From an uncultured Bacteroidales bacterium (lineage in GTDB: Bacteria; Bacteroidota; Bacteroidia; Bacteroidales; Muribaculaceae), in NCBI GenBank assembly GCA_947644715.1, contig CANSAP010000007.1:1-64000 (forward strand): a stretch of 64,000 nt of DNA, written 5' to 3'. Positions within the stretch are counted from its first letter, which is position 1. Each line of letters opens with the position of its first letter. Below are positions 1-64,000 of this stretch, piece after piece. The notes under the pieces were generated by a model. The model made no database searches. It had not been told where the DNA came from and worked only from the letters and a program-made list of their open reading frames with translations. The position numbers were made by a program, and so were the translations under genes.

Positions 1-61
1 GAAGCCATCTTAAAGCTGCGGCCTCTGTCTTAACATATATTTTTAGACACACTCTGAATTG

Positions 62-111
62 ATTGCCGTCCGCGTCTGTGCAAAATTATTTGCAATGGAG
101 CGGACGGCAAT
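62..111. terminator. Strong nested hairpin upstream of tRNA-Arg
   Basis: A 12-bp perfect stem (62-73 with 100-111, ATTGCCGTCCGC and its complement) encloses a second perfect 6-bp hairpin (TGCAAA 79-84 with TTTGCA 89-94). It is followed by only a short T-rich stretch, so it is terminator-like rather than a textbook intrinsic terminator. It probably closes a transcript that enters from left of the window, and it directly precedes the promoter of the tRNA gene. Confidence 0.5.
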
Positions 112-142
112 TTGCTCATTTCGCAAAAAATCGCTAACTTTG
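111..142 (+). promoter_or_regulatory. Bacteroidetes-type promoter for tRNA-Arg
   Basis: TTTG at 111-114, then 20 bp, then TAACTTTG at 135-142, a full match to the -33/-7 pattern of the Bacteroidetes primary sigma factor. Transcription should start near 148, about 54 nt before the tRNA. The region 143-201 shows nothing else recognisable. Confidence 0.75.
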
Positions 143-201
143 CGGCCTGATTGGTGGCTGCCGGTGATAACGGCTACGCGCAGCCTCCGGCTTCAGACGA
201 T

Positions 202-275
202 GGACCGGTAGCTCAGTTGGATAGAGCAACAGCCTTCTAAGCTGTGGGTCCCGGGTTCGAGCCCCGGCCGGTTCA
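202..275 (+). tRNA. tRNA-Arg (anticodon TCT)
   Basis: The cloverleaf can be folded by eye. The acceptor stem GGACCGG pairs with CCGGTTC, the D arm is GCTC/GAGC, and the anticodon stem is ACAGC/GCTGT with loop CTTCTAA, which gives anticodon TCT (reads AGA). The T arm is CCGGG/CCCGG with loop TTCGAGC and the discriminator base is A. The 3' CCA is not encoded. The tRNA lies 99 bp upstream of the phosphofructokinase gene. The gap has no clear promoter, so read-through from the tRNA promoter is possible. Confidence 0.96.
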
Positions 276-374
276 CTTACTACCAGTTTCTCGGGTGCAG
301 GGTGCGCGTGCCGCGTGCCGGGGCGCCTGATTCCGGATGATTAACCCAATTTCAAAGATAGACATAAAAATAGC

Positions 375-2033
375 ATGAAGAAGAGTGCTCTCCAGCGAGT
401 GCGTGCTGAGTATCAGCCCAAGCTCCCCTTTGCCCTCCAGGGTCCCGTGAAGGTTAAGGTTGGCGAAAAGACACAGTCAGTGGCCGACCAGGAAGAAATT
501 GAAAAACTGTTCCCGAATACTTACGGCATGCCCGTTGTGGAGTTCGAGCGCGACGAGAACCCCCAGCGTGTGGAGGAACCCTTCAATGTGGGTATCATCC
601 TCTCCGGCGGTCAGGCTCCCGGCGGCCACAATGTGGTGAGCGGTATCTTCGACGGCATCAAGAGCCTCAACCGCGAGAGCCGTCTTTACGGCTTCCTGAT
701 GGGTCCCTCCGGCTTCGTTGACCACCAGTATATGGAGCTGACTGCCGGCATCATCAAAGACTATCGCAACACCGGCGGCTTCGACATCATCGGCTCCGGA
801 CGCACCAAGCTCGAGACTCCCGAACAGTTCGACAAGGGCCTGAAAATCCTTGAGGAGCTGAACATCAAGGCTCTCGTAATCATTGGCGGCGATGACTCCA
901 ACACCAATGCAGCCGTGCTGGCTGAATACTACAAGGCCAAGGGTGTGGATGTGCAGGTGATCGGTGTGCCCAAGACCATCGACGGCGACCTGAAGAACAA
1001 ATGGATTGAAACCTCCTTCGGCTTCGACACGGCCTGCAAGGTTTACAGCGAGGTTATCGGCAACATTCAGCGTGACTGCAACTCCGCAAAGAAATACTAT
1101 CACTTCATCAAGCTGATGGGTCGCAGCGCTTCTCACATCGCTCTTGAGTGCGCGCTGGAGACTCAGCCCAACATCTGCCTTATCTCCGAAGAGATTCTGG
1201 CAAAGCGCATGACGCTTGACAACATCGTGAGTTATGTGGCTTACGTTGTCAGCGAGCGTGCCAAGCTTGGCTGGAACTTCGGCACAGTGCTCATCCCCGA
1301 AGGCCTGATTGAGTTCATTCCCTCAGTGAAGGCGCTCATCGCCGAGCTGAACGATGTGCTCGCCCAGCATGGTGAGGAGCTTGCCGGCCTGGATGATGAC
1401 AACAAGCTCATCACCATCCACTCATATCTCTCTGCCGCCAACGCCGAGCTTTACAAGAGCCTGCCCAAGCAGATTGCTCTCCAGCTCTCTCTGGACCGCG
1501 ACAGCCACGGCAATGTGCAGGTGTCTCTCATCGAGACCGAGAAGCTCATCAGCGAAATGGTGGAGAAGCGCCTCGAGGAGATGAAGGAGCAGGGTCTGTA
1601 TGTAGGCAAGTTCGCCACCCAGCACCACTTCTTCGGCTACGAAGGTCGTTGCGCTGACCCCTCCAACTTCGATGCCGACTACACATACGCTCTCGGTTTC
1701 AACGCCGCCATGCTCATCAATGCAGGTCTGACCGGCTACATGAGCTCCGTGCGCAACCTGACCGGCCACACCGAGGAATGGATTGCCGGCGGCATACCTA
1801 TCACAATGATGATGAACATGGAGCGCCGCAACGGCAAGCTGAAGCCCGTAATCCAAAAGGCTCTGGTGAACCTCAACGGTCGTCCCTACCTCAAGTTTGC
1901 TTCACAGCGCGAGACCTGCGCCCTGAACACCCTCTATCAGTATCCCGGCCCCATCCAGTACTTCGGCCCGGCAGAGGTGTGCGACCGCCCCTCGATGACT
2001 CTGCTGCTGGAGCACGAAAAAGACGTATATTAA
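375..2033 (+). CDS. pfp: Diphosphate-dependent 6-phosphofructokinase
   Basis: Cytosolic enzyme that phosphorylates fructose 6-phosphate with pyrophosphate instead of ATP. The reaction is reversible, so it serves both glycolysis and gluconeogenesis. The protein has 552 residues, the size of the long PPi-PFK class (the ATP enzyme is about 320). Visible motifs are a glycine-rich GGQAPGGHN near residues 78-86, GGDDS at 171-175 and PKTIDGD at 199-205. In this family the second Asp of GGDD excludes ATP and the Asp of TIDGD is catalytic. ATG at 375 is the only sensible start and gives the full N-terminus. No strong promoter is seen in the 99 bp after the tRNA. A MATE exporter gene follows after 65 bp. 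PPi-PFK is the usual phosphofructokinase in many Bacteroidales. Confidence 0.95.
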   Translation: MKKSALQRVRAEYQPKLPFALQGPVKVKVGEKTQSVADQEEIEKLFPNTYGMPVVEFERDENPQRVEEPFNVGIILSGGQAPGGHNVVSGIFDGIKSLNRESRLYGFLMGPSGFVDHQYMELTAGIIKDYRNTGGFDIIGSGRTKLETPEQFDKGLKILEELNIKALVIIGGDDSNTNAAVLAEYYKAKGVDVQVIGVPKTIDGDLKNKWIETSFGFDTACKVYSEVIGNIQRDCNSAKKYYHFIKLMGRSASHIALECALETQPNICLISEEILAKRMTLDNIVSYVAYVVSERAKLGWNFGTVLIPEGLIEFIPSVKALIAELNDVLAQHGEELAGLDDDNKLITIHSYLSAANAELYKSLPKQIALQLSLDRDSHGNVQVSLIETEKLISEMVEKRLEEMKEQGLYVGKFATQHHFFGYEGRCADPSNFDADYTYALGFNAAMLINAGLTGYMSSVRNLTGHTEEWIAGGIPITMMMNMERRNGKLKPVIQKALVNLNGRPYLKFASQRETCALNTLYQYPGPIQYFGPAEVCDRPSMTLLLEHEKDVY

Positions 2034-2098
2034 TCCCGGAAGGGACGACGCCTCTCCATGTGTGAGGCCTCCGTTCCGTAATTAATTGATAACAAGCG

Positions 2099-3508
2099 AT
2101 GAAAGCACCCTCAGGCATTGAATCAAATTCAAGTCAGGGGGTGCTTTCCGCATCTGCGTCCGGCTACTCCTTCCTGCCGGGGAAAGGGGGGCTTACCCGC
2201 CGGCTGATTCTCTTCGCACTCCCCATAATCGGCAGCGGCATCGTGCAGCAATCGTTTAATTCGGTTGATGTGGCTGTAGTGGGGCAATATGTGGGTGATG
2301 GAGCGCTGGCGGCCGTCGGAGCCAACGGTTCGGTTATCTCGCTGATTGTCACTCTGTTCATGGGTATAGCCTTGGGTGCCAATGTCGTAATCTCCCGCTA
2401 TCTCGGAGCTCGCGACGAAGCGGGAGTGCGCCGGGCAGTAGCCACCCAGGGTGTGGCTGCGCTCATCTGCTCGGCAGTGCTTGTGGCCATAGGCTCATTG
2501 AGCGCCCGACCCATCTTGGAACTTCTCGACACCCCTCCGGAGGTGCTTGACGATGCCACACTCTATCTGAAAATCTACACCCTCGGCTTCCCCGCGATGC
2601 TCGTCTATAACTTCGTGAGTGCCGTGCTCAGGAGCGTAGGAGACACGAGCCGCCCCTTCTACTGGCTCGTCGGTAGCGGACTGGTGAATGTCGTTCTCAA
2701 CCTGTGGCTCGTGTTGGGTTGCGGCATGGGTGTTGAGGGAGTGGCGATAGCCACTGTAGTCAGCGGCACTATAGCCGCACTCGGTGTCACCTGGAATCTG
2801 ATGCGGGAGCAGGGGGCGATACGTCTTGACCTGCGTCGGCTGCGCATCTATGGCCGGGAGCTGAAAATGATGCTCTCCATCGGTTTGCCGGCCGGGCTGC
2901 AAGGCAGCGTGTTCGCCTTAAGCAACGTCATCATCCAAAGCGCCATCAACGGCTTCGGACCCAAGGCAATGGCCGGGAGCGCCGCAGCACTGATTTTCGA
3001 GCTGTACGCCTACTTCATAATAACGGCCATGGTGCAGGCCACCTTGACCTTCGTCAGTGCCGCCTACGGCGCCGGCCACAACGAACTCTGCCGCCGCCTG
3101 ATGTGGCGCTGCATGTGTCTCGGGTTGGCCGGGAGCGCCGGCATCAATCTGATAGTGGCCTCCTCGCCGGGACTGTTCTGCTCCATTTTTACCTCTGATG
3201 CCGCCGCGCTGCACTTCGCCTCGCAGAGAGTGCTCGGAGTGCTGATGGTGCAATTCCTTGCTACGAGCTATGAGGTGTCGGCCGGCGGAATGCGAGCCCT
3301 TGGCTATTCGCTGACTCCGATGTTCATTACCATCTGCGGCACCTGCGTAGTGAGAGTGCTGTGGGTGAAGGTGTGGGTGCCTGAGACTTTTTCGTCGCTG
3401 CTCATGGTCTATCCCGTCACCTGGGTGATGACCGGCACAGCCATGCTCACAGCCTGGAACATCGTCTCCCGCAAAGCTCTCGGCCCTAAAAAGCTCACGC
3501 ATTCCTGA
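2099..3508 (+). CDS. MATE family efflux transporter
   Basis: Predicted inner-membrane antiporter of the MATE (multidrug and toxic compound extrusion) family, which usually exchanges Na+ or H+ for organic cations. The 469 residues hold about 12 hydrophobic segments in two similar halves. The first follows LTRRLILFALPIIGSGIVQQ near residue 34, with the family-typical GVGANGS-like stretch (AVGANGSVISLIV) near 75. A short, hydrophilic N-terminal extension rich in Ser and Gly precedes the first helix. A start a little downstream cannot be excluded, since no ribosome-binding site decides it. The gene lies 65 bp after pfp on the same strand. The substrate cannot be told from sequence. The other MATE branches (DinF-like, flippases) are the main alternatives within the superfamily. 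Confidence 0.92.
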   Translation: MKAPSGIESNSSQGVLSASASGYSFLPGKGGLTRRLILFALPIIGSGIVQQSFNSVDVAVVGQYVGDGALAAVGANGSVISLIVTLFMGIALGANVVISRYLGARDEAGVRRAVATQGVAALICSAVLVAIGSLSARPILELLDTPPEVLDDATLYLKIYTLGFPAMLVYNFVSAVLRSVGDTSRPFYWLVGSGLVNVVLNLWLVLGCGMGVEGVAIATVVSGTIAALGVTWNLMREQGAIRLDLRRLRIYGRELKMMLSIGLPAGLQGSVFALSNVIIQSAINGFGPKAMAGSAAALIFELYAYFIITAMVQATLTFVSAAYGAGHNELCRRLMWRCMCLGLAGSAGINLIVASSPGLFCSIFTSDAAALHFASQRVLGVLMVQFLATSYEVSAGGMRALGYSLTPMFITICGTCVVRVLWVKVWVPETFSSLLMVYPVTWVMTGTAMLTAWNIVSRKALGPKKLTHS

Positions 3509-3510
3509 GC

Positions 3511-3544
3511 AAAAAAACGACCCCTCGGCTTGGAGGCCAAGGGG
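3511..3544 (-). terminator. Intrinsic terminator, mainly for the 31-codon gene
   Basis: On the minus strand a 9-bp stem (3536-3544 with 3521-3529, fully paired when one G-T wobble is counted) is followed by TCGTTTTTTT. On the plus strand the same hairpin has one A-C mismatch and is followed by a T-rich run at 3552-3562, so it may also stop transcripts of the MATE gene. It lies 33 bp past the stop codon of the micro-gene. Confidence 0.75.
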
Positions 3545-3577
3545 ATAAAACGTTTTCTTTTTGAGCCGGTGCCCGAA

Positions 3578-3673
3578 TCAGTTAAGAATGATTGCGCCTA
3601 CTGCAGGCAGAGCGGTGTATGCTCGGGCGAAGTCGCGCAGAAAGCTCAATGTAGACTTACGGGGCTTCTTCAT
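3578..3673 (-). CDS. 31-residue basic/hydrophobic micro-protein, function unknown
   Basis: Short open frame with ATG at 3673 and TGA at 3578-3580. The product starts MKKPRKSTLSF, has a middle LRDFARAY, and ends GAIILN. It has five Lys/Arg in the first 13 residues, then a mildly amphipathic stretch and a hydrophobic C-terminus. Support for its being real comes from three points: it fills an otherwise empty 357-bp gap, its stop is followed by a good intrinsic terminator on the same strand, and its codon use matches the neighbouring genes. My recollection is that very short Bacteroidales proteins of this look (MKK start, FxRxFAR-like core) recur, but I cannot verify homology here. No clear -33/-7 promoter was found upstream. 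It could be a membrane-associated peptide or the coding part of a dual-function RNA. Confidence 0.6.
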   Translation of the reverse strand: MKKPRKSTLSFLRDFARAYTALPAVGAIILN

Positions 3674-3818
3674 GGATTGCTCTGATTTGATTAGTAATTG
3701 ATGGTGGTAGATTTCACTCATAGGCAAACTTGGAGTTTTAACTTGTTTATAGAGAAGAGCATAGCGTGGTTATGCGCTACATAAGAGTAACGACCCGAGT
3801 GCGGCATTATTGTATCTG

Positions 3819-3850
3819 TTTGGAGTTAAGTGCGCTTTTTGCTACTTTTG
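3819..3850 (+). promoter_or_regulatory. Promoter of cutC
   Basis: TTTG at 3819-3822, 20 bp, TACTTTTG at 3843-3850. This gives a predicted start near 3856 and a leader of only about 10 nt before the ATG at 3866. The stretch 3674-3818 shows nothing else I can name. Confidence 0.75.
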
Positions 3851-3865
3851 TAAATAAAAAGAACT

Positions 3866-4567
3866 ATGAGAAAGATTGAGATATGCTGCGGCTCTGTGGA
3901 CGACGTCATCGCCGCCCGCTTCGGCGGAGCCATCCGTGTGGAGCTTTGCGCTGCCACTGACTTGGGGGGTGTTACCCCCTCGGCCGGACTGATTGTAGGA
4001 GCATTGCGCGAGAAAGGGGAGATGCAGGTGCATGTCCTGGTGCGCCCCCGGCCCGGAGATTTTGTGTATGACCGCGCCGAGGTGAGCACAATGGAGGCCG
4101 ATATTGCCGCGGCCCGCGAAGCCGGCGCTGACGGAGTGGTTATCGGTGCGCTTACGCCTGCCGGCGAGCTGGATATGCCCGTCATGCAGCGACTCCTGAA
4201 AGCAGCCGAAGGAATGAATGTGACCTTCCACCGGGCCTTCGACGAGACCGCGCATCCGGAGAAGGTGCTGGAACAATTGATTGAACTGGGCATCAGCCGC
4301 GTGCTGACCTCCGGAGGCAAGCCCGGAGCCTTTCAGGGACTCCCTCTGCTGCGCCGCTTGGTGCATAAGGGTGGCGACCGGATAATCGTAATGCCGGGAG
4401 CCGGAATTAATCCTGTGAATATCAAGGAAATAGAGGCTATAACCGGAGCGCGCGAGTTTCATTCCACAGCCACTGACAAGGGGGAGGTGAGAGCTGTCAG
4501 CCCCCTGTTCGGACAACGCCCGCTCTCGACCCGCTGCGAGCTGGTCAGGGCTCTTGTCGGTGAATAG
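3866..4567 (+). CDS. cutC: CutC family protein (copper homeostasis)
   Basis: Cytoplasmic TIM-barrel protein of the CutC family, linked by older genetics to copper tolerance. Its molecular role is still debated. The 233 residues cover the whole family length. Family landmarks are the N-terminal KIEICCGSVDDVIAA, RVELCAATDLGGVTPSAG near residue 25-43, MQVHVLVRPRPGDFVY near 52-67, VTFHRAFDETAHPE near 117-130 and RVLTSGGKPGA near 145-155. A dedicated promoter lies just upstream and there is no close downstream partner. The 117 bp to dnaA contain only an imperfect small hairpin. I see no copper-responsive operator, and no copper transporter gene is adjacent. Confidence 0.9.
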   Translation: MRKIEICCGSVDDVIAARFGGAIRVELCAATDLGGVTPSAGLIVGALREKGEMQVHVLVRPRPGDFVYDRAEVSTMEADIAAAREAGADGVVIGALTPAGELDMPVMQRLLKAAEGMNVTFHRAFDETAHPEKVLEQLIELGISRVLTSGGKPGAFQGLPLLRRLVHKGGDRIIVMPGAGINPVNIKEIEAITGAREFHSTATDKGEVRAVSPLFGQRPLSTRCELVRALVGE

Positions 4568-4684
4568 GTTTTAAGTGATTGAATAGCAATGTATTGCGAA
4601 AAAAATATGGAGGCCGCTTTTAAGTCTCGGAATTTTTTGCGAAATTTGTAATCCTTTTTGGCATTCTTAACTACCATCTCAGCA

Positions 4685-6079
4685 ATGACTCACGACCATA
4701 AGGCTCTCTGGCAACAATGTCTGGACATCATCGCGCGGCAACTGCCCCGCGAGGCGTTCACCACATGGTTCACACCGGCCGAGTCGCTGGGTTTTGAGAA
4801 TGGAAAAGTCTCGCTGCGCATCCCGACAGCTTACTTCCTCGAGCAGTATGAGGATCGCTTCTACAATGTCTTCTCCCGCGCGCTGCGGGAGGTGTACGGC
4901 TCCGGCGTCAAGATTGAATACAAGTATGACGTAGTGCAGGGAGACCCCGCCACCGAGATTAAAATCGGGCGCGACGTAGCCACCTCATCCGCTCCGGCTC
5001 CTGCGCAGCAGCGCGGCGCACAGGCTCCCTCGGGAGTCAGCATCGCCAAAGTGGATTCGCAGCTGAAGTCAATCTATAATTTCGAGAACTACTGCGTGGG
5101 GGAGTCTAACCGGTTGGCCTACACGATTGCCGAGAACATCGGCTCCAATCCGCGCAAGACCGTCTTCAATCCCTTCTTCCTCTACGGCAGCACCGGGGTG
5201 GGCAAAACCCATCTGATTCAGGCTGTCGGCCTGCGGGTGAAGGAACTCTATCCGGAAGCTAAAGTGCTGTATCTCACCTCCCGCACCTTTGAGAATCAGT
5301 ATGGCACGGCAGTGCGTCAGAAGCAGGTCAATGACTTCATCAACTTCTATCAGGGGATAGACGTGCTGCTCATCGACGATATCCAGGAGCTGTCAGGCAA
5401 GACCGGCACACAGAATGCCTTCTATCCCATCTTCAATTTCCTGCATCAGAAGGGAAAGATACTCGTCATGACCTCCGACCGTCCGCCGGTGGAGCTGAGC
5501 GACATGATGGACCGCCTGATTTCCCGCTTCAAATGGGGCGTAATAGAGGTGTTGCCGACCCCGGACCTGGAGCTGCGCAAAGAGATTCTCCGCCATAAAT
5601 CAGCCAAAAACGGTCTCGACCTCTCAGAGGAGGTTATTGACGTGATTGCCACCCATGTAACCGAGTCAGTGCGCGAGCTGGAGGGGGTAGTGATTTCCCT
5701 TATCACCCGCGCCACACTGCTCAATCAGACCGTCACTCCGGAGTTGGCGCGCATCGTGATGCAGAGTGCCGTGAAGATGACCAAACGCGCGATTAACTTC
5801 GACATGATAGTGGAGGCCACAGCCGCACATTTCAACATGGATGCCGATGTGATTTTCTCCCGCTCCCGCCTGCGCGACATCAACGATGCCCGCCAGATGA
5901 TAATGTATCTGGCTCACAAGCTGACAGACCTCTCCAGCAAATCCATAGGCTACAAGCTTAACCGCACCCACGTGACTGTGCTTCACGGCATCAAAGCCGT
6001 GACTGACCGGGTGGCCATCGATCCCGCCACCGCGCAGTCAGCTTCCGAAATAGAGCACACACTCCGCACCGGCGCCTGA
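4685..6079 (+). CDS. dnaA: Chromosomal replication initiator DnaA
   Basis: AAA+ initiator that binds DnaA boxes, opens the origin and loads the replicative helicase. The chosen start, ATG at 4685 (464 aa), gives the family-typical N-terminus with HKALWQQCLDIIARQLPREAFTTWF as domain I. The frame is open upstream to a TTG at 4658, but that adds nine residues unlike the family. A Pro/Ala/Gln-rich linker (about residues 98-118) is followed by Walker A GSTGVGKTH at 168-176, Walker B LLIDDI, and a C-terminal DNA-binding domain ending with the signature region NRTHVTVLHG. No cluster of TTATCCACA boxes lies on either side, so the origin does not appear to be beside the gene. The promoter is unclear; a degenerate TTTTTTG/AATTTG pair sits near 4634-4649. 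Confidence 0.97.
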   Translation: MTHDHKALWQQCLDIIARQLPREAFTTWFTPAESLGFENGKVSLRIPTAYFLEQYEDRFYNVFSRALREVYGSGVKIEYKYDVVQGDPATEIKIGRDVATSSAPAPAQQRGAQAPSGVSIAKVDSQLKSIYNFENYCVGESNRLAYTIAENIGSNPRKTVFNPFFLYGSTGVGKTHLIQAVGLRVKELYPEAKVLYLTSRTFENQYGTAVRQKQVNDFINFYQGIDVLLIDDIQELSGKTGTQNAFYPIFNFLHQKGKILVMTSDRPPVELSDMMDRLISRFKWGVIEVLPTPDLELRKEILRHKSAKNGLDLSEEVIDVIATHVTESVRELEGVVISLITRATLLNQTVTPELARIVMQSAVKMTKRAINFDMIVEATAAHFNMDADVIFSRSRLRDINDARQMIMYLAHKLTDLSSKSIGYKLNRTHVTVLHGIKAVTDRVAIDPATAQSASEIEHTLRTGA

Positions 6080-6204
6080 TTCGGCCACCTCTCCGGGTCA
6101 CTCATTCAATCGTAACAGTTTGATTATCCATCGCGTAGGCTATGGCACGCGATGCGCATTCGCATGTCCAGGCCGGCGCCACGACTTGGCCGGGGAGCAT
6201 GTGG

Positions 6205-6249
6205 AGAAAAACAGAAAAGCGAATCTTGAATTGCTTCAAAATTCGCTTT
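6205..6249 (-). terminator. Intrinsic terminator after tRNA-Ala
   Basis: Minus-strand hairpin with a 9-bp outer stem (6241-6249 with 6216-6224) and an inner TTGAA/TTCAA stem around a TTGC-type loop, followed by the T-rich tail TCTGTTTTTC (6215-6206). It ends the tRNA-Ala transcript and may also help stop dnaA transcription coming from the other side. The stretch 6080-6204 otherwise shows GC-rich imperfect repeats but no gene. Confidence 0.8.
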
Positions 6250-6254
6250 GAGGG

Positions 6255-6328
6255 TGGAGCATATCGGAATCGAACCGATGACCTCTTGACTGCCAGTCAA
6301 ACGCTCTAGCCAACTGAGCTAATGCCCC
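6255..6328 (-). tRNA. tRNA-Ala (anticodon GGC)
   Basis: On the minus strand the acceptor stem GGGGCAT pairs with ATGCTCC and includes the G3-T70 wobble pair that marks alanine tRNAs. The anticodon stem TTTGA/TCAAG closes loop CTGGCAG, anticodon GGC (reads GCC/GCT). The T arm is ATCGG/CCGAT. The discriminator is A, followed by CCC rather than CCA, so the CCA end must be added after transcription. A promoter and a terminator flank it as a single-gene unit. Confidence 0.96.
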
Positions 6329-6350
6329 AAGTGTCGTAGTTTTTCGTCTG

Positions 6351-6382
6351 CAAAATTACGCTTTCTTTTTTATTCCGCCAAA
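6351..6382 (-). promoter_or_regulatory. Promoter of tRNA-Ala
   Basis: On the minus strand TTTG (6379-6382), 20 bp, TAATTTTG (6351-6358). The predicted start is about 16 bp upstream of the mature tRNA 5' end. Confidence 0.75.
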
Positions 6383-6483
6383 TTTTTTGACTACTTTTTT
6401 CTTTTCTTTTCTTCTGAGTGCTGATTCTCAGCGATTTATTAAATCAAAAAAACGCGGTCGGGTTCAGATTCAGCCGTGCCGCA

Positions 6484-6515
6484 TTTGCATATCTCAGTTT
6501 TTTTTGCTAATTTCG
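6484..6515 (+). promoter_or_regulatory. Promoter of the recJ-recQ unit
   Basis: TTTG at 6484-6487, 20 bp, TAATTTCG at 6508-6515 (one change from TAnnTTTG). The predicted start near 6521 leaves a leader of about 50 nt to the ATG chosen for recJ. This supports the ATG at 6570 over any upstream codon in the same frame, because those would lie before the transcript start. Confidence 0.6.
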
Positions 6516-6569
6516 CAACATCTCCACCTCGGTATTGGTTTCAATCATTCCCCCTTATCATCATCTGCC

Positions 6570-8306
6570 ATGACCCGCAAATGGAATTACATCCCCCTGA
6601 CTGCCCGCCAGCAGCAGACGGCCGCTGAATTGCGCCCGCACTGTGGCGACAGCTCGGCCATTGCCGAACTGCTCCTGCGCAGGGGTGTTCATACCCCCGA
6701 GGAGGCTGAACGCTTTTTCGCTCCGGCTATTGCCGACCTTCATGACCCGTTCCTTATGCAGGACATGGATAAAGCAGTCGAGAGACTCAACAAAGCGATG
6801 GGAGCAAAGGAGCGGATTATGGTTTACGGGGACTACGATGTGGATGGTGTGACCGCCGTCACCCTCGTCTACAAATATCTCCAGAACTACTATTCCAATA
6901 TCGAGTATTACATCCCCACCCGCTATGAAGAGGGCTACGGCATCTCGACCAAAAGCATAGACTACGCTGCCGACGCCGGAGTGAAACTCGTCATCGTGCT
7001 TGACTGCGGAATCAAGGCCATCGAAGAGATTGCCTATGCCAAGAGCAAGGGGATAGATTTCATTATCTGCGACCACCATATGCCTGACGAGGAGCTGCCT
7101 CCCGCTGTGGCTATCCTCAACCCCAAGATGCCCGGGAGCACATACCCCTGCAAGCACCTGAGCGGCTGCGGAGTGGGCTTCAAGTTCATGCAGGGCTTTG
7201 CCATGAGCAACGGCCTGAGCAACCACAACGAACTCGAGAGCCTGCTTGACCTCGTGGCCGTCAGTATCGCCGCCGACATTGTCCCCATAGTGGGGGAGAA
7301 CCGCGTCATGGCCTATCATGGTCTGCGCCGCCTGAACTCCAACCCCAACCTGGGGCTGCGCTCAATCATACGCATCTGCAAGCTCACCAACAAGGATATA
7401 ACCATCTCCGACGTAATCTTCAAAATCGGCCCGCGCATCAACGCCTCCGGACGAATGCAGAGCGGCATCGAGGCTGTGGACCTGCTTGTCACCCGCGACC
7501 TGCATGATGCCTACGAAAAAGGGATGAACATCGACCAGTATAACAAGGATCGCAAAGAGCTGGACAAGCGCATAACCGATGAAGCCAACGCCCTCATTGA
7601 GCGCAACGTCAATGTGGTTGAGGGGAAGCGCTCCATCGTCATCTGCAACCGCGACTGGCATAAAGGCATCATCGGCATCGTGGCCTCCCGCCTCACCGAG
7701 CTTTATTACAAACCGGCTGTGGTGCTCACCCTCTCCGACGGCATAGCCACCGGCTCAGCCCGTTCCGTGCAGGGCTTTGACATCTATGCCGCAGTCAACG
7801 AAGCGCGCCATCTGCTGGAAAACTTCGGCGGCCACACCTATGCCGTGGGTCTTACGCTCAAAGAGGAGAATGTGCCTGAATTTGCAAAACTCTTCGAGGA
7901 ATATGTAGCCGCCCACATTCTCCCCTCGCAGCTCGAGCCGCATCTTGAGATTGACGCCGAGATAACCTTCTCCGAGATTACCCCCGAATTCATAGCCTCG
8001 TTGCGGAAATTCAATCCCCACGGTCCCGGCAATCAGAAGCCCGTGTTCATGACGCGCGGCGTCTTCGACTTCGGCACCTCGAAGCTCGTGGGCAAGACCA
8101 TGGAGCATATCAAGCTCGAGCTTGAGGACAACTCCACCTCCCGCGTAATCAACGCCATAGCCTTCAACATGGCGCAATACTTCGAGCATATCCACGCCCA
8201 TAAGCCCATCGACATCTGCTACACACTGGAGCCCACCAAGCATCCCGGCCGCGGCGAGAGCGTGCAGCTGCTCATCCGCGACATCCGCCTCTCTAAACCC
8301 CTTTAA
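6570..8306 (+). CDS. recJ: Single-stranded-DNA-specific exonuclease RecJ
   Basis: 5'-3' single-strand DNA exonuclease acting in recombination and mismatch or base-excision repair. It belongs to the DHH phosphoesterase family and needs Mn2+ or Mg2+. With the start at 6570 the protein is 578 residues, the normal RecJ length. The frame stays open to 6387, but that part is T-rich non-coding sequence containing the promoter. Motifs seen are YGDYDVDGVTAV (motif I Asp cluster, near residue 84), VVLDCGI, the DHH motif in ICDHHMPDEELP, and ASGRM in the DHHA1 part. The C-terminal OB-like region is present. It is followed by recQ after 9 bp, the classic RecJ-RecQ pairing (helicase plus nuclease) found in many bacteria. 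Confidence 0.95.
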   Translation: MTRKWNYIPLTARQQQTAAELRPHCGDSSAIAELLLRRGVHTPEEAERFFAPAIADLHDPFLMQDMDKAVERLNKAMGAKERIMVYGDYDVDGVTAVTLVYKYLQNYYSNIEYYIPTRYEEGYGISTKSIDYAADAGVKLVIVLDCGIKAIEEIAYAKSKGIDFIICDHHMPDEELPPAVAILNPKMPGSTYPCKHLSGCGVGFKFMQGFAMSNGLSNHNELESLLDLVAVSIAADIVPIVGENRVMAYHGLRRLNSNPNLGLRSIIRICKLTNKDITISDVIFKIGPRINASGRMQSGIEAVDLLVTRDLHDAYEKGMNIDQYNKDRKELDKRITDEANALIERNVNVVEGKRSIVICNRDWHKGIIGIVASRLTELYYKPAVVLTLSDGIATGSARSVQGFDIYAAVNEARHLLENFGGHTYAVGLTLKEENVPEFAKLFEEYVAAHILPSQLEPHLEIDAEITFSEITPEFIASLRKFNPHGPGNQKPVFMTRGVFDFGTSKLVGKTMEHIKLELEDNSTSRVINAIAFNMAQYFEHIHAHKPIDICYTLEPTKHPGRGESVQLLIRDIRLSKPL

Positions 8307-8315
8307 CAGCTCCGT

Positions 8316-10220
8316 ATGGAGGATATTTCCGTCATCCTCAAGCGACACTGGGGCTACGACTCCTTCCGCCCCATGCAGCGCGAGATTATCGAATCGGTGC
8401 TCGCGGGGCATGACACGCTCGGCCTGATGCCGACCGGCGGCGGCAAGTCAATCACATTTCAGGTGCCGGGATTGGCTCTCGGTGGACTTACTTTGGTCAT
8501 CACCCCGCTGGTAGCGCTCATGAAAGACCAGGTGGACAACCTCCGCTCGCATGGCATAAAAGCAGCATTCATGCACTGCGGAATGCCCTATTCCGAGACA
8601 TCACGCGTCTGGCAATCATTGCTTCATGGCAAATGCAAGTTCCTCTATGTCAGTCCGGAACGCCTTCAGAATGAGCGCTTCTGCGAGGAGCTTCGGGCGC
8701 TGAAGAGAGTGACGCTCGTAGTGGTCGACGAAGCACACTGCATCTCGCAATGGGGCTATGACTTTCGCCCCTCCTATCTGAACATAGCCCGCCTGCGAAA
8801 GCTGCTCCCCCCGACTCCGTTCATGGCCGTGACGGCCTCGGCTACCCCCCTCGTGGCGCAAGACATTTGCGAACTGCTCGGCTTCCGCAGTCCCCGCACC
8901 TTCGCCACCTCCTTTGCGCGCCCGAACATCAGCTACGTGGTGCGCCACACGTCGGCCAAGATTCAGCAAATCAGCCACATACTCAGCCGTGTGCCCGGCA
9001 CTGCCATTGTCTATGTCCGCTCGCGCCGACGCACTGTCGAAATCGCCCGACAACTCACGGCCGAAGGACTTCAGGCCGCCCCCTTCCATGCCGGGCTGGA
9101 ATATGAGGTCAAGGAGCAGCGAATCAACGAATGGAAGACCGGCACACTGAGAGTTATGGTCTCAACCAACGCCTTCGGCATGGGCATCGACAAGCCGGAT
9201 GTGCGAGTGGTGATTCACTACGATATGCCCCCCTCCATCGAGGAATACTATCAGGAGGCCGGGCGCGCCGGGCGTGACGGACTTCCCTCTTATGCCGTGC
9301 TCCTCATTGACCGCTTCGATGTCAGCCGTATGCGCCGCCGTGTCACAGAATCCTTCCCGCCGCGAGACGTGATTGAACGCAACTACGAACTGCTCTGCAA
9401 CTTTCTCGGATTAGCACTGGGCGAAGGTTACAATCGCCTGATTGAATTCGACTTGCAGAAGTTTCTCGAAATCTTCAAACTCCAGGAGCAGCAGGTGCGC
9501 GCCTCGCTGACAATCCTCGGCGCAGCCGGCTATCTGCAATACATCGACGAGACCGAGAATGCCTCCCGCGCAATGATTCTCTGCACCAAAGAGGAACTTT
9601 ACAGTATGCCGACGGCCGGCCCTCACACCGATGCCATAATGCGTGCCCTGCTGCGAAATTGCCCCGGGCTGTTTGCCGACTACGTCTATTTCACAGAGGC
9701 GCGCATTGCCGCCGATGCCGGCTGCACTCCCCAGGAGGTCTACGACACCCTGCTCACCTTGTCGCGCATGGGCGTCGTGAGCTACGTGCCCCGCAAGCGT
9801 ACCCCCTACATCTACGTCTGCACCTCCCGCGAACTCCCTGAGCATCTGCTCATTCCCCGCTCCGTCTATCATGACCGCCGCGAGCGGATGCGCGAGCGGG
9901 TGGAAAGCATGATTGGTTATGCCCTGAATGAATATGCCTGCCGTCCGTCGAAGATTCTGGAATACTTCGGAGAAAAAGACCCGGAGCCATGCGGCTCCTG
10001 CGACATATGCCGGGGAGCGCGCCGCCCGATGGATGCCACCCGGCTGCGCGAAATGCAGCGAAGTCTCACTGAATTCCTTGAACGGAATCCCGGAGGGCTG
10101 ACCCTCTCGCAAATCACACATCAGTATGGCGCCCATGCCCGCCGCGTGGCGGAAATTCTTGACTACCTGACTGATGAAAAACTCGTCAGTCTGAACGACG
10201 GACGTTATACACTTTCTTAG
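8316..10220 (+). CDS. recQ: ATP-dependent DNA helicase RecQ
   Basis: 3'-5' superfamily 2 helicase that works with RecJ in recombinational repair. Motif I MPTGGGKS lies at residues 38-45, DEAH in VVDEAHCISQWGYDF, motif VI EAGRAGRDGLPS, then the RecQ C-terminal zinc domain. The zinc ligands are seen in the stretch from about residue 545 (CRPSKILEYFG...CGSCDIC). The C-terminal about 60 residues are short for a full HRDC domain, although RMEMQRS-like helices are present. The total of 634 residues fits bacterial RecQ with a winged-helix RQC domain and a reduced C-terminus. It starts 9 bp after recJ, and the FAD protein gene starts 10 bp after recQ, so all three are probably co-transcribed. Confidence 0.95.
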   Translation: MEDISVILKRHWGYDSFRPMQREIIESVLAGHDTLGLMPTGGGKSITFQVPGLALGGLTLVITPLVALMKDQVDNLRSHGIKAAFMHCGMPYSETSRVWQSLLHGKCKFLYVSPERLQNERFCEELRALKRVTLVVVDEAHCISQWGYDFRPSYLNIARLRKLLPPTPFMAVTASATPLVAQDICELLGFRSPRTFATSFARPNISYVVRHTSAKIQQISHILSRVPGTAIVYVRSRRRTVEIARQLTAEGLQAAPFHAGLEYEVKEQRINEWKTGTLRVMVSTNAFGMGIDKPDVRVVIHYDMPPSIEEYYQEAGRAGRDGLPSYAVLLIDRFDVSRMRRRVTESFPPRDVIERNYELLCNFLGLALGEGYNRLIEFDLQKFLEIFKLQEQQVRASLTILGAAGYLQYIDETENASRAMILCTKEELYSMPTAGPHTDAIMRALLRNCPGLFADYVYFTEARIAADAGCTPQEVYDTLLTLSRMGVVSYVPRKRTPYIYVCTSRELPEHLLIPRSVYHDRRERMRERVESMIGYALNEYACRPSKILEYFGEKDPEPCGSCDICRGARRPMDATRLREMQRSLTEFLERNPGGLTLSQITHQYGAHARRVAEILDYLTDEKLVSLNDGRYTLS

Positions 10221-10230
10221 CTAACACTCT

Positions 10231-11808
10231 ATGATAAAAGATATTACCCTTCGCACCGATCCCCGCACCGCCGCTACTCCCGCTCTGCTTGAAGCCGAAC
10301 TGCGTCGCCTCCTGGCCGACGAGCCGGGTGAGCTGCATGACTGGCGCATACGCCGCCGAAGCATTGATGCCCGGCAGCGTCGCGTCATGGTCAACCTCAC
10401 AGTGGAGGTGGCCACCGGACGCGACCGCACCCTCCCGCTGCGCTTTGAGTCGGTGGTCTACCGGCCTCTCCCTGCTCAGGCTCCGCAGGTGGTGATTGTC
10501 GGTGCCGGCCCAGCCGGACTCTTCGCCGCACTGAAATGTATAGAATCAGGCCTGCGCCCTGTTCTGCTGGAGCGAGGCGCTGATGTTGACGAGCGCAGAA
10601 AGGCCCTTGCCCGCATCTCCCGCGAAGGAATCGTTGACCCTGACTCCAACTACTGCTTCGGCGAAGGGGGCGCCGGAGCATACTCTGATGGTAAACTCTA
10701 CACCCGCTCCAAGAAGCGGGGCAATGTTGAGGAGGTGCTGCGCGCATTAGTGCAGCATGGAGCCTCGGAGCAGATACTCGTCGACGCTCATCCCCACATA
10801 GGTTCCGACCGCTTGCCCGGCATCATAGCCGCCATACGCCGAACAATAATCGAGGCCGGAGGCGAAGTGCGATTCCACACCCGTGTCACCTCTCTGCTGC
10901 GCGATGAGCAGGGGGCAGTCACCGGGGTCGGCTGTGCTGACGGGACGGAAGTCTGCGGCCCCGTGATATTGGCCACCGGCCATTCCGCCCGCGATGTCTA
11001 TCGGATGCTCCATGCCTCCGGCATTGAGCTGGAGGCCAAAGGACTGGCCATCGGTGTGCGCCTGGAGCATCCGCAGGCAATCATCGACCGGGTGCAATAC
11101 CACAGCCCGCAGGGGCGCGGTGACTATCTCCCCGCAGCCGAATACAGCTTCGTGGAGCAGGTCGACGGGCGCGGAGTCTACAGCTTCTGCATGTGTCCGG
11201 GGGGCATCATTGTTCCGGCGGCCAGCGGCCCGGAGCAGTTGGTGGTCAACGGCATGTCTCCCTCCAACCGAGGCTCCCGCTGGGCTAACTCCGGAATGGT
11301 AGTTGAGGTGCATCCCGGCGACTTCCCCGAATTTGCCGGGCATGGTGTGCTCGAAATGCTCGCCCTGCAGGAGTCGCTCGAGAAGACATTCTATCAGGCC
11401 GCCGGCCGCACCCTCAAAGCCCCCGCGCAGCGCATGACCGACTTCGTCAACCGCAAGATATCCACCTCACTCCCCTCCACATCCTACGCTCCCGGCCTTC
11501 AGAGCCAGCCGATGCACTTCCTGCTGCCCCCCTTCATCAGCAAGCGACTGCAGGAGGGATTCCGGCGCATGGGGCGCAAGAGCCGCGGATTCCTTACCCC
11601 CGAAGCCACACTCATCGGACTGGAAAGCCGCACGAGCAGCCCCGTGCGCGTGCCCCGCAATCCCGAGACGTTCATGCATGTCAGCGTGCCGGGCCTGTAC
11701 CCCGTGGGTGAAGGCGCCGGCTATGCCGGAGGCATCGTCAGCGCAGCCATCGACGGAATGCGTGCCGCCCTGGCGCTGTGTAACACGATTAAAAATGTAA
11801 CCGAATGA
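10231..11808 (+). CDS. FAD-dependent oxidoreductase-like protein, substrate unknown
   Basis: Predicted cytosolic flavoprotein of the large FAD-dependent family common in Bacteroidales and Firmicutes, with no established substrate. The 525 residues begin with an 80-residue N-terminal domain (alpha-beta, rich in Arg, resembling a small RNA- or ligand-binding fold). A dinucleotide-binding segment VVIVGAGPAGLFAAL (GxGxxG at 91-96) follows, then an Arg/Glu pair in VLLERGADVDERRK. Near the C-terminus, PVGEGAGYAGGIVSAAIDGM is the typical second FAD-contacting motif. CFGEGGAGAYSDGKLYTR near residue 140 is characteristic of this subfamily. It overlaps tsaB by 4 bp (ATGA), so the two are translationally linked. 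A role in tRNA modification alongside tsaB is only a guess from context. Confidence 0.8.
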   Translation: MIKDITLRTDPRTAATPALLEAELRRLLADEPGELHDWRIRRRSIDARQRRVMVNLTVEVATGRDRTLPLRFESVVYRPLPAQAPQVVIVGAGPAGLFAALKCIESGLRPVLLERGADVDERRKALARISREGIVDPDSNYCFGEGGAGAYSDGKLYTRSKKRGNVEEVLRALVQHGASEQILVDAHPHIGSDRLPGIIAAIRRTIIEAGGEVRFHTRVTSLLRDEQGAVTGVGCADGTEVCGPVILATGHSARDVYRMLHASGIELEAKGLAIGVRLEHPQAIIDRVQYHSPQGRGDYLPAAEYSFVEQVDGRGVYSFCMCPGGIIVPAASGPEQLVVNGMSPSNRGSRWANSGMVVEVHPGDFPEFAGHGVLEMLALQESLEKTFYQAAGRTLKAPAQRMTDFVNRKISTSLPSTSYAPGLQSQPMHFLLPPFISKRLQEGFRRMGRKSRGFLTPEATLIGLESRTSSPVRVPRNPETFMHVSVPGLYPVGEGAGYAGGIVSAAIDGMRAALALCNTIKNVTE

Positions 11809-12497
11809 TACTCAACTTAGAAAGCTCCACCGACTGCTGCTCCGCCGCTCTGACCCACGAAGGGCAGGTGCTTGAAGAACGCATAGAAAAACAGGGCATG
11901 AACCATGCCCGCCTGTTGGCCCCCTTTGCCGATGACTGCATGGCCTATGCCCGCTCCCGCGAATTGAAGCTCGATGCCGTGGCTGTCTCAATCGGCCCCG
12001 GCAGCTATACCGGCCTGCGCATTGGCCTGAGCTTGGCAAAAGGCCTTTGCATGGGGCTTGACCTCCCCTTGATTGGGGTCTCAACCCTTCAGCTCCTGGC
12101 CGTCAAAGCCATGTTCCATCGCTTCGACTGGGAGGGTGACGAACTGCTTGTGCCCATGATTGATGCCCGCCGCATGGAGGTCTACACCGCCACCTATGAC
12201 TTCGCTCTCAATGCGCTTCAGGAGCCTCATCCCCTCATCCTTGAGCCTGACTCCTTTGCAGAATACCTGGAGCAGGGGCGTCGACTGATTTTCTGCGGCA
12301 ACGGCTGCGGAAAATACCGCGACCTGCTCCCCGAGAGCGAACAGGTCATCTATATGCCCGACATAATTCCCACTGCCGCCGGCATGATGGCCCTCTCCGA
12401 AAAAGCATTCCGCGAGGGTAAATTCCTTGATATGGCTTATTGTGTGCCTGAATATCTGAAAGAATTTCAGGCCACCGTGCCAAAAAACAAGTTCTGA
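11805..12497 (+). CDS. tsaB: tRNA threonylcarbamoyladenosine biosynthesis protein TsaB
   Basis: Partner of TsaD in the complex that transfers the threonylcarbamoyl group to A37 of tRNAs reading ANN codons. ASKHA-fold pseudo-enzyme of 230 residues, the normal length. It shows the N-terminal ILNLESSTDCCSAAL phosphate-binding loop region, NHARLLAPF near residue 38 and SIGPGSYTGLRIGLSLAKGL near 62-81, all typical of TsaB. It lacks the metal-binding histidine pair of TsaD, as expected. The start overlaps the stop of the FAD protein gene. A promoter for the next unit begins right at the end of this gene, so tsaB is the last gene of the recJ unit. Confidence 0.93.
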   Translation: MILNLESSTDCCSAALTHEGQVLEERIEKQGMNHARLLAPFADDCMAYARSRELKLDAVAVSIGPGSYTGLRIGLSLAKGLCMGLDLPLIGVSTLQLLAVKAMFHRFDWEGDELLVPMIDARRMEVYTATYDFALNALQEPHPLILEPDSFAEYLEQGRRLIFCGNGCGKYRDLLPESEQVIYMPDIIPTAAGMMALSEKAFREGKFLDMAYCVPEYLKEFQATVPKNKF

Positions 12498-12529
12498 TTT
12501 GTCGCTCCCGTTTTTTTTCGCTACATTTG
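12498..12529 (+). promoter_or_regulatory. Promoter of the DUF4290-murA-rimM unit
   Basis: TTTG at 12498-12501, 20 bp, TACATTTG at 12522-12529. The predicted start near 12535 gives a leader of about 20 nt before the ATG at 12555. The TTTG box directly abuts the tsaB stop codon. Confidence 0.75.
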
Positions 12530-12554
12530 CAGTTACTTTCAAAGAATAGAATTA

Positions 12555-13163
12555 ATGATATATAATACACAGCAGCGCCCCCTGCTGCTATCGGAATACG
12601 GACGCAACGTGCAGAACATGATTGACTTCTGCCTCTCGCTCGAAGACCGCGAGGAGCGAAATCTCTGCGCGCGCGCAATTGTGGGGGTGATGCGCAGGCT
12701 CACTCCGCAGCAGGCCAATACTCCCGAAAAGGAGCAGAAGCTTTGGGATCACCTGAATATTATGGCCGGCTTCAACCTCGACATTGATTTCCCCATGCCT
12801 GTGCTGCAAGCCGAAGAACTGCATCCGCGCCCGGCACGCATCCCTTACTCCGACCGCCGCATCAAGTGGCGCCATTACGGGCGCAACATTGAGCAGATGG
12901 TGGCCCGTGTGGCTGACCTTGAGGATGGCCCCGACAAGGATGCCCTCATCTCAATGCTGGCTCATCAGATGAAGAAACTTCAGCTCGTGCATAACCCCGA
13001 GGGTGTGGACGACGCCAAGATTCTCCGCGACCTGGCCATCTATTCCAAAGGGAAAATCGACCTCGACCCTCAGACCTATCTGCTGCATGAATTCATGGAG
13101 GCTCCCGCCCCCGCGAAGCAGAAGAAGAGCGGCCGCCGCAAGAAGAAACCCATGATGTATTAA
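12555..13163 (+). CDS. DUF4290 domain protein, function unknown
   Basis: Protein of 202 residues that I recognise as the Bacteroidetes DUF4290 family, which often sits beside murA. It has no signal peptide or membrane segment. Two similar stretches, SEYGRNVQNMIDFCLSLEDREERNLCA near the N-terminus and HYGRNIEQMVARVADLEDGPDKDALIS in the middle, suggest an internal repeat of helical hairpins. The C-terminal 20 residues are very basic (KQKKSGRRKKKP), which would suit binding to nucleic acid or a ribosomal partner. It is the first gene after a strong promoter and is followed 21 bp later by murA. Its conserved place with murA and rimM suggests a role in growth, but no function is established that I know of. 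Confidence 0.85.
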   Translation: MIYNTQQRPLLLSEYGRNVQNMIDFCLSLEDREERNLCARAIVGVMRRLTPQQANTPEKEQKLWDHLNIMAGFNLDIDFPMPVLQAEELHPRPARIPYSDRRIKWRHYGRNIEQMVARVADLEDGPDKDALISMLAHQMKKLQLVHNPEGVDDAKILRDLAIYSKGKIDLDPQTYLLHEFMEAPAPAKQKKSGRRKKKPMMY

Positions 13164-13184
13164 CCCCCTTGAAAAGCTGACAGC

Positions 13185-14495
13185 ATGAGTACTTTCATAG
13201 TAGAGGGAGGCCACCGACTGAGTGGCACCATAACCCCGCAGGGAGCCAAGAACGAAGCCCTGGAGGTGATTTGCGCGACACTGCTCACCGACGAGCGGGT
13301 GACCCTGCGCAATGTGCCTGACATCCTTGATGTGCGCAACCTCATCCGCCTGCTCGAGCAGATGGGGGTGGAAGTGATTCGCGAGGATGCACACACCTAT
13401 ACTTTCTGTGCCGCCAACATCGACATCGACTATATTTTTACCCCCGAATTTACAGCCAAGGCTCAGTCGCTGCGCGGCTCAGTAATGATTATCGGCCCGC
13501 TCGTGGCGCGCTTCGGCCGCGCAATGCTTCCCAAGCCGGGGGGCGACAAAATCGGTCGGCGTCGTCTGGACACCCACTTCCTGGGCATGGAAAAACTCGG
13601 TGCCAAATTCCGCTACATCTTTGATCGCCGCAGCTACGACATCTCTGCCGAGCAGGGGTTGCGCGGAGCCTACATGCTCCTGGACGAAGCGTCAGTGACC
13701 GGCACCGCCAACCTCGTCATGGCAGCCGTGCTGGCCGAAGGGGAAACCGTGATTTACAATGCGGCCTGCGAGCCTTACGTGCAGCAGCTCTGCCGAATGC
13801 TCGTCAGCATGGGTGCCCGAATCGAAGGGATTGCATCCAACCTGCTTCGCATCAACGGAGTGGAGCGCCTGCATGGCACGACCCACACCATGCAGCCCGA
13901 TATGATTGAAGTGGGCAGCTTTGTCGGAATAGCTGCCATGACCGGCTCCGGACTCACTCTCAAAGATGTCGACATGAAGGAGCTGGGCATAATGCCCGAC
14001 AACTTCCGTCGCATGGGCATCGAAATGATTCAGCAGGGGAGAGATATCCTCATTCCCGAACGTGACGGCTATCAGATTGAAACCTTCATCGACGGATCAA
14101 TCATGACCTTTGCCGATGCCCCCTGGCCGGGACTCTCGCCTGACCTGCTTTCCATCTTCCTGGTGGTGGCCACTCAGGCTGCCGGCTCCGTGCTCATTCA
14201 TCAGAAGATGTTTGAGAGCCGCCTCTTCTTCGTCGACAAACTCATCGACATGGGTGCCCGCATCATCCTTTGCGACCCCCACCGCGCCGCCGTCATCGGC
14301 TCCGGAAAACTCGGGTCGCTTCATGCCACCAACATGGTCAGCCCCGACATACGCGCCGGCATAGCCATGCTCATAGCCGCCCTGGGAGCCAAAGGCACCT
14401 CGCGCATTCAGAATATTGACCAGATTGACCGTGGCTACGAGCGCATCGACCTGCGCCTGAACGCCCTCGGTGCACATATACTCCGCGAAGAATGA
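13185..14495 (+). CDS. murA: UDP-N-acetylglucosamine 1-carboxyvinyltransferase MurA
   Basis: First committed cytosolic step of peptidoglycan synthesis: transfer of enolpyruvate from PEP to UDP-GlcNAc. The 436 residues match the two-domain EPT fold, with QGAKNEAL at 19-26 (the Lys-Asn pair contacting substrate) and RGSVMIIGPLVARFG near 97-111. The active-site loop reads PKPGGDKIGRRRLDTH, with Asp121 at the position of the Cys (Cys115 in E. coli) that fosfomycin alkylates. This substitution is known in other bacteria to keep activity while giving fosfomycin resistance, so intrinsic resistance is inferred. It overlaps rimM by 4 bp (ATGA). Confidence 0.95.
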   Translation: MSTFIVEGGHRLSGTITPQGAKNEALEVICATLLTDERVTLRNVPDILDVRNLIRLLEQMGVEVIREDAHTYTFCAANIDIDYIFTPEFTAKAQSLRGSVMIIGPLVARFGRAMLPKPGGDKIGRRRLDTHFLGMEKLGAKFRYIFDRRSYDISAEQGLRGAYMLLDEASVTGTANLVMAAVLAEGETVIYNAACEPYVQQLCRMLVSMGARIEGIASNLLRINGVERLHGTTHTMQPDMIEVGSFVGIAAMTGSGLTLKDVDMKELGIMPDNFRRMGIEMIQQGRDILIPERDGYQIETFIDGSIMTFADAPWPGLSPDLLSIFLVVATQAAGSVLIHQKMFESRLFFVDKLIDMGARIILCDPHRAAVIGSGKLGSLHATNMVSPDIRAGIAMLIAALGAKGTSRIQNIDQIDRGYERIDLRLNALGAHILREE

Positions 14496-15037
14496 TAACC
14501 GAGCAGGAAATAACCGCCGCCGGAACCTTCACCAAGATTCATGGCCTGAAGGGGGAACTGCATGCCCTGCTCGATATCGATGCCGATTTCCTGCTGGAGC
14601 ATCCATGCTTCATTATTGATGTCGACGGCATCTTCGTCCCCTTCTTCGCTGAGAGCGTGCGCCCCAAAGGGCATCATGCCACCCTCATTAAGCCCGAAGA
14701 TGTAAATTCCGAGCAGGAAGCTAAACTTTTTGTCGGCAAAACCATCTATGTAAATAGAGCGGCACTCGCCACCTATGAGCAAGAGAATGCCGACCCCGAT
14801 GCCGAAGGCGGATATGCCGATGACTTCATCGGCTTCCGTGTGCTGGATGAAGCCGGCACCGAGTTGGGCGAGATTACCGATGTCGAAACCTCCACAGCCA
14901 ATGCGTTGTTCATACTTCGCACTCCTGCCGACAAGACTCTGTATCTCCCCGTGGCCGAGGAATTCATAATCGCTCTCGACCCCCAAACCCGAACATTAAC
15001 CATGCAGCTCCCTGACGGGCTGATTGATCTTAACTGA
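14492..15037 (+). CDS. rimM: Ribosome maturation factor RimM
   Basis: Assists late assembly of the 30S subunit by binding ribosomal protein S19 and the head of 16S rRNA. The 181 residues contain the N-terminal RimM beta barrel with the family motif GTFTKIHGLKGEL at residues 12-24 and a C-terminal PRC-barrel (FIGFRVLDEAGTELGEITDV, then the VPVAEEFI-like strand LYLPVAEEFIIALD). In many bacteria rimM lies with trmD and rplS. Here it is coupled to murA by a 4-bp overlap and followed 2 bp later by a small acidic protein gene. Confidence 0.93.
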   Translation: MITEQEITAAGTFTKIHGLKGELHALLDIDADFLLEHPCFIIDVDGIFVPFFAESVRPKGHHATLIKPEDVNSEQEAKLFVGKTIYVNRAALATYEQENADPDAEGGYADDFIGFRVLDEAGTELGEITDVETSTANALFILRTPADKTLYLPVAEEFIIALDPQTRTLTMQLPDGLIDLN

Positions 15038-15039
15038 CT

Positions 15040-15366
15040 ATGAGTGAAGAAATGATGGGCTACGATGAGGATAAAGCCGTGGAATTCATCCGCGCATTCC
15101 TCCCGGCCGAAATACGTGATAAGTACACCGACGATGAAATCCTCTTCGTCGTCGACTGCATTTGGGATTACTACGAATCAAAAGGTCTGCTCGAACTCTC
15201 CTCTGATTTCGATGAAGAGGAACAGCTCGACATCAAAGACCTCACAGACTACGTCCTCAAAGCCATCAAGAAGGATGGCGAGCTGATTATGGACACTGCC
15301 GACATTGAATACATAGTTAAAGGTGAACTCGCGTATGAAGAAAGTCTTGACGTTTTTGGCGATTAA
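15040..15366 (+). CDS. Small acidic protein of unknown function
   Basis: Protein of 108 residues, strongly acidic, with no signal peptide or membrane segment. It is predicted almost entirely helical (KAVEFIRAFLPAEIRDKYTDDEILFVVDCIWDYYESKGLL). I recall similar hypothetical proteins in Bacteroidales but know no function. It starts 2 bp after the rimM stop, so it is co-transcribed with murA-rimM, and its 3' end overlaps the next gene by 32 bp in another frame. The tight coupling suggests conserved stoichiometry with its neighbours. Confidence 0.75.
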   Translation: MSEEMMGYDEDKAVEFIRAFLPAEIRDKYTDDEILFVVDCIWDYYESKGLLELSSDFDEEEQLDIKDLTDYVLKAIKKDGELIMDTADIEYIVKGELAYEESLDVFGD

Positions 15367-15967
15367 CGCCCTGCTGCTCTGCGGCGCACTCAACGCCGCC
15401 GCTGACCGTGTGCCCGAACTCGACGCCATGAGCAACGACGAATTGATTACTTCGCTCGACATGGGCAAGCAGGCGCAGGCTGTGCGCGACGCCCAGGGAC
15501 GTGAGGCCAAGAAGCTGATTAACAGTACTTATGCGCCCTCCACCGGCTGCAACGTAGAGACATATCGCAATGGCGAGGTAATCATAATAACCATTCCGGC
15601 CAGACTGCTCTTCGTGCCTAACAGCACTGAACTGACCGCCGAAGCCGACCAATGGCTCAAGCCCCTCAAAAAGTATGCGATGGCTTCAAAGCCTGACTTC
15701 TTCCGTATGCTGCTGGTAATGCACACCGACAACACCGGCTCGCAGGCCTATACCGACGACCTCTCGCTGCGCCGCGTGGATGCAATCTTTGAAGAGATGG
15801 GGGAACTTGACTTCGATACCTCCTACATCTTTCCGACAGCAGCCGGTGCCACCGACCCCCTCTTCCCGAACAACACCATGGAGGGACGCGACTCCAACCG
15901 CCGCCTCGAAGTCTATCTTATCCCCGGCAAAGGGATGCAGGACGCCGCCAAAAAAGTCACCAAATAA
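15335..15967 (+). CDS. OmpA-like periplasmic protein
   Basis: Exported protein of 210 residues with a clear signal peptide (MKKVLTFLAINALLLCGALNAAA). The start is ATG at 15335; an upstream GTG at 15323 would add four residues and is less likely. The mature part carries an OmpA-type C-terminal domain. A strand RLLFVPNSTELTAEADQWLKPL is followed by DLSLRRVDAIFEEMG, which matches the peptidoglycan-binding helix (LSxxRA/DxV), and a final GRDSNRRLEVYLIPG with the family-typical NRR(V/L)E. It has no beta-barrel part, so it is probably a periplasmic peptidoglycan-binding protein rather than a porin. It overlaps the preceding gene by 32 bp and closes the murA unit. Confidence 0.85.
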   Translation: MKKVLTFLAINALLLCGALNAAADRVPELDAMSNDELITSLDMGKQAQAVRDAQGREAKKLINSTYAPSTGCNVETYRNGEVIIITIPARLLFVPNSTELTAEADQWLKPLKKYAMASKPDFFRMLLVMHTDNTGSQAYTDDLSLRRVDAIFEEMGELDFDTSYIFPTAAGATDPLFPNNTMEGRDSNRRLEVYLIPGKGMQDAAKKVTK

Positions 15968-16010
15968 TCAGCGGCCTTTATCCTCCCTTCTCCGCAGATA
16001 TGGTTGAGTT

Positions 16011-17039
16011 ATGACTGATGTGAGCGCGCGGATTGAGCGGATTCGGCTTTGGCTGATTTTGGGCGTCGTGGCCATCCATTGCAATGTCGATGTGGTGCCG
16101 GGATATGATGGCGGAGCGGTGGTTGCGAAGTTGCTGCGCATCTGTTGCAGCGCTTTGCCCGATATGTGCGTGCCGGCATTCTTCATTATCTCGGCTTATC
16201 TTGTGGGCACGAGATATAAACGGCTGACACTGACTGACTACAAGACTCTGCTCAGGCGCAGAACGCGGACGCTGTTAGTGCCTTATCTGCTTTGGAACAT
16301 CATAGAATTCTTCGTGCGGGAGGCGGTCAATCTGTCTCCCTTAGGTGCCTATACCTCAGGGGGATATGAATATGAGTCCCCCGTCAAATTACTATATTTC
16401 ATTTTCCTTCAGCCGAATCTGGAGCCATTGTGGTTCATCAGGAATCTGATATGCTTTCTGCTCCTGTTGCCGGTGCTCTATTTCCTGTTGCGCAAACTCA
16501 GGTTTGCCGGCGTAGTCCTGCTGTTTATTGCTGATGCACTGTGGGATCTGAGCGGAATCAGCTACTTCTTTTGTGGCCTCTATGCCGGGGCATGTCTCAG
16601 CGAGACGAAACTGAACGGAGCCCTCGCGCATTGCGCTTGGCTGCTACCCCTGTTTGTCGCAGTCAGTGTGGGATTGACCTTCGTGGCGCAGCCTGACATA
16701 GTGCGGGCATTCACGATACCTCTGCTGGCACTCACCGGCACCGCAGGCCTCTTGGGCGCCTCCGGCTGCCGCTTCTTTCTCCGGCAGCCGAAGATACCGC
16801 GCGGAGCAATTTTCTTCCTCTACGCTTTCCATGGCATCATAGCCGCCTACGTCATGAAGACCCTCGGCCTACTGTTTCATCCGCATGACTACGGCTGGCT
16901 GGCCATCTACCTGCTCAGCTTCCTGCTCGTCTGCCTGCTGACGGCCCTCGTCTATAAATTGACTGACCGCTACCTCCCCTCCCTGCTCCGTCTCCTGACC
17001 GGTGGCCGCCCCCAACTCAACCTCACCGCGCCCCGATAG
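16011..17039 (+). CDS. Acyltransferase 3 family membrane protein
   Basis: Integral membrane protein of 342 residues with about ten hydrophobic segments, of the acyltransferase-3 family that O-acetylates or acylates cell-surface sugars. Family signs are the early catalytic His in LWLILGVVAIHCNV (residue about 23), CVPAFFIISAYLV near 56-68, and a block of Arg residues in LLRRRTRTLLVPYLLWNIIEFF that is usual in the cytosolic loop. No sugar-biosynthesis genes lie next to it, so the acceptor is unknown. The last codons and the stop lie in sequence that aligns with the left part of dispersed repeat copy A. The original C-terminus may therefore have been altered by insertion of that element. Confidence 0.85.
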   Translation: MTDVSARIERIRLWLILGVVAIHCNVDVVPGYDGGAVVAKLLRICCSALPDMCVPAFFIISAYLVGTRYKRLTLTDYKTLLRRRTRTLLVPYLLWNIIEFFVREAVNLSPLGAYTSGGYEYESPVKLLYFIFLQPNLEPLWFIRNLICFLLLLPVLYFLLRKLRFAGVVLLFIADALWDLSGISYFFCGLYAGACLSETKLNGALAHCAWLLPLFVAVSVGLTFVAQPDIVRAFTIPLLALTGTAGLLGASGCRFFLRQPKIPRGAIFFLYAFHGIIAAYVMKTLGLLFHPHDYGWLAIYLLSFLLVCLLTALVYKLTDRYLPSLLRLLTGGRPQLNLTAPR

Positions 17040-17218
17040 CCCCGAGGACGGAGGTAGTTCCGGTGTGCTGTCCAATTCATTGACACCCAATAATATAGGG
17101 CAGCCCTTCCGGGGCTGGGTTGTCGCTACATGCTTACCGGGGGGCTGAAGCCCCCCGGCTAACAAGGGATAGGCGCTCCGCGCCATGCAGCGTCGGGTTC
17201 ACGTTTTGACACACCCTC
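17030..17218. repeat. Dispersed palindromic repeat, copy A (right half)
   Basis: Copy A matches the right part of copies B and C. It has three successive hairpins: CAGCCCTTCCGGGGCTG (17101-17117), a 9-bp GC stem CCGGGGGGC closed by TGAA (17137-17158), and GGCGCTCCGCGCC (17172-17184). It ends in GACACACCCTC at 17208-17218, the right terminal inverted repeat. The left arm is missing or worn down. The diverged left part runs into the stop of the acyltransferase gene, and the right end lies 1 bp from the stop of the nitroreductase gene. It sits between two convergent genes. The open frames in it are by-products of the GC-rich hairpins. Confidence 0.85.
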
Positions 17219-17219
17219 C

Positions 17220-17978
17220 TTAGTAGCGGAGAAGCGTGGCGGGATTGCCCCAGTCCCAGGCGCCGGGGAGGATGTCGGAGATGGAATAGAGGGCTATGCC
17301 GAGGTCTATTTCGTAGGCCGGATTGCCGGCGGCCACGGAGGCCTTGATTTCGTAGTCATGCCCCTGTCGGGTGATGTGCAGGCGTGTGGGACGTTTATTC
17401 ATGGCCGAAGGGGCACAGGCCAATGCCTGTAATGCTTCGGGCAGAGAGGGGATATCTTCATAGAGTGTCTTCAGGGGAATGTCACTTTCCAGCAACGATT
17501 CGGCATCAATGTGTTTGCGATGGATGATGCGGGTGGCGAGAGAGGCTATCAGGCCTGCTTTGGCGTGAGTATCTTCATGGCCTACGGTGATGAGGAACAG
17601 AAGCTCTTCACCAACGCGCACACGGGCGCCTGTATGTGATGCCGAGTAAGTACCGCTCACGAAGCAGGTGCCAAGGCCAAGAGCGCAGGCTTTCATCACG
17701 AGCTGCATACCGAAGAATCCTGCCCGCTCGCGGTAGTTGGTATAGGAGGTGTCAACAACGGCAGCTATGTAGTTGCGCACGCCGGAGAAGAAGCCGTAAC
17801 TGCGCCCGAAGCCCCGGAAGGGTTCCGGGTCATCGGTAATCAGCTGGAAACGCATCCCGGCTTCATGAGTATTGATGTCGGTAATGGCGGCGCGAAGCGC
17901 ATTGACACAGGTTTCATCGAGTGGTTGAGAAGTGTATTTGCGCACCGAGTGGCGCTGCTGTAATTGTGTGAGACTCAT
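17220..17978 (-). CDS. Nitroreductase family protein
   Basis: Predicted cytosolic FMN-dependent oxidoreductase of 252 residues. The N-terminal LQQRHSVRKYTSQPLDE is the FMN-phosphate-binding motif of the family (RxSxRxY). FFGMQLVMKACALGLGTCFVSG in the middle matches the helix that packs on the flavin, and a C-terminal half with a second nitroreductase-like repeat (SAMNKRPTRLHI) fits the longer putative TM nitroreductase subgroup. It starts 66 bp downstream of hutH on the same strand with a GC-rich hairpin between, so it may receive read-through from the hut operon. Its stop abuts repeat copy A. The natural substrate is unknown. Confidence 0.85.
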   Translation of the reverse strand: MSLTQLQQRHSVRKYTSQPLDETCVNALRAAITDINTHEAGMRFQLITDDPEPFRGFGRSYGFFSGVRNYIAAVVDTSYTNYRERAGFFGMQLVMKACALGLGTCFVSGTYSASHTGARVRVGEELLFLITVGHEDTHAKAGLIASLATRIIHRKHIDAESLLESDIPLKTLYEDIPSLPEALQALACAPSAMNKRPTRLHITRQGHDYEIKASVAAGNPAYEIDLGIALYSISDILPGAWDWGNPATLLRY

Positions 17979-17993
17979 AGGATTAATATTATG

Positions 17994-18019
17994 CCCCGCC
18001 CATCGGAGGATGAGCGGGG
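17994..18019 (-). terminator. Hairpin between hutH and the nitroreductase gene
   Basis: CCCCGC (17994-17999) pairs with GCGGGG (18014-18019), with an inner CATC/GATG stem around GGAG. On the minus strand it follows the hutH stop by 25 bp but lacks a U-run, so it is either a weak (Rho-assisted) terminator or a stem that protects the 3' end of the hut mRNA. Confidence 0.45.
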
Positions 18020-18044
18020 TATTGGGATGTTAGTGAGGGTGGTT

Positions 18045-19553
18045 TCAGGCGGGTTTCTCGATGTCGAAGCCTTCGAGGAAGTTCATGGTCTTGGTGATGT
18101 AGTCGGTCATTACCACGTCATCCTCCACGAAGGGCACATGCTTGCGGTATTCATCCTTGATGTGTTGCAGGTAGGGGGAGGACTTCAGCGGGGCGCGGAA
18201 GTCGAGACCCTGAGCGGCATTCATCAGCTCAATGGCTGCGATGTATTTCAGATTGTCGATAATCTTATGCAGCTTGGTGGCGGCGTTGGCACCCATTGAC
18301 ACAAGGTCCTCCTGGCCGTTGGAGCTGACGATGGAGTCGCAGGAGGCGGGGAAGCTGTACATCTTGTTTTGGCTGACAACCGATGCGGCGGCATACTGCG
18401 GAATCATGAATCCGGAGTTGAGGCCGGGCTTGGCCACGAGGAACTCGGGCAGACCGCGCAGGCCGAGAATCAGCTGAGCCACACGGCGCTCGGAGATGTT
18501 GCCAAGCTCATGGAGAGCCACACCCATGTAGTCAAACACGAGGGCAAGAGGCTCGCCATGGAAGTTGCCGCCGGAGACAACCAGGTCTTCGTCGGGGAAG
18601 ACGGTGGGATTGTCGGTCACGGAGTTGATTTCCGTGTGCAGCACATTGGTCACATGATACATGGCATCCTTCACTGCGCCATGCACCTGCGGGATGCAAC
18701 GGAAGGAGTAGGGGTCCTGCACATGAGCCTTTTCGCGCACAATGATTTCGCTGCCATTGAGCATCTTGCGGAACACTTCGCCGGTCTCAATCTGGCCGCG
18801 GTGGGGACGCACATTCTGAATGCAGGCCATGAAAGGCTCGATGCGACCGTCGAAGGCTTCGAGGCTCATGGCGCCGATAGCGTCGAAGGCGTGCACCATG
18901 TGCCAGCCGTCGATGAGAGCCTTGATGCCGTTGGCGCTCATGAACTGAGTGCCGTTGAGCAGTGCCAGACCCTCCTTGCTCTTCAGCCGGATGGGACTCC
19001 AGCCGAAGATATTGAGAATTTCGCTACCCTTGAAGCGCTTGCCGTCATGCATCACCTCACCCTCGCCGATGAGGGGCAGGAAGAGGTTGGCCAGGGGAGC
19101 AAGGTCGCCGGAGGCGCCGAGCGAACCGCGGTCGTAGACCACCGGGAGCACATCGTTGTTATAGAAATCGAGGATGCGCTGCACGGTCTCTACCTGCACA
19201 CCGCTGAATCCGAAGCTCAGGGCGTGAGCCTTGAGCAAAAGCATCAGCTTTACAACCACCGGGCTTACGGGGGTGCCGATGGAGCAGGAGTGGCTCTTCA
19301 CGAGGTTCTCCTGAAGGATGCCTAACTCGTGGGCGGAGATAGAACGGTTGCACAGAGAGCCGAAGCCGGTGGTCACACCGTAGATAGGTTTGTCGCTCTC
19401 CAGCGCCTTCTTGTCGAGATACTCGCGGCAGTGCATGATTTTCTTTACGGCAGCGGGGGAGAGGGTCAGTTTTGTACCGTCGCGCAGGATGCGCTCTATA
19501 AGGTCATAGGTCAGTTCCGAGCTGCCTATTGCGTAAGTTTCCAGTCTTTCCAT
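18045..19553 (-). CDS. hutH: Histidine ammonia-lyase HutH
   Basis: Cytosolic enzyme that removes ammonia from L-histidine to give trans-urocanate, the first step of histidine breakdown. The 502 residues match the usual length of about 505. The self-forming MIO electrophile comes from Ala147-Ser148-Gly149 in DRGSLGASGDLAPLAN, and the catalytic Tyr58 is in IYGVTTGFG. QDLVSMGANAATK near the C-terminus is also typical. The gene is last of the hut genes in transcription order, starting 7 bp after the hutI stop. Expression is likely driven from the promoter ahead of the S9 peptidase gene, since no internal promoter was seen. Confidence 0.97.
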   Translation of the reverse strand: MERLETYAIGSSELTYDLIERILRDGTKLTLSPAAVKKIMHCREYLDKKALESDKPIYGVTTGFGSLCNRSISAHELGILQENLVKSHSCSIGTPVSPVVVKLMLLLKAHALSFGFSGVQVETVQRILDFYNNDVLPVVYDRGSLGASGDLAPLANLFLPLIGEGEVMHDGKRFKGSEILNIFGWSPIRLKSKEGLALLNGTQFMSANGIKALIDGWHMVHAFDAIGAMSLEAFDGRIEPFMACIQNVRPHRGQIETGEVFRKMLNGSEIIVREKAHVQDPYSFRCIPQVHGAVKDAMYHVTNVLHTEINSVTDNPTVFPDEDLVVSGGNFHGEPLALVFDYMGVALHELGNISERRVAQLILGLRGLPEFLVAKPGLNSGFMIPQYAAASVVSQNKMYSFPASCDSIVSSNGQEDLVSMGANAATKLHKIIDNLKYIAAIELMNAAQGLDFRAPLKSSPYLQHIKDEYRKHVPFVEDDVVMTDYITKTMNFLEGFDIEKPA

Positions 19554-19560
19554 GGGTTAA

Positions 19561-20805
19561 TCAGTGATTGGCGTTATAAGTGATTTTGCCTCCGGCGATG
19601 GTTGTGCGCACGCAGTTCATGCCTACGTAGTAGGGGAGGCTGTGGTAGTTGTCGAATTCCAGGATGGCCACGTCGCCGGCTTTGCCTACCTCCAGCGAAC
19701 CGGTCACTTCGGCCAGTCCGCAGGCGGCGGCGCCGTTGAGCGTAAGGGCGGTGATGGTCTCCTCAATGCTCATCTTCATGTAGATGCACGCGAGGGCTAT
19801 GGTCAGGGGTATGGAGCCGGAGAAGCAGGACCCGGGGTTAAGGTCGGTGGCGAGAGCCACAGCCGCACCTGCTTCAATAAACTTGCGGGCGGGAGCGAAG
19901 GGTTCCTTGAGAGCGAAGGCAGTCAGGGGGAGCAGTGTGGCTACCACTCCGGCCTCAGCCATGCGGCGCACACCCTCGTCGCTCACGTGGAGCAGATGGT
20001 CGGCAGAGGTGGCTCCAAGTTCGGCCGCGAGCTCTGCGCCGCCGAGGGTTACAATCTCATCGGCATGGAGCTTCAGCTCGAAGCCCATCTCGCGGGCTGC
20101 TTTCAGCAAGCGGCGGGAGTCTTCGATTTCAAACACATTCTTCTCGGTGAAGATGTCGCAGAAACGGGCTTTCCCTTTGGCGGCAGGGAGCATTTCGCGG
20201 ATTATGAGGTCGACGTATTCAGCCGTGCGTCCCTTGTATTCCTTCGGCACGGCGTGCGCGCCGAGGAAGGTGCTCACGATGCGCAGCTTGCGCTCCGGGT
20301 CGGTGGCCAAAGAGTTGATTACGTCAAGCATCTTCATCTCGCTCTCGGTGGAGAGTCCGTAGCCGCTCTTGGCCTCGACGGTGGTTACACCCATCTCGCT
20401 CATGCGCGAGAGGAACCACTCGGCCTTCTCGCGGAGTGCTTCGGCTGACTCAGTGCGGGTGGCATTGACGGTGCTCTGAATTCCTCCGCCACGCTCCATG
20501 ATGCTCATGTAGCTGTCACCCTTCAGTCGCCACTCAAACTCGTCGGGACGGTAGCCTCCGAAGATGAGATGCGTGTGGGAGTCCACGAAGCCGGGAAGAG
20601 CCACGCGCCCTTCGGCATCAATCACCTGCACATTGGTGGTGGCAGACGGCGCTTCGGCCATCGGGCCGCAATATGTAATCAGTCCGTCAGCTATATGGAT
20701 TGCACCCTCTTTGATGATACGAAGGTGCGCCATCTCGTCACCCTTACGGGCGGAGTGGCCCGTGGGGGTGACAATGGTGGCGTTGATAATTGCAAGATTG
20801 CTCAT
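19561..20805 (-). CDS. hutI: Imidazolonepropionase HutI
   Basis: Metal-dependent amidohydrolase that opens imidazolone propionate to N-formimino-L-glutamate, the third step of histidine degradation. 414 residues, the usual length. Metal ligands are seen in GFVDSHTHLIFGG (HxH near residues 77-79), ELKLHADEIV (His), SADHLLHVS and ALATDLNPGS (the Asp ligand). A C-terminal strand re-enters the small beta domain. Its start overlaps the ftcD stop by 4 bp, and hutH follows after 7 bp, so these genes are translated from one message. Confidence 0.96.
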   Translation of the reverse strand: MSNLAIINATIVTPTGHSARKGDEMAHLRIIKEGAIHIADGLITYCGPMAEAPSATTNVQVIDAEGRVALPGFVDSHTHLIFGGYRPDEFEWRLKGDSYMSIMERGGGIQSTVNATRTESAEALREKAEWFLSRMSEMGVTTVEAKSGYGLSTESEMKMLDVINSLATDPERKLRIVSTFLGAHAVPKEYKGRTAEYVDLIIREMLPAAKGKARFCDIFTEKNVFEIEDSRRLLKAAREMGFELKLHADEIVTLGGAELAAELGATSADHLLHVSDEGVRRMAEAGVVATLLPLTAFALKEPFAPARKFIEAGAAVALATDLNPGSCFSGSIPLTIALACIYMKMSIEETITALTLNGAAACGLAEVTGSLEVGKAGDVAILEFDNYHSLPYYVGMNCVRTTIAGGKITYNANH

Positions 20806-22499
20806 CGGTCAATTACGTTGTTAACCTGAGAGAGAATAGCCTGCTCGCGCTCAATGGCCTTTGCGGCAATGTCGGCAGCCTCCTTCAGTATTCCTTCGGC
20901 CACCTCGCGGTCCTTGAGGTCCTTGGCGTTGATGCGCACGTTCAGGTAGGCTCCGAGCACGGCGCTGCGGGCAGCCAGTGCGCCTACACCGGCGTCACTC
21001 ACGGAGGCCGGGTTACCCTTTTCTGCCATGGCTGCGAGCACATCGAAAGTCTCGCAGGCAGTCTTCATGGTCTGCAAGGGGACTTGTGTGGCGAAGAGGG
21101 TTGCGGCCTCAAGAGCGGCCTTGCGGGCAGCCTTCTCCTCTTCGGTGCCTTTGGGCAGACCAAGCGCATCCATGATGCGGTTGAAGGCGGCTGTGTCCTC
21201 ATCCACGAGATGAATGAGCTTGTCCTGAAGTTCGCGGCCGCGTGCGGCAACATCGCTGAACTCCTCCCAACGGTCATCCCAACCGGGCTTGTGGGCTGAG
21301 AGGTTGGCCACCATAGTGCCGAGGGCAGCGCCGAGCGCACCCATGTAGGCGGAGATGGAGCCGCCGCCGGGAGCGGGGGATTCGGAGGAGGTCTCATCGG
21401 CAAATGCAGTGCAGGTCATGTCGACGAGCTTCTTGCTCTTGTTGTCGGCCTCCAGCATGTATTCGATTACCTTCTCTTCGGGCAGGAAGGGCTTCAGCTC
21501 GTCGAGCCCCATGCTCTTCACTGCTATCTTGATAATTTCGGAGTCGGGGATACCCACGGAGCGCTGCTGAAGACGCAGGTAGTGCTTGCCGGCATCAATG
21601 AGCGCGCGCTTCGGAATCAGACCTACAATCTCGGTGCCGGTCACGCGGATGCCGCGGGCGGCAGCTGCGCGGTTCACCTCGTCGAAAGCGGTGTGCAGCG
21701 GGGTCAGACCCATGTTGGTGATGTTCATGCTCACCTGGGCGATGCCATATTCATCAATGAACCAGCCGATGGCCTTGGTGCCTTTCAGTGTGCCGGGTTG
21801 CCAGATTACGTTGCCCTTTTCGTCGGTGAGTTTCTTGCCGGTGACCTTGCCACCCTCGCGCATGGGGCGACCCTTCTCGCGCACATCGAAGGCGATGGCG
21901 TTGGCGCGGCGGGTAGAGGTGGTGTTGAGGTTGAAGTTAACGGCAATGAGGAAGTCGCGTGCGCCGACGGCGGTGCAGCCGGTGCGGGCAGCCTGTTCGT
22001 CCCAGGCACGGTTGCCGAAGTCGGGTCCATCCTCGCCGCCGAAGCGGTCGGCCAGACCTTCGTATTCACCTTTGCGGCACACAGCCAGGTTCTTGCGCTC
22101 GGGGCGGAAAGCGGCAGCCTCGTAGCAGTAGCAGGGGATGCCAAGCTCTTCTGATGCGCGGCGTGCCAGCTCGCGAGCCAGCTCGGCGCACTCCTCGAGG
22201 GTGATGCCACTCACGGGGATGAGCGGGCACACGTCGGTGGCTCCCATGCGGGGGTGAGCGCCATGATGCTTCGACATGTCGATAAGCTCGGCGGCTTTCT
22301 TCATGCCGCGCAGTGCAGCTTCGATAACCGGTTCCGGTTCACCTACGAAAGTAACTACGGTGCGGTTGGTGGCTTCACCCGGGTCAACATCAAGCAGACG
22401 AACTTCGCCACCCTTCTCTATCTCGGCGGTGATGGCATCGATGACCGCCTTGTCGCGCCCTTCAGAGAAATTGGGCACACACTCTATGATTTTTTTCAT
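20802..22499 (-). CDS. ftcD: Bifunctional glutamate formimidoyltransferase / formimidoyl-THF cyclodeaminase
   Basis: Takes the formimino group of N-formimino-glutamate onto tetrahydrofolate, releasing glutamate, then deaminates formimino-THF to methenyl-THF. Residues 1 to about 330 are the transferase (N-terminal IIECVPNFSEGRD, HHGAHPRMGATDVCPLIPV with the catalytic His region). Residues about 365-565 are the cyclodeaminase (SSESPAPGGGSISAYMGALGAALGTMVANLS). The two activities are fused in the animal order; many bacteria keep them as separate proteins. This means the pathway uses folate rather than releasing formamide or formate by HutG/HutF. It overlaps hutI by 4 bp and is separated from hutU by a 67-bp gap with a stem-loop. 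Confidence 0.95.
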   Translation of the reverse strand: MKKIIECVPNFSEGRDKAVIDAITAEIEKGGEVRLLDVDPGEATNRTVVTFVGEPEPVIEAALRGMKKAAELIDMSKHHGAHPRMGATDVCPLIPVSGITLEECAELARELARRASEELGIPCYCYEAAAFRPERKNLAVCRKGEYEGLADRFGGEDGPDFGNRAWDEQAARTGCTAVGARDFLIAVNFNLNTTSTRRANAIAFDVREKGRPMREGGKVTGKKLTDEKGNVIWQPGTLKGTKAIGWFIDEYGIAQVSMNITNMGLTPLHTAFDEVNRAAAARGIRVTGTEIVGLIPKRALIDAGKHYLRLQQRSVGIPDSEIIKIAVKSMGLDELKPFLPEEKVIEYMLEADNKSKKLVDMTCTAFADETSSESPAPGGGSISAYMGALGAALGTMVANLSAHKPGWDDRWEEFSDVAARGRELQDKLIHLVDEDTAAFNRIMDALGLPKGTEEEKAARKAALEAATLFATQVPLQTMKTACETFDVLAAMAEKGNPASVSDAGVGALAARSAVLGAYLNVRINAKDLKDREVAEGILKEAADIAAKAIEREQAILSQVNNVIDR

Positions 22500-22526
22500 T
22501 TTCGGATTTAAGGTAATAGGTAATAT

Positions 22527-22556
22527 GGGGTCAGCGTCCCGTTGGACACTGACCCC
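22527..22556 (-). promoter_or_regulatory. Stem-loop between hutU and ftcD
   Basis: On the minus strand a 13-bp stem (GGGGTCAGTGTCC with GGACGCTGACCCC, one G-T pair) closes a 4-base loop just 10 bp past the hutU stop. No U-run follows, so it is not a typical terminator. It is more likely an intra-operon processing or stability element, or a partial attenuator that lowers ftcD-hutI-hutH expression relative to hutU. Confidence 0.6.
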
Positions 22557-22566
22557 GGATGTTTTA

Positions 22567-24555
22567 TCAGAGATTCTTTGTCAGGGAGTCGATGAGGGCA
22601 TCGTCGGCCAGGTAAGGCTCTGTGATTGCGAAGCCATCCTGATGGTGCTCGCGGTTCCATTGCACGACGGTGCTCATTGCGTTCTCGTTGCGAGCCCAGG
22701 AGCGGCGAGCCACACCACCCATCACGTCCCAAAGCATGGCTTGGGTGAGGATGCGGTCGACACGCTCAGAGCCGTCGCACACCATGCCGAAGCCGCCGTT
22801 GATGCTCTTGCCGATGCCCACACCGCCGCCGTTGTGCAGAGCCACGAGGCTCATGCCGCGGGCGCAGTTGCCGGCGAAGCACTGCACGGCCATGTCGGCC
22901 ATAACGTTGGAGCCATCCTTGATATTGGAGGTCTCGCGGAAGGGGGAGTCGGTGCCGCTCACGTCGTGGTGGTCACGGCCGAGCATGATGGGGCCAACCT
23001 CGCCGTCGCGCACCATCTTGTTGAAGCGCAGGGCTATGGCCAGGCGTCCGGCTGCATCCTGATAGAGGATGCGGGCCTGTGTGCCTACCACGAGGTTGTT
23101 CTTTTCGGCGTCGCGGATCCAGTTATAGTTGTCGCGGTCCTGATAGCGGCGCTCGGGGTCGATGCACTCCATGGCGGCGTGGTCAGTCTTCACGAGGTCT
23201 TCATGCTTGCCAGAGAGGCATACCCAGCGGAAGGGACCGTAGCCGAAGTCGAAGAGCATGGGACCCATGATGTCTTCCACGTATGAGGGCCAGATGAAAC
23301 CATCCTTTTCGTCGATGCCGTTGCGGGAAATCTCCTTTACTCCGGCGTCGTAGATGGCTTTCATGAATGAGTTGCCATAGTCGAAGAAGTATGTGCCCTG
23401 CTCCACAAGCGCTTTGATTGCGCGGAAGTGTCGTTTGAGGGATTCGTCAACCTTTGCGCGGAACTCTTCGGGGTTGTCATGCAGCAGGCGGGTGCGCTCC
23501 TCGAAGCTGATGCCTGCGGGGCAGTAGCCACCTTCGTAGACGGCGTGGCAGGAGGTCTGGTCGGAGAGCAGCTCCACCTTCTCGCCATGCTCAACTGCGT
23601 ATTCGAGCAGGTCGACCACGTTGCCGAGGTAAGCGATTGAAATCGGCTCCTTCTTCTCCATGGCGGTGCGGGCGAGACGGAAGGCTTCGGGGATGCTGTC
23701 GGTCACCTCCTGCACCCAACCCTGGTCATGGCGGGTCTTGATGCGTGAGGGGTCAACCTCGGCAATGATGGCGGCTGCGCCGGCAATTTCGGCTGCCTTG
23801 GGCTGAGCGCCGCTCATGCCGCCAAGACCGGAGGAGATGAAGAGGTGGCCGCGCAGGTCACCCTCGGCGGGGATGCCGAGCTTCATGCGTCCGGCGTTGA
23901 GCAGGGTGTTGAAGGTGCCGTGCACGATACCCTGCGGACCGATGTACATCCAACCGCCGGCGGTCATCTGGCCGTAGTTGGCCACACCCATCTGCATAGC
24001 CTCATGCCAGTCATGCAGGTTGTCGAACATGCCAACCATCATTGCATTGGTAATGATTACGCGGGGAGCGTCAGGGCGCGAGGGGAAGAGTCCGAGCGGA
24101 TGGCCGCTCTCCACCACGAGAGTCTGGTTTTCGGTCAGTTCCTCCAGATACATTTTGATGAGGCGGTACTGCATCCAGTTTTGGCAGACCTGGCCGGTCT
24201 CGCCGTAGGTCACCAACTCATAGGGATAGAGGGCTATGTCGAAGCAGAGATTGTTGTCAATCATCACCTGGAAAGCCTTGCCTTCAAGGCATTTGCCCTT
24301 GTATTCGTCTATGGGTTTCGCCTTGAGGTCACCCTCGGGGCGGAAGCGATAGCCGTAGATGCGGCCACGGGTGCGGAGCTCTTCAAGGAACTCGGGAGCG
24401 AGCTTCTCGTGGAGAGAGGGGTGTATGTAGCGGAGGGCGTTGCGCAGAGCTGTGGCTGTTTTCTCGGGGGTGAGAGTGTAGCCGCGGTCGGGAGCGCGAC
24501 GGATTCCCTCTGTGAATTTCGGGTACTCGGGAAGTACGGGGGGTAAGGTAAGCAT
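22567..24555 (-). CDS. hutU: Urocanate hydratase HutU
   Basis: Adds water to urocanate to form imidazolone propionate, using tightly bound NAD+ as an electrophile. The protein has 662 residues, about 100 longer than the well-studied proteobacterial and Bacillus enzymes (about 555) and close to the long animal form. Family landmarks are GQMTAGGWMYIGPQGIVHGT near residue 197-216, LFISSGLGGMSGAQPKAAEIAG (the NAD-binding glycine-rich segment, near 250-271), SDQTSCHAVYEGGYCPAG with the catalytic-region Cys, and GGGVGIGKSINGG near the C-terminus. It starts 10 bp after the S9 peptidase stop. Confidence 0.96.
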   Translation of the reverse strand: MLTLPPVLPEYPKFTEGIRRAPDRGYTLTPEKTATALRNALRYIHPSLHEKLAPEFLEELRTRGRIYGYRFRPEGDLKAKPIDEYKGKCLEGKAFQVMIDNNLCFDIALYPYELVTYGETGQVCQNWMQYRLIKMYLEELTENQTLVVESGHPLGLFPSRPDAPRVIITNAMMVGMFDNLHDWHEAMQMGVANYGQMTAGGWMYIGPQGIVHGTFNTLLNAGRMKLGIPAEGDLRGHLFISSGLGGMSGAQPKAAEIAGAAAIIAEVDPSRIKTRHDQGWVQEVTDSIPEAFRLARTAMEKKEPISIAYLGNVVDLLEYAVEHGEKVELLSDQTSCHAVYEGGYCPAGISFEERTRLLHDNPEEFRAKVDESLKRHFRAIKALVEQGTYFFDYGNSFMKAIYDAGVKEISRNGIDEKDGFIWPSYVEDIMGPMLFDFGYGPFRWVCLSGKHEDLVKTDHAAMECIDPERRYQDRDNYNWIRDAEKNNLVVGTQARILYQDAAGRLAIALRFNKMVRDGEVGPIMLGRDHHDVSGTDSPFRETSNIKDGSNVMADMAVQCFAGNCARGMSLVALHNGGGVGIGKSINGGFGMVCDGSERVDRILTQAMLWDVMGGVARRSWARNENAMSTVVQWNREHHQDGFAITEPYLADDALIDSLTKNL

Positions 24556-24565
24556 TATGTTAGAT

Positions 24566-26752
24566 TTAAGCGTTAGTAGCGGTAGTGTCGGCGGGAGCCA
24601 CGGTCTGTGCTGCCTTGGGGGCTGCGGGACGACGGTATTCGGGGCTGCCGGGCTTCAGGTATTTGTCGAGGAAGCGGAAGAAGACGCGCTGCCAGAGGAT
24701 GGCGTTCTGCGGCTTCACTACCCAGTGGTTCTCATCGGGGAAGACGAGCATCTCGGCTTCGAGACCATGCATCTTGGCGGCATTGAAGGCCTGCATACCC
24801 TGAGAGGCGAGGATGCGATAGTCAAGTTCGCCTACGGTCACGAGGATAGGTGCTGTCCAGTTGTTGACGAAGCGGTGTGGAGAGTTGGCAAAGGTGCGCT
24901 GCGCGGTGGCGTTGTTGGTGTCCCAGTAAGCGCCGCCCATGTCGAAGTCGGCGAACCACATCTCCTCAGTCTCAAGATATTGAGCCTCGATGTTGAAGAT
25001 GCCCGCGTGGGCGATGAGGGCAGCGAAGCGGCCTTCGTGGTGGCCTGCGAGCCAATAGACTGAGAAGCCGCCGTAGCTGGCGCCGATGGCACCGATGTGG
25101 TCGGAGTCAACGTAGGATTCCTGCTTCATGTAGTCCACGGCAGAGAGATAGTCGCGCATGTTCTGGCCGCCGTAGTCGCCGGAAATCTGACGGTTCCATT
25201 CGGTGCCGAAGCCCGGGAGGCCGCGACGGTTCGGGCAGATTACGATGTAGCCTTGTGAGGCCATAATCATGAAGTTCCAGCGATAGCTCCAGAACTGGCT
25301 GACAGCCTGCTGGGGACCACCCTGGCAGTAGAGGATTGCGGGATATTTCTTATTCGGGTCGAAGTCGGGGGGAAGCACAACCCAGGTGAGCATCTCCTTG
25401 CCGTCGGTAGTGGGCACCATGCGCTTCTCCACCTTGCCAAGTTTCAGCTGGGCGAGGAGTTCGTCGTTGACGTGGGAGATGTCAGTCACTTCACCGTTCT
25501 TTGCTACGCAGACTTCGTTGGGGCGCATCATGTTGTGGCGCAGGGCGAGGATAGTTCCGTCAGGCAGGGGCTGGGGAGCCACATAGTCCCAAAGGCCTTC
25601 AGCCACGATGCGGAAATCCGGGGCAGCCACAGAGGTTTTGAATACGGGGGCTGTGCCCTGATAGTAAGCGCTCAGCACAATCTCTTTGCCGTCGGGGGTC
25701 CAGGCCAGTGATTCCACACTGTAATCCCAACCTGCTTCGGCTGTGAGGTTGCGGATGTTGCGGGTGGCCATGTCCATGATGAGCAGACGGTTCTGGTCGC
25801 TCTCAAACTTTGCGGTCTCCATGCTCATCCAGGCGAGCTGAGAGCCGTCGGGAGAGAAGTGGGGGTTGGTGTCGTAGCCCTTGCCGGTGCTCTCGGTGAG
25901 GCATTCGGTCTTCTTGGTCTGAAGGTCGTAGAGGTAGAGGTTGGAGTCAGTGGAGAATGCGTAGTCCATTCCGGCGAGCTTGCGGGAGGTGTAGACGAGC
26001 TTGGAGCCGTCGGGCGCCCAAGCAAAAGACTCGGCACCGCCGAAGGGTTTCATGGGGCACTCAAAGGGTTCACCCTCCATAATGTCGAGGGCTTCGCCGA
26101 GCTTGGAGCCGTCGAAGGAAGCCACGAAGGGATGGGGAATTTCGGTCACCCACTCGTCCCAGTGCTTATACATGAGGTCATCCACGACGCGACCTGTGGT
26201 CAGCGGCAGGTCGGCCAGCAGCTTCTCGTTCTTGTTGAAGGGCTTGATTTGTGCGCCATACACGACCTGAGAACCGTCGGGGGAGAACTCGAAGCAGTCC
26301 ACACCCTGAGGTGCTTCCGAGACAGCGTGGGCACCGCGGCCGTCGGGCGACATTACGAAAATCTGATTCTTTCCGGTTTTTGTGTCCTTGCTGATGAAAG
26401 CGAGGCGCTTGCCGCCGTCAATCCATCGAATGTTGGCTTCTGAACCGGGAGTGTGGGTGAGGCGGAGCAGACCTGAGCCGTCGATGTTCATCACATAGAC
26501 CTCGGCATTACTCTTGTTCTGGGCAATGTCCTCATAGGCAAGGGTGAAAGCCACTTTTTTGCCGTCGGGGCTTGCCACAGCCTCGTTCACACGGCCGAAA
26601 GCTTCGAGGATTTCGGGAGTCAGCTTCCCGTCGACCACCGTCACTTGCGGCTTGTCAATTACTTCACTCTGGGTGTCAAGGCCGTTCTGACAGCCTGTGA
26701 GGGCTGCCGACAGCAGCAATGTACTCATGGTAGAGATTTGCAGTTTGTTCAT
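24566..26752 (-). CDS. S9 family peptidase, predicted lipoprotein
   Basis: Serine peptidase of the prolyl oligopeptidase / acylaminoacyl-peptidase family, 728 residues. The signal peptide ends in the lipobox LTGC (Cys21), so the protein should be lipid-anchored in the periplasm or outer membrane. Residues about 45-420 form a beta-propeller with several WD40-like PD40 repeats (SPDGSQVVYGA, APDGSKLVYTS, SPDGSQLAWMS). The C-terminal alpha/beta hydrolase carries the triad Ser559 (GASYGGF), Asp644 (GELDYR) and His676 (DENHW). The gene is first in the hut operon, 10 bp before hutU, and is preceded by the operon promoter. It probably trims peptides that feed amino-acid catabolism. Substrate preference (Pro, Ala or acylated N-terminus) cannot be told. 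Confidence 0.93.
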   Translation of the reverse strand: MNKLQISTMSTLLLSAALTGCQNGLDTQSEVIDKPQVTVVDGKLTPEILEAFGRVNEAVASPDGKKVAFTLAYEDIAQNKSNAEVYVMNIDGSGLLRLTHTPGSEANIRWIDGGKRLAFISKDTKTGKNQIFVMSPDGRGAHAVSEAPQGVDCFEFSPDGSQVVYGAQIKPFNKNEKLLADLPLTTGRVVDDLMYKHWDEWVTEIPHPFVASFDGSKLGEALDIMEGEPFECPMKPFGGAESFAWAPDGSKLVYTSRKLAGMDYAFSTDSNLYLYDLQTKKTECLTESTGKGYDTNPHFSPDGSQLAWMSMETAKFESDQNRLLIMDMATRNIRNLTAEAGWDYSVESLAWTPDGKEIVLSAYYQGTAPVFKTSVAAPDFRIVAEGLWDYVAPQPLPDGTILALRHNMMRPNEVCVAKNGEVTDISHVNDELLAQLKLGKVEKRMVPTTDGKEMLTWVVLPPDFDPNKKYPAILYCQGGPQQAVSQFWSYRWNFMIMASQGYIVICPNRRGLPGFGTEWNRQISGDYGGQNMRDYLSAVDYMKQESYVDSDHIGAIGASYGGFSVYWLAGHHEGRFAALIAHAGIFNIEAQYLETEEMWFADFDMGGAYWDTNNATAQRTFANSPHRFVNNWTAPILVTVGELDYRILASQGMQAFNAAKMHGLEAEMLVFPDENHWVVKPQNAILWQRVFFRFLDKYLKPGSPEYRRPAAPKAAQTVAPADTTATNA

Positions 26753-26778
26753 TATTCAAGGTGTTGAGTAATATAGGG

Positions 26779-26786
26779 CAAAATTA
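26779..26786 (-). promoter_or_regulatory. Promoter (-7 box) of the peptidase-hut operon
   Basis: TAATTTTG on the minus strand. A TTG lies 22 bp upstream (26809-26811), a slightly wide spacing, so the -33 part is uncertain. The predicted start near 26772 leaves a leader of about 20 nt. I see no obvious operator dyad in the short leader. Confidence 0.65.
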
Positions 26787-26820
26787 GCAAAAAAACTTTG
26801 AACCACGGCAATTTATCAGC

Positions 26821-26873
26821 AAAAAAACTGCCGCAGGGGGCCGGAGGGCTTACCGCCCCAAAGCCCTCTGCGG
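26821..26873 (-). terminator. Intrinsic terminator of the SDR gene
   Basis: Minus-strand nested hairpin: TGCGG/CCGCA outer stem (26869-26873 with 26831-26835) and GAGGGCTT/AAGCCCTC inner stem (26861-26868 with 26844-26851), followed by CAGTTTTTTT (26830-26821). It separates the SDR gene from the hut operon promoter. Confidence 0.8.
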
Positions 26874-26911
26874 AGTTAGACATATTCGTATACCTGTAAC
26901 GGGTTCAGTTT

Positions 26912-27661
26912 TTAATTCTTTCTCACGATAGTGCTGCCGTTGGCCTGATGTGTAGCCAGGATGAGCATTTCGGCGATTTGCACATGTTTGGGCGCCTGCG
27001 CGGCATAGATGGCGGCGTCGGCAATGTCGTCGCCAGTGAGGGGTGTTATTCCCTTATAGACATTGTTGGCGCGCTCATCATCGCCATGGAAGCGCACATT
27101 GCTGAAGTTGGTCTCCACCAGTCCCGGCTTGAGCAGGGTTACTCTCAGCTCAGTGTGAGCCACGTCGATGCGCAGTCCGTCGGTGATTGATTTGACGGCG
27201 GCCTTGGTGGCGCAATACACATTACCGTTGGCATAGGCTGCATCTCCGGCCACAGAGCCGATGTTGATTACGTGTCCGCGGTTGCGAGCCACCATGCCGG
27301 GCACCACAGTGCGAATCATGGTCAGAATGCCCTTGATATTAGTGTCAATCATAGTGTCCCAGTCCGAGTAATCACCCTGATACTCAGGGTCGAGGCCAAG
27401 CGCCAGCCCGGCATTGTTCACCAAGACATCAATTTCGCTCCACGCCGCGGGCAGGGAGGCGACGCTTGTTTCGGCCACTTGTCGGTCGCGCACGTCGAAG
27501 ACGAGCGGATACAGGTCTGCTCCGAATTCATCTTTGAGCGCGTTGAGCTTTGCAACATTGCGTCCGGTTGCTATCACGCGGTAACCGGCCTGAAGGAAGC
27601 GGCGCGCGCAAGCTTCGCCAATACCGCTCGTGGCGCCGGTAATCATTGCTATCGGTTTCAT
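26912..27661 (-). CDS. Short-chain dehydrogenase/reductase (YdfG-like)
   Basis: NAD(P)-dependent SDR enzyme of 249 residues, probably cytosolic. The cofactor motif is TGATSGIGEACAR (TGxxxGIG, residues 8-15). NNAGLALG near residue 87 follows, then the catalytic Ser of INIGSVAGD (about 139) and YCATKAAVK (YxxxK, near 152-156). ATGRNVAK after the second strand has an Arg that suggests NADP preference. It resembles the YdfG group, which oxidises L-serine, L-allo-threonine and 3-hydroxy acids, but substrate assignment from sequence alone is loose. It is a single-gene unit with its own promoter and terminator, divergent from lysC. Confidence 0.88.
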   Translation of the reverse strand: MKPIAMITGATSGIGEACARRFLQAGYRVIATGRNVAKLNALKDEFGADLYPLVFDVRDRQVAETSVASLPAAWSEIDVLVNNAGLALGLDPEYQGDYSDWDTMIDTNIKGILTMIRTVVPGMVARNRGHVINIGSVAGDAAYANGNVYCATKAAVKSITDGLRIDVAHTELRVTLLKPGLVETNFSNVRFHGDDERANNVYKGITPLTGDDIADAAIYAAQAPKHVQIAEMLILATHQANGSTIVRKN

Positions 27662-27716
27662 TGTATCAATAAGTTTATGTTAAGTGACTTCAATGCTCAA
27701 AAATATTATTATGTCG

Positions 27717-27747
27717 CAAAGGTAATGGTTTTTAATGGTATCTCAAA
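27717..27747 (-). promoter_or_regulatory. Promoter of the SDR gene
   Basis: Minus-strand TTTG (27744-27747), 19 bp, TACCTTTG (27717-27724). Predicted start near 27711, leader about 50 nt. Confidence 0.75.
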
Positions 27748-27822
27748 ACTCTTTGAGCGTGAAGTCTTCTTGATTATTTTTCGAGGTTGGATTCGTGTTT
27801 CGAGTAAGGACCTATTTCGTTA

Positions 27823-27854
27823 TTTGCATACGTGTGTGAAATTTCTTAATTTTG
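27823..27854 (+). promoter_or_regulatory. Promoter of lysC-lysA
   Basis: TTTG at 27823-27826, 20 bp, TAATTTTG at 27847-27854. The predicted start near 27860 leaves only about 30 nt of leader, too short for a lysine riboswitch, so control by lysine is probably at the enzyme level. Confidence 0.8.
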
Positions 27855-27890
27855 CAGCTCCATTATTATAGCAGAATTATTAGTTTTTAG

Positions 27891-29201
27891 ATGAAAGTAT
27901 TGAAATTTGGCGGGACATCCGTGGGTTCCGCCGAACGTATCAGGAATGTCGCGCGGCTTATTTCTGCCGACAAAGGCAATATAGTAGTGCTTTCGGCTAT
28001 GTCCGGCACAACCAACACGCTGGTGGAAATCTCCGATTATCTCTGCAAGAAGAATATAGATGGTGCCCGCGAGGTGCTGAATCAACTGGAGGCCAAATAC
28101 AGGGATGTGGTGCGCGCTCTCTATTCGAGCGAGGAGTATGTGGCTCAGGCTGACGGTGAGCTTGCCCGCTGTTTCAGCCGGATTCGCGATATAGCCCACC
28201 GTGCTTTCGGCGCGGATGAGGAGCGCGAGATTCTGGCTCAGGGTGAGCTGATGAGCACTACTCTCATGTATCTCTATCTTCAGGAGCAGGGAAAGAATGT
28301 GGCATGGCTTCCGGCTTTGGAGTTCATGCGCACTGATGCCAACGGTGAGCCTGACACGCATTACATCCGCGAGCATCTTCTCCCGCCGGTAGCAGCTCAG
28401 CCTGACGCGGATCTCTATATAACACAAGGTTTTATATGCCGCAATGCGGAAGGAAAAATTGATAATCTGAAGCGTGGCGGGAGCGATTACAGCGCTTCGC
28501 TCATCGGGGCGGCTATCGGCGCCGACGAGATTCAGATCTGGACAGACATCGACGGGATGCACAATAATGACCCGCGTTTCGTGGAGGGGACAGCTCCGGT
28601 GAGCGAGCTGCACTTTGAGGAGGCCGCCGAGTTGGCTTATTTCGGCGCCAAAATTCTGCACCCCACCTGTGTGCTCCCGGCTAAAGTCAACAATATTCCC
28701 GTGAGACTGTTGAACACCATGCAGCCTGAAGCGCCGGGCACTGTCATCTATAATTGCAGCACGTCGCGCACGATAAAGGCTGTGGCTGCCAAGGATGGAA
28801 TCACGGCAATCAAAATCAAAAGCGGGCGAATGCTGCTTGCTTACGGATTCCTGCGCAAGGTGTTCGAGATTTTTGAGGCTTACCGCACTCCGATTGATAT
28901 GATTGTCACCTCGGAGGTGGGCGTTTCGGTCACCATTGACGATGAGCGCAACCTGCACAGCATCATTGATGAATTGAAGAAGTTTTCAACGGTGACGGTG
29001 GACCGCGATATGGTAATCATCTGTGTGGTAGGCGACTTGGAGTGGCATAACCGAGGCTTTGAGTCCCGCGCGCTGGATGCGCTGGCCGATATTCCGGTGC
29101 GCATGATCAGCTATGGAGGCAGCAACTATAATATCTCATTCCTGGTGCAGGCCGCTGACAAGGTGGCAGCCCTTCAATCACTTCAGACACATCTTTTTTG
29201 A
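27891..29201 (+). CDS. lysC: Aspartate kinase
   Basis: Phosphorylates L-aspartate, the first step toward DAP, lysine, threonine and methionine. Monofunctional, 436 residues, with no homoserine dehydrogenase part. The N-terminal MKVLKFGGTSVGSAERI is the kinase signature, and GRGGSDYSASL-like RGGSDYSASLIGAAIGADEIQIWTDIDGM near residues 197-225 holds nucleotide- and aspartate-contacting residues. Two C-terminal ACT domains (from about residue 300, ITAIKIKSGRMLLAYGFLRKVFEIFEAY and VTVDRDMVIICVVGD) suggest feedback control. lysA starts 3 bp downstream, so this copy is most likely dedicated to lysine and inhibited by it (inference). Confidence 0.95.
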   Translation: MKVLKFGGTSVGSAERIRNVARLISADKGNIVVLSAMSGTTNTLVEISDYLCKKNIDGAREVLNQLEAKYRDVVRALYSSEEYVAQADGELARCFSRIRDIAHRAFGADEEREILAQGELMSTTLMYLYLQEQGKNVAWLPALEFMRTDANGEPDTHYIREHLLPPVAAQPDADLYITQGFICRNAEGKIDNLKRGGSDYSASLIGAAIGADEIQIWTDIDGMHNNDPRFVEGTAPVSELHFEEAAELAYFGAKILHPTCVLPAKVNNIPVRLLNTMQPEAPGTVIYNCSTSRTIKAVAAKDGITAIKIKSGRMLLAYGFLRKVFEIFEAYRTPIDMIVTSEVGVSVTIDDERNLHSIIDELKKFSTVTVDRDMVIICVVGDLEWHNRGFESRALDALADIPVRMISYGGSNYNISFLVQAADKVAALQSLQTHLF

Positions 29202-29204
29202 ACT

Positions 29205-30359
29205 ATGAAGACATCTTTTCCGATGGAGCAGCTGCGCGAGGCGGCTACCCCCTGTTATTTCTATGATTTGCAACTGCTGCGCGAAACGCTGGCGGCGGTT
29301 CGCCGCGAGGTGCCTGAGAATGACCCGGCGTTCCGTGTGCACTATGCCGTGAAGGCTAACTCCAATCCGCGCATTCTGGGGGAGATGGCAGCTCAGGGGC
29401 TTGGTGCTGACTGTGTGAGCGGCGGCGAGATTGAGCTGGCCATAGCTGCCGGTGTGCCGGCCGGGCGCATCGTGTTTGCCGGCGTGGGCAAGACCGATGA
29501 GGAGATTGAGCTGGCACTGCGCGCCGGTATAGGATGCTTCAATGTTGAGTCAGAGCCGGAGCTGCTTGTTATCAATGAGTTAGCGGGGAGAATTGGCAAG
29601 AAAGCCCCGGTGGCGCTGCGCGTGAATCCCAACATTGATGCCCACACGCATCACTACATCACCACCGGGCTGGAGGAGAACAAGTTCGGTATCAACCTCG
29701 AATTGCTCCCCGGCGTACTCCGCGTTCTTAAAGGCTTGGAGAATCTGGAGTTTCAGGGGATTCATCTGCACATAGGCAGTCAGATTCTGACCATGGAGCC
29801 TTATGCGCTGCTCTGTGAGCGGGTGGCCGAGCTGCAGCGAACCATCGAGGCAGAAGGCTTGGAGTTGAAAAGCATCAATGTGGGTGGCGGTCTCGGGATT
29901 GACTATGAGAATCCGGATGCCAATCCCATACCCGATTTCCGGGAGTATTTCTCAACCTTCCGTCGCCACATGCAGCTGCGCGAGGGTCAGACCCTTCATT
30001 TCGAGCTTGGGCGAGCACTGGTAGCGCAGTGCGGCTCACTGATTGCGCGAGTGCTGTACGTCAAAGAGGGGACAGCCAAAAAGTTTGTGATAGTGGATGC
30101 CGGCATGACCGAGCTTATCCGCCCGGCTCTGTATGGCGCGCACCACAGGATAGAGAATCTGACCTCCAGCGAAGGAGAGGAAACATATGATGTGGTTGGC
30201 CCGGTGTGCGAGTCGAGTGACTGTTTTGCCACTGATGAGCGATTACCGCTAACGCATCGCGGCGACCTGCTCGCCCTCCGTTCCGCGGGCGCCTACGGTG
30301 AGGCCATGTCCTCCGCCTACAATTGCCGCCACCTTCGCCCGACCCTCTACCGCAACTGA
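29205..30359 (+). CDS. lysA: Diaminopimelate decarboxylase LysA
   Basis: PLP-dependent group IV decarboxylase converting meso-diaminopimelate to L-lysine, the last step of the pathway. 384 residues, slightly shorter than the usual 400-420. The PLP lysine is Lys50 in VHYAVKANSNP. HIGSQI, INVGGGLGIDYE (phosphate-binding glycines), FELGRALVAQCG and CESSDCFA (the active-site Cys contributed across the dimer) are all present. The gene starts 3 bp after lysC and faces ygiQ, whose stop is 16 bp away. A GC-rich inverted repeat lies between the two stops. The start of a probable DAP dehydrogenase gene lies at the right end of the window. Confidence 0.95.
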   Translation: MKTSFPMEQLREAATPCYFYDLQLLRETLAAVRREVPENDPAFRVHYAVKANSNPRILGEMAAQGLGADCVSGGEIELAIAAGVPAGRIVFAGVGKTDEEIELALRAGIGCFNVESEPELLVINELAGRIGKKAPVALRVNPNIDAHTHHYITTGLEENKFGINLELLPGVLRVLKGLENLEFQGIHLHIGSQILTMEPYALLCERVAELQRTIEAEGLELKSINVGGGLGIDYENPDANPIPDFREYFSTFRRHMQLREGQTLHFELGRALVAQCGSLIARVLYVKEGTAKKFVIVDAGMTELIRPALYGAHHRIENLTSSEGEETYDVVGPVCESSDCFATDERLPLTHRGDLLALRSAGAYGEAMSSAYNCRHLRPTLYRN

Positions 30360-30375
30360 CGCCGCCGGAGCAGGG

Positions 30376-32303
30376 TCAGCGGCGGTGTTTGGCGGGGCGC
30401 TTGGAGCGCGGAGCTTCGGGGCGGCCTGCCTGCGGATGTTGCGGGGTGTAGGTGCGGCCGTATAGACGGTCTACGAGGTCGGGGCGGTGCATGCGGCGCA
30501 GTGAGGCGATGATTTGCGGACGCATGTCGCGCTCATACCAGAAGAAGAAGGCTCGCTGCTCCTGTTTCTGTGCCGGGGTGGTGGCGGTGTACAGCGGCTC
30601 GAGGGTGTAGGGATGAAGCCCGGTGTAGTAGATTTCCGTGGCTACGGTCATGGGTGTAGGGGTGAAGTCCTGCACCTGCTCCAGATGGAAGTCGAGCTGT
30701 TTGGTTTCGGCTGCCAGTTCCGCCATATCTTCAGCCGTACAGCCGGGGTGGGAGCTGATGAAGTAGGGGATGAGTTGCTGGCGCAGCCCCTCCTGCGCGT
30801 TCACCTTGTCGAAGAACCGCTTGAACTTATGGAAAAGCGAGAATGATGGTTTTCGCATGATTGCGAGCACACGGTCGGAGGTGTGCTCCGGAGCCACTTT
30901 CAGTCGGCCTGAGACATGGGAGGCAATCAGCTCCCGGTTGTACTGCTCGTTGGCGCGGCACACTTTCTCGTCTGGGTGAGGAGCCATGGAGAGGTCGTAG
31001 CGCACTCCGCTCCCGATGAATGATTTCTTTACGCCGGGCAGGGCATCCACGCTGTGATAGATGTCGAGCAGGGGGCGATGGTCATTGTTGAGGTTGGGGC
31101 AGGGCTTCGGGTGCAGGCAGGAGGGACGGGTGCAGCGGGCGCATTTGGAGCGGTCGAAGCCCCCCATGGCATACATGTTGGCGGAAGGGCCTCCAAGGTC
31201 GGAGATGTAGCCCTTGAAGTCGTGCATCGCAGTGACCTGTCGCGCCTCGCGCAGGATGGATTCCTTCGAGCGGGAGGCTATGAACTTGCCCTGATGGGCG
31301 GAGATGGTGCAGAAGGCGCAGCCACCGAAGCAGCCACGGTGCATGCAGACTGAGTGGCGAATCATGTTGTAGGCCGGAATCTCCTTGCCCTTGTAGCGGG
31401 GATGCGGCAGGCGGGTGTAGGGGAGGTCGAAGGTGGCATCCACCTGTTCGGTGGTCATCGGTGGATACATCGGGTTGACCAGAATCTCCTTCCCGGCAGT
31501 GAGTTGCACCAGGGGGGAACCGCTCATGCGGTTGCTCTCGATTTCAATATGCTTGAAATTCTCGGCTTGGCAGCGTTTGTTTTTCAGGCACTCTTCGAAG
31601 GAGTGCAGCCTGATGGTGTTTTCAGGCAGAGTCGTGCCTGAGGGCAGACTAAGTACAGTCTGGGGCACGTCGGTAATTTCGGATATCTTTTCACCGTTTT
31701 GCAGGCGGCGGGCAATCTCGCGGATGGCCTGCTCTCCCATGCCGTAGATAATCATGTCGGCCCGGCAGTCACTCAGGATTGAGGGGCGGAGCCGATCCTG
31801 CCAGTAGTCATAATGCGAGAGACGGCGCAGGGAGGCCTCGATGCCTCCGGCAATCACAGGCACATCGGGGAAGAGGCGCTTGAGGATGTCGGTGTAGACG
31901 ATGGTCGGATAGTCGGGGCGCGCGCCGTGGCGGCCTCCGGGGGTGTAGGCATCGTCATGGCGCAGACGGCGGGCGGCTGTGTAGTGGTTGACCATGGAGT
32001 CCATGGCTCCGGCTGAGACACCGAAGAAGAGGCGGGGACGACCAAGCTTGCGGAAGTCGCGCAGGTCGTCGCGCCAGTTGGGTTGGGGCACTATGGCCAC
32101 CCTCAGCCCGGCGGCCTCGAGCGTGCGCCCTATGACAGCTGCACCGAAGGAGGGATGGTCAACGTAAGCATCGCCGGAGAAGAGAATGACATCGGGCTGC
32201 TCCCAGCCGCGCATCTCCATCTCCTTGACAGTGGTGGGAAGGAAGCGGAGCAGGTCGTAGCGAGGGTCGAGAGTGCGAGGGTTCTTATCGGAATGTGCAG
32301 CCA

Positions 32304-32304
<1 letters not shown>
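30376..32304 (-). CDS. YgiQ family radical SAM protein
   Basis: Large radical SAM enzyme of unknown reaction. The 642 residues have an N-terminal B12-binding-like/UPF0313 region (FGAAVIGRTLEAAGLRVAIVPQPNW) and the Fe-S cluster motif RGCFGGCAFCTISAHQG (CxxxCxxC) near residue 325. A second Cys-rich cluster (SKCARCTRPSCLHPKPCPN) lies near 395-412, and the C-terminal tail is basic and Pro/Arg-rich. The YgiQ family is widespread and uncharacterised. Its start overlaps the uvrB stop by 1 bp (32304), so it is co-transcribed with uvrB. A role near DNA repair is only contextual. Confidence 0.9.
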
Positions 32305-34418
<2,114 letters not shown>

Positions 34419-34424
34419 AACCCG

Positions 34425-34455
34425 CAAAGTTACAAAACTTTCCCGACCCGGCCAA
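34425..34455 (-). promoter_or_regulatory. Promoter of uvrB-ygiQ
   Basis: Minus-strand TTG (34453-34455), 20 bp, TAACTTTG (34425-34432). Only 6 bp separate the -7 box from the ATG at 34418, so transcription should start at or within a base or two of the start codon. Confidence 0.75.
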
Positions 34456-34510
34456 GAGTCAGGAAAGTTTCGCAGTGATAAAAAATGTGAATGTCGGCGA
34501 GTGATGTTGC

Positions 34511-36658
34511 TTATTTCACCAGCACTTTGCAGGTGTCAGTCCCGGTGTGCACCAAATATACTCCGCAGGCAACAGAGATTGATCCGGCTGCGCCCTGATA
34601 GATGATTCTGCCGGTCATGTCAGTGACAGTCATGCAGTCCGTTCCGGCGACAGAAATCACCCCACGCTCAGTCGTGACACTGACAGCGCTCCGCACCTCT
34701 TCTACGGCGGCTCCGCCGATGGCACGTATCTCAGAGAAGTTCTTCCAGTAGTCAGCATTCTGATATGCCTCGAGGGCTTCGGCCGGCACTTCGAGCACAC
34801 AGTCGGGAGCAACCTCCGCCGCCCAGTCAGACCATAACTTCGGGGGTGTGATTGTGTGAATGGTTATGTGAGTGACAGCGTCGCACCCTTGAAAACCGTT
34901 GGGCAGACCGGAGAGGTCAGTCAAGTTGTCCGGCAGTTCAATGCTCTGCAATTGTTTGCACATATCAAAGACATGTCCCCCAAGGAAATTGCCGCACTTT
35001 GCGTCATCCTGAAACCTCGGAATTGTAACACTTTCAATCATGCTGCCATAGAATGCATACATATTGCATGTCATGTCAGGAGCGATGTTGAACTCACGTA
35101 TAGCAGAGCCGCTCAGGGCTTCAATGTTAATGGCCTTAATATGTTCTGCTCCGCTGATTGTAAGCCCACTCTCCGGATTGCCTGAGCTGCTTAATACATA
35201 GTCCGGGAGGTAGTCACATTTGTCAGAGTATTCCAGGTGCTCAAGAGCGGAGCAATTACTGAACGCGGCTTCTCCAATGGATGTGACACTGTTAGGCACG
35301 GCTATCTCTGTCAAGGAAGTGCACATGCGGAAAGCTGCCACCCCAATGTATGTAATGGTTTCAGGCAGTGTTACGGATGTCAGGTCAGAGCATTTCCAAA
35401 ACGCGCCCATGCCGATTTCGGTCACAGTATAAGGCTCGACACCTTGTTCGGGTGCGATTGTCTCAGGTATAGTTATATCACCGAAATAAGAATTCCCCGG
35501 CCAGTTCTCGTATTCCCATAAAGTGATATCGCGTGAGGGAGCTTGCTGCGCAGCCGCCTGACTGTCGTCGGTGTTACCGCATACCACAGCGACCTGCTTT
35601 AACTCTTCCGAGATAATGGAGTAGTAGATTCCATCTGCGCAGAAGTCATAAGCCGCAGCGCTTCCGATGGCACGGATGTCAGAGAAGTTCTTCCAATACT
35701 CCGCATTCCGGTAGGCGCTAAGAGCCTCGGCAGGCACCTCAAGCACGCAGCCCGGCGCAACTTCGTCCGCCCAGTCAGACGATAACTTAGGAGGCGTTAC
35801 GGCACGTATTATGATGTGAGAAATGGCATCACTACCCACGAAGTCCCGGGGCAGCTCCGGATAATCCGCTACGGTGGATGGTAAATCGATATGTTTGAGT
35901 TGTTTACACATGCCGAAATTCAGGTTGCCAAGGAAACCTCCGCATCGTGGGTCGTTGTCGAATTCAGGAATAACAGCTTTTTCAATAGAACTTCCATAGA
36001 GCGCACCCATGTCGCATGTCATGTCGGGATGGATATTGAATTCCCGGATGGCTGAGCCGCTAAGAGCTTCAATGTCAAGTCTTGTGACATGTTCGACAGC
36101 AGTTATTGTCAAACCGGTATCTGTGTTGCCTGCATTTGTAAATCCATAATTTGGGATGTAATTGCAGCCGGCGGAATATTGAATCCGTTCTAATGACGAA
36201 CAATTTCGGAAAGCTGCCTCTCCAATGCGAGTGACATTATCAGGTATAATCAACTCTGATAAGGCAGTGCACTTATCGAATGCACCTGTGCCGATGTATG
36301 AAATGGTTTTGGGTAAAAGTATGGATGTCAGCTCGGGACAGTTCCAAAAGGTTCCCATGCCAATTTCTGTTACTGTGTAAGGCTCGGAACCTTGTTTGGG
36401 AGAGACCGTTTCAGGTATGGATATGTCTCCCGCGTAAGAGTTGCCGGGCCAATTTTTATATTCCCACATCATAATATCGCGGGCGGGAGCTTTCTGTGCA
36501 GCCGCCTGACTGTCGCCGGTGTTACCGCATACCACAGCGACCTGCTTTAGCTCTTCCGAGATAATGGAGTAGTAGATTCCATCTGCGCAGAAGTCATAAG
36601 CCGCAGCGCTCAGACTGGCGGAGAGGATGGTCGTGATGAAAAGGAATTGTTTGAGCAT
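34511..36658 (-). CDS. BspA-like leucine-rich-repeat protein with internal duplication and T9SS-like tail
   Basis: Secreted protein of 715 residues. A signal peptide (MLKQFLFITTILSASLSAAA) is followed by two modules of 316 residues that repeat almost in register: the sequence beginning AAYDFCADGIYYS occurs at residue 18 and again at 334. Each module holds several BspA/TpLRR repeats (for example GAFDKCTALSELIIPDNVTRIGEAAFRNCSSLERI). The last about 60 residues (from GVISVAGTD, with VTDMTGRIIYQG and GVYLVHTGTDTCKVLVK) look like a type A type IX secretion tail, so the protein is probably exported across the outer membrane and held on the surface. BspA-like proteins in oral and gut Bacteroidetes bind host matrix proteins or other bacteria. 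The ligand here is unknown. Confidence 0.88.
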   Translation of the reverse strand: MLKQFLFITTILSASLSAAAYDFCADGIYYSIISEELKQVAVVCGNTGDSQAAAQKAPARDIMMWEYKNWPGNSYAGDISIPETVSPKQGSEPYTVTEIGMGTFWNCPELTSILLPKTISYIGTGAFDKCTALSELIIPDNVTRIGEAAFRNCSSLERIQYSAGCNYIPNYGFTNAGNTDTGLTITAVEHVTRLDIEALSGSAIREFNIHPDMTCDMGALYGSSIEKAVIPEFDNDPRCGGFLGNLNFGMCKQLKHIDLPSTVADYPELPRDFVGSDAISHIIIRAVTPPKLSSDWADEVAPGCVLEVPAEALSAYRNAEYWKNFSDIRAIGSAAAYDFCADGIYYSIISEELKQVAVVCGNTDDSQAAAQQAPSRDITLWEYENWPGNSYFGDITIPETIAPEQGVEPYTVTEIGMGAFWKCSDLTSVTLPETITYIGVAAFRMCTSLTEIAVPNSVTSIGEAAFSNCSALEHLEYSDKCDYLPDYVLSSSGNPESGLTISGAEHIKAINIEALSGSAIREFNIAPDMTCNMYAFYGSMIESVTIPRFQDDAKCGNFLGGHVFDMCKQLQSIELPDNLTDLSGLPNGFQGCDAVTHITIHTITPPKLWSDWAAEVAPDCVLEVPAEALEAYQNADYWKNFSEIRAIGGAAVEEVRSAVSVTTERGVISVAGTDCMTVTDMTGRIIYQGAAGSISVACGVYLVHTGTDTCKVLVK

Positions 36659-36683
36659 GGATTGAATATTTTGTTAAGCGCAG

Positions 36684-36714
36684 CAAAGGTAATTAGATTT
36701 TGTTAAGATTGCAA
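36684..36714 (-). promoter_or_regulatory. Promoter of the duplicated LRR gene
   Basis: Minus-strand TTG (36712-36714), 20 bp, TACCTTTG (36684-36691). It is divergent from, and 45 bp away from, the -7 box of the lipoprotein gene, so the two promoters share one short intergenic region. Confidence 0.7.
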
Positions 36715-36736
36715 GTTTTGTTCAAATTATTTTTAT

Positions 36737-36744
36737 TACCTTTG
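36737..36744 (+). promoter_or_regulatory. Promoter (-7 box) of the small lipoprotein gene
   Basis: TACCTTTG with TTTG at 36717-36720, a 16-bp spacing that is shorter than usual. Predicted start near 36750, leader about 38 nt. Confidence 0.6.
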
Positions 36745-36787
36745 TGGCGGATTAAATCTTTAATTTTTAACTGATTACGTTTTTATC

Positions 36788-37162
36788 ATGAAATTACTCA
36801 ATCTGTTTGTGGCCGCTGTGATGATGCTCTCGCTGGCAGCGTGCTCCGGCGGCGGTTACAGCGCCGAAAAGTGTGAACAACTCAAGGAAAAAGTGCAGAA
36901 TCGCGAAGAACTCTCCGAGGGAGACTATGACGATATGATTGACCAAGTGGTGGCCTGTGCCAAGGCTGTCAAGGAGAAGGCGGACGCTGCCAAAGGAAAT
37001 CAGGAAATGGAGGATCAGCTCCGCAATGACAAGGAGTTTACCGACATGATGGGCTATGCCCTGACTTTCGGATTCTATCTGCAGAGCCATCAGAAGGATC
37101 TCTCAGACTCAAACCTGAAGAAGCTTGAAGCTGCCGAGGCTGACATTCGCAGTCTGCAGTAA
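36788..37162 (+). CDS. Small predicted lipoprotein, function unknown
   Basis: Protein of 124 residues with a lipoprotein signal peptide (MKLLNLFVAAVMMLSLAAC, lipobox LAAC, Cys19). The mature part is short, charged and helical (SAEKCEQLKEKVQNREELSEGDYDDMIDQVVACAKAVKEKADAAK), without a family I can name. It has a second Cys that could form a disulfide with another protein. It is expressed from its own promoter, divergent from the LRR gene, and ends before a strong terminator, so it is a single-gene unit ahead of dnaK. It might be periplasmic and stress-related by position only. Confidence 0.8.
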   Translation: MKLLNLFVAAVMMLSLAACSGGGYSAEKCEQLKEKVQNREELSEGDYDDMIDQVVACAKAVKEKADAAKGNQEMEDQLRNDKEFTDMMGYALTFGFYLQSHQKDLSDSNLKKLEAAEADIRSLQ

Positions 37163-37169
37163 TTCCTCG

Positions 37170-37230
37170 CCAAAACACACTTGCATCCGGAGGCTGCCCT
37201 GCGCGGGTTGGCCTCCGGGTTCTGTTTTGG
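37170..37230 (+). terminator. Terminator after the lipoprotein gene
   Basis: CCGGAGGC (37197-37204) pairs with GCCTCCGG (37211-37218), followed by GTTCTGTTTT. An outer pairing CCAAAACA (37170-37177) with TGTTTTGG (37223-37230) extends the hairpin, and because that stem brings A- and T-runs on both sides, it could act in both directions. Confidence 0.7.
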
Positions 37231-37467
37231 CAGCGATTGTCAGTGGTGTGTCAGTGATGTGTCGCAGGATGGATGCAAGAGTGAGAGTGGGGGAACAACG
37301 GGGTTAAATGCTTTGAATATCAACGAAAAAGAGGCGCAGGACTAAAAAATCGGGGATTGCGTGAAACTTTTAGCACGTAAATTGTTAATAAATTAGCGAG
37401 CTTGGAAGTCAAGAGGCTTCCGAAGCATGAATAACCCGAAATAAAAACTTATAAAAACATAAAGACT
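37231..37467 (+). promoter_or_regulatory. Upstream region of dnaK
   Basis: The 237-bp stretch before dnaK carries three near-identical tandem 11-12-bp units (TGTCAGTGGTG, TGTCAGTGATG, TGTCGCAGGATG, 37238-37271), then an A/T-rich segment near 37375-37400. I find no clear TAnnTTTG box, no CIRCE inverted repeat and no grpE/dnaJ gene. The heat-shock control of this dnaK cannot be deduced from what is visible. Confidence 0.35.
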
Positions 37468-39372
37468 ATGGCTAAAATTATCGGTATTGACTTGGGTACC
37501 ACCAACAGTTGCGTGGCTGTGCTCGAAGGTAAAGACCCCGTTGTAATTCCTAATAACGAAGGACGTAACACGACTCCTTCAGTAGTGGCTTTCGTGGATG
37601 GCGGCGAGCGCAAGGTGGGCGATCCGGCCAAGCGTCAGGCTATCACTAACCCTACCCGCACCATATATTCAATCAAGCGCTTCATGGGCGAGAGCTGCGA
37701 CAAAGTGGCCGACGAAATCAAGCGTGTGCCTTACAAGGTTGTTTGCCAGAACAACATGCCTAAGGTGGACATCGATGGTCGCGACTACACTCCGCAGGAG
37801 ATCTCAGCCATGATTCTTCAGAAGATGAAGAAGACTGCCGAGGATTATCTCGGTCAGGAGGTGACTGAGGCTGTGATCACAGTGCCTGCTTACTTCGATG
37901 ACTCTCAGCGTCAGGCCACTAAGGAGGCCGGTGAGATTGCCGGCTTGAAGGTGCGCCGTATCGTGAACGAGCCTACTGCCGCTGCATTGGCTTACGGCCT
38001 CGACAAGAGCGACAAGGAGCAGAAGATTGCCGTGTTTGACCTTGGTGGCGGCACATTCGATATCTCAATCCTGGAGCTTGGCGACGGTGTGTTTGAGGTT
38101 AAGTCAACCAACGGTGATACTCACCTCGGCGGCGATGACTTCGACCACGTTATCATCGACTGGCTCGCTGATGAGTTCAAGAAGGATGAGGGTGTAGACC
38201 TGCGTCAGGACCCCATGGCAATGCAGCGCCTGAAGGAGGCTGCCGAGAAGGCAAAGATTGAGCTTTCCTCCTCAACCAGCACTGAAATCAACCTCCCCTA
38301 TATCACCGCTACCGCTTCCGGTCCGAAGCACTTGGTAAAGACTCTGACCCGCGCTAAGTTCGAGCAGCTGGCCGAGCGTCTGATTGACGCAGTGGCAGCT
38401 CCCTGTCTCAATGCGCTTAAGGATGCCGGCCTCTCTGCCGCAGAGATTGATGAGGTTATCCTCGTGGGTGGTTCCACCCGTATCCCCGCCATCCAGGCCA
38501 AAGTTAAGGAAATCTTCGGCAAGGAGCCTAACAAGAGCGTTAACCCCGATGAGGTTGTCGCTATCGGCGCAGCCATTCAGGGTGGTGTGCTCGCAGGTGA
38601 TGTGAAGGATGTTCTGCTGCTTGACGTAGTGCCCCTGAGCATCGGTATCGAGACTCTCGGTGGCGTGATGACCAAGCTGATTGACGCCAACACCACTATC
38701 CCGACCCGCAAGAGCGAAACCTTCTCAACTGCTGTTGACAACCAGCCTGAGGTTACCATCCGTGTGCTTCAGGGTGAGCGTGCCAAGGCAAGCGACGACA
38801 AGCTGCTCGGCGAGTTCAACCTGGCCGGCATCGCTCCCGCACCCCGTGGCGTGCCGCAGATTGAGGTTACCTTCGAGGTTGACGCCAACGGTATCCTTAA
38901 CGTGAGCGCCAAGGATAAGGCCACAGGTAAGGAGCAGAGCATCCGCATCGAGGCCTCCAGCGGCCTGAGCGACGCTGAGATTCAGCGTATGCGTGACGAG
39001 GCCAAGGCCAATGAAGAGGCTGACCGCCAGTTCAAGGAGAAGGCAGACAAGCTCAACCACGCTGACGCAATGATTTTCCAGACCGAGAAGCAGCTCAAGG
39101 AACTTGGCGACAAGATTCCCGCAGACAAGAAAGCACCCATCGAGGCTGCTATCGAGAAACTGCGTGAGGCTCACAAGGCTCAGGATTTGGCCGGTATCGA
39201 CGCAGCCGAGAAGGAACTGAACGATGCCTTCCAGGCAGCCAGCCAGGACATCTACAACGCACAGAACGCAGCAGGCGCCGGAGCAGCCGGTGCGGCAGGC
39301 GCAGCCGGCAACCCCGGCGGCCAGGCTCCTGACGGAGGCGTGCAGGATGTGGACTTCGAGGAAGTTAAGTAA
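37468..39372 (+). CDS. dnaK: Molecular chaperone DnaK (Hsp70)
   Basis: Cytosolic ATP-dependent chaperone working with DnaJ and GrpE in folding and stress recovery. 634 residues, the normal length. The N-terminal [17 protein letters not shown] is the phosphate-1 loop. [50 protein letters not shown] and [13 protein letters not shown] are the other ATPase signatures, and the substrate domain contains [17 protein letters not shown]. The C-terminus is a Gly/Ala-rich tail ending in acidic [13 protein letters not shown], as in other DnaKs. Codon use is strongly biased (for example GGT, CGT, GCT), as expected of a highly expressed gene. It is monocistronic, with a strong terminator after it and no dnaJ or grpE nearby. 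Confidence 0.98.
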
Positions 39373-39391
39373 TTCAGACCATCCAATATGA

Positions 39392-39436
39392 AATCGGTGT
39401 GTGACTCCGTTGGGGTTGCACACCGATTGTTTTTTG
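39392..39436 (+). terminator. Intrinsic terminator of dnaK
   Basis: A 10-bp perfect stem AATCGGTGTG (39392-39401) with CACACCGATT (39419-39428), directly followed by GTTTTTTG. Confidence 0.9.
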
Positions 39437-39479
39437 GGGGAGGAATGTGCTTAAGACGTTATGTTTCGCACTTTTTTAT

Positions 39480-39487
39480 TAACTTTG
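39480..39487 (+). promoter_or_regulatory. Promoter (-7 box) of the zeta-toxin-like module
   Basis: TAACTTTG, a full match to the -7 consensus. A clear TTTG -33 box is not seen at the usual distance. The predicted start near 39493 leaves a leader of about 20 nt. No palindromic operator, as would be expected for an autoregulated antitoxin, is obvious. Confidence 0.6.
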
Positions 39488-39511
39488 ACGTTGAAATAGA
39501 AAAGAAAAGAT

Positions 39512-39724
39512 ATGTCAGAAACAGAAATGAATCGTTACAGGCTGACGTCACTGGATGAACCCGGCGATGAGCGCTTGGCTCAAATTATGCGTGAAGTGGC
39601 AGAGGATGCCAAAGAAAGCAGCCGCCGTGCGGCACAACGGGTGGCTGCCGGAATTGATGCGGCAGCGCAGGCAGCGCAGGCAAAATGGGGTGAGATAATT
39701 GATAGAATGAAAAATGAAAAGTAG
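39512..39724 (+). CDS. Small helical protein paired with zeta-like kinase; candidate antitoxin
   Basis: Protein of 70 residues, predicted entirely helical and rich in Ala, Glu and Arg (LAQIMREVAEDAKESSRRAAQRVAAGIDAAAQAAQ). It begins with a short RYRLTSLDEPGDERL motif that I recall ahead of similar Bacteroidales zeta-like genes. It has no DNA-binding motif that I can see. Its 3' end overlaps the ATPase gene by 11 bp, so the two are translationally coupled with the small protein first, the order usual for antitoxin-toxin pairs. The antitoxin role is inferred from position and size only. Confidence 0.65.
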   Translation: MSETEMNRYRLTSLDEPGDERLAQIMREVAEDAKESSRRAAQRVAAGIDAAAQAAQAKWGEIIDRMKNEK

Positions 39725-40313
39725 TCATAGACCGGTTCTAATTGTGATTGCCGGCCCCAATGGCTCCGGTAAGACCTCTGTGACTACAAAGATTCTGAAT
39801 CATGAGTGGTTGGAGGATTCAGAATACATCAATCCCGATAACATAGCGAAGGATAAGTTCGGTGATTGGAATAATCGAGATGCTGTGTTAAAAGCAGCCA
39901 TTTTCTGTAAGAATTGGAGAGAGCGTTGCTTGGCTGAAAGCCGTAGTCATATATTTGAGACCGTAATGTCGGCTCCTGATAAAGTTGATTATATTTTGCA
40001 AGCCAAACAGGCTGGGTTCTTTGTACGGCTATTTTTTGTGTCAACTCAATCTCCTACAATCAATGCCAAACGTGTTGCGCAGAGAGTTCTGAACGGAGGC
40101 CATGATGTCCCGATTCCCAAAATTATTTCTCGATACGATAAATCTATTGGTAATTGTGCTATTATATCGCGAATAGTTGACCGCCTGTATGTTTATGATA
40201 ACTCGGTGGAAGATGCCGATGCCACTTTGCTGTTTCGCATGAGTGAGGGTCGACTCGTCAAGCGTTATGTTGATGAGCTTCCGGGTTGGGCAGAGAAGAT
40301 TTTGCAGGAGTGA
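39714..40313 (+). CDS. Zeta-toxin-family P-loop kinase (COG4185-like)
   Basis: P-loop phosphotransferase of 199 residues related to zeta toxins, which phosphorylate UDP-N-acetylglucosamine or similar. Walker A is PNGSGKTS (residues 15-22). YINPDNIAKD near 38-47 holds the Asp typical of the zeta substrate site, HIFETVMSAPDKVD near 80-93 and RVAQRVLNGGHDVPIPKIISRYDKS near 120-144 match the helix with the Arg residues that close on ATP. Codon use here is less GC-rich than in neighbouring genes (many AAA, ATT, AAT codons), which hints at transfer. The gene follows the candidate antitoxin with an 11-bp overlap and ends 5 bp from the convergent methyltransferase-like gene. Confidence 0.8.
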   Translation: MKSSHRPVLIVIAGPNGSGKTSVTTKILNHEWLEDSEYINPDNIAKDKFGDWNNRDAVLKAAIFCKNWRERCLAESRSHIFETVMSAPDKVDYILQAKQAGFFVRLFFVSTQSPTINAKRVAQRVLNGGHDVPIPKIISRYDKSIGNCAIISRIVDRLYVYDNSVEDADATLLFRMSEGRLVKRYVDELPGWAEKILQE

Positions 40314-40318
40314 GAGGG

Positions 40319-41113
40319 TCAGGGGCGGAGCTGCCAGAGGGCTATGGCGGCGGTGGCGGCTACGTTAAGGGAGTCCACGGTGTGTGACATGGGGATACAG
40401 ACTACGTGGTCGGAGCCTTCGATGGTGGCCGGGGGCAGGCCGTAGCCTTCGCTGCCGAGAATGAGAGCGAGGCGCTCTTCGGCGGCCAGCGTGGGGTCGT
40501 CGATGTTGATGCAGCCGGGGCGCAGCGCCAGTGCGGCTGTCTTGAATCCGAGGGAGTGGAGTGTGGAGACCGGGGCGTCAATCCAGGTCCAGGGCACGAG
40601 AAAGACGGAACCCATCGAGACGCGTGCCGCACGGCGTCCGAGCGGGTCGCAGCAGTCTCGAGTGAGTAGTACCGCATCGAAGCCGAGCGCAGCTGCCGAG
40701 CGGAAGATGGAGCCTATATTTGTGCTGTCGCTCACCTCCTGAAGCACAACCACTCGACGAGCACCGGAGCAAATCTCCTCGACAGCCGGAGCCTCCGGCC
40801 GGCGCATGGCGCAGAGCACACCGCGGGTCAGGGTGTAGCCCGTGAGTTGCGCGAGCAGAGAGCGCGAGCCGGTGTAGACCGGCATCTCCGGGCAGGCGGC
40901 TATTATGGAAGCGGCGTCCCCGGCGATATGTTTCTCCTCGCAGAGCAAAGCCACCGGGCGGCATCCGGAGCGCAGAGCCACCTCGATTACCTTGGGACTC
41001 TCCACGATAATCAGGGCATTCTCAGGGGTGAGGCGTGAGCGCAGCTGTGCCTCAGTGAGTCGGGCGAAAGGGGCAAGTTCGGGTCGGTCGAGACTGTCGA
41101 TGCGTATAATCAT
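40319..41113 (-). CDS. TrmH/SpoU family RNA 2'-O-methyltransferase
   Basis: Predicted SAM-dependent 2'-O-ribose methyltransferase of rRNA or tRNA, 264 residues. The N-terminal half (about 1-100) is a variable RNA-binding domain. The C-terminal SPOUT knot is recognised by QEVSDSTNIGSIFRSAAALGFDAVLLT (motif 1, NxGxxxR), LALILGSEGYGLP (motif 2) and VCIPMSHTVDSLNVAATAAIALWQ (motif 3). The target nucleotide is unknown. Its start overlaps the stop of the Pif1-like helicase gene by 4 bp, so they are co-transcribed, and its stop faces the zeta-like gene only 5 bp away. Confidence 0.9.
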   Translation of the reverse strand: MIIRIDSLDRPELAPFARLTEAQLRSRLTPENALIIVESPKVIEVALRSGCRPVALLCEEKHIAGDAASIIAACPEMPVYTGSRSLLAQLTGYTLTRGVLCAMRRPEAPAVEEICSGARRVVVLQEVSDSTNIGSIFRSAAALGFDAVLLTRDCCDPLGRRAARVSMGSVFLVPWTWIDAPVSTLHSLGFKTAALALRPGCINIDDPTLAAEERLALILGSEGYGLPPATIEGSDHVVCIPMSHTVDSLNVAATAAIALWQLRP

Positions 41114-43245
41114 TTCTTTGTGCGAATGTAGTTAGCTACTATTTTAATCACATCCTCACCATGTCGCTCGGCGAGGGTCGGCCCAATGCCGTTGCACTCC
41201 ATAAGACCTTTAGGCGTGACGGGAAGATTGTTGCAGATGCTGATGAGAGCCTTCGTTGAAAGAACCTGAAATGCCGCAACCTCCAGCTCCTTGGCTTTGG
41301 CCATGCGCCAGCGGCGCAGTTTCGCAAAGAGTTCGGGATTAGAGATGTCGGTGGATTCTTGCGCGGCCTTCTGTCTCCCTTTGCGCTCCTTGCGCTGCGC
41401 GGCGTCAGCTTTGCGGGAGCCGCCCGGCTCCTCAAGCATGACGATGAGTTGCGCACGGCGCTTGAGATACTCGGCGGTGGAGAACGGATGCTCCTCCAGA
41501 TACTTCAGCATAGCAATGGTGAGCAGCAACTCCTTGCGCAACGGCTCACGCGTGCGCTCAAGGCGTTTTTGCAGTTGGGAGCTGTCATGCTCTGTGGGAG
41601 TGTCGGAGAGCAATGCGTTGACAGGAATGAGACGGTTGTAGAAATACTTCGCTCCGGCGCGCACGCGGCTCTGCAGTTCCGATTCCGAGAGGGGCACCGT
41701 GTCGGCAGCGATTATTCCCCGGTACTGCGCGGCGAAGTTATATCCTACTTTGCGCAGCTCGGCCAAGTCACGCGCGGCTACCGAGTAGCGCTGCATGAGG
41801 TTGGGATAAGTGGAGCGGAAGGCCTCCTCCGCCACCCGGTGGAAGTCGCCGAAGTAGCGTTCAATCTGATCCGGGAGGAACAGCTTGTCGAGCAGTGTGG
41901 CTACATATTCCAGCTCCAGCCGGGTGACCTGCGAGCCGTCAGGGCGGGTCAGACGCCCCTGCTCAAGGAAATTATTCACAGCCGGGTCAGTGATGATGCT
42001 GTCCTGGCGAAGCGGCGATGTCAGCACAAGCCCCTCGAGATTGCGGCAGCGGGAGAGCGCCACATAGGCTTGCCCGTGAGCAAAGGAAGAGGAGGCGTCG
42101 ATGCAGGCGTGGTTGAAGGTCAGGCCTTGACTCTTGTGGATAGTTATGGCCCAGGCTGTCCGCAGCGGAATCTGGGCGAAGGCTCCGTCGACCACTTCGG
42201 TCATCTCTTTTGTCTTGGGGTCTATGTCATAGCGGGTGTTTTCCCAGATGGCACGCCCGACTGTGATTGGCTGCTCCACATCGGGGACACGTACCGTCAC
42301 CTCATCAACACCAAGAGCCTGCACCGTGCCAATCATGCCGTTGAAGTAGAGGTGGCTTTCGGTGTCATTCTTGATAAACATCACCTGAGCACCCACCTTC
42401 AGGCGCAGAGTCTCATCAGCCGGATAGGCATTCTCCGGAAATTGACCGTCGATAATGCAGGAGTAAGATTTCTCCTTGCCTGCAATCCGAGCCATTTCCG
42501 AGTCATTGATGGAGCGGGCAGTGGCATTGTGTGTAGTCAGTCGAATCCAATGTTCTCCTGTGGGGGGCTTGAAGGAGGGGAGGTAGCGGCGGTTTAGCGT
42601 CTCGAGAGTGAGGGGCAGGTCACGTCCCGAACGTATGTTGTTAAGCAGTGACAGGAACTCCGCGTCATCCTGACGGTAGACCTTTCCAAGCTCCAACGTA
42701 ATGTAGCCGGCAGCGGCCAAAGCCTGACTGTGGAAAAAGTAGGGGGAGGCATATCGGTCGCGCAGCAGCATCCATTCATCCTCTTTGACCACCGGAGGCA
42801 GCTGTTGCAAATCGCCGATGAGCAGGAGCTGCACCCCGCCGAAAGGGCGATTCGGATTGCGCACTCGCCGCAACACCTCATCGACATAGTCAAGCAGGTC
42901 AGCGCGCACCATGCTCACCTCATCAATCACGAGCATATCCATGGAGCGGATCAGAGCCAGCTTGCGCTTGCTGAACTTCTGGGCTTCCCGGCGCGCCCCC
43001 GGAATGTAGGGCCCGAAGGATAACTGGAGCAGCGAATGCAGCGTAGTGCCGCGGGCATTAATGGCGGCAATCCCCGTGGGGGCAGCCACCACAATCCGCT
43101 TCGAGGAGCGGGTGCAGAGATTGCGCAGGAAGGTGGTCTTACCCGTTCCGGCTTTGCCTGTCAGGAAAATATTTGTACCCGTATGTTCTGCCAACCTGAA
43201 GGCCAGCCGCAGTTCGGGATTCTCGGAAGATTCAGAAGGATTCAC
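41110..43245 (-). CDS. Pif1-like superfamily 1B helicase with C-terminal HRDC-like domain
   Basis: 5'-3' DNA helicase of the Pif1 type, 711 residues. Motif I FLTGKAGTGKTTFLR near residue 30-44, APTGIAAINARGTTLHS (motif Ia), VIDEVSMVRADLLD (motif II), LLLIGDLQQLPPV (motif III), and AWAITIHKSQGLTFNHACID plus AYVALSRCRNLEGL (motifs V and VI) are all visible. The last about 75 residues (from AKLRRWRMAKAKELEVAAFQVLSTKALISICNNLP) form an HRDC domain as in RecQ. Bacterial Pif1 enzymes unwind G-quadruplexes and assist replication through difficult DNA. A strong promoter lies just upstream and the methyltransferase gene is coupled downstream. Confidence 0.92.
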   Translation of the reverse strand: MNPSESSENPELRLAFRLAEHTGTNIFLTGKAGTGKTTFLRNLCTRSSKRIVVAAPTGIAAINARGTTLHSLLQLSFGPYIPGARREAQKFSKRKLALIRSMDMLVIDEVSMVRADLLDYVDEVLRRVRNPNRPFGGVQLLLIGDLQQLPPVVKEDEWMLLRDRYASPYFFHSQALAAAGYITLELGKVYRQDDAEFLSLLNNIRSGRDLPLTLETLNRRYLPSFKPPTGEHWIRLTTHNATARSINDSEMARIAGKEKSYSCIIDGQFPENAYPADETLRLKVGAQVMFIKNDTESHLYFNGMIGTVQALGVDEVTVRVPDVEQPITVGRAIWENTRYDIDPKTKEMTEVVDGAFAQIPLRTAWAITIHKSQGLTFNHACIDASSSFAHGQAYVALSRCRNLEGLVLTSPLRQDSIITDPAVNNFLEQGRLTRPDGSQVTRLELEYVATLLDKLFLPDQIERYFGDFHRVAEEAFRSTYPNLMQRYSVAARDLAELRKVGYNFAAQYRGIIAADTVPLSESELQSRVRAGAKYFYNRLIPVNALLSDTPTEHDSSQLQKRLERTREPLRKELLLTIAMLKYLEEHPFSTAEYLKRRAQLIVMLEEPGGSRKADAAQRKERKGRQKAAQESTDISNPELFAKLRRWRMAKAKELEVAAFQVLSTKALISICNNLPVTPKGLMECNGIGPTLAERHGEDVIKIVANYIRTKK

Positions 43246-43278
43246 TGTAAAAAATTATGTGCGGCAACACAGCCAATA

Positions 43279-43310
43279 CAAAAGTAGCAAGAAATTCGCA
43301 CGCCACCAAA
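43279..43310 (-). promoter_or_regulatory. Promoter of the Pif1-like helicase gene
   Basis: Minus-strand TTTG (43307-43310), 20 bp, TACTTTTG (43279-43286). Predicted start near 43273, leader about 28 nt. Confidence 0.75.
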
Positions 43311-43352
43311 TCATGGTTTTGCATTGTCTTGGTAAAAGGACTAAAAAGGACT

Positions 43353-43383
43353 TTTGAGGAATGGTTTGAATATGCTACTTTTG
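43353..43383 (+). promoter_or_regulatory. First plus-strand promoter ahead of the structured RNA
   Basis: TTTG at 43353-43356, 19 bp, TACTTTTG at 43376-43383. A transcript from near 43389 would cross a short A/T-rich hairpin with T-run (CCAAAAT with ATTTTGG, about 43440-43466), so it may give a very short RNA or read into the next unit. No open frame of more than a few codons starts here. Confidence 0.6.
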
Positions 43384-43456
43384 TCGGCGGTATAGACAGT
43401 CAACCGTAATCTTCGGAGTGATGTAAGAAGAAAATGAGGCCAAAATAAAAAATAAT

Positions 43457-43487
43457 TTTGGTTTTTGCGAATTAATTCGTAACTTTG
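43457..43487 (+). promoter_or_regulatory. Main promoter of the structured RNA
   Basis: TTTG at 43457-43460, 19 bp, TAACTTTG at 43480-43487, a full consensus match. The predicted start is near 43493, which makes the leader to the next ATG about 295 nt, far longer than any other leader in the window. Confidence 0.8.
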
Positions 43488-43492
43488 TTTCC

Positions 43493-43788
43493 CAAGCGGG
43501 TTCCCCATTCAGGTAGCCCGGACATCATTCTGAGAAAGCGTTAATGCTTTTGCCTCTTGTGGAAAATCGCCAATCTTCTGTACAGTAAAGGCAAAGCAGA
43601 CGACGCTCACACCGGTAGCCATTTCTATCCGGGGATGCTTGTGCATCCCGGGTTGGAAAGCTATACAGGCGTGAGGTTGACTGTTTTTTTACTGTAAGGC
43701 GTTTGGCGATGCCTCCACAAGAAAAAACTTTCGGCCTCACGCCATTTTGTTGACGACTGGGGTAACTCACAAACCAACCGGTATTAAT
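43493..43788 (+). ncRNA. Structured RNA: 6S-like small RNA or long cis-acting leader
   Basis: A segment of about 296 nt with no credible open frame. Helices seen: 5' hairpins CGGGTT/AGCCCG (43497-43520) and AAAGC/GCTTT (43535-43550); P1, CTTGTGGA and ATCGCCAA (43556-43573) with TTGGCGAT and TCCACAAG (43703-43721); P2, TACAGTAAA (43581-43589) with TTTACTGTA (43688-43696); P3, CTCACACC (43606-43613) with GGCGTGAG (43668-43675), 7 of 8 pairs; and an apical hairpin GGGATGC-TTGT-GCATCCC (43632-43649). Together these form one long, bulged rod, an architecture shared with 6S RNA. GGCGTGAGG (43668-43676) is also a perfect 9-bp match to CCTCACGCC (43735-43743), which lies after P1, so it can switch to a pseudoknot or alternative helix followed by ATTTTGTT. 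The Bacteroidales-1/6S class is one candidate that I cannot confirm. The 3' end is uncertain. Confidence 0.65.
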
Positions 43789-45075
43789 ATGACTAAAATT
43801 ACAAACAAGCCCCTGTTTTTCCTGTCAGGAGATGTTAAGTTAGTTGACGGCAAGTTGACTTGGAAGCAGGGATGGCTCAGCCTTATCGGAGGCGGAAAGA
43901 ATGAAGTGGAAATTGCATCGCTTAAAGTGCTAAAAGTTTCCAAGGGAGTTTTGAATCCCCACATAACATTAGGGGGTAAAAAGCCCGGGCATGACTCCCC
44001 CTTCCCTGACTATGACTTCCTCTTTACTATTAAACTCCCGAAGAGCCAGGTTTCGGCTTTGATTCAGTTAATTCGCGAAACAGTTCCCAACGCTCCGGTA
44101 TTTTCCGGAGATTTGGAGAAGGTGATGTGCGGTAAAGGCATCTATAAACCGCAGGCATTGTTTGCGGCAGAGCCTGCATACTTGCCGGACTGTGAGTCTG
44201 TGTGGTGCTACAACGACAGAGCGATTGTAGCCGATGAGAATGGTACCTCTCCGGTGTATTACAAAGATATACGCTTCTTTAATCAGTCAAAGGAAGGGGT
44301 GCTTTTCGGATATCAGAAAAAGTACAGTGTCAAAAAATTGCGCGGCGATGCAGCGAAGGCTTTGAAAGAAGTTCTGATATCGCATGGCGCAGAACTGCAT
44401 GGCACAATGGAGGGCGAGACCTATAAAGGAAGTAAAGGTCTGTGCTTCTGGAAGCGAAACGAGGAATTAGTGGTGGGCAAGGATGGTGTCTCATTCTCCT
44501 ATTCCAAGGGAAAGAAAAGCGACTCGCTTTATTTGCCATATAAAGACATAGTGGCCGTAGGCAAAGGCAGTAAACTCACCATCTTCGGCAAACAGAACAT
44601 CATCAGTGAGACATCCTTCAGCTCTGAAGCACGTAAAGCCATCGCGGCTCGTGTTGCGGAACATGCCCAAGGCTATGCCAAGAAATACGTCAAGAGCTAC
44701 TTCAAGCTGCTTGGTCTGATACCTCTTTGGTCTCGCCCTTCTTATGGTCAGATTGGCTATTCAGAAAAGGGGGTGGTTATTATTCCGCGTAAAAAGGATC
44801 GCAAAGAGGGTAAGCTGCCTCCCGTAATCAGCGCACCCATGGAGAATGTCCATGCTTATCATCGCAAGGGCAAGAATTTCGTAATCGTTGTCAGCTCAGG
44901 CAATGTCCGCGAGTTCAACGAAGAGCAACTCCAAGGTCATGTGCACTATATAGGCTTCTCTAAAATGAGCGGAGCAGGAGACCTTCTCTCCACCATTAAG
45001 AACAATGCCAAGAAACTTTTCGAGTCAACATCCAAGGATGATGTGAAAAAGGCATTCAAGAACTATAAGTTTTAA
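43789..45075 (+). CDS. Unrecognised protein with PH-like repeats
   Basis: Protein of 428 residues with no signal peptide or membrane segment. The start ATG at 43789 follows the structured RNA; an upstream in-frame TTG at 43747 would overlap it and is less likely. The chain contains several beta-rich units that each end in an Ile/Val-rich strand plus helix, for example GKLTWKQGWLSLIGGGKNEVEIASLKVLKVSKG, SVWCYNDRAIVADENGTSPVYYKDIRFF, LVVGKDGVSFSYSKGKKSDSLYLPYKDIVAVG and GQIGYSEKGVVIIPRKK. This is how bacterial PH domains look, and there may be three or four in tandem. The Lys-rich C-terminus could contact nucleic acid or membrane. I know no function. The gene is alone between the RNA and repeat copy B. 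Confidence 0.75.
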   Translation: MTKITNKPLFFLSGDVKLVDGKLTWKQGWLSLIGGGKNEVEIASLKVLKVSKGVLNPHITLGGKKPGHDSPFPDYDFLFTIKLPKSQVSALIQLIRETVPNAPVFSGDLEKVMCGKGIYKPQALFAAEPAYLPDCESVWCYNDRAIVADENGTSPVYYKDIRFFNQSKEGVLFGYQKKYSVKKLRGDAAKALKEVLISHGAELHGTMEGETYKGSKGLCFWKRNEELVVGKDGVSFSYSKGKKSDSLYLPYKDIVAVGKGSKLTIFGKQNIISETSFSSEARKAIAARVAEHAQGYAKKYVKSYFKLLGLIPLWSRPSYGQIGYSEKGVVIIPRKKDRKEGKLPPVISAPMENVHAYHRKGKNFVIVVSSGNVREFNEEQLQGHVHYIGFSKMSGAGDLLSTIKNNAKKLFESTSKDDVKKAFKNYKF

Positions 45076-45130
45076 GGAACCTAACGTTCATCTCTATATA
45101 TATTAGTGGCGTCCGGCGTCGACATAGGTT

Positions 45131-45406
45131 GTCAGCGCCGGACTTATATTTTGTCAGACATATGTCAGTTGAACGAGGGTGTGTCAAAATTCCTACTGAA
45201 GCAAACGCATGGTGCGGAGAGCCTATCCCTTTGTTAGCCGGGGCTTCCCAATGCATTGACAACCAACGATATAGGGCAGCCCTTCCGGGGCTGGGTTGTC
45301 GCTACATACATACCGGGGGGCTGAAGCCCCCCGGCTAACAATGGGAAGGCGCTCCGCGCCATTCAGCGCCGGACTTATATTTTGTCAAACATATGTCAGT
45401 TGAACA
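45131..45406. repeat. Dispersed palindromic repeat, copy B, with 42-bp flanking direct repeats
   Basis: The terminal repeat GAGGGTGTGTCAAAAT starts at 45175. The right half contains the same three hairpins as copy A (45277-45293, 45313-45334, 45348-45360). The left arm is shortened: the GC hairpin is cut after GCCGGGGCTTCCC. Outside the element a direct repeat of about 42 bp (CAGCGCCGGACTTATATTTTG and onward) occurs at 45133-45174 and 45365-45406 with one change. The element lies between two convergent genes. No transposase is encoded. Confidence 0.85.
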
Positions 45407-45440
45407 GTTAAGCCTCCCGTCTGATGGCGGGAGGCTTAAC
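45407..45440. terminator. Long hairpin between the PH-like gene and glgP
   Basis: GTTAAGCCTCCCG (45407-45419) pairs perfectly with CGGGAGGCTTAAC (45428-45440), 13 bp around an 8-base loop. There is no long T-run on either strand. It is nonetheless placed to end both convergent transcripts. Confidence 0.6.
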
Positions 45441-45478
45441 TTATACATATACCGAAACTGAGTTCGGCAGAGTTTTAA

Positions 45479-48046
45479 TTAGAACCAGCGGGTGTAGGCG
45501 AAGTCCATGCGGTGGGGCAGGGCCTTGTTGTTGGGATACATGCGCAGGCTGTAGCGATAGATGCCGGCGTCTTTCATCTTGTCCTTGAGCTCGAAGGTGA
45601 GGATGCCGTTCTCGTCGGCCACTACCTTGAAGGGCTTGGTCTCGAAGAATTTGCTTTCGCCGTCATGCTCCTTGAAGACTACCAGCTCTACGCCGATGCT
45701 CTTGCCGAGACCCTTGGTGTCGATGCGGGTAGTGATGTCGAAGGAGGAGCCGCTGTTGAAGGTGTTGCCGGCGCCCTGGTCACCCTTGAAGTCTACGGAA
45801 AGAATCTGGATGTCGTTCCACTTGGATGCAACCTCTTCCTTCCAGGCCACGATTTCGCGAGCCTCCTTGAAGTCGTTCTTGCAGAGCTTGGCGGCACGCT
45901 TGGCCTCGGGAGCGTAGAAGCGGTCGATGTAGTCGTCGAGCTGACGCTTCATGGTGAAGTGGGGTGCGATGTGGCCGATTGAACCCTTGATGTACTGGAT
46001 CCATTCGGGGCTGTAGCCCTTGGAGTTCTTGGCGAAGTAGAGGGGCACGATTTCGTTCTCGAGCATGGAGTAGATGGTAGCTGCATCGAGCTTGTCCTGC
46101 TGAGCCTGGTCGGTGAAGGTGCGCTTGTCGGTGAGAGCCCAGCCGGCCTTTTCGTCGAAGCGATAGCCTTCATACCACCAGCCGTCGAGCACGGAGAAGT
46201 TGAGCACACCGTTCATTTCGGCCTTCTCACCGGAGGTGCCGGAGGCCTCGAGGGGACGGGTGGGGGTGTTCAGCCAGATGTCAACACCGGTCACGAGGCG
46301 CTTGGCCACGATCATGTTGTAGTCCTCGAGGAAGATAATCTTACCGAGGAACTGAGGCATACGGCTGATTTCCATGATGCGCTTGATCAGACCCTGACCG
46401 GCACCGTCGGCGGGGTGAGCCTTGCCGGAGAATACGAACTTCACGGGGAACTGCTCGTTGTTAACAATCTTGGCCAGACGGTCGAGGTCGGTGAAGAGCA
46501 GGTGAGCGCGCTTGTAGGTAGCGAAGCGGCGGGCGAAGCCGATGATGAGGGCGTTGGGGTTGATTTTGTCGACAATCTTCATCACTGCGGAGGGATCACC
46601 CTGGTTGGCGAGCCATTTCTCCTTGAAGTCTTTCTTTACGAAGTTGATGAACTTGTTCTTGAGGGTCTGGCGCATTTCCCAGATTTCCTCATCCTTGCAT
46701 TTGAAGATGCCTTCCCAAGCCTTGGGGTCGCTCTGGTGGTCAAACACCTGGTCGCCGAGCTTCTTGGCGTAGAATTCCTTCCATTCGGAAGCGGCCCAGG
46801 TGGGCATGTGCACGCCGTTGGTCACGTAGCCTACGTGGCTCTCCTCGGGGCTGTAGCCTTTCCATACGCCTGCGAACATCTTCTTGCTCACCTCGCCGTG
46901 GAGCCAGCTTACGCCGTTGGCCTCCTGGCAGGTGTTGAGAGCGAATACGCTCATGGAGAAGCGTTCGTTGGTGTCGGGGTTCTCGCGGCCCATGTTCATC
47001 AGGTCGCTCCAGGAGATGCCGAGCTTGGCGGGATATTCGCCGAGGTATTTTCCGAAGAGGCTCTCCTCGAAATAGTCGTGGCCTGCGGGCACGGGGGTGT
47101 GCACGGTGTAGAGGCTGGAGGCGCGAACCACTTCGAGAGCCACATTGAAGGGGAGGTGGTCATTCTGCACGTAGTCCACGAGGCGCTGGAGGTTCATCAG
47201 AGCGGCGTGGCCTTCGTTAGCGTGATAGATGTCGGTGTGGATGCCGAGCTTGTTGAGCATGTAGATACCGCCGATGCCGAGCAGGTATTCCTGCTTGATG
47301 CGGTTTTCCCAGTCGCCGCCATAGAGCTGGTGGGTGATGGGGCGGTCGAACTCTGAGTTCATGTCGAAGTCAGTGTCGAGCAGATAGAGCTTCATGCGGC
47401 CCACGTTCACGCGCCACACGTGGCAGTAGATGATGCGGCCGGGGAAGGGCACTTCAAGAATCATGGGAGCGCCATCTTCGCCGATAACCGGCTCGATGGG
47501 GAGCTGGTCGAAGTTCTGGGCCTCGTAGTTGGCAATCTGCTGACCGTCGATGGAGAGTGACTGAGTGAAGTAGCCGTAACGATAGAGGAAGCCTACGGCG
47601 GTCATGTTGATGCGGGAGTCGGATGCCTGCTTGATGTAGTCGCCGGCGAGCACGCCGAGACCGCCGGAATATATCTTGAGACAGTTGCAGAGGCCATACT
47701 CCATTGAGAAGTAGCTCACGGAGGGGGCATCGGTGCGCATGGGCTGAGCCATGTAGTTCTTGAACATGGCATATACGGCCTTGATGCGTTCCATGAAGGC
47801 GCTGTCTGCCATCACTTCGTCAAGGCGTGTTGAGCTGATGCGCTGAAGCAGCATTACAGGGTTTTCGCCGGTGGAGCGCCAGAGGTCATGGTCGAGGTCG
47901 CGGAACAGGGCTTTTGCCTCGCTGTTCCAAACCCACCACAGGTTTTTGGAGATTTCCTCCAGGGGTTTGAGCGCTTTAGGAAGCTCGGCACGCACGGTGA
48001 TGTCGCGCCAGGCGGGAGAGTTGGTGTTGCTTACTTGCAGTTTCAT
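45479..48046 (-). CDS. glgP: Alpha-glucan phosphorylase (GT35)
   Basis: PLP-dependent phosphorylase releasing glucose 1-phosphate from glycogen or maltodextrin ends, cytosolic. 855 residues, of the GT35 group called alpha-glucan family phosphorylase, which differs from E. coli GlgP in its N-terminus. [22 protein letters not shown] near residue 37-58 is typical of this group. [28 protein letters not shown] follows, and the PLP region is [26 protein letters not shown], whose Lys replaces the usual SNMK context. The C-terminal about 150 residues are a beta-rich domain not found in the short forms. The gene lies 37 bp after the glycogen synthase gene, so both are read from one promoter. Confidence 0.93.
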
Positions 48047-48083
48047 AATCAGTTATATGAATTTGTAGTGTTTTATATTTCTA

Positions 48084-49736
48084 TTATTGATTGCGGTCGG
48101 CGCAGCGCTTTTCAGCCACACGGAACGCGTCAAGATAATGCTTGATAAAGAGTTGCCAGCGAGCCTGTGCGGCTGTGTGGCGTGCTGCTTGGCGGAAGGT
48201 GTCAAGTGCATCGGCGGGAGCAATGGCGGTGAACTTCACCTTGCGGGCGATGGAGTCAGCCGCAGCAGCGTAGTTGGAGTCGGTGCGCTCCACAACCTCT
48301 GCGCCGCAGGTGGCGAAGGTGGCATCGAAGTCGTCGATAATCCACTGGCCGAAGCCGGCTTTGTCGCTGGAGACGGTGGGCACGCCGAAAGCTATGCTTT
48401 CGAGCGGGGTGTAGCCCCAAGGCTCGTAATAAGAGGGGAAGATGGTGAGGTCGAGCGCGGGCAGCATCTCGTAATAAGGGATGTCAAGCACGCCGTCGTG
48501 TCCGTCAAGATAGCAGGGGAGATAGATGAAAGTCACTTCATCGTCTGCCTGATTCACGTTAAGGGAACGGAGGCGGCAGAAGATGGAGTCGGAGTCTTCG
48601 TTGTGAAGCGAATGGGTCGAGAAGTTGGAGTGGAGGGGGGTCTGCATTTTTCCGTTAAGACGGTCGAGCAGCCCTTGGCGGGGTTCGTTGACCCATGCCG
48701 GCACCATTATAAATGCCACCACCGGGCGCTTCAGCTCTTCGTCGTGACGCAGAGAGTTGAGCGAGTCGATAAAGAGGTCGATGCCCTTGTTGCGGTATTC
48801 ATTACGTCCGGAAGTAGCCACAAGCAGAGCATCCTCGGGAATCTGCTTGCCGGAGAGTGCTGAGGCGATATCCAGCAGACGCTTGCGGCAGGCGGCGCGC
48901 TGGGAGAGCCACTTCTTGTCGGCGGGCACGAAGCCTGACTCGAATCCATTGGGGGTCACGACCTGCGGAGTTATGTCGAGCAGCTGGGTGCACTCGGCAG
49001 CTGTCACTTCGCTCACCGTGGTGAAGCAGTCGGCTCGATGAGCGGCAGTCTTTTCCAATGAATGCTTGCTTTCCATGTTGAGCTCGCGCGCCATTTGGTC
49101 GCCGTTGTATCCGGAGAAGTAGTCGTAGAGAGGCTTCCCGTTGCCGCAGATGCTTCGGCCGATGCTTGTGGCATGTGTGGTGAAGATGGTGGCCGTGCGG
49201 GGCTGAATCAGCTCCATTTCAAGCAGTCCCATCGAGGTGGTCCACTCATCGAAGTGGGCAATCACCTGTGCGGGGTCAACCTTTAGATGCTCGGTGAGAG
49301 CTTTGATGACCAATGCAGAGGCCACGCCGAAAGCGCACCCCTCAGAGTAGTCGCCATAAGAGTGAAGAGAGTCAACACCGAATTTCTCCCACATCTTTCC
49401 AAAGATGGCGGGGAGCTGGGGATATATCCCTTCAAATTTCACGAGCACGACCAGCGGTTGGCCGGGGACGTTCCATCGTCCGGTGCGTATCGATAGCCCG
49501 AAGGGGAGCTGCACTTTGGAGGCAGCGCCGCGCAGCAGGCTTTTGTATTCCTTAAAATAGGGGGAGGGATTTTCTTGGCTCCAGAGGTCGGGGCCAATGA
49601 ATATTGTGGCATCCTTGGAAAGCTCCTGCAGAGCTTGTGCTTTAGTGGAAAGCACGGCATAGATGCCACCGATTTTATTGCATACTTCCCAACTTGTCTC
49701 AAAGAGGAGCCGGGGCATGTCAGAAATGTTTTGCAT
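48084..49736 (-). CDS. Glycogen synthase, GYS-like
   Basis: Cytosolic glycosyltransferase extending alpha-1,4-glucan chains. 550 residues. The N-terminal MPRLLFETSWEVCNKIGGIYAVLSTKA is the GT3/GYS-type start, as in the eukaryotic glycogen synthase, in which the KIGGIYTV-like motif binds the sugar donor. DEWTTSMGLLEMELIQPRTATIFTTHATSIGRSICG and the C-terminal PSYYEPWGYTPLESIAFGVPTVSSDKAGFGQWI (with the donor Glu) are also GYS-like. This type is known in Bacteroidetes and differs from the ADP-glucose-dependent GlgA. The donor (UDP- or ADP-glucose) cannot be decided from sequence. An alternative start at the internal MPRLLF codon would remove 6 residues. Its own promoter lies about 110 bp upstream. 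Confidence 0.9.
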   Translation of the reverse strand: MQNISDMPRLLFETSWEVCNKIGGIYAVLSTKAQALQELSKDATIFIGPDLWSQENPSPYFKEYKSLLRGAASKVQLPFGLSIRTGRWNVPGQPLVVLVKFEGIYPQLPAIFGKMWEKFGVDSLHSYGDYSEGCAFGVASALVIKALTEHLKVDPAQVIAHFDEWTTSMGLLEMELIQPRTATIFTTHATSIGRSICGNGKPLYDYFSGYNGDQMARELNMESKHSLEKTAAHRADCFTTVSEVTAAECTQLLDITPQVVTPNGFESGFVPADKKWLSQRAACRKRLLDIASALSGKQIPEDALLVATSGRNEYRNKGIDLFIDSLNSLRHDEELKRPVVAFIMVPAWVNEPRQGLLDRLNGKMQTPLHSNFSTHSLHNEDSDSIFCRLRSLNVNQADDEVTFIYLPCYLDGHDGVLDIPYYEMLPALDLTIFPSYYEPWGYTPLESIAFGVPTVSSDKAGFGQWIIDDFDATFATCGAEVVERTDSNYAAAADSIARKVKFTAIAPADALDTFRQAARHTAAQARWQLFIKHYLDAFRVAEKRCADRNQ

Positions 49737-49852
49737 ATTTAGTAATGAGGGCAGAGGCCCTTTAGAATCTTTTTTACCGATATTTGCAAGGATACTGCTT
49801 TTTGCGACAAATCAGGTCGCTACAATACATGCGTACAGATACTTTGAGGTTG

Positions 49853-49883
49853 CAAAGTTAAGAAAAAATGTGTGACCAACAAA
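49853..49883 (-). promoter_or_regulatory. Promoter of the glycogen synthase-phosphorylase unit
   Basis: Minus-strand TTTG (49880-49883), 19 bp, TAACTTTG (49853-49860). Predicted start near 49847, leader about 110 nt. The interval 49737-50045 holds this promoter and the divergent one at 49988-50018, and nothing else I can name. Confidence 0.8.
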
Positions 49884-49987
49884 ATTATCATCGTTCAGGG
49901 AATTGATTTAAGGGTTGAATTAATGGCCGGATATAGCGTATTCAGCCGCAAGTAGGTCATGGAGAAAGTTTTTTTAACACCGAGGAT

Positions 49988-50018
49988 TTTGTGGAGTGGG
50001 GAATTTGGTGTATTTTTG
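49988..50018 (+). promoter_or_regulatory. Promoter of the aguA-aguB unit
   Basis: TTTG at 49988-49991, 19 bp, TATTTTTG at 50011-50018. Predicted start near 50024, leader about 22 nt. Confidence 0.75.
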
Positions 50019-50045
50019 GGCAAAATTTGAGACCTTAATTTCCTC

Positions 50046-50285
50046 ATGACTGATATAACCGAACTTTTTGACCGCATTTGGGAGCAGCACAGGATGCTCG
50101 ATGTGGCCGAAAGCGAATTCAGGCGTATGCTCGTTGATGATGAAGAGCTGCGTCGCGAGTACCGCTCCTGGTGCGAAGAGCAAGAGGTGAGCGAGAAACG
50201 TGGATTTATGAACTATTGCCGGCTGCGCCTCGAAGAGGAGGAGAGCCGCTATGATGTGCTTGCCCCTGATGCTGAAGACTATTGA
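50046..50285 (+). CDS. Small protein of unknown function heading the aguA-aguB unit
   Basis: Protein of 79 residues, highly charged and probably all helical (TELFDRIWEQHRMLDVAESEFRRMLVDDEELRREYRSWCEEQ), with no signal peptide or membrane span. I do not recognise it. It begins right after a good promoter and its 3' end overlaps the agmatine deiminase gene, so it is the first gene of a five-gene unit. Its single Cys and acidic C-terminus give no further clue. By place it might act on the stability of the operon mRNA or enzymes, but this is speculation. Confidence 0.8.
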   Translation: MTDITELFDRIWEQHRMLDVAESEFRRMLVDDEELRREYRSWCEEQEVSEKRGFMNYCRLRLEEEESRYDVLAPDAEDY

Positions 50286-51312
50286 CCTTTCGTCCTGCCG
50301 CTTCCTCGCTGAGTGGCATGAGCAGCAGGCGCTCTTGCTCGCACTGCCGCATGAGGAGACTGATTGGAATTACATGCTCCCGCAAGTGCATGAGTGCTAT
50401 CGGGGCATCCTGACGGCATTGCAGGGTTGCGGCACTCCGGTGCATCTGCTTGTGCGAAGTCGCCGGGAGGCTGAGGAGCAGCTTGGTTCTGAGGCTCTGC
50501 GTGATGTGACGCTGCATGAGATGGAGTTCAATGACACCTGGATCAGGGATTATGGCCCGCTGAGTGTGCACTCAGCTACCGGCCTGTTGACGCTGGACTT
50601 CGGATTCAATGGCTGGGGACTCAAGTTTGCCTCCGATAAGGATAACCTCGTGAACCTGAAGATGGCGCGTTCCGGATTCATGCCCGAGTGCTATGTGAAT
50701 CAACGGGATTATGTGCTTGAAGGGGGATCGGTGGAGAGCGACGGCTCAGGCACGGTGCTGACCACCACCCGCTGTCTTTGCTCCCCTAACAGGAATGGTG
50801 GTCTCAGTAAAAGTCAGGTGGAGGAACAGCTGCGTCGCAGGCTCGGCGTGGAACATATTCTTTGGCTCGACCATGGCGCTTTGGCCGGAGATGATACCGA
50901 CAGTCATATTGACACATTGGCTCGCATTGCGCCGAATGATGTAATAGTGTACACCGGTTGCAGCGACCGTGACGACGAACATTTCACTGATTTGCAGGCA
51001 ATGTCCGCACAGCTGCGCGAGCTGCGCACACCGCAGAGCTTGCCATATCATTTGGTGGAGTTGCCCCTGCCTGATGCTATCTTTGATGAGGATGAGGGAA
51101 TACGCCTGCCGGCCACTTATGCCAACTATCTCATTACCAATCGCAGGGTGTTGGTTCCCTCTTACGCGCAGCCGCAGAAGGATGAGCTGGCGCGCCGCAT
51201 CCTGGAGGTAGTCTTCCCGGAGCGGGAGGTGGTGAGTGTGGATTGCCGTGCGTTGATTCGCCAGCATGGCTCGCTGCATTGCGCCACGATGCAGATTCCG
51301 GTTGCCGATTGA
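50251..51312 (+). CDS. aguA: Agmatine deiminase
   Basis: Hydrolyses agmatine to N-carbamoylputrescine plus ammonia, one of two steps from arginine-derived agmatine to putrescine. The protein is of the PAD_porph/agmatine deiminase family, up to 353 residues. FNDTWIRDYGPLSV near residue 93-106, LEGGSVESDGSGTVLTT with the catalytic Glu, HIDTLARI with the catalytic His, and a C-terminal GSLHCATMQ with the nucleophile Cys344 are all present. Starts at 50251, 50254 or 50269 are possible; 50269 (347 residues) would give the least overlap with the upstream gene, and I cannot decide. The next gene, aguB, follows after 46 bp. Confidence 0.92.
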   Translation: MMCLPLMLKTIDLSSCRFLAEWHEQQALLLALPHEETDWNYMLPQVHECYRGILTALQGCGTPVHLLVRSRREAEEQLGSEALRDVTLHEMEFNDTWIRDYGPLSVHSATGLLTLDFGFNGWGLKFASDKDNLVNLKMARSGFMPECYVNQRDYVLEGGSVESDGSGTVLTTTRCLCSPNRNGGLSKSQVEEQLRRRLGVEHILWLDHGALAGDDTDSHIDTLARIAPNDVIVYTGCSDRDDEHFTDLQAMSAQLRELRTPQSLPYHLVELPLPDAIFDEDEGIRLPATYANYLITNRRVLVPSYAQPQKDELARRILEVVFPEREVVSVDCRALIRQHGSLHCATMQIPVAD

Positions 51313-51358
51313 TTCTCTCTCCGCAGCCTCTCTCCATATATATAATTATATGTAGATT

Positions 51359-52249
51359 ATGACCCGAAGAATTATACCTGTGGCCTTGTGCCAGCAACAA
51401 TATTCGGCCGATGTGGCCGCCAATCGCAGGCAGAATCTTGCTTCGATAGCTGAGGCTGCCTCCAAGGGGGCACGACTTGTTGTGCTCTCTGAGCTGCATG
51501 ACTCACTCTATTTCTGCCAGACGGAGAATGTGGACCTTCATGACCTGGCGCATCCGCTTGACAGCGAGAGCTGCCGGGAGTATGCCCGCGCCGCCAAGGA
51601 GAATGGGGTGGTGCTCGTCTGCTCCTTTTTCGAGCGACGTGCCGCCGGGTTGAGCCACAACACTTCAGTGGTGTATGACGCCGATGGCTCTGAGGCCGGT
51701 CGTTACCGCAAGATGCACATACCCGATGACCCCGCATATTACGAGAAATTCTATTTTACTCCCGGCGACCTCGGTTTCCGTCCCATAGAGACTTCGCTGG
51801 GTAAGCTCGGGGTGCTCGTCTGCTGGGATCAGTGGTTCCCGGAGGCTGCCCGCATCATGGCTCTCTCCGGGGCCGAGATGCTGATTTATCCTACGGCCAT
51901 CGGCTGGGAGAGCAGCGACACGCCGGAGGAGAAAGCCCGTCAGCGCGAGGCCTGGATAACCGTGCAGCGCGGACACGCCGTGGCCAACGGTCTGCCGGTG
52001 GTCACCGTCAACCGCGTGGGGCATGAGCCTGACCCGTCAGGCGCTACCAACGGCATCCAGTTCTGGGGCAGTTCATTCGTGGCCGGCCCGCAGGGTGAGT
52101 TCCTTTACCAAGCTCCGGATGATCGGAGCGAAATCCGGGTGGTGGAGATTGACATGAACCGCTCGGAGCAGGTGCGTCGTTGGTGGCCCTTCTTGCGCGA
52201 CCGTCGCATAGACATTTATTCCCCGCTACTCAAAAGATTTAACGACTGA
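51359..52249 (+). CDS. aguB: N-carbamoylputrescine amidase
   Basis: Nitrilase-superfamily amidase releasing putrescine, CO2 and ammonia from N-carbamoylputrescine, completing the agmatine route. 296 residues, the normal length. The catalytic triad is Glu45 (LSELHD), Lys118 (RKMHIPDD) and Cys155 (VCWDQWFPE). GNRVGHEP-like VNRVGHEPDPSGATNGIQFWGSSF near the C-terminus matches the AguB group rather than other nitrilases. It is adjacent to aguA, supporting the assignment, and its stop TGA shares a base with the ABC-F start at 52249. Confidence 0.95.
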   Translation: MTRRIIPVALCQQQYSADVAANRRQNLASIAEAASKGARLVVLSELHDSLYFCQTENVDLHDLAHPLDSESCREYARAAKENGVVLVCSFFERRAAGLSHNTSVVYDADGSEAGRYRKMHIPDDPAYYEKFYFTPGDLGFRPIETSLGKLGVLVCWDQWFPEAARIMALSGAEMLIYPTAIGWESSDTPEEKARQREAWITVQRGHAVANGLPVVTVNRVGHEPDPSGATNGIQFWGSSFVAGPQGEFLYQAPDDRSEIRVVEIDMNRSEQVRRWWPFLRDRRIDIYSPLLKRFND

Positions 52250-54201
52250 TGGTTAGTCTTCAGAATTTAGGTGTTGAGTTTAGCGCCCGCCCCCTGTTCA
52301 GCGGCATCAATGCAGTAATCAACAAGAGCGACCGAGTGGCGCTCGTGGGCAAGAACGGAGCCGGCAAGAGCACCCTGCTTAAAATCATAGCCGGCCTTCA
52401 GGAGCCGACAGAAGGCTCCGTGGGGCGTCCGGCAGATCTCACTATCGGCTATCTGCCACAGCAGATGGAGGTGGCAGACGACACTACGGTTATTGACGAA
52501 ATCAAGAAGGCCTTCTCGCATCTCACGGCTCGCCGGGAGGAGGTGGAGCGCATAACGGCGCAGCTCGGCGAGCGCACCGACTATGAAAGTGAGGAGTATG
52601 CCGCCCTCATAGAGCGCCTCACGTATCTCAACGAGCGCATAGAGATTGAGGGTGCCGAGGGGATGGAGGCGGAGGCGGAGCGCACGTTGCTCGGCCTCGG
52701 TTTCCTGCGCAGCGACTTCTGCCGTCCGACTTCTGAGTTCTCCGGCGGGTGGCGTATGCGCATAGAGTTGGCAAAGATACTGTTGCGCCGCCCTGACCTG
52801 TTGCTGCTTGACGAGCCAACGAACCATCTTGACATAGAGTCAATCCAATGGCTCGAACAGTTCCTTGTCTCAAAGGGGCGGGCTGTACTGCTCGTCAGCC
52901 ATGACCGCGCGTTCATCGACAATGTCACTAACCGCACCATAGAAATCTCCTGCGGGAAGGCTTACGATTACCGGGTGAACTACTCCCACTTCGTGGAGCT
53001 GCGCAAGGAGCGTGTGGAGCAGCAGATGCGTGCCTACGAGAATCAGCAGAAACTGATAGCCGACATCAAGGACTTCATCGAGCGCTTCCGCTATAAGCCC
53101 ACGAAGGCCGTGCAGGTGCAGAGCCGCATCAAGCAGCTGGAGAAGATTGTGCCTATTGAGGTGGACGAAGTAGATACCTCCCGCCTGAACCTGAAATTTG
53201 CCCCGGCTCCCCGCAGCGGCGACTTCCCGCTGATACTCGATAATGTCGGCAAGGCTTATGGCGACCATCAGGTGTTTGACCATGCCACATTCACACTGCG
53301 GCGCGGTGAAAAGGTGGCCTTTGTCGGCAAGAACGGTGAGGGTAAGTCAACGCTCGTGAAGTGCATCATGCAGCAGATACCCTTCACCGGCGAATTGAAG
53401 ATAGGGCATAATGTCAAGATAGGCTACTTTGCTCAGAATCAGGCGCAGCTTCTGGATGGCGAGCTGACAGTGTTTGATACCATCGACCATGTGGCCGTGG
53501 GGGATGTGCGCCTGAAAATCCGCGACCTGTTAGGCGCTTTCATGTTTGGCGGCGAGGCTTCTGACAAGAAGGTGAAGGTGCTCAGCGGCGGCGAGAAAAC
53601 CCGCCTGGCCATGCTCCGCCTCCTGCTCGAACCGATGAATCTGCTGATTCTCGATGAGCCTACCAACCACCTCGACATGAAGACCAAGGATATTCTCAAG
53701 GAGGCTATCCGCGCTTTTGACGGCACGGTGATTGTGGTGAGCCATGACCGCCAGTTCCTCGATGGACTTGTGGAGAAGGTGTACGAATTCGGCGGCGGTC
53801 GGGTGCGGGAGCATCTCGGCGGCATCTATGACTTCCTGCGCAGCCGCAGTCTCGACTCACTGAAAGATTTGGAGTCGGCGCCCGCAAAAAAGGCAGAGCC
53901 TAAGATTGATGTCAAGCCTGAGCTGAAGCAGCCTGAGGCAGCCCCGGCACCGCGTCGCAGCTATGCCGAGCAGAAGGAGCATGACAAGCTTGTGCGCAAG
54001 GCTCGCAAGGAGGTTGAGGCTGCTGAGGCGGCCATAGCGGAGATGGAGACCCGTCAGGCAGAAATGGAGAGCAAGATAGCCGGAGGGGACACCTCAGCGG
54101 AGCTGCTCGAGGCCTACGCCAAGCTCCAGAAGGATCTTGAGAACCAAATGAGTGTCTGGGAGCTTGCCCAGATGCAACTTGAAGATATTTCCAACCGATG
54201 A
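52249..54201 (+). CDS. ABC-F family ATPase
   Basis: Soluble protein of 650 residues with two ABC ATPase domains and no membrane part, like translation factors of the ABC-F family (EttA, Uup) and some ribosome-protecting antibiotic-resistance proteins. Domain 1 has GKNGAGKSTLLK, FSGGWRMRIELAK and LLLDEPTNHLD. Domain 2 has GKNGEGKSTLV, LSGGEKTRLAML and LILDEPTNHLDMKTK. The interdomain linker is RIKQLEKIVPIEV. The C-terminal about 120 residues are a charged coiled coil (KEVEAAEAAIAEMETRQAEMES) as in Uup, which binds DNA or ribosomes. It is translationally linked to aguB (shared base) and to the M13 peptidase gene (4-bp overlap). A housekeeping translation role is more likely than resistance. Confidence 0.9.
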   Translation: MVSLQNLGVEFSARPLFSGINAVINKSDRVALVGKNGAGKSTLLKIIAGLQEPTEGSVGRPADLTIGYLPQQMEVADDTTVIDEIKKAFSHLTARREEVERITAQLGERTDYESEEYAALIERLTYLNERIEIEGAEGMEAEAERTLLGLGFLRSDFCRPTSEFSGGWRMRIELAKILLRRPDLLLLDEPTNHLDIESIQWLEQFLVSKGRAVLLVSHDRAFIDNVTNRTIEISCGKAYDYRVNYSHFVELRKERVEQQMRAYENQQKLIADIKDFIERFRYKPTKAVQVQSRIKQLEKIVPIEVDEVDTSRLNLKFAPAPRSGDFPLILDNVGKAYGDHQVFDHATFTLRRGEKVAFVGKNGEGKSTLVKCIMQQIPFTGELKIGHNVKIGYFAQNQAQLLDGELTVFDTIDHVAVGDVRLKIRDLLGAFMFGGEASDKKVKVLSGGEKTRLAMLRLLLEPMNLLILDEPTNHLDMKTKDILKEAIRAFDGTVIVVSHDRQFLDGLVEKVYEFGGGRVREHLGGIYDFLRSRSLDSLKDLESAPAKKAEPKIDVKPELKQPEAAPAPRRSYAEQKEHDKLVRKARKEVEAAEAAIAEMETRQAEMESKIAGGDTSAELLEAYAKLQKDLENQMSVWELAQMQLEDISNR

Positions 54202-56174
54202 ATATAGAAGAAACAAAGCATGGGGTGCTGCTCGAAAATATGCACCCTGATACCAAACCCGGCACTGATTTCTATGACTATGCCGGCGGGGGCTGGGTGG
54301 ATGCTCATCCGCTGAAGGGGGAGTATGCACGATACAGCCTCTTCGATGACCTTCGCGAAAAGAACCGCAAGCAGCTGCGTGAGCTGGTTGACTCGCTTGC
54401 CTCGCACCCGGATGCTGAGGTGCCCGGCACCGTGGCGCAGAAGATAGGTGACCTTTTCAAGATGGGTATGGATGCCGACCGCTTGAACCGCGAGGGTGCG
54501 GCTCCGCTCCGCCTTCAGTTAGAGCACATTGCGGCTGCCCAGTCCGAAGAGTTGCCTGAACTGATTGCCTGGGCGCATGACGGTCTCACCTCTTCGTTCT
54601 TCTCCTCCGGCGTGGGGAGCGACCCCAAGGATTCCTCCATGAACATAATGCACATAGGGGAGGGTGGCCTCGGCCTCGGCGACCGCGACTATTATCTGGT
54701 GAAGAGCGAGGAGCATGACCGCATCCTGGCTGCTTATGAGAAGTATATTGAAAAAATAATGACGTTGGCCGGCTATGATTCCGCAGCAGCCCTCCGCGTG
54801 CGGGAGAATGTGCTCGCCATCGAGCGGCAGCTGGCCGAGTGGAAGAAGACCCGCGAGGAGCGCCGCAACCCGCTGCTCTCATATAATCCGCGCACACTCG
54901 CAGAGCTTGACGAGCAGATGCCCGGCCTGCAGCTGCGCCGATACTTTGCCGCTCTCGGCATAGAGAATCTTGAGAGCCTCAACGTCGGCTCACTCAACTA
55001 TCTGTTGAAGCTGAGTGAGTATCTGCCGAAGCTTGATATGCAGGCTGTGCGTGACTACATATCGTTCCAGGCTGTGGACTCAGCCACGGGACTTCTCAGC
55101 GATGATTTTTATGATGCGAGCTTCGAGATGTATGACGTGACCATGAGCGGCATCGAGGAGCAGGAACCCCGCTGGAAGCGCGCCATGGCTATCCCCGGCT
55201 CCATGCTCGGGCAGGCTCTCGGTCAGCTCTACGTGGAGAAGTATTTCCCACCCCGTGCCAAGGAGCAGATGCTGACCCTCGTGGAGAATCTGCGGGCAGC
55301 CCTCGCCCGGCACATCTCCGCACTCACCTGGATGGGTGAGGACACCAAGGCCAAAGCGCTGGAAAAACTCGCGGCAATGACTGTGAAAATCGGCTATCCC
55401 GACAAATGGAAGGACTACTCAGCCATTACGATTGATCCGGAGAAGAGCTATCTGGAGAATGTCTATGAGGCCAGCCGTTGGTATGTGCGCGACAACTACA
55501 ACAAGCTTGGCAAACCTGTTGACCGCGACGAATGGCTGATGAACCCGCAGACCGTGAATGCCTATTATAGCCCGGTGATTAATGACATCTGTTTCCCGGC
55601 CGGCATTCTTCAGCCCCCGTATTTCGACCTGAACGCCGACTCCGCTCTCAACTATGGCGGTATAGGTGTGGTGATAGGCCATGAGATGACTCACGGCTTT
55701 GACGACCAGGGACGCCGGTTCGACTCCACCGGCAATCTGAATGAGTGGTGGGCACCCGCTGATGCCGAGGCGTTTAACAAGCTTGCCGATAAGCTCGTGG
55801 AGCAGTTTGATGCCATAGAAGTTGCCCCCGGCACACATGCCAACGGTCGCTTTACCCTCGGCGAGAATATTGCTGACCAAGGTGGCTTGAATGTCGCTCT
55901 GTCTGCGTATCTCGCGAGCGAAGATGAGGGCCTGAGTAAGGATATTGATGGCTTCACTCCGGTGCAGCGCTTCTTCCTGGCTTACGCCCAGCTGTGGGCC
56001 GAGACCATCCGTCCCGAAGAGGTGCTCGTCAGAGTCAAGAGCGATCCGCATTCTCTTGGTCGTCAGCGTGTGAACGCCACCCTGCGCAACCTCTCCGCCT
56101 TTCAGGAGGCCTTCTCCCTGACAGAAACCGACCCCATGTACCTCGCCCCTGACCGGCGGGTAATCATCTGGTAA
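54198..56174 (+). CDS. M13 family metallopeptidase (neprilysin-like, PepO type)
   Basis: Zinc endopeptidase of 658 residues. The zinc site is VIGHEMTHGFDDQG (His495, Glu496, His499), the third ligand Glu lies in GENIADQGGLNVALSAY, and the protein ends in RRVIIW, the C-terminal Trp that M13 enzymes conserve. The usual NAYYSPVINDICFPAGILQPPYF substrate-binding block precedes the zinc site. It lacks a signal peptide or lipobox, although most Bacteroidales M13 peptidases have one, so it should act in the cytosol on peptides. It is translationally coupled to the ABC-F gene (4-bp overlap) and is the last gene of the aguA unit; repeat copy C starts 23 bp later. Confidence 0.92.
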   Translation: MNIEETKHGVLLENMHPDTKPGTDFYDYAGGGWVDAHPLKGEYARYSLFDDLREKNRKQLRELVDSLASHPDAEVPGTVAQKIGDLFKMGMDADRLNREGAAPLRLQLEHIAAAQSEELPELIAWAHDGLTSSFFSSGVGSDPKDSSMNIMHIGEGGLGLGDRDYYLVKSEEHDRILAAYEKYIEKIMTLAGYDSAAALRVRENVLAIERQLAEWKKTREERRNPLLSYNPRTLAELDEQMPGLQLRRYFAALGIENLESLNVGSLNYLLKLSEYLPKLDMQAVRDYISFQAVDSATGLLSDDFYDASFEMYDVTMSGIEEQEPRWKRAMAIPGSMLGQALGQLYVEKYFPPRAKEQMLTLVENLRAALARHISALTWMGEDTKAKALEKLAAMTVKIGYPDKWKDYSAITIDPEKSYLENVYEASRWYVRDNYNKLGKPVDRDEWLMNPQTVNAYYSPVINDICFPAGILQPPYFDLNADSALNYGGIGVVIGHEMTHGFDDQGRRFDSTGNLNEWWAPADAEAFNKLADKLVEQFDAIEVAPGTHANGRFTLGENIADQGGLNVALSAYLASEDEGLSKDIDGFTPVQRFFLAYAQLWAETIRPEEVLVRVKSDPHSLGRQRVNATLRNLSAFQEAFSLTETDPMYLAPDRRVIIW

Positions 56175-56196
56175 TACTCTCGTATAAAAACAGCTC

Positions 56197-56524
56197 ATGA
56201 GGGTGTGTCAAAATTCTTACTGAAGTAAACGCATGGCGCGGAGCGCCTATCCTTTGTTAGCCGGGGGGCTTCAGCCCCCCGGTAGCCCGACGGATGGAGC
56301 CAGCCCCGGCGGGGCTGCCCAATACATTGACAACCAACGATATAGGGCAGCCCTTCCGGGGCTGGGTTGTCGCTGCATGCATACCGGGGGGCTAAAGCCC
56401 CCCGGCTAACAAAGGATAGGCGCTCCGCGCCATGCAGCGTCGGGTACACATTTGGATACACCCTCATCAGCGTCGAATTCCTATTTTGTCCCCCAGCGTC
56501 GGGTTCACATTTGGATACACCCTT
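56197..56524. repeat. Dispersed palindromic repeat, copy C (full length, with extra tail units)
   Basis: The most complete copy, core 56197-56467. Left end ATGAGGGTGTGTCAAAAT and right end (reverse complement) ATGAGGGTGTATCCAAAT agree at 15 of 18 positions. Both arms contain the hairpins GGCGC/GCGCC and CCGGGGGGC/GCCCCCCGG. The right arm also has CAGCCCTTCCGGGGCTG, and the left arm has its counterpart around AGCCCCGGCGGGGCTG. Past the right end the tail CAGCGTCGGGT...TTTGGATACACCCT recurs, giving three tail copies in all up to 56524. It lies between convergent genes and has no open frame with coding character. Confidence 0.85.
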
Positions 56525-56551
56525 TTGAGGTTGTTATGAGGCTGTAAGCGG

Positions 56552-58606
56552 TTAGTTTACGAGGACTTTGGTGGGTTGGCCGTTTTTGACGACAATGTAA
56601 ATACCCGGGACGGCTCTGTTTTTGTCAATCCGCAGGCCTGAAAGATTATACCATATTTCTTCGGTGTCAGCATCAGGATTGAGCTGCTCAATGCCGGTAT
56701 ATATCCATTCGTAGGTGGAGGTCATTGGGTTGTTGGCTACGGTGTAGTTGACCGTAACGTTCATTCGGTCGTCAGACACCGTCAGACCCTCAACATAATA
56801 TCTGTTACCGTCGTTCAGGGCTTCGCTCCCTTCAATGGTAACTGATTTGATTTTCACGCCGGGGACAAGGGCTTCAATAACGACAGCTCCCTGCTCAGGG
56901 AAAGTGTCATAGGAATACATCTCCACCACTTCCGAAGCAGTGAGGTTTCGGTAAAGGTCCACGCAGCGCCCGGGCACATAGACCCTCTTCCATCCATCGC
57001 CAATTTTTACACCCCCTTTGACCATTGAAAGGTAGAGGTCAGCCCCATATTCTTCCTTCTGATTGTCGAGATCCTCGATGTTGGGGTTGTTGACAATAAC
57101 TTGCGCGTTGTCAACTGTAAACGGGACATTATTGTAAAGCACAGATTTATCGCTGTCTGTGGCCGGGAAATAAAGCCGCATGAAGTCGGGACAATTTTCA
57201 AAATCATTGCCGTACCAATTTCTAACGCCCATCATGCTCAGAGCCGTGAGTCCGGAACCGGCGAATGCGCTCAATCCCAATTTGGTTGTGGTCATTTTCA
57301 GACTTACTTTTCCGAGATTTTTGCAGTCTTTGAAACATGCCGGAGGCACCGTGGTCAGCGCTGAAGGCCAGTTGACCTGAGTCAGTCCGCTCCCTTCAAA
57401 CTGATGTCCTCCGGAGGCTTGGTCGTTTATCTCCTGCAGACAGGCGAAGGGGAACGCTGTAAGCGACTCGCATCCGGCGAATGCGTAACTTTCGCAGTCG
57501 ATGATTTTCATCTTCGAGGTGGCAGGGAACGCGAGGAGGCTCCGGCAGTTCATGAATGCACGATACCAGATCTCAATGCTTTTTGTCTCATCCGAAAGAG
57601 TTATGGTCTCAAGGCTCTCGCAGTCGAGAAAGGCATTCGTGTATATCCTGAGCACTCCGGAAGTGTTGCATCCCAACGCCATCGACTTAAGGTTCCGACA
57701 TCCCGCGAACTCTGCCTGGCCGACTGATGCCAACGGTTGATTGGGTGGCAACACAAGATTCTCTATGTCAGAATTCATGAATGTCATTTTATCCCCCAGT
57801 TGGGTTATGGTCTCCGGGATTATGATAGTGCGTATGGGTGCTTCGCAGAAGGCCCCCATGCTGATTTCGGTTGTGCCCTCGCGCGGAGTAAAGGTTTCGG
57901 CCACGTTGCCGGGACAGTATGATTTAAGGTCGAAGCCCCAATACAGCGCCCCGTTCTCAAAAGTATAGTTGCGTTGGTGGTTGGTGGGGTCAATCCGTTC
58001 GATGCAGCGATTGCCGAGTTGCCAACCGGGCCAAAGGTATTGGTTGCCTACGAGCTGAAGCTCTTTCAGATGATTGTTGGCGGAAAAGGCATAAGCCAGA
58101 ATATCCTCGTAGATGGCCGGCACACAGAAAGTCTTTGCAGTGGCCGCTGACGGATAACGGAAGAATCTCCACACATCGTCATAGGCATATTCAATCAGGG
58201 AGCCGTTGTCGGTCTTGTAGTATGTGTTCCCTTCCGCCACTTCATAGTGGTCGATGTTTGGGCAATTGGCGAACTCCTTGTTGGATATGGAGCGCAGGGG
58301 AACCGGTATTCGTACTGCTGTAATGCCGTCGAAGTCCTTAATCGCCGCGGGATAGTGCTCGCCATAGTCACCGTCGCCGAGCATTACGACCGGATAGTTC
58401 TTCCCGGCGTATTTGACCGAGTCGGGCAGGATGAGCGTACCCGTTGGGTTGAAGTCCGGATCTGTGCCGACTATGATGGCCTCGCGATTGGTGTTGGTTC
58501 CGAAATAAGCGAAGTCGTAGATGAACTTGCCATCACTGAAACCTGTCTGTGATAAGGCTTGCAATGCGCTGATAATCAGCGCGAATAGAAATGTGATTCT
58601 TTTCAT
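56552..58606 (-). CDS. BspA-like leucine-rich-repeat protein with C-terminal sorting tail
   Basis: Secreted surface protein of 684 residues. The signal peptide is MKRITFLFALIISALQALSQ. From about residue 85 to 490 there are BspA/TpLRR repeats (GQAEFAGCRNLKSMALGC, AFLDCESLETITLSDETKSIEIWYRAFMNCRSLLAF, YAFAGCESLTAFPF). A linker (ALVPGVKIKSVTIEGSE) follows, and the last 50 residues (GIEQLNPDADTEEIWYNLSGLRIDKNRAVPGIYIVVKNGQPTKVLVN) match the tail of Bacteroidales extracytoplasmic proteins that I infer to be a type IX secretion signal. Unlike the LRR protein at 34511 it has no internal duplication. It lies 72 bp downstream of the TPR-HTH regulator gene on the same strand, so it may be under that regulator's control. 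Confidence 0.88.
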   Translation of the reverse strand: MKRITFLFALIISALQALSQTGFSDGKFIYDFAYFGTNTNREAIIVGTDPDFNPTGTLILPDSVKYAGKNYPVVMLGDGDYGEHYPAAIKDFDGITAVRIPVPLRSISNKEFANCPNIDHYEVAEGNTYYKTDNGSLIEYAYDDVWRFFRYPSAATAKTFCVPAIYEDILAYAFSANNHLKELQLVGNQYLWPGWQLGNRCIERIDPTNHQRNYTFENGALYWGFDLKSYCPGNVAETFTPREGTTEISMGAFCEAPIRTIIIPETITQLGDKMTFMNSDIENLVLPPNQPLASVGQAEFAGCRNLKSMALGCNTSGVLRIYTNAFLDCESLETITLSDETKSIEIWYRAFMNCRSLLAFPATSKMKIIDCESYAFAGCESLTAFPFACLQEINDQASGGHQFEGSGLTQVNWPSALTTVPPACFKDCKNLGKVSLKMTTTKLGLSAFAGSGLTALSMMGVRNWYGNDFENCPDFMRLYFPATDSDKSVLYNNVPFTVDNAQVIVNNPNIEDLDNQKEEYGADLYLSMVKGGVKIGDGWKRVYVPGRCVDLYRNLTASEVVEMYSYDTFPEQGAVVIEALVPGVKIKSVTIEGSEALNDGNRYYVEGLTVSDDRMNVTVNYTVANNPMTSTYEWIYTGIEQLNPDADTEEIWYNLSGLRIDKNRAVPGIYIVVKNGQPTKVLVN

Positions 58607-58678
58607 ATGGGATGTGGTTGCAGAGAGACAGCGCAGTTGCTGTCCCGAAATTTATGGTTCGTATAATTGAAATTTTAG

Positions 58679-60400
58679 CTAAAGCATTTGGCGCAGAATC
58701 TCGTCGAGATTCTCATTTGGCTCAAGTCCGAAAGCCTGGCGCAGTCGCCAGCGGTTCTGTTTCACCGACTCAAGACGGATGTTCATCACCCGGGCTATGT
58801 GGCGGTTATCCATGCCGATGGCTATGTATTCCGCCATGCGCATAGTGTTGCGACCGATGCGGGGGTATCTCTCGCGCAGCCGTTTCCTGAAATCCGGACT
58901 GATGGTTGCGAAAACTTTGCCGAACTCCTCGTCGGCTTTCGATGCGCCTTCTTCGCTGCGGATGCTGGACTCTATTTCGCGTGCCGCATCAGTGTCGATT
59001 CTTTCATCATCTGCCATTCGGCTGACCTTTTGACGCAGCTCCGATATAAGTCTCTCTTTCTCCCGCACATAAAGTGTCATTGACAATTCCGCCCGTTTGG
59101 CTTTTTCCAACTCCTGTTGCCTCATCTCTTTTTCTTGCCGGAGTTTGCGCATCCGGCGATAAGCCATACGAGCCAGCAGACCGGCGATAAGAATAAACAG
59201 CACGACGAGAGTTGAGAACCGGATTTTGGAGTTAAGACGTTCTCTGTCACGGTGATACTCCAGCTCGTCAATCTGTCGTTGAGTTTCGGCTACACTGAAT
59301 CTGTCGCCGGTGAGCGCCGTCACATTATCTTCCACCACATCGGGATAGGAGTTGAGATAACTTAGGGCCACGTCGGGTTTTCCGCAGGCTTCATAAGCGC
59401 GGGCCAGCATCTTAATTAGAAAAGCCTTTTGAAAGGCGTCATCCGTATATTCGAGTCCGGCCTCCATATCACTGATGCGCTGCGCGATGCTGTCATTGTT
59501 GTGGCGCTTCAGCTCTATTTCTGTCAGATAAGCCGATGCCAGCGCGTCATAGCCTTTTAATTCAGGGTTATGGCGTGTCCGGTTTTTCAGTCGGATAAGG
59601 GCGGCGGTGTCTTTCGTCTCCACCCATTTATTGTAATCAATCAGCGGTTTAAGCAGAGGCGAGACCGGAGTGACACCCTTATCGAGCTGAGTCTGCATCC
59701 ATGCGTAGTCTTTCAATGCGCCGACGGTGTCGCCGGTGAGAATGCGGTTAGAGGCTACATTCATGCGGTTGGTGAGTCGGTCACCCTCGCGCCCCACATT
59801 CGTGAACAGAGAGTCGGCAATGAGCGCATAGTGCAGCGCTCTGGCGGGATTGCCCGAATAGGTCATGATGCAGGACAGATATTGGGCGCGGATTCCGCCA
59901 AACACGCGTGCGTCGTTGTTCAAAGCAAAATCCAGGTCGTCGGTCATTTCGCGATACCATTCCCAGTCGAGATTACTCCCATCCAGCACTTTCCCCTCCA
60001 AGGGTTCAAGGCAGAGTCTGATGTATCTCGCATCGAATGGATAATTGGCAGAGTCAGTCTCACTCAGCGACTTGCGGAAGAGAGTCAGAGCCTCTTCATA
60101 GTTTTCGGAGGCGAAGGCCAGGCGCGCGTCCCAAAAAGTAGCGCGCGCCTTTTCGATAGACGGCGCATCGGGCTTGTCGGCATATTCATGAAACTGATTG
60201 ACGAGAAGAGTGCAGGAGTCGAGCGAGGTGTCGCCGAGAAAAGCGCGTTGCAATTGCACCATCAGAGAATCAGTCGGACGCTCCAGCGCCTCCCATCCCC
60301 ACGGATAGAGGGTATCACGTTTTTTGTCGGAAGAAACCACCCATATCACCAACAAGGCGACAGCGGCAGTCGTCAATAGGATTGATGTGCGTAACTTCAT
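58679..60400 (-). CDS. Membrane-tethered TPR protein with C-terminal HTH (LuxR-like) domain
   Basis: One-component regulator of the type common in Bacteroidales, 573 residues. The first transmembrane segment is at residues 7-24, followed by a periplasmic region of about 380 residues with TPR-like helical pairs (EKARATFWDARLAFASENYEEALTLFRKSLSE, AFLIKMLARAYEACGKPDVALSYLN). A second transmembrane segment (STLVVLFILIAGLLARMAY) lies near residue 400. Beyond it are a coiled coil (RQEKEMRQQELEKAKRAELSMTL) and a C-terminal helix-turn-helix (NTMRMAEYIAIGMDNRHIARVMNIRLESVKQNRWRLRQAF), in the order of LuxR/GerE domains. It senses something in the periplasm and binds DNA in the cytosol (inference). It has its own promoter with TGTAGAC repeats. 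Confidence 0.85.
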   Translation of the reverse strand: MKLRTSILLTTAAVALLVIWVVSSDKKRDTLYPWGWEALERPTDSLMVQLQRAFLGDTSLDSCTLLVNQFHEYADKPDAPSIEKARATFWDARLAFASENYEEALTLFRKSLSETDSANYPFDARYIRLCLEPLEGKVLDGSNLDWEWYREMTDDLDFALNNDARVFGGIRAQYLSCIMTYSGNPARALHYALIADSLFTNVGREGDRLTNRMNVASNRILTGDTVGALKDYAWMQTQLDKGVTPVSPLLKPLIDYNKWVETKDTAALIRLKNRTRHNPELKGYDALASAYLTEIELKRHNNDSIAQRISDMEAGLEYTDDAFQKAFLIKMLARAYEACGKPDVALSYLNSYPDVVEDNVTALTGDRFSVAETQRQIDELEYHRDRERLNSKIRFSTLVVLFILIAGLLARMAYRRMRKLRQEKEMRQQELEKAKRAELSMTLYVREKERLISELRQKVSRMADDERIDTDAAREIESSIRSEEGASKADEEFGKVFATISPDFRKRLRERYPRIGRNTMRMAEYIAIGMDNRHIARVMNIRLESVKQNRWRLRQAFGLEPNENLDEILRQML

Positions 60401-60426
60401 TGAGTCACAGTTAAGTGAAATTTCTG

Positions 60427-60485
60427 CAAACGTAATAAGAAAACCGAAAACCGCGTCTACACCTCAGGTCTACATAGAGTCTACA
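60427..60485 (-). promoter_or_regulatory. Promoter and repeat sites of the TPR-HTH regulator gene
   Basis: Minus-strand -7 box TACGTTTG (60427-60434), predicted start near 60421, leader about 20 nt. Upstream, GTCTACA (as read on the plus strand) occurs three times, at 60455-60461, 60468-60474 and 60479-60485, spaced 13 and 11 bp, around the place of the -33 box, which has no TTTG. A 15-bp direct repeat (TGCAAACGTAATAAG, 60425-60439, and a 13-of-15 match at 60526-60540) includes the -7 box. A near-palindrome TAACACTCTTGACGTCAATGTGTTA-type sequence centres near 60504. These look like activator or autoregulation sites. Confidence 0.6.
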
Positions 60486-60595
60486 TTGTTGTAACACTCT
60501 TGACGTCAATGTGTTAAGGTTTGTTTGCAAACGTTGTAAGGCGATTGTGGGTTGGAGATGCATAGTGCATCTTTTTCGTGAAATGACGGGTATGG

Positions 60596-61429
60596 TCAGA
60601 GGTGGTAGCGGGTGCGGAGGGTTTGGACGGCGGGGGTCGGGAGGTGTTTCTGCAGCCAGCCGTTCAGGAGGTGAAGACGGGTGCTGTCGCCCGGGGCGAG
60701 CACGATGCTTTGGAACTGGGTGAAGCTGATGGGGCTGGAGATGTCGAGGTCAGGGAACTGCGCGGTGAGCGGACGGGCTATCTGTTCGTTCACTACGGCG
60801 TAGCGGATTTCGCCGGTGTGCACTTTCATTGTGAGCAGTTCGGCCGAGAGGTCGGCGTGGCGCACGACATGGATGCTGTCCCCAATCTCACGGGCGAGGT
60901 TGGCCAGGCGGGCTGCGATCGGGCTGTCCTGCTCGATGTGGACCGTGTCTCCGGCGAGGTCGAGGGCGGATGAGGCTTGAAGAGATCCGTCGTTGCGGCG
61001 GCGCTGCACGAGCACCTGGCGGTCGAGGTATATCGGTTCGGAGTATAGGTACCTGACTTTGTAGTCGGCATCCACGGGTAGTGCGGCGATCATGTCAAAG
61101 CGTCCGGCTTTAAGCTGGCGCAAGCCCTCCTGCAAGCCTCCTACGGGCCAGAACTTCATCGGCACCCCCTCGCGGGCGGAGATGAGCCGCAACAGGTCGT
61201 AGTTATAGCCCCCGAGGGTGTCGGCATACATGTAGTAGGAGGCAGGTCCGTAGATGAGTGCCACGTCCAGGGTGTCGCCGCCGGAGTTCCCAAGCGGGCG
61301 CGTAGCAGCCGGACGGGAGGGGACGGAACAGCTGCGGATGGCGAAGAAGGCCAGCAGGGCAACCCCTAAGAGAAAGAGATAGAGAATGAGTTGAGCGCGG
61401 CGAGGGCGGAGATGACGGGGAGAGTTCAT
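60596..61429 (-). CDS. Solute-binding-protein-like membrane-anchored protein (SBP_bac_3 type)
   Basis: Protein of 277 residues with one N-terminal hydrophobic anchor (residues about 13-31, LILYLFLLGVALLAFFAIRSC) and a periplasmic domain of the bacterial amino-acid-binding-protein fold. LDVALIYGPASYYMYADTLGGYNYDLLRLISAREGVPMKFWPVGGLQEGLRQLKAGRFDMIAALPVDADYKVRYLYSEPIY follows the two-lobe pattern (family 3). It lacks the C-terminal lytic transglycosylase domain of MltF, so it is not an MltF-like lytic enzyme. The start of this gene is 2 bp before the porin gene's stop (61432), so the two are co-transcribed with the porin first. The ligand is unknown. Confidence 0.8.
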   Translation of the reverse strand: MNSPRHLRPRRAQLILYLFLLGVALLAFFAIRSCSVPSRPAATRPLGNSGGDTLDVALIYGPASYYMYADTLGGYNYDLLRLISAREGVPMKFWPVGGLQEGLRQLKAGRFDMIAALPVDADYKVRYLYSEPIYLDRQVLVQRRRNDGSLQASSALDLAGDTVHIEQDSPIAARLANLAREIGDSIHVVRHADLSAELLTMKVHTGEIRYAVVNEQIARPLTAQFPDLDISSPISFTQFQSIVLAPGDSTRLHLLNGWLQKHLPTPAVQTLRTRYHL

Positions 61430-61431
61430 AA

Positions 61432-63438
61432 TCAGTTGGCGAAATCAATGGAGAGACCTATCTGGAAGCGGCGAGGGTTCAGAGGATATAGGGGCATAGA
61501 GAACGCATCGCGGCTGAAGAAATTTTGGTTGACGTGGCTCCAAAGGACGTAGAAGCGCACTTTGTAGAGCTTGAAAGTGGCGTAGACGTTCATGAAGGGA
61601 TAGTTGCCGATTTTCGTCTGTTGCTGATTGACGAAAGCCATGGTGGCCGGTTGATAGGTTGGTGCGTAATAGCGTGTGTACCAGTCGCAGTCCACACCTA
61701 TCTGGGCGTGCAGGACGCGGAAAGCACGGAATTGCAGGTACATGTTGGAGTAGATGGCCAGTTGTGGCAGAGGCAGGACCTCGGCGCGCGAGGAGGTTTG
61801 ATAGGTAATCGTGTTGTCCCAGTGCCAGATGCCGAAGGCCATCTGCTGCTTTAGTCGGGCGGAGAAGACCTGTGTGCTCCCCCCTTCTTGGGTGGGTAGT
61901 CCCTCGCCTGAGAAGTAGACGTAGTTTTGGAGATTCTCGAAGTCGGCGGAGAGGGTGGTGCGGGTCCAGGGAATGTAAAGTTCACCTCCGAACCGCAGTG
62001 AGCGGGTTTTGCCGAAGTCATTGTCCCAGACGAAGTTATTGCTGAAGTAATGCTGAATGAGCCAGGGCTGGGCGCGATTGTAGAAATGGGCGCGAGCCTG
62101 GAGCTGCACGGTGTCGCCGAGCATGCGGAAACGTGTCTGCGCCCGGCCGCTCAGCTCGATGTCTGCGGCCACGTCGCCGGTCATGCCCATCCGGAAGTCA
62201 GCTTCATAGGTGAAGAGGGAGCCTTGTTGTTTGGTGAGCTGTGCGCCAATCCAGAGCAGCCCCTGGTTCTGCTTCTCGCGGGGGATAAAACCTTCCGGCA
62301 GAGGGGTGAGCGGGGATTCGGGCTCTCCGGGCAACTCCTCATCCTGAGCGGGGAGATCCTGCGCCTGAGAGCTTACGGCGTAGTGGCGCAGGGAGAAAGT
62401 GGCGTAGGCTGCCAATCCGAACTTGGCCCACTTGCGGAAACCCTCCACGAGGCTCACTCCGACCGTGTTTGAGAAGTCGGAATAGTAGGCTACATCGCGG
62501 GTCATCTGCGAATTGAAATAGGCGTTTTGCCAAAAGGCTGCCGCCTCGGTTGCATTGGTATTGATGAATTTATGCTTGGAGGATGCGAAGTCAAGGGTCC
62601 AGATGAATTTGGTGACCGGGATGTAGATTTCACGCGTAAGAGTGTCGTTGACCACCTGCTCGCGCCAATAGCCCACGTTGTAGCTCTGATTAAGCAGCAG
62701 ATGCTGACCGGAGATGCGGGAATGCGCGGCAGTCAGATTCACCGGAATGGAGCGCGCCTCAATCTTGCTGACGCCACCCTGGAGTTGTGCCGGGTCAGTG
62801 ATGTAAAGCGGGTCGGTAATGCCTCCGTTTTCCTTGTTGACGAGGTTATAGTGATTATAATAGGCCTGGAGCTGGTAGCGGTCGCCGGTGTAGTAGCCCG
62901 AGACTCCGAAGGTGAAGTCCTTCGACGACTGATACTGGTACATGCCCTTGGAATACAGATAGTCAAGCATAGCGCCGATGCCGATGCGGCGGTTGACATT
63001 GCCGGCGAACGTGGCTCGCAACCGGTCCTGAGCGTTCTGCTTATTGCCGCCGGTGTTGTAGGACAGCTGCGTGAAAGGGATGTAGACGTTATAGAACTTC
63101 TGCTCCTCGGGGAGCCAGGGGCGGAGAGCGTCGGCGAAGAAGAATGTTCCCATGGCCGGACGGTTCATGAAAATCTCATTGCGTCCGGCGCAGCCGAGGT
63201 TGCCGGTGGTGGCGAAGGCATCGCTGACCATTGAGGGTATGGCCTGACGCTGGTAATTATATGGGAGAGTGTCGAAGTCAGCTTTCTGCCTGAGACCGAG
63301 AGGGGAAATCAGAGTCCAGGCCGTGGGCTTTCGCTCAGGCTTGATAGTGTCGGCGGGTGCGGAGCCGGGCGCCGGTTCCTGAGCGGCCATAGGGAGAATT
63401 GCGCTGAAAATGAGTATGAAAAGGAGTAAATGTCGCAT
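61432..63438 (-). CDS. Predicted outer-membrane porin (Porin_10-like)
   Basis: Exported protein of 668 residues. The signal peptide is MRHLLLFILIFSAILPMAAQ, then a Pro-rich linker (PAPGSAPADTIKPERKPTAW), then a chain of alternating-residue beta strands with aromatic girdles (YQLQAYYNHYNLVNKENGG, FIWTLDFASSKHKFINTNA, YEADFRMGMTGDVAADIELSGRAQTRFRM). I recognise the family of putative porins of Bacteroidetes (Porin_10). Its last residues FQIGLSIDFAN end in aromatic-small, as outer-membrane strands do. The solute-binding-like gene lies 2 bp downstream, which suggests a paired uptake or sensing role. A promoter lies just upstream. Confidence 0.85.
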   Translation of the reverse strand: MRHLLLFILIFSAILPMAAQEPAPGSAPADTIKPERKPTAWTLISPLGLRQKADFDTLPYNYQRQAIPSMVSDAFATTGNLGCAGRNEIFMNRPAMGTFFFADALRPWLPEEQKFYNVYIPFTQLSYNTGGNKQNAQDRLRATFAGNVNRRIGIGAMLDYLYSKGMYQYQSSKDFTFGVSGYYTGDRYQLQAYYNHYNLVNKENGGITDPLYITDPAQLQGGVSKIEARSIPVNLTAAHSRISGQHLLLNQSYNVGYWREQVVNDTLTREIYIPVTKFIWTLDFASSKHKFINTNATEAAAFWQNAYFNSQMTRDVAYYSDFSNTVGVSLVEGFRKWAKFGLAAYATFSLRHYAVSSQAQDLPAQDEELPGEPESPLTPLPEGFIPREKQNQGLLWIGAQLTKQQGSLFTYEADFRMGMTGDVAADIELSGRAQTRFRMLGDTVQLQARAHFYNRAQPWLIQHYFSNNFVWDNDFGKTRSLRFGGELYIPWTRTTLSADFENLQNYVYFSGEGLPTQEGGSTQVFSARLKQQMAFGIWHWDNTITYQTSSRAEVLPLPQLAIYSNMYLQFRAFRVLHAQIGVDCDWYTRYYAPTYQPATMAFVNQQQTKIGNYPFMNVYATFKLYKVRFYVLWSHVNQNFFSRDAFSMPLYPLNPRRFQIGLSIDFAN

Positions 63439-63451
63439 AGTTTTGGTGTCA

Positions 63452-63459
63452 CAAAATTA
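63452..63459 (-). promoter_or_regulatory. Promoter (-7 box) of the porin gene
   Basis: Minus-strand TAATTTTG, 13 bp upstream of the start codon. No TTTG at the usual distance, so only the -7 part is convincing. The transcript would have a very short leader of about 8 nt. Confidence 0.55.
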
Positions 63460-63477
63460 GTCATTATTTGGGAATAA

Positions 63478-63509
63478 TTTGGTCAGTTAGCCAAAAAGTT
63501 GTAATTTTG
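63478..63509 (+). promoter_or_regulatory. Promoter of rpmE
   Basis: TTTG at 63478-63481, 20 bp, TAATTTTG at 63502-63509. The predicted start near 63515 gives a leader of about 64 nt that contains the hairpin GGAGGG/CCCTCC (63522-63538) and the palindrome TTTAACGTTAAA (63550-63561). The first might be an autoregulatory site for the ribosomal protein. Confidence 0.7.
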
Positions 63510-63578
63510 CAGCGCCATTACGGAGGGTCGCTCCCTCCATAGATAATGATTTAACGTTAAATAGCACAATTAATCACA

Positions 63579-63833
63579 ATGAAGAAAGACCTCCATCCCT
63601 CCAACTACCGCGAAGTGGTGTTCAAGGACATGAGTAACGACGAGGTGTTCATCACCCGTTCCACAGTGGCAGCCAAGGAGACAATCGAAATCGACGGTAA
63701 GGAGTATCCCCTGGTAAAGCTTGAAATCACCAGCAGCTCCCACCCCTTCTTCACCGGCAAGCAGAAACTCGTTGATACTGCCGGTCGCGTGGACAAGTTC
63801 CGCAGCCGTTATGGCAACCGCATGAAGAAGTAA
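63579..63833 (+). CDS. rpmE2: 50S ribosomal protein L31 type B
   Basis: Protein of 84 residues of the large ribosomal subunit. [21 protein letters not shown] matches L31. The chain has no cysteine, so it lacks the zinc-binding CxxC of the type A form; type B (YkgM-like) proteins replace the zinc form under zinc limitation in some bacteria but are the only form in many Bacteroidetes. [23 protein letters not shown] is the conserved end. It is expressed from its own promoter and ends at a strong terminator. Confidence 0.95.
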
Positions 63834-63851
63834 TCGCTTCCGAAACGCATC

Positions 63852-63898
63852 AAAAAGTATGGACAGCTCACCCGAGCTTCCCTACTTTTTGTTTTTTA
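63852..63898 (+). terminator. Intrinsic terminator of rpmE
   Basis: AAAAAGTA (63852-63859) pairs with TACTTTTT (63883-63890), with an inner stem AGCTC/GAGCT (63865-63878), then a T-run to 63898. Because the outer stem is A/T symmetric it could also act on a minus-strand transcript. Confidence 0.8.
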
Positions 63899-63948
63899 TG
63901 GAGAATACATCCGAAACTTAGTTTCCCAAATATACTATCACTGTAATT

Positions 63949-64000
63949 ATGAAAAAAATCAGAGCTGCCGTAGTGGGATACGGCAACATCGGGCGCTACA
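63949..64000 (+). CDS. ddh: Probable meso-diaminopimelate dehydrogenase, N-terminus only
   Basis: The window ends 17 codons into this gene. The visible part, MKKIRAAVVGYGNIGRY, is a Rossmann start (GxGxxG) and closely resembles the N-terminus of Bacteroidales DAP dehydrogenase, which makes meso-DAP from tetrahydrodipicolinate with NADPH. The assignment rests on 17 residues. lysC and lysA in the same window fit a lysine/peptidoglycan context but lie 33 kb away. Other GFO/IDH/MocA or Rossmann oxidoreductases cannot be excluded. Confidence 0.6.
   Translation, partial: MKKIRAAVVGYGNIGRY

What the first reader, a model, noticed from the sequence alone, without database searches (positions are those of the whole stretch)
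43457..43788. Long structured RNA with two exclusive pairings ahead of an unknown PH-like gene
A full-consensus promoter (43457-43487) opens about 295 nt without a gene, while most other leaders here are 10-60 nt. Perfect or near-perfect helices nest over 170 nt (P1 16 bp, P2 9 bp, P3 7 of 8, apical 7 bp). One segment, GGCGTGAG(G) at 43668-43676, can pair either with 43606-43613 inside the rod or perfectly with 43735-43743 beyond P1, which would be a pseudoknot or a switch near the ATG at 43789. Either this is a 6S-like small RNA with a nearby gene, or a regulatory leader of a gene of unknown function. I cannot tell which.
Basis: partly seen in the sequence, partly recalled or inferred. Interest (0 to 1): 0.8.

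Follow-up and report, generated by a model that had tools for sequence, protein, structure and literature searches.

The report
Unlisted switch-like RNA before exported-protein genes
Upstream of an unknown gene in this gut bacterium lies a folded RNA that also precedes many unrelated genes, often for exported proteins, across the Bacteroidota; one of its strands can pair with either of two partners, both preserved in relatives, so it looks like a regulatory switch that is missing from the RNA catalogue.

Summary
The RNA at about 43535-43750 belongs to a large structured-RNA family with no Rfam 15 match found. It is not 6S-like: the genome's Bacteroidales-1 RNA lies on another contig. Covariance models found it in 59 of 111 genomes of the genus, 44 of 198 of the order, 47 of 247 of the class and 12 of 198 of the phylum; up to 9 copies per genome, 4 in this one. 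It is a 5' leader: in 210 copies the next ORF is same-strand in 181, opposite in 25; upstream genes are nearer balance (107:86). Start codons cluster about 60 nt after it; 123 of 140 have a Bacteroidetes-type promoter box. The two exclusive pairings (X with W in the rod, X with Y beyond P1) both show compensatory changes, X-Y more strongly; a second alternative hairpin (GGNN/NNCC) and a Y-Z pairing covary too. Downstream genes fall into 91 clusters of 182; 118 start with a signal-like segment. Best reading: a strand-exchange attenuator or riboswitch-like leader carried as a portable leader unit. The signal, and whether control is by termination or translation, are unknown.

The parts
43457..43487 (+). 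promoter: -33 TTTGG and -7 TAACTTTG, 19 nt between TTG and TAACTTTG
   Evidence: sequence; TANNTTTG lies within 120 nt upstream of the V element in 123 of 140 relatives, against 10 of 140 in the next 100 nt upstream and 11 on average in shuffles
43535..43550 (+). V: AAAGCG with GCTTT, a small hairpin; AAAGCGT can also pair with the 3' half of Y in many relatives
   Evidence: conserved AAAGCG; V hairpin z 5.1 and V-Y z 6.6, weak next to the other helices; in the window V-Y is only GCGT/ACGC, read by eye
43556..43563 (+). P1 outer helix, 5' strand (pairs with 43714-43721)
   Evidence: 144 of 145 sequences above the median of swapped partners, z 41; all 8 pairs have double changes in A9
43566..43573 (+). 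P1 inner helix, 5' strand ATCGCCAA (pairs with 43703-43710)
   Evidence: 6 of 8 pairs with double changes in A9, 7 of 8 in A11
43581..43589 (+). P2, 5' strand (pairs with 43688-43696)
   Evidence: 145 of 145 above the median of swapped partners, z 37
43593..43599 (+). P3, 5' strand (pairs with 43681-43687)
   Evidence: z 14.1
43606..43613 (+). W: CTCACACC, first partner of X, inside the rod
   Evidence: W-X z 9.1; 6 of 8 pairs with double changes in A9
43629..43653 (+). apical hairpin with a 7-bp GGGATGC/GCATCCC stem; this arm is absent from some relatives
   Evidence: MFE; 29 of 145 sequences have a W-X gap under 20 nt
43668..43676 (+). X: GGCGTGAGG, the segment shared by the two exclusive pairings
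   Evidence: of 37 sequences (of 145) whose aligned X is not GCGTGGG, 36 keep a strong X-Y match and 22 a strong W-X match
43681..43696 (+). 3' strands of P3 (43681-43687) and P2 (43688-43696)
43698..43713 (+). conserved GGCGTTTGGCGATGCC: holds the 3' strand of P1 inner and can instead form the hairpin GGCG/TGCC
   Evidence: GGC/GCC covaries to GGT/ACC
43714..43721 (+). P1 outer helix, 3' strand
43735..43750 (+). Y: CCTCACGCC, second partner of X, followed by a T-rich tract (weak in the window: ATTTTGT)
   Evidence: X-Y z 14.5; X-Y helix 8-12 bp in 128 of 145 and a mean of 6.0 T in the 8 nt after Y
43789..45075 (+). downstream gene, 428 aa, no Pfam family; found in 3 of 111 genomes of the genus including this one
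   Evidence: the homologue in G087 (L301) is preceded by the RNA, the one in G027 (L302) is not

Best explanation
A previously uncatalogued family of cis-acting leader RNAs of the Bacteroidota. Transcription starts from an own Bacteroidetes-type promoter and makes a rod (P1, P2, P3, W-X). Strand X (GCGTGGG type) can pair with W, closing the rod, or with Y just beyond P1, giving a mostly 8-12 bp helix followed by a T-rich tract. X-Y goes together with a second alternative hairpin, GGNN/NNCC, that uses one strand of P1. I infer that X-Y is the terminator (or otherwise off) form and W-X the read-through form, so that a signal acting on the rod decides whether the gene, usually 50-80 nt downstream, is expressed. 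After read-through Y can pair with Z, about 23 nt before the start codon, which could keep X-Y open. Shown by sequence: the family, its place as a leader, and covariation of both sets of pairings. Inferred: termination as the output, which state is on, the existence and nature of the signal.
For: Both exclusive states covary. In 40 diverse sequences (A9) the rod helices are 90.9% paired with double changes in 20 of 24 pairs, and X-Y plus GGCG/TGCC are 88.7% paired with double changes in 10 of 13; 0 of 500 shuffles reached the covariation score of either. In 16 sequences of the class scan (A11; 15 from other orders, one from the same order) both are 98.3% paired, with double changes in 14 of 22 and 4 of 11 pairs; 0 and 6 of 500 shuffles reach those pair counts. 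Partner swapping on 145 sequences: X-Y z 14.5, W-X z 9.1, controls 2.2 and -1.1; Y-Z z 11.0, reversed control 0.8, n 144. Triple changes W/X/Y in single sequences, e.g. L041, L230, L281 and L315. Leader position: 181 same-strand, 25 opposite, 4 none of 210; upstream 107, 86 and 4 of 197; ATG median 60 nt away, n 179. Promoter box in 123 of 140. T-rich tract after Y, mean 6.0 of 8. The copy before the homologous gene in G087 has compensatory changes in P1, X and Y.
Confidence: 0.6

Rival explanations
1. The rod and X-Y form together as a pseudoknotted RNA (P1-P3 intact, X released from W and paired to Y); the RNA is a ligand- or protein-binding leader that controls translation or stability rather than termination.
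For: P1 and P2 are the best supported helices and X-Y crosses P1, so X-Y with P1 intact is a classic pseudoknot; the Y-Z pairing near the start codon covaries, which termination does not need; the T tract is weak in the window.
Against: W-X covaries as well, and GGNN/NNCC, which covaries, shares its closing base with P1 inner; the T-rich tract right after Y is conserved.
Confidence: 0.25
2. An independent small RNA (6S-like or other) that happens to end upstream of genes.
For: Own promoter, long rod, a terminator-like 3' end.
Against: 181 to 25 same-strand bias with a clustered ATG distance, upstream genes nearer balance; Bacteroidales-1 exists elsewhere in the genome; no 6S family matches; up to 9 copies per genome.
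Confidence: 0.08
3. A DNA-level element (recombination site or part of a mobile cassette) whose palindromes act as DNA hairpins.
For: Leaders 91-98% identical, some including the promoter region, precede genes of different blastp clusters and the similarity ends within a few nt of the RNA's 3' end; gene content is very diverse.
Against: Own promoter, strand bias, G-U pairs accepted in the helices, T tract; no exact match of the core pattern in 2.9 million viral contigs; no blastn match in plasmids (two copies tried) or phages (one copy tried).
Confidence: 0.05

Closest known systems
Transcription attenuators of the trp type and terminator-controlled riboswitches
   Same: leader with mutually exclusive helices sharing one strand, one of them a stem followed by a T tract; genes downstream on the same strand
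   Different: no conserved leader peptide was noticed (not searched for systematically), no common pathway among the genes, Z lies after the T tract, and the shared strand has a further partner (pairing with the apical arm, z 11.8 on 106 sequences)
HMP-PP (thiS) riboswitch, with a terminator-embedded aptamer (PMC6478431; title and start of abstract seen in the listing)
   Same: in our X-Y state a structured hairpin lies between the arms of the terminator-like stem
   Different: no Rfam match and the genes are not thiamine genes
DUF805 RNA RF03081 and DUF805b RF02914
   Same: short leader elements just before start codons; RF03081 follows our RNA by 43 nt in L313 (65.2 bits) and RF02914 lies downstream of it in L318 (31.5 bits, below its cut-off)
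   Different: 0 of 30 fetched strong DUF805 loci carry our RNA (the one model match, 11.4 bits, E 0.56, is chance level)
Flavo-1 RF01705 (PMC2864571 and PMC9723704, passages)
   Same: RNA motif widespread in Flavobacteriaceae
   Different: no Rfam match to it in the copies scanned; said in PMC9723704 to lie indistinctly sense or antisense to transcripts, whereas ours is strand-biased
Bacteroidales-1 RF01693 / 6S-Flavo RF01685
   Different: RF01693 is a separate RNA on contig C12 of this genome (121.5 bits); neither matches here

Membership tests
6S RNA and 6S-like families (RF00013, RF01685, RF01693) | match to the family's covariance model | tested here: not met
   cmscan of 43200-44000 at E<=10 against all 4227 families: three chance-level matches, none of these; RF01693 is elsewhere in the genome. 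That Bacteroidales-1 is this group's 6S RNA is recalled
6S RNA | independent transcript not linked to the next gene, usually few per genome (recalled) | tested here: not met
   4 copies in this genome, same-strand gene in 181 of 210; the transcript itself was not seen
Any Rfam 15 family | gathering-score match over the RNA | tested here: not met
   window, 8 relatives, 18 loci of the order scan, 17 loci of the class scan: no family covers the RNA itself; the other copies were not scanned
cis-regulatory leader | same-strand gene at a regular distance downstream | tested here: met
cis-regulatory leader | transcription from an upstream promoter into the gene | tested here: inconclusive
   promoter box in 123 of 140; no RNA-seq
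attenuator or riboswitch expression platform | two mutually exclusive helices, both conserved | tested here: met
   not reached for X-Y or W-X by the tree-based test
attenuator or riboswitch expression platform | one helix is an intrinsic terminator that works | not testable with these tools
   T-rich tract seen; termination not measured
riboswitch | direct binding of a small ligand | not testable with these tools
   no ligand suggested by the gene content
DUF805 RNA RF03081 | is regularly part of the same element | tested here: not met
   0 of 30 strong DUF805 loci carry our RNA

The most novel reading that the evidence does not exclude
A phylum-wide, undescribed switch RNA in which one strand is traded among W, Y and an apical strand, sensing one common signal, and which travels as a ready-made promoter-plus-switch unit that Bacteroidota put in front of whichever surface, lipoprotein or regulator gene they acquire.
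Probability: 0.4. Interest if true: 0.9.

Novelty: new variant of a known kind. Interest (0 to 1): 0.78.

Why it matters
Few cis-regulatory RNA classes are known in Bacteroidota (recalled), a dominant phylum of the gut. This family gave over two hundred different copies here (218), clear covariation, and a mixed gene set: 60 Pfam families at E<=0.001 among 141 proteins, BspA-type repeats in 19, and a signal-like hydrophobic start in 118 of 182 against 13 in shuffled sequences. One general signal for remodelling the cell surface is therefore a plausible idea. The conserved exclusive pairings make the mechanism directly testable by compensatory mutations in a cultured strain, and a ligand search can start from the conserved loops.

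Tried and rejected
6S-like RNA: rejected. Known Rfam family: none over the RNA in the copies scanned. DUF805 RNA as the missing half of the leader: suggested by L313 and L318, rejected because 0 of 30 other strong DUF805 loci carry our RNA. Phage or plasmid origin: no exact core match in viral contigs, no blastn match in plasmids (window and L222) or phages (L222 only). An archaeal pattern match (L130) was not found by the model and is taken as chance. Model matches overlapping a better one, mostly the palindrome read on the opposite strand, were dropped (289 matches to 231). The protein's fold could not be predicted: tool switched off.

Literature: searches (open-access library only; listings and starts of abstracts seen). 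Passages were seen in PMC8040213, PMC9723704 (plus outline and abstract), PMC2864571 and PMC7366714. I found no description of this RNA in what I saw. PMC8040213 predicts thousands of candidates whose supplements could not be opened here, so it may hold this RNA as an unnamed candidate; the same may hold for papers outside the library. That the DUF805 motifs come from a 2017 survey is recalled.

Mended on rechecking: the tree-based test called six pairs, not seven; A11 holds one sequence (L306) of the same order; counts of W-X and X-Y in the variant sequences, exported-type starts and Z distances were added.

Full report
What was checked first. The region 43488-43788 folds far better than shuffles (z -6.6). 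Rfam 15 has no match for it: a gathering-score scan of the whole window found only two tRNAs, and a scan of 43200-44000 at E<=10 gave three chance-level matches. The window lies on contig C7 of a 2.4-Mb assembly. The Bacteroidales-1 RNA of the same genome is on contig C12, 121.5 bits. That Bacteroidales-1 is the 6S RNA of this group is recalled, not tested.

How the family was found. A blastn search of 61 genomes found matches in 8, the own one and 7 others; those 7 held 8 short stretches around GGCGTTTGGCGATGCC. Reading the flanks showed different genes downstream and helices that are preserved while their letters change. A model built from nine sequences (R1) found the RNA in 59 of 111 genomes of the genus and 44 of 198 of the order. 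An exact core pattern was in 29 of 111 genus genomes and 105 of 397 family genomes, in 17 of 30 genera; the pattern read backwards matched none. A scan of genome contigs stopped at its limit with 119 stretches, nearly all labelled as Bacteroidales or families of that order, among them Duncaniella muris, Xylanibacter rodentium, Barnesiella and Prevotella. Two bear Clostridia names, but contigs of the same lengths are held in same-family genomes G293 and G325, so these look like mislabelled bins; one, archaeal, has no model match. A second model from 40 diverse sequences (R2) found 47 of 247 genomes of the class, 41 of them in other orders, and 12 of 198 of the phylum, 5 of them outside the class. 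Nothing outside the phylum was searched with a model. This genome has four copies: the window, C59, C9 and C10; a fifth, weak match is the window copy read on the other strand.

It is a leader. From 289 model matches, 231 remained after matches overlapping a better one were dropped, giving 218 different RNAs. Of 210 with at least 400 nt downstream, the next ORF of 60 aa or more is on the same strand in 181, opposite in 25, and absent in 4. Upstream, of 197, it is 107, 86 and 4. The first in-frame ATG lies at a median of 60 nt after the model end, half of them within 54-75 nt (n 179). A TANNTTTG box lies within 120 nt upstream of the V element in 123 of 140, against 10 of 140 in the next 100 nt and 11 on average in shuffles; with a TTG 17-22 nt before it, 77 of 140 against 3 and 1.

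How it may work. The rod is predicted to be the stable form: the MFE has W-X in 138 of 145 and X-Y in 2. X-Y is 8-12 bp in 128 of 145 and is followed by a T-rich tract, on average 6.0 of 8. I read X-Y with the inner GGNN/NNCC hairpin as a terminator-like state and the rod as read-through. Which state is on, and whether a metabolite, protein, RNA or temperature sets it, is unknown. The main rival is a pseudoknot in which P1 stays formed.

The genes. The 182 same-strand downstream proteins fall into 91 blastp clusters, the largest of 45, 13 and 10. By a crude rule 118 of 182 begin with a hydrophobic, signal-like segment (13 in shuffled sequences) and 35 have a lipobox-like site (1 in shuffled). 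Of 141 scanned, 19 match BspA-type leucine-rich repeats, 5 a lipocalin-like domain, 4 BACON and 3 a T9SS sorting tail; 60 Pfam families in all at E<=0.001 (NCBIfam). A cluster of 13 small HTH-like proteins is also present (HTH_26 matched 2 of 141). Leaders 91-98% identical precede genes of different clusters, with the aligned stretch ending within 7 nt of the RNA's end: L118 and L186, L175 and L186 (promoter region included), L045 and L051, L046 and L051, L087 and L200. In other pairs, such as L043 and L045, the similarity runs on and the genes are of one cluster. So the leader, sometimes with its promoter, appears to be exchanged between genes.

The gene in the window. It has no Pfam match and is found in 3 of 111 genomes of the genus including its own; one of the two others has the RNA in front, the other does not.

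Limits. All genomes are assemblies, many incomplete; gene calls are mechanical; no expression data were available; the samples of the genus, order, class and phylum scans overlap.

Noticed in passing
window 39512-40313: A 70-aa ORF followed at once by a 199-aa protein that matches Zeta_toxin (PF06414, E 3e-10), arranged like a toxin-antitoxin pair.
   Followed up: partly
L011 1501-1695 (G000:C12:28233-28427): The genome's Bacteroidales-1 RNA, 121.5 bits.
   Followed up: no
L313 1686-1752 and L318 1716-1748: DUF805 and (below cut-off) DUF805b RNA motifs lie between our RNA and the start codon in two copies of the class scan; not a general rule.
   Followed up: yes
L291, L292, L293: Two copies of the RNA about 325 nt apart. 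In my comparison the two entries of each locus overlap, so their 100% match of over 860 nt may be the same DNA compared with itself; whether the copies are true duplicates was not settled.
   Followed up: no
L022, L025, L041, L075, L106, L107, L282: A family of small HTH-like proteins of about 70 aa (MIHVGxxIKE...) directly behind the RNA; possible regulators worth testing against the leader.
   Followed up: no
L227 1960-2049: TPP riboswitch just below its cut-off (53.8 of 54.3 bits) near a copy of our RNA on the other strand.
   Followed up: no
G527 and G550: Genomes with 9 and 8 copies of the RNA, useful for looking for a shared signal or trans factor.
   Followed up: no
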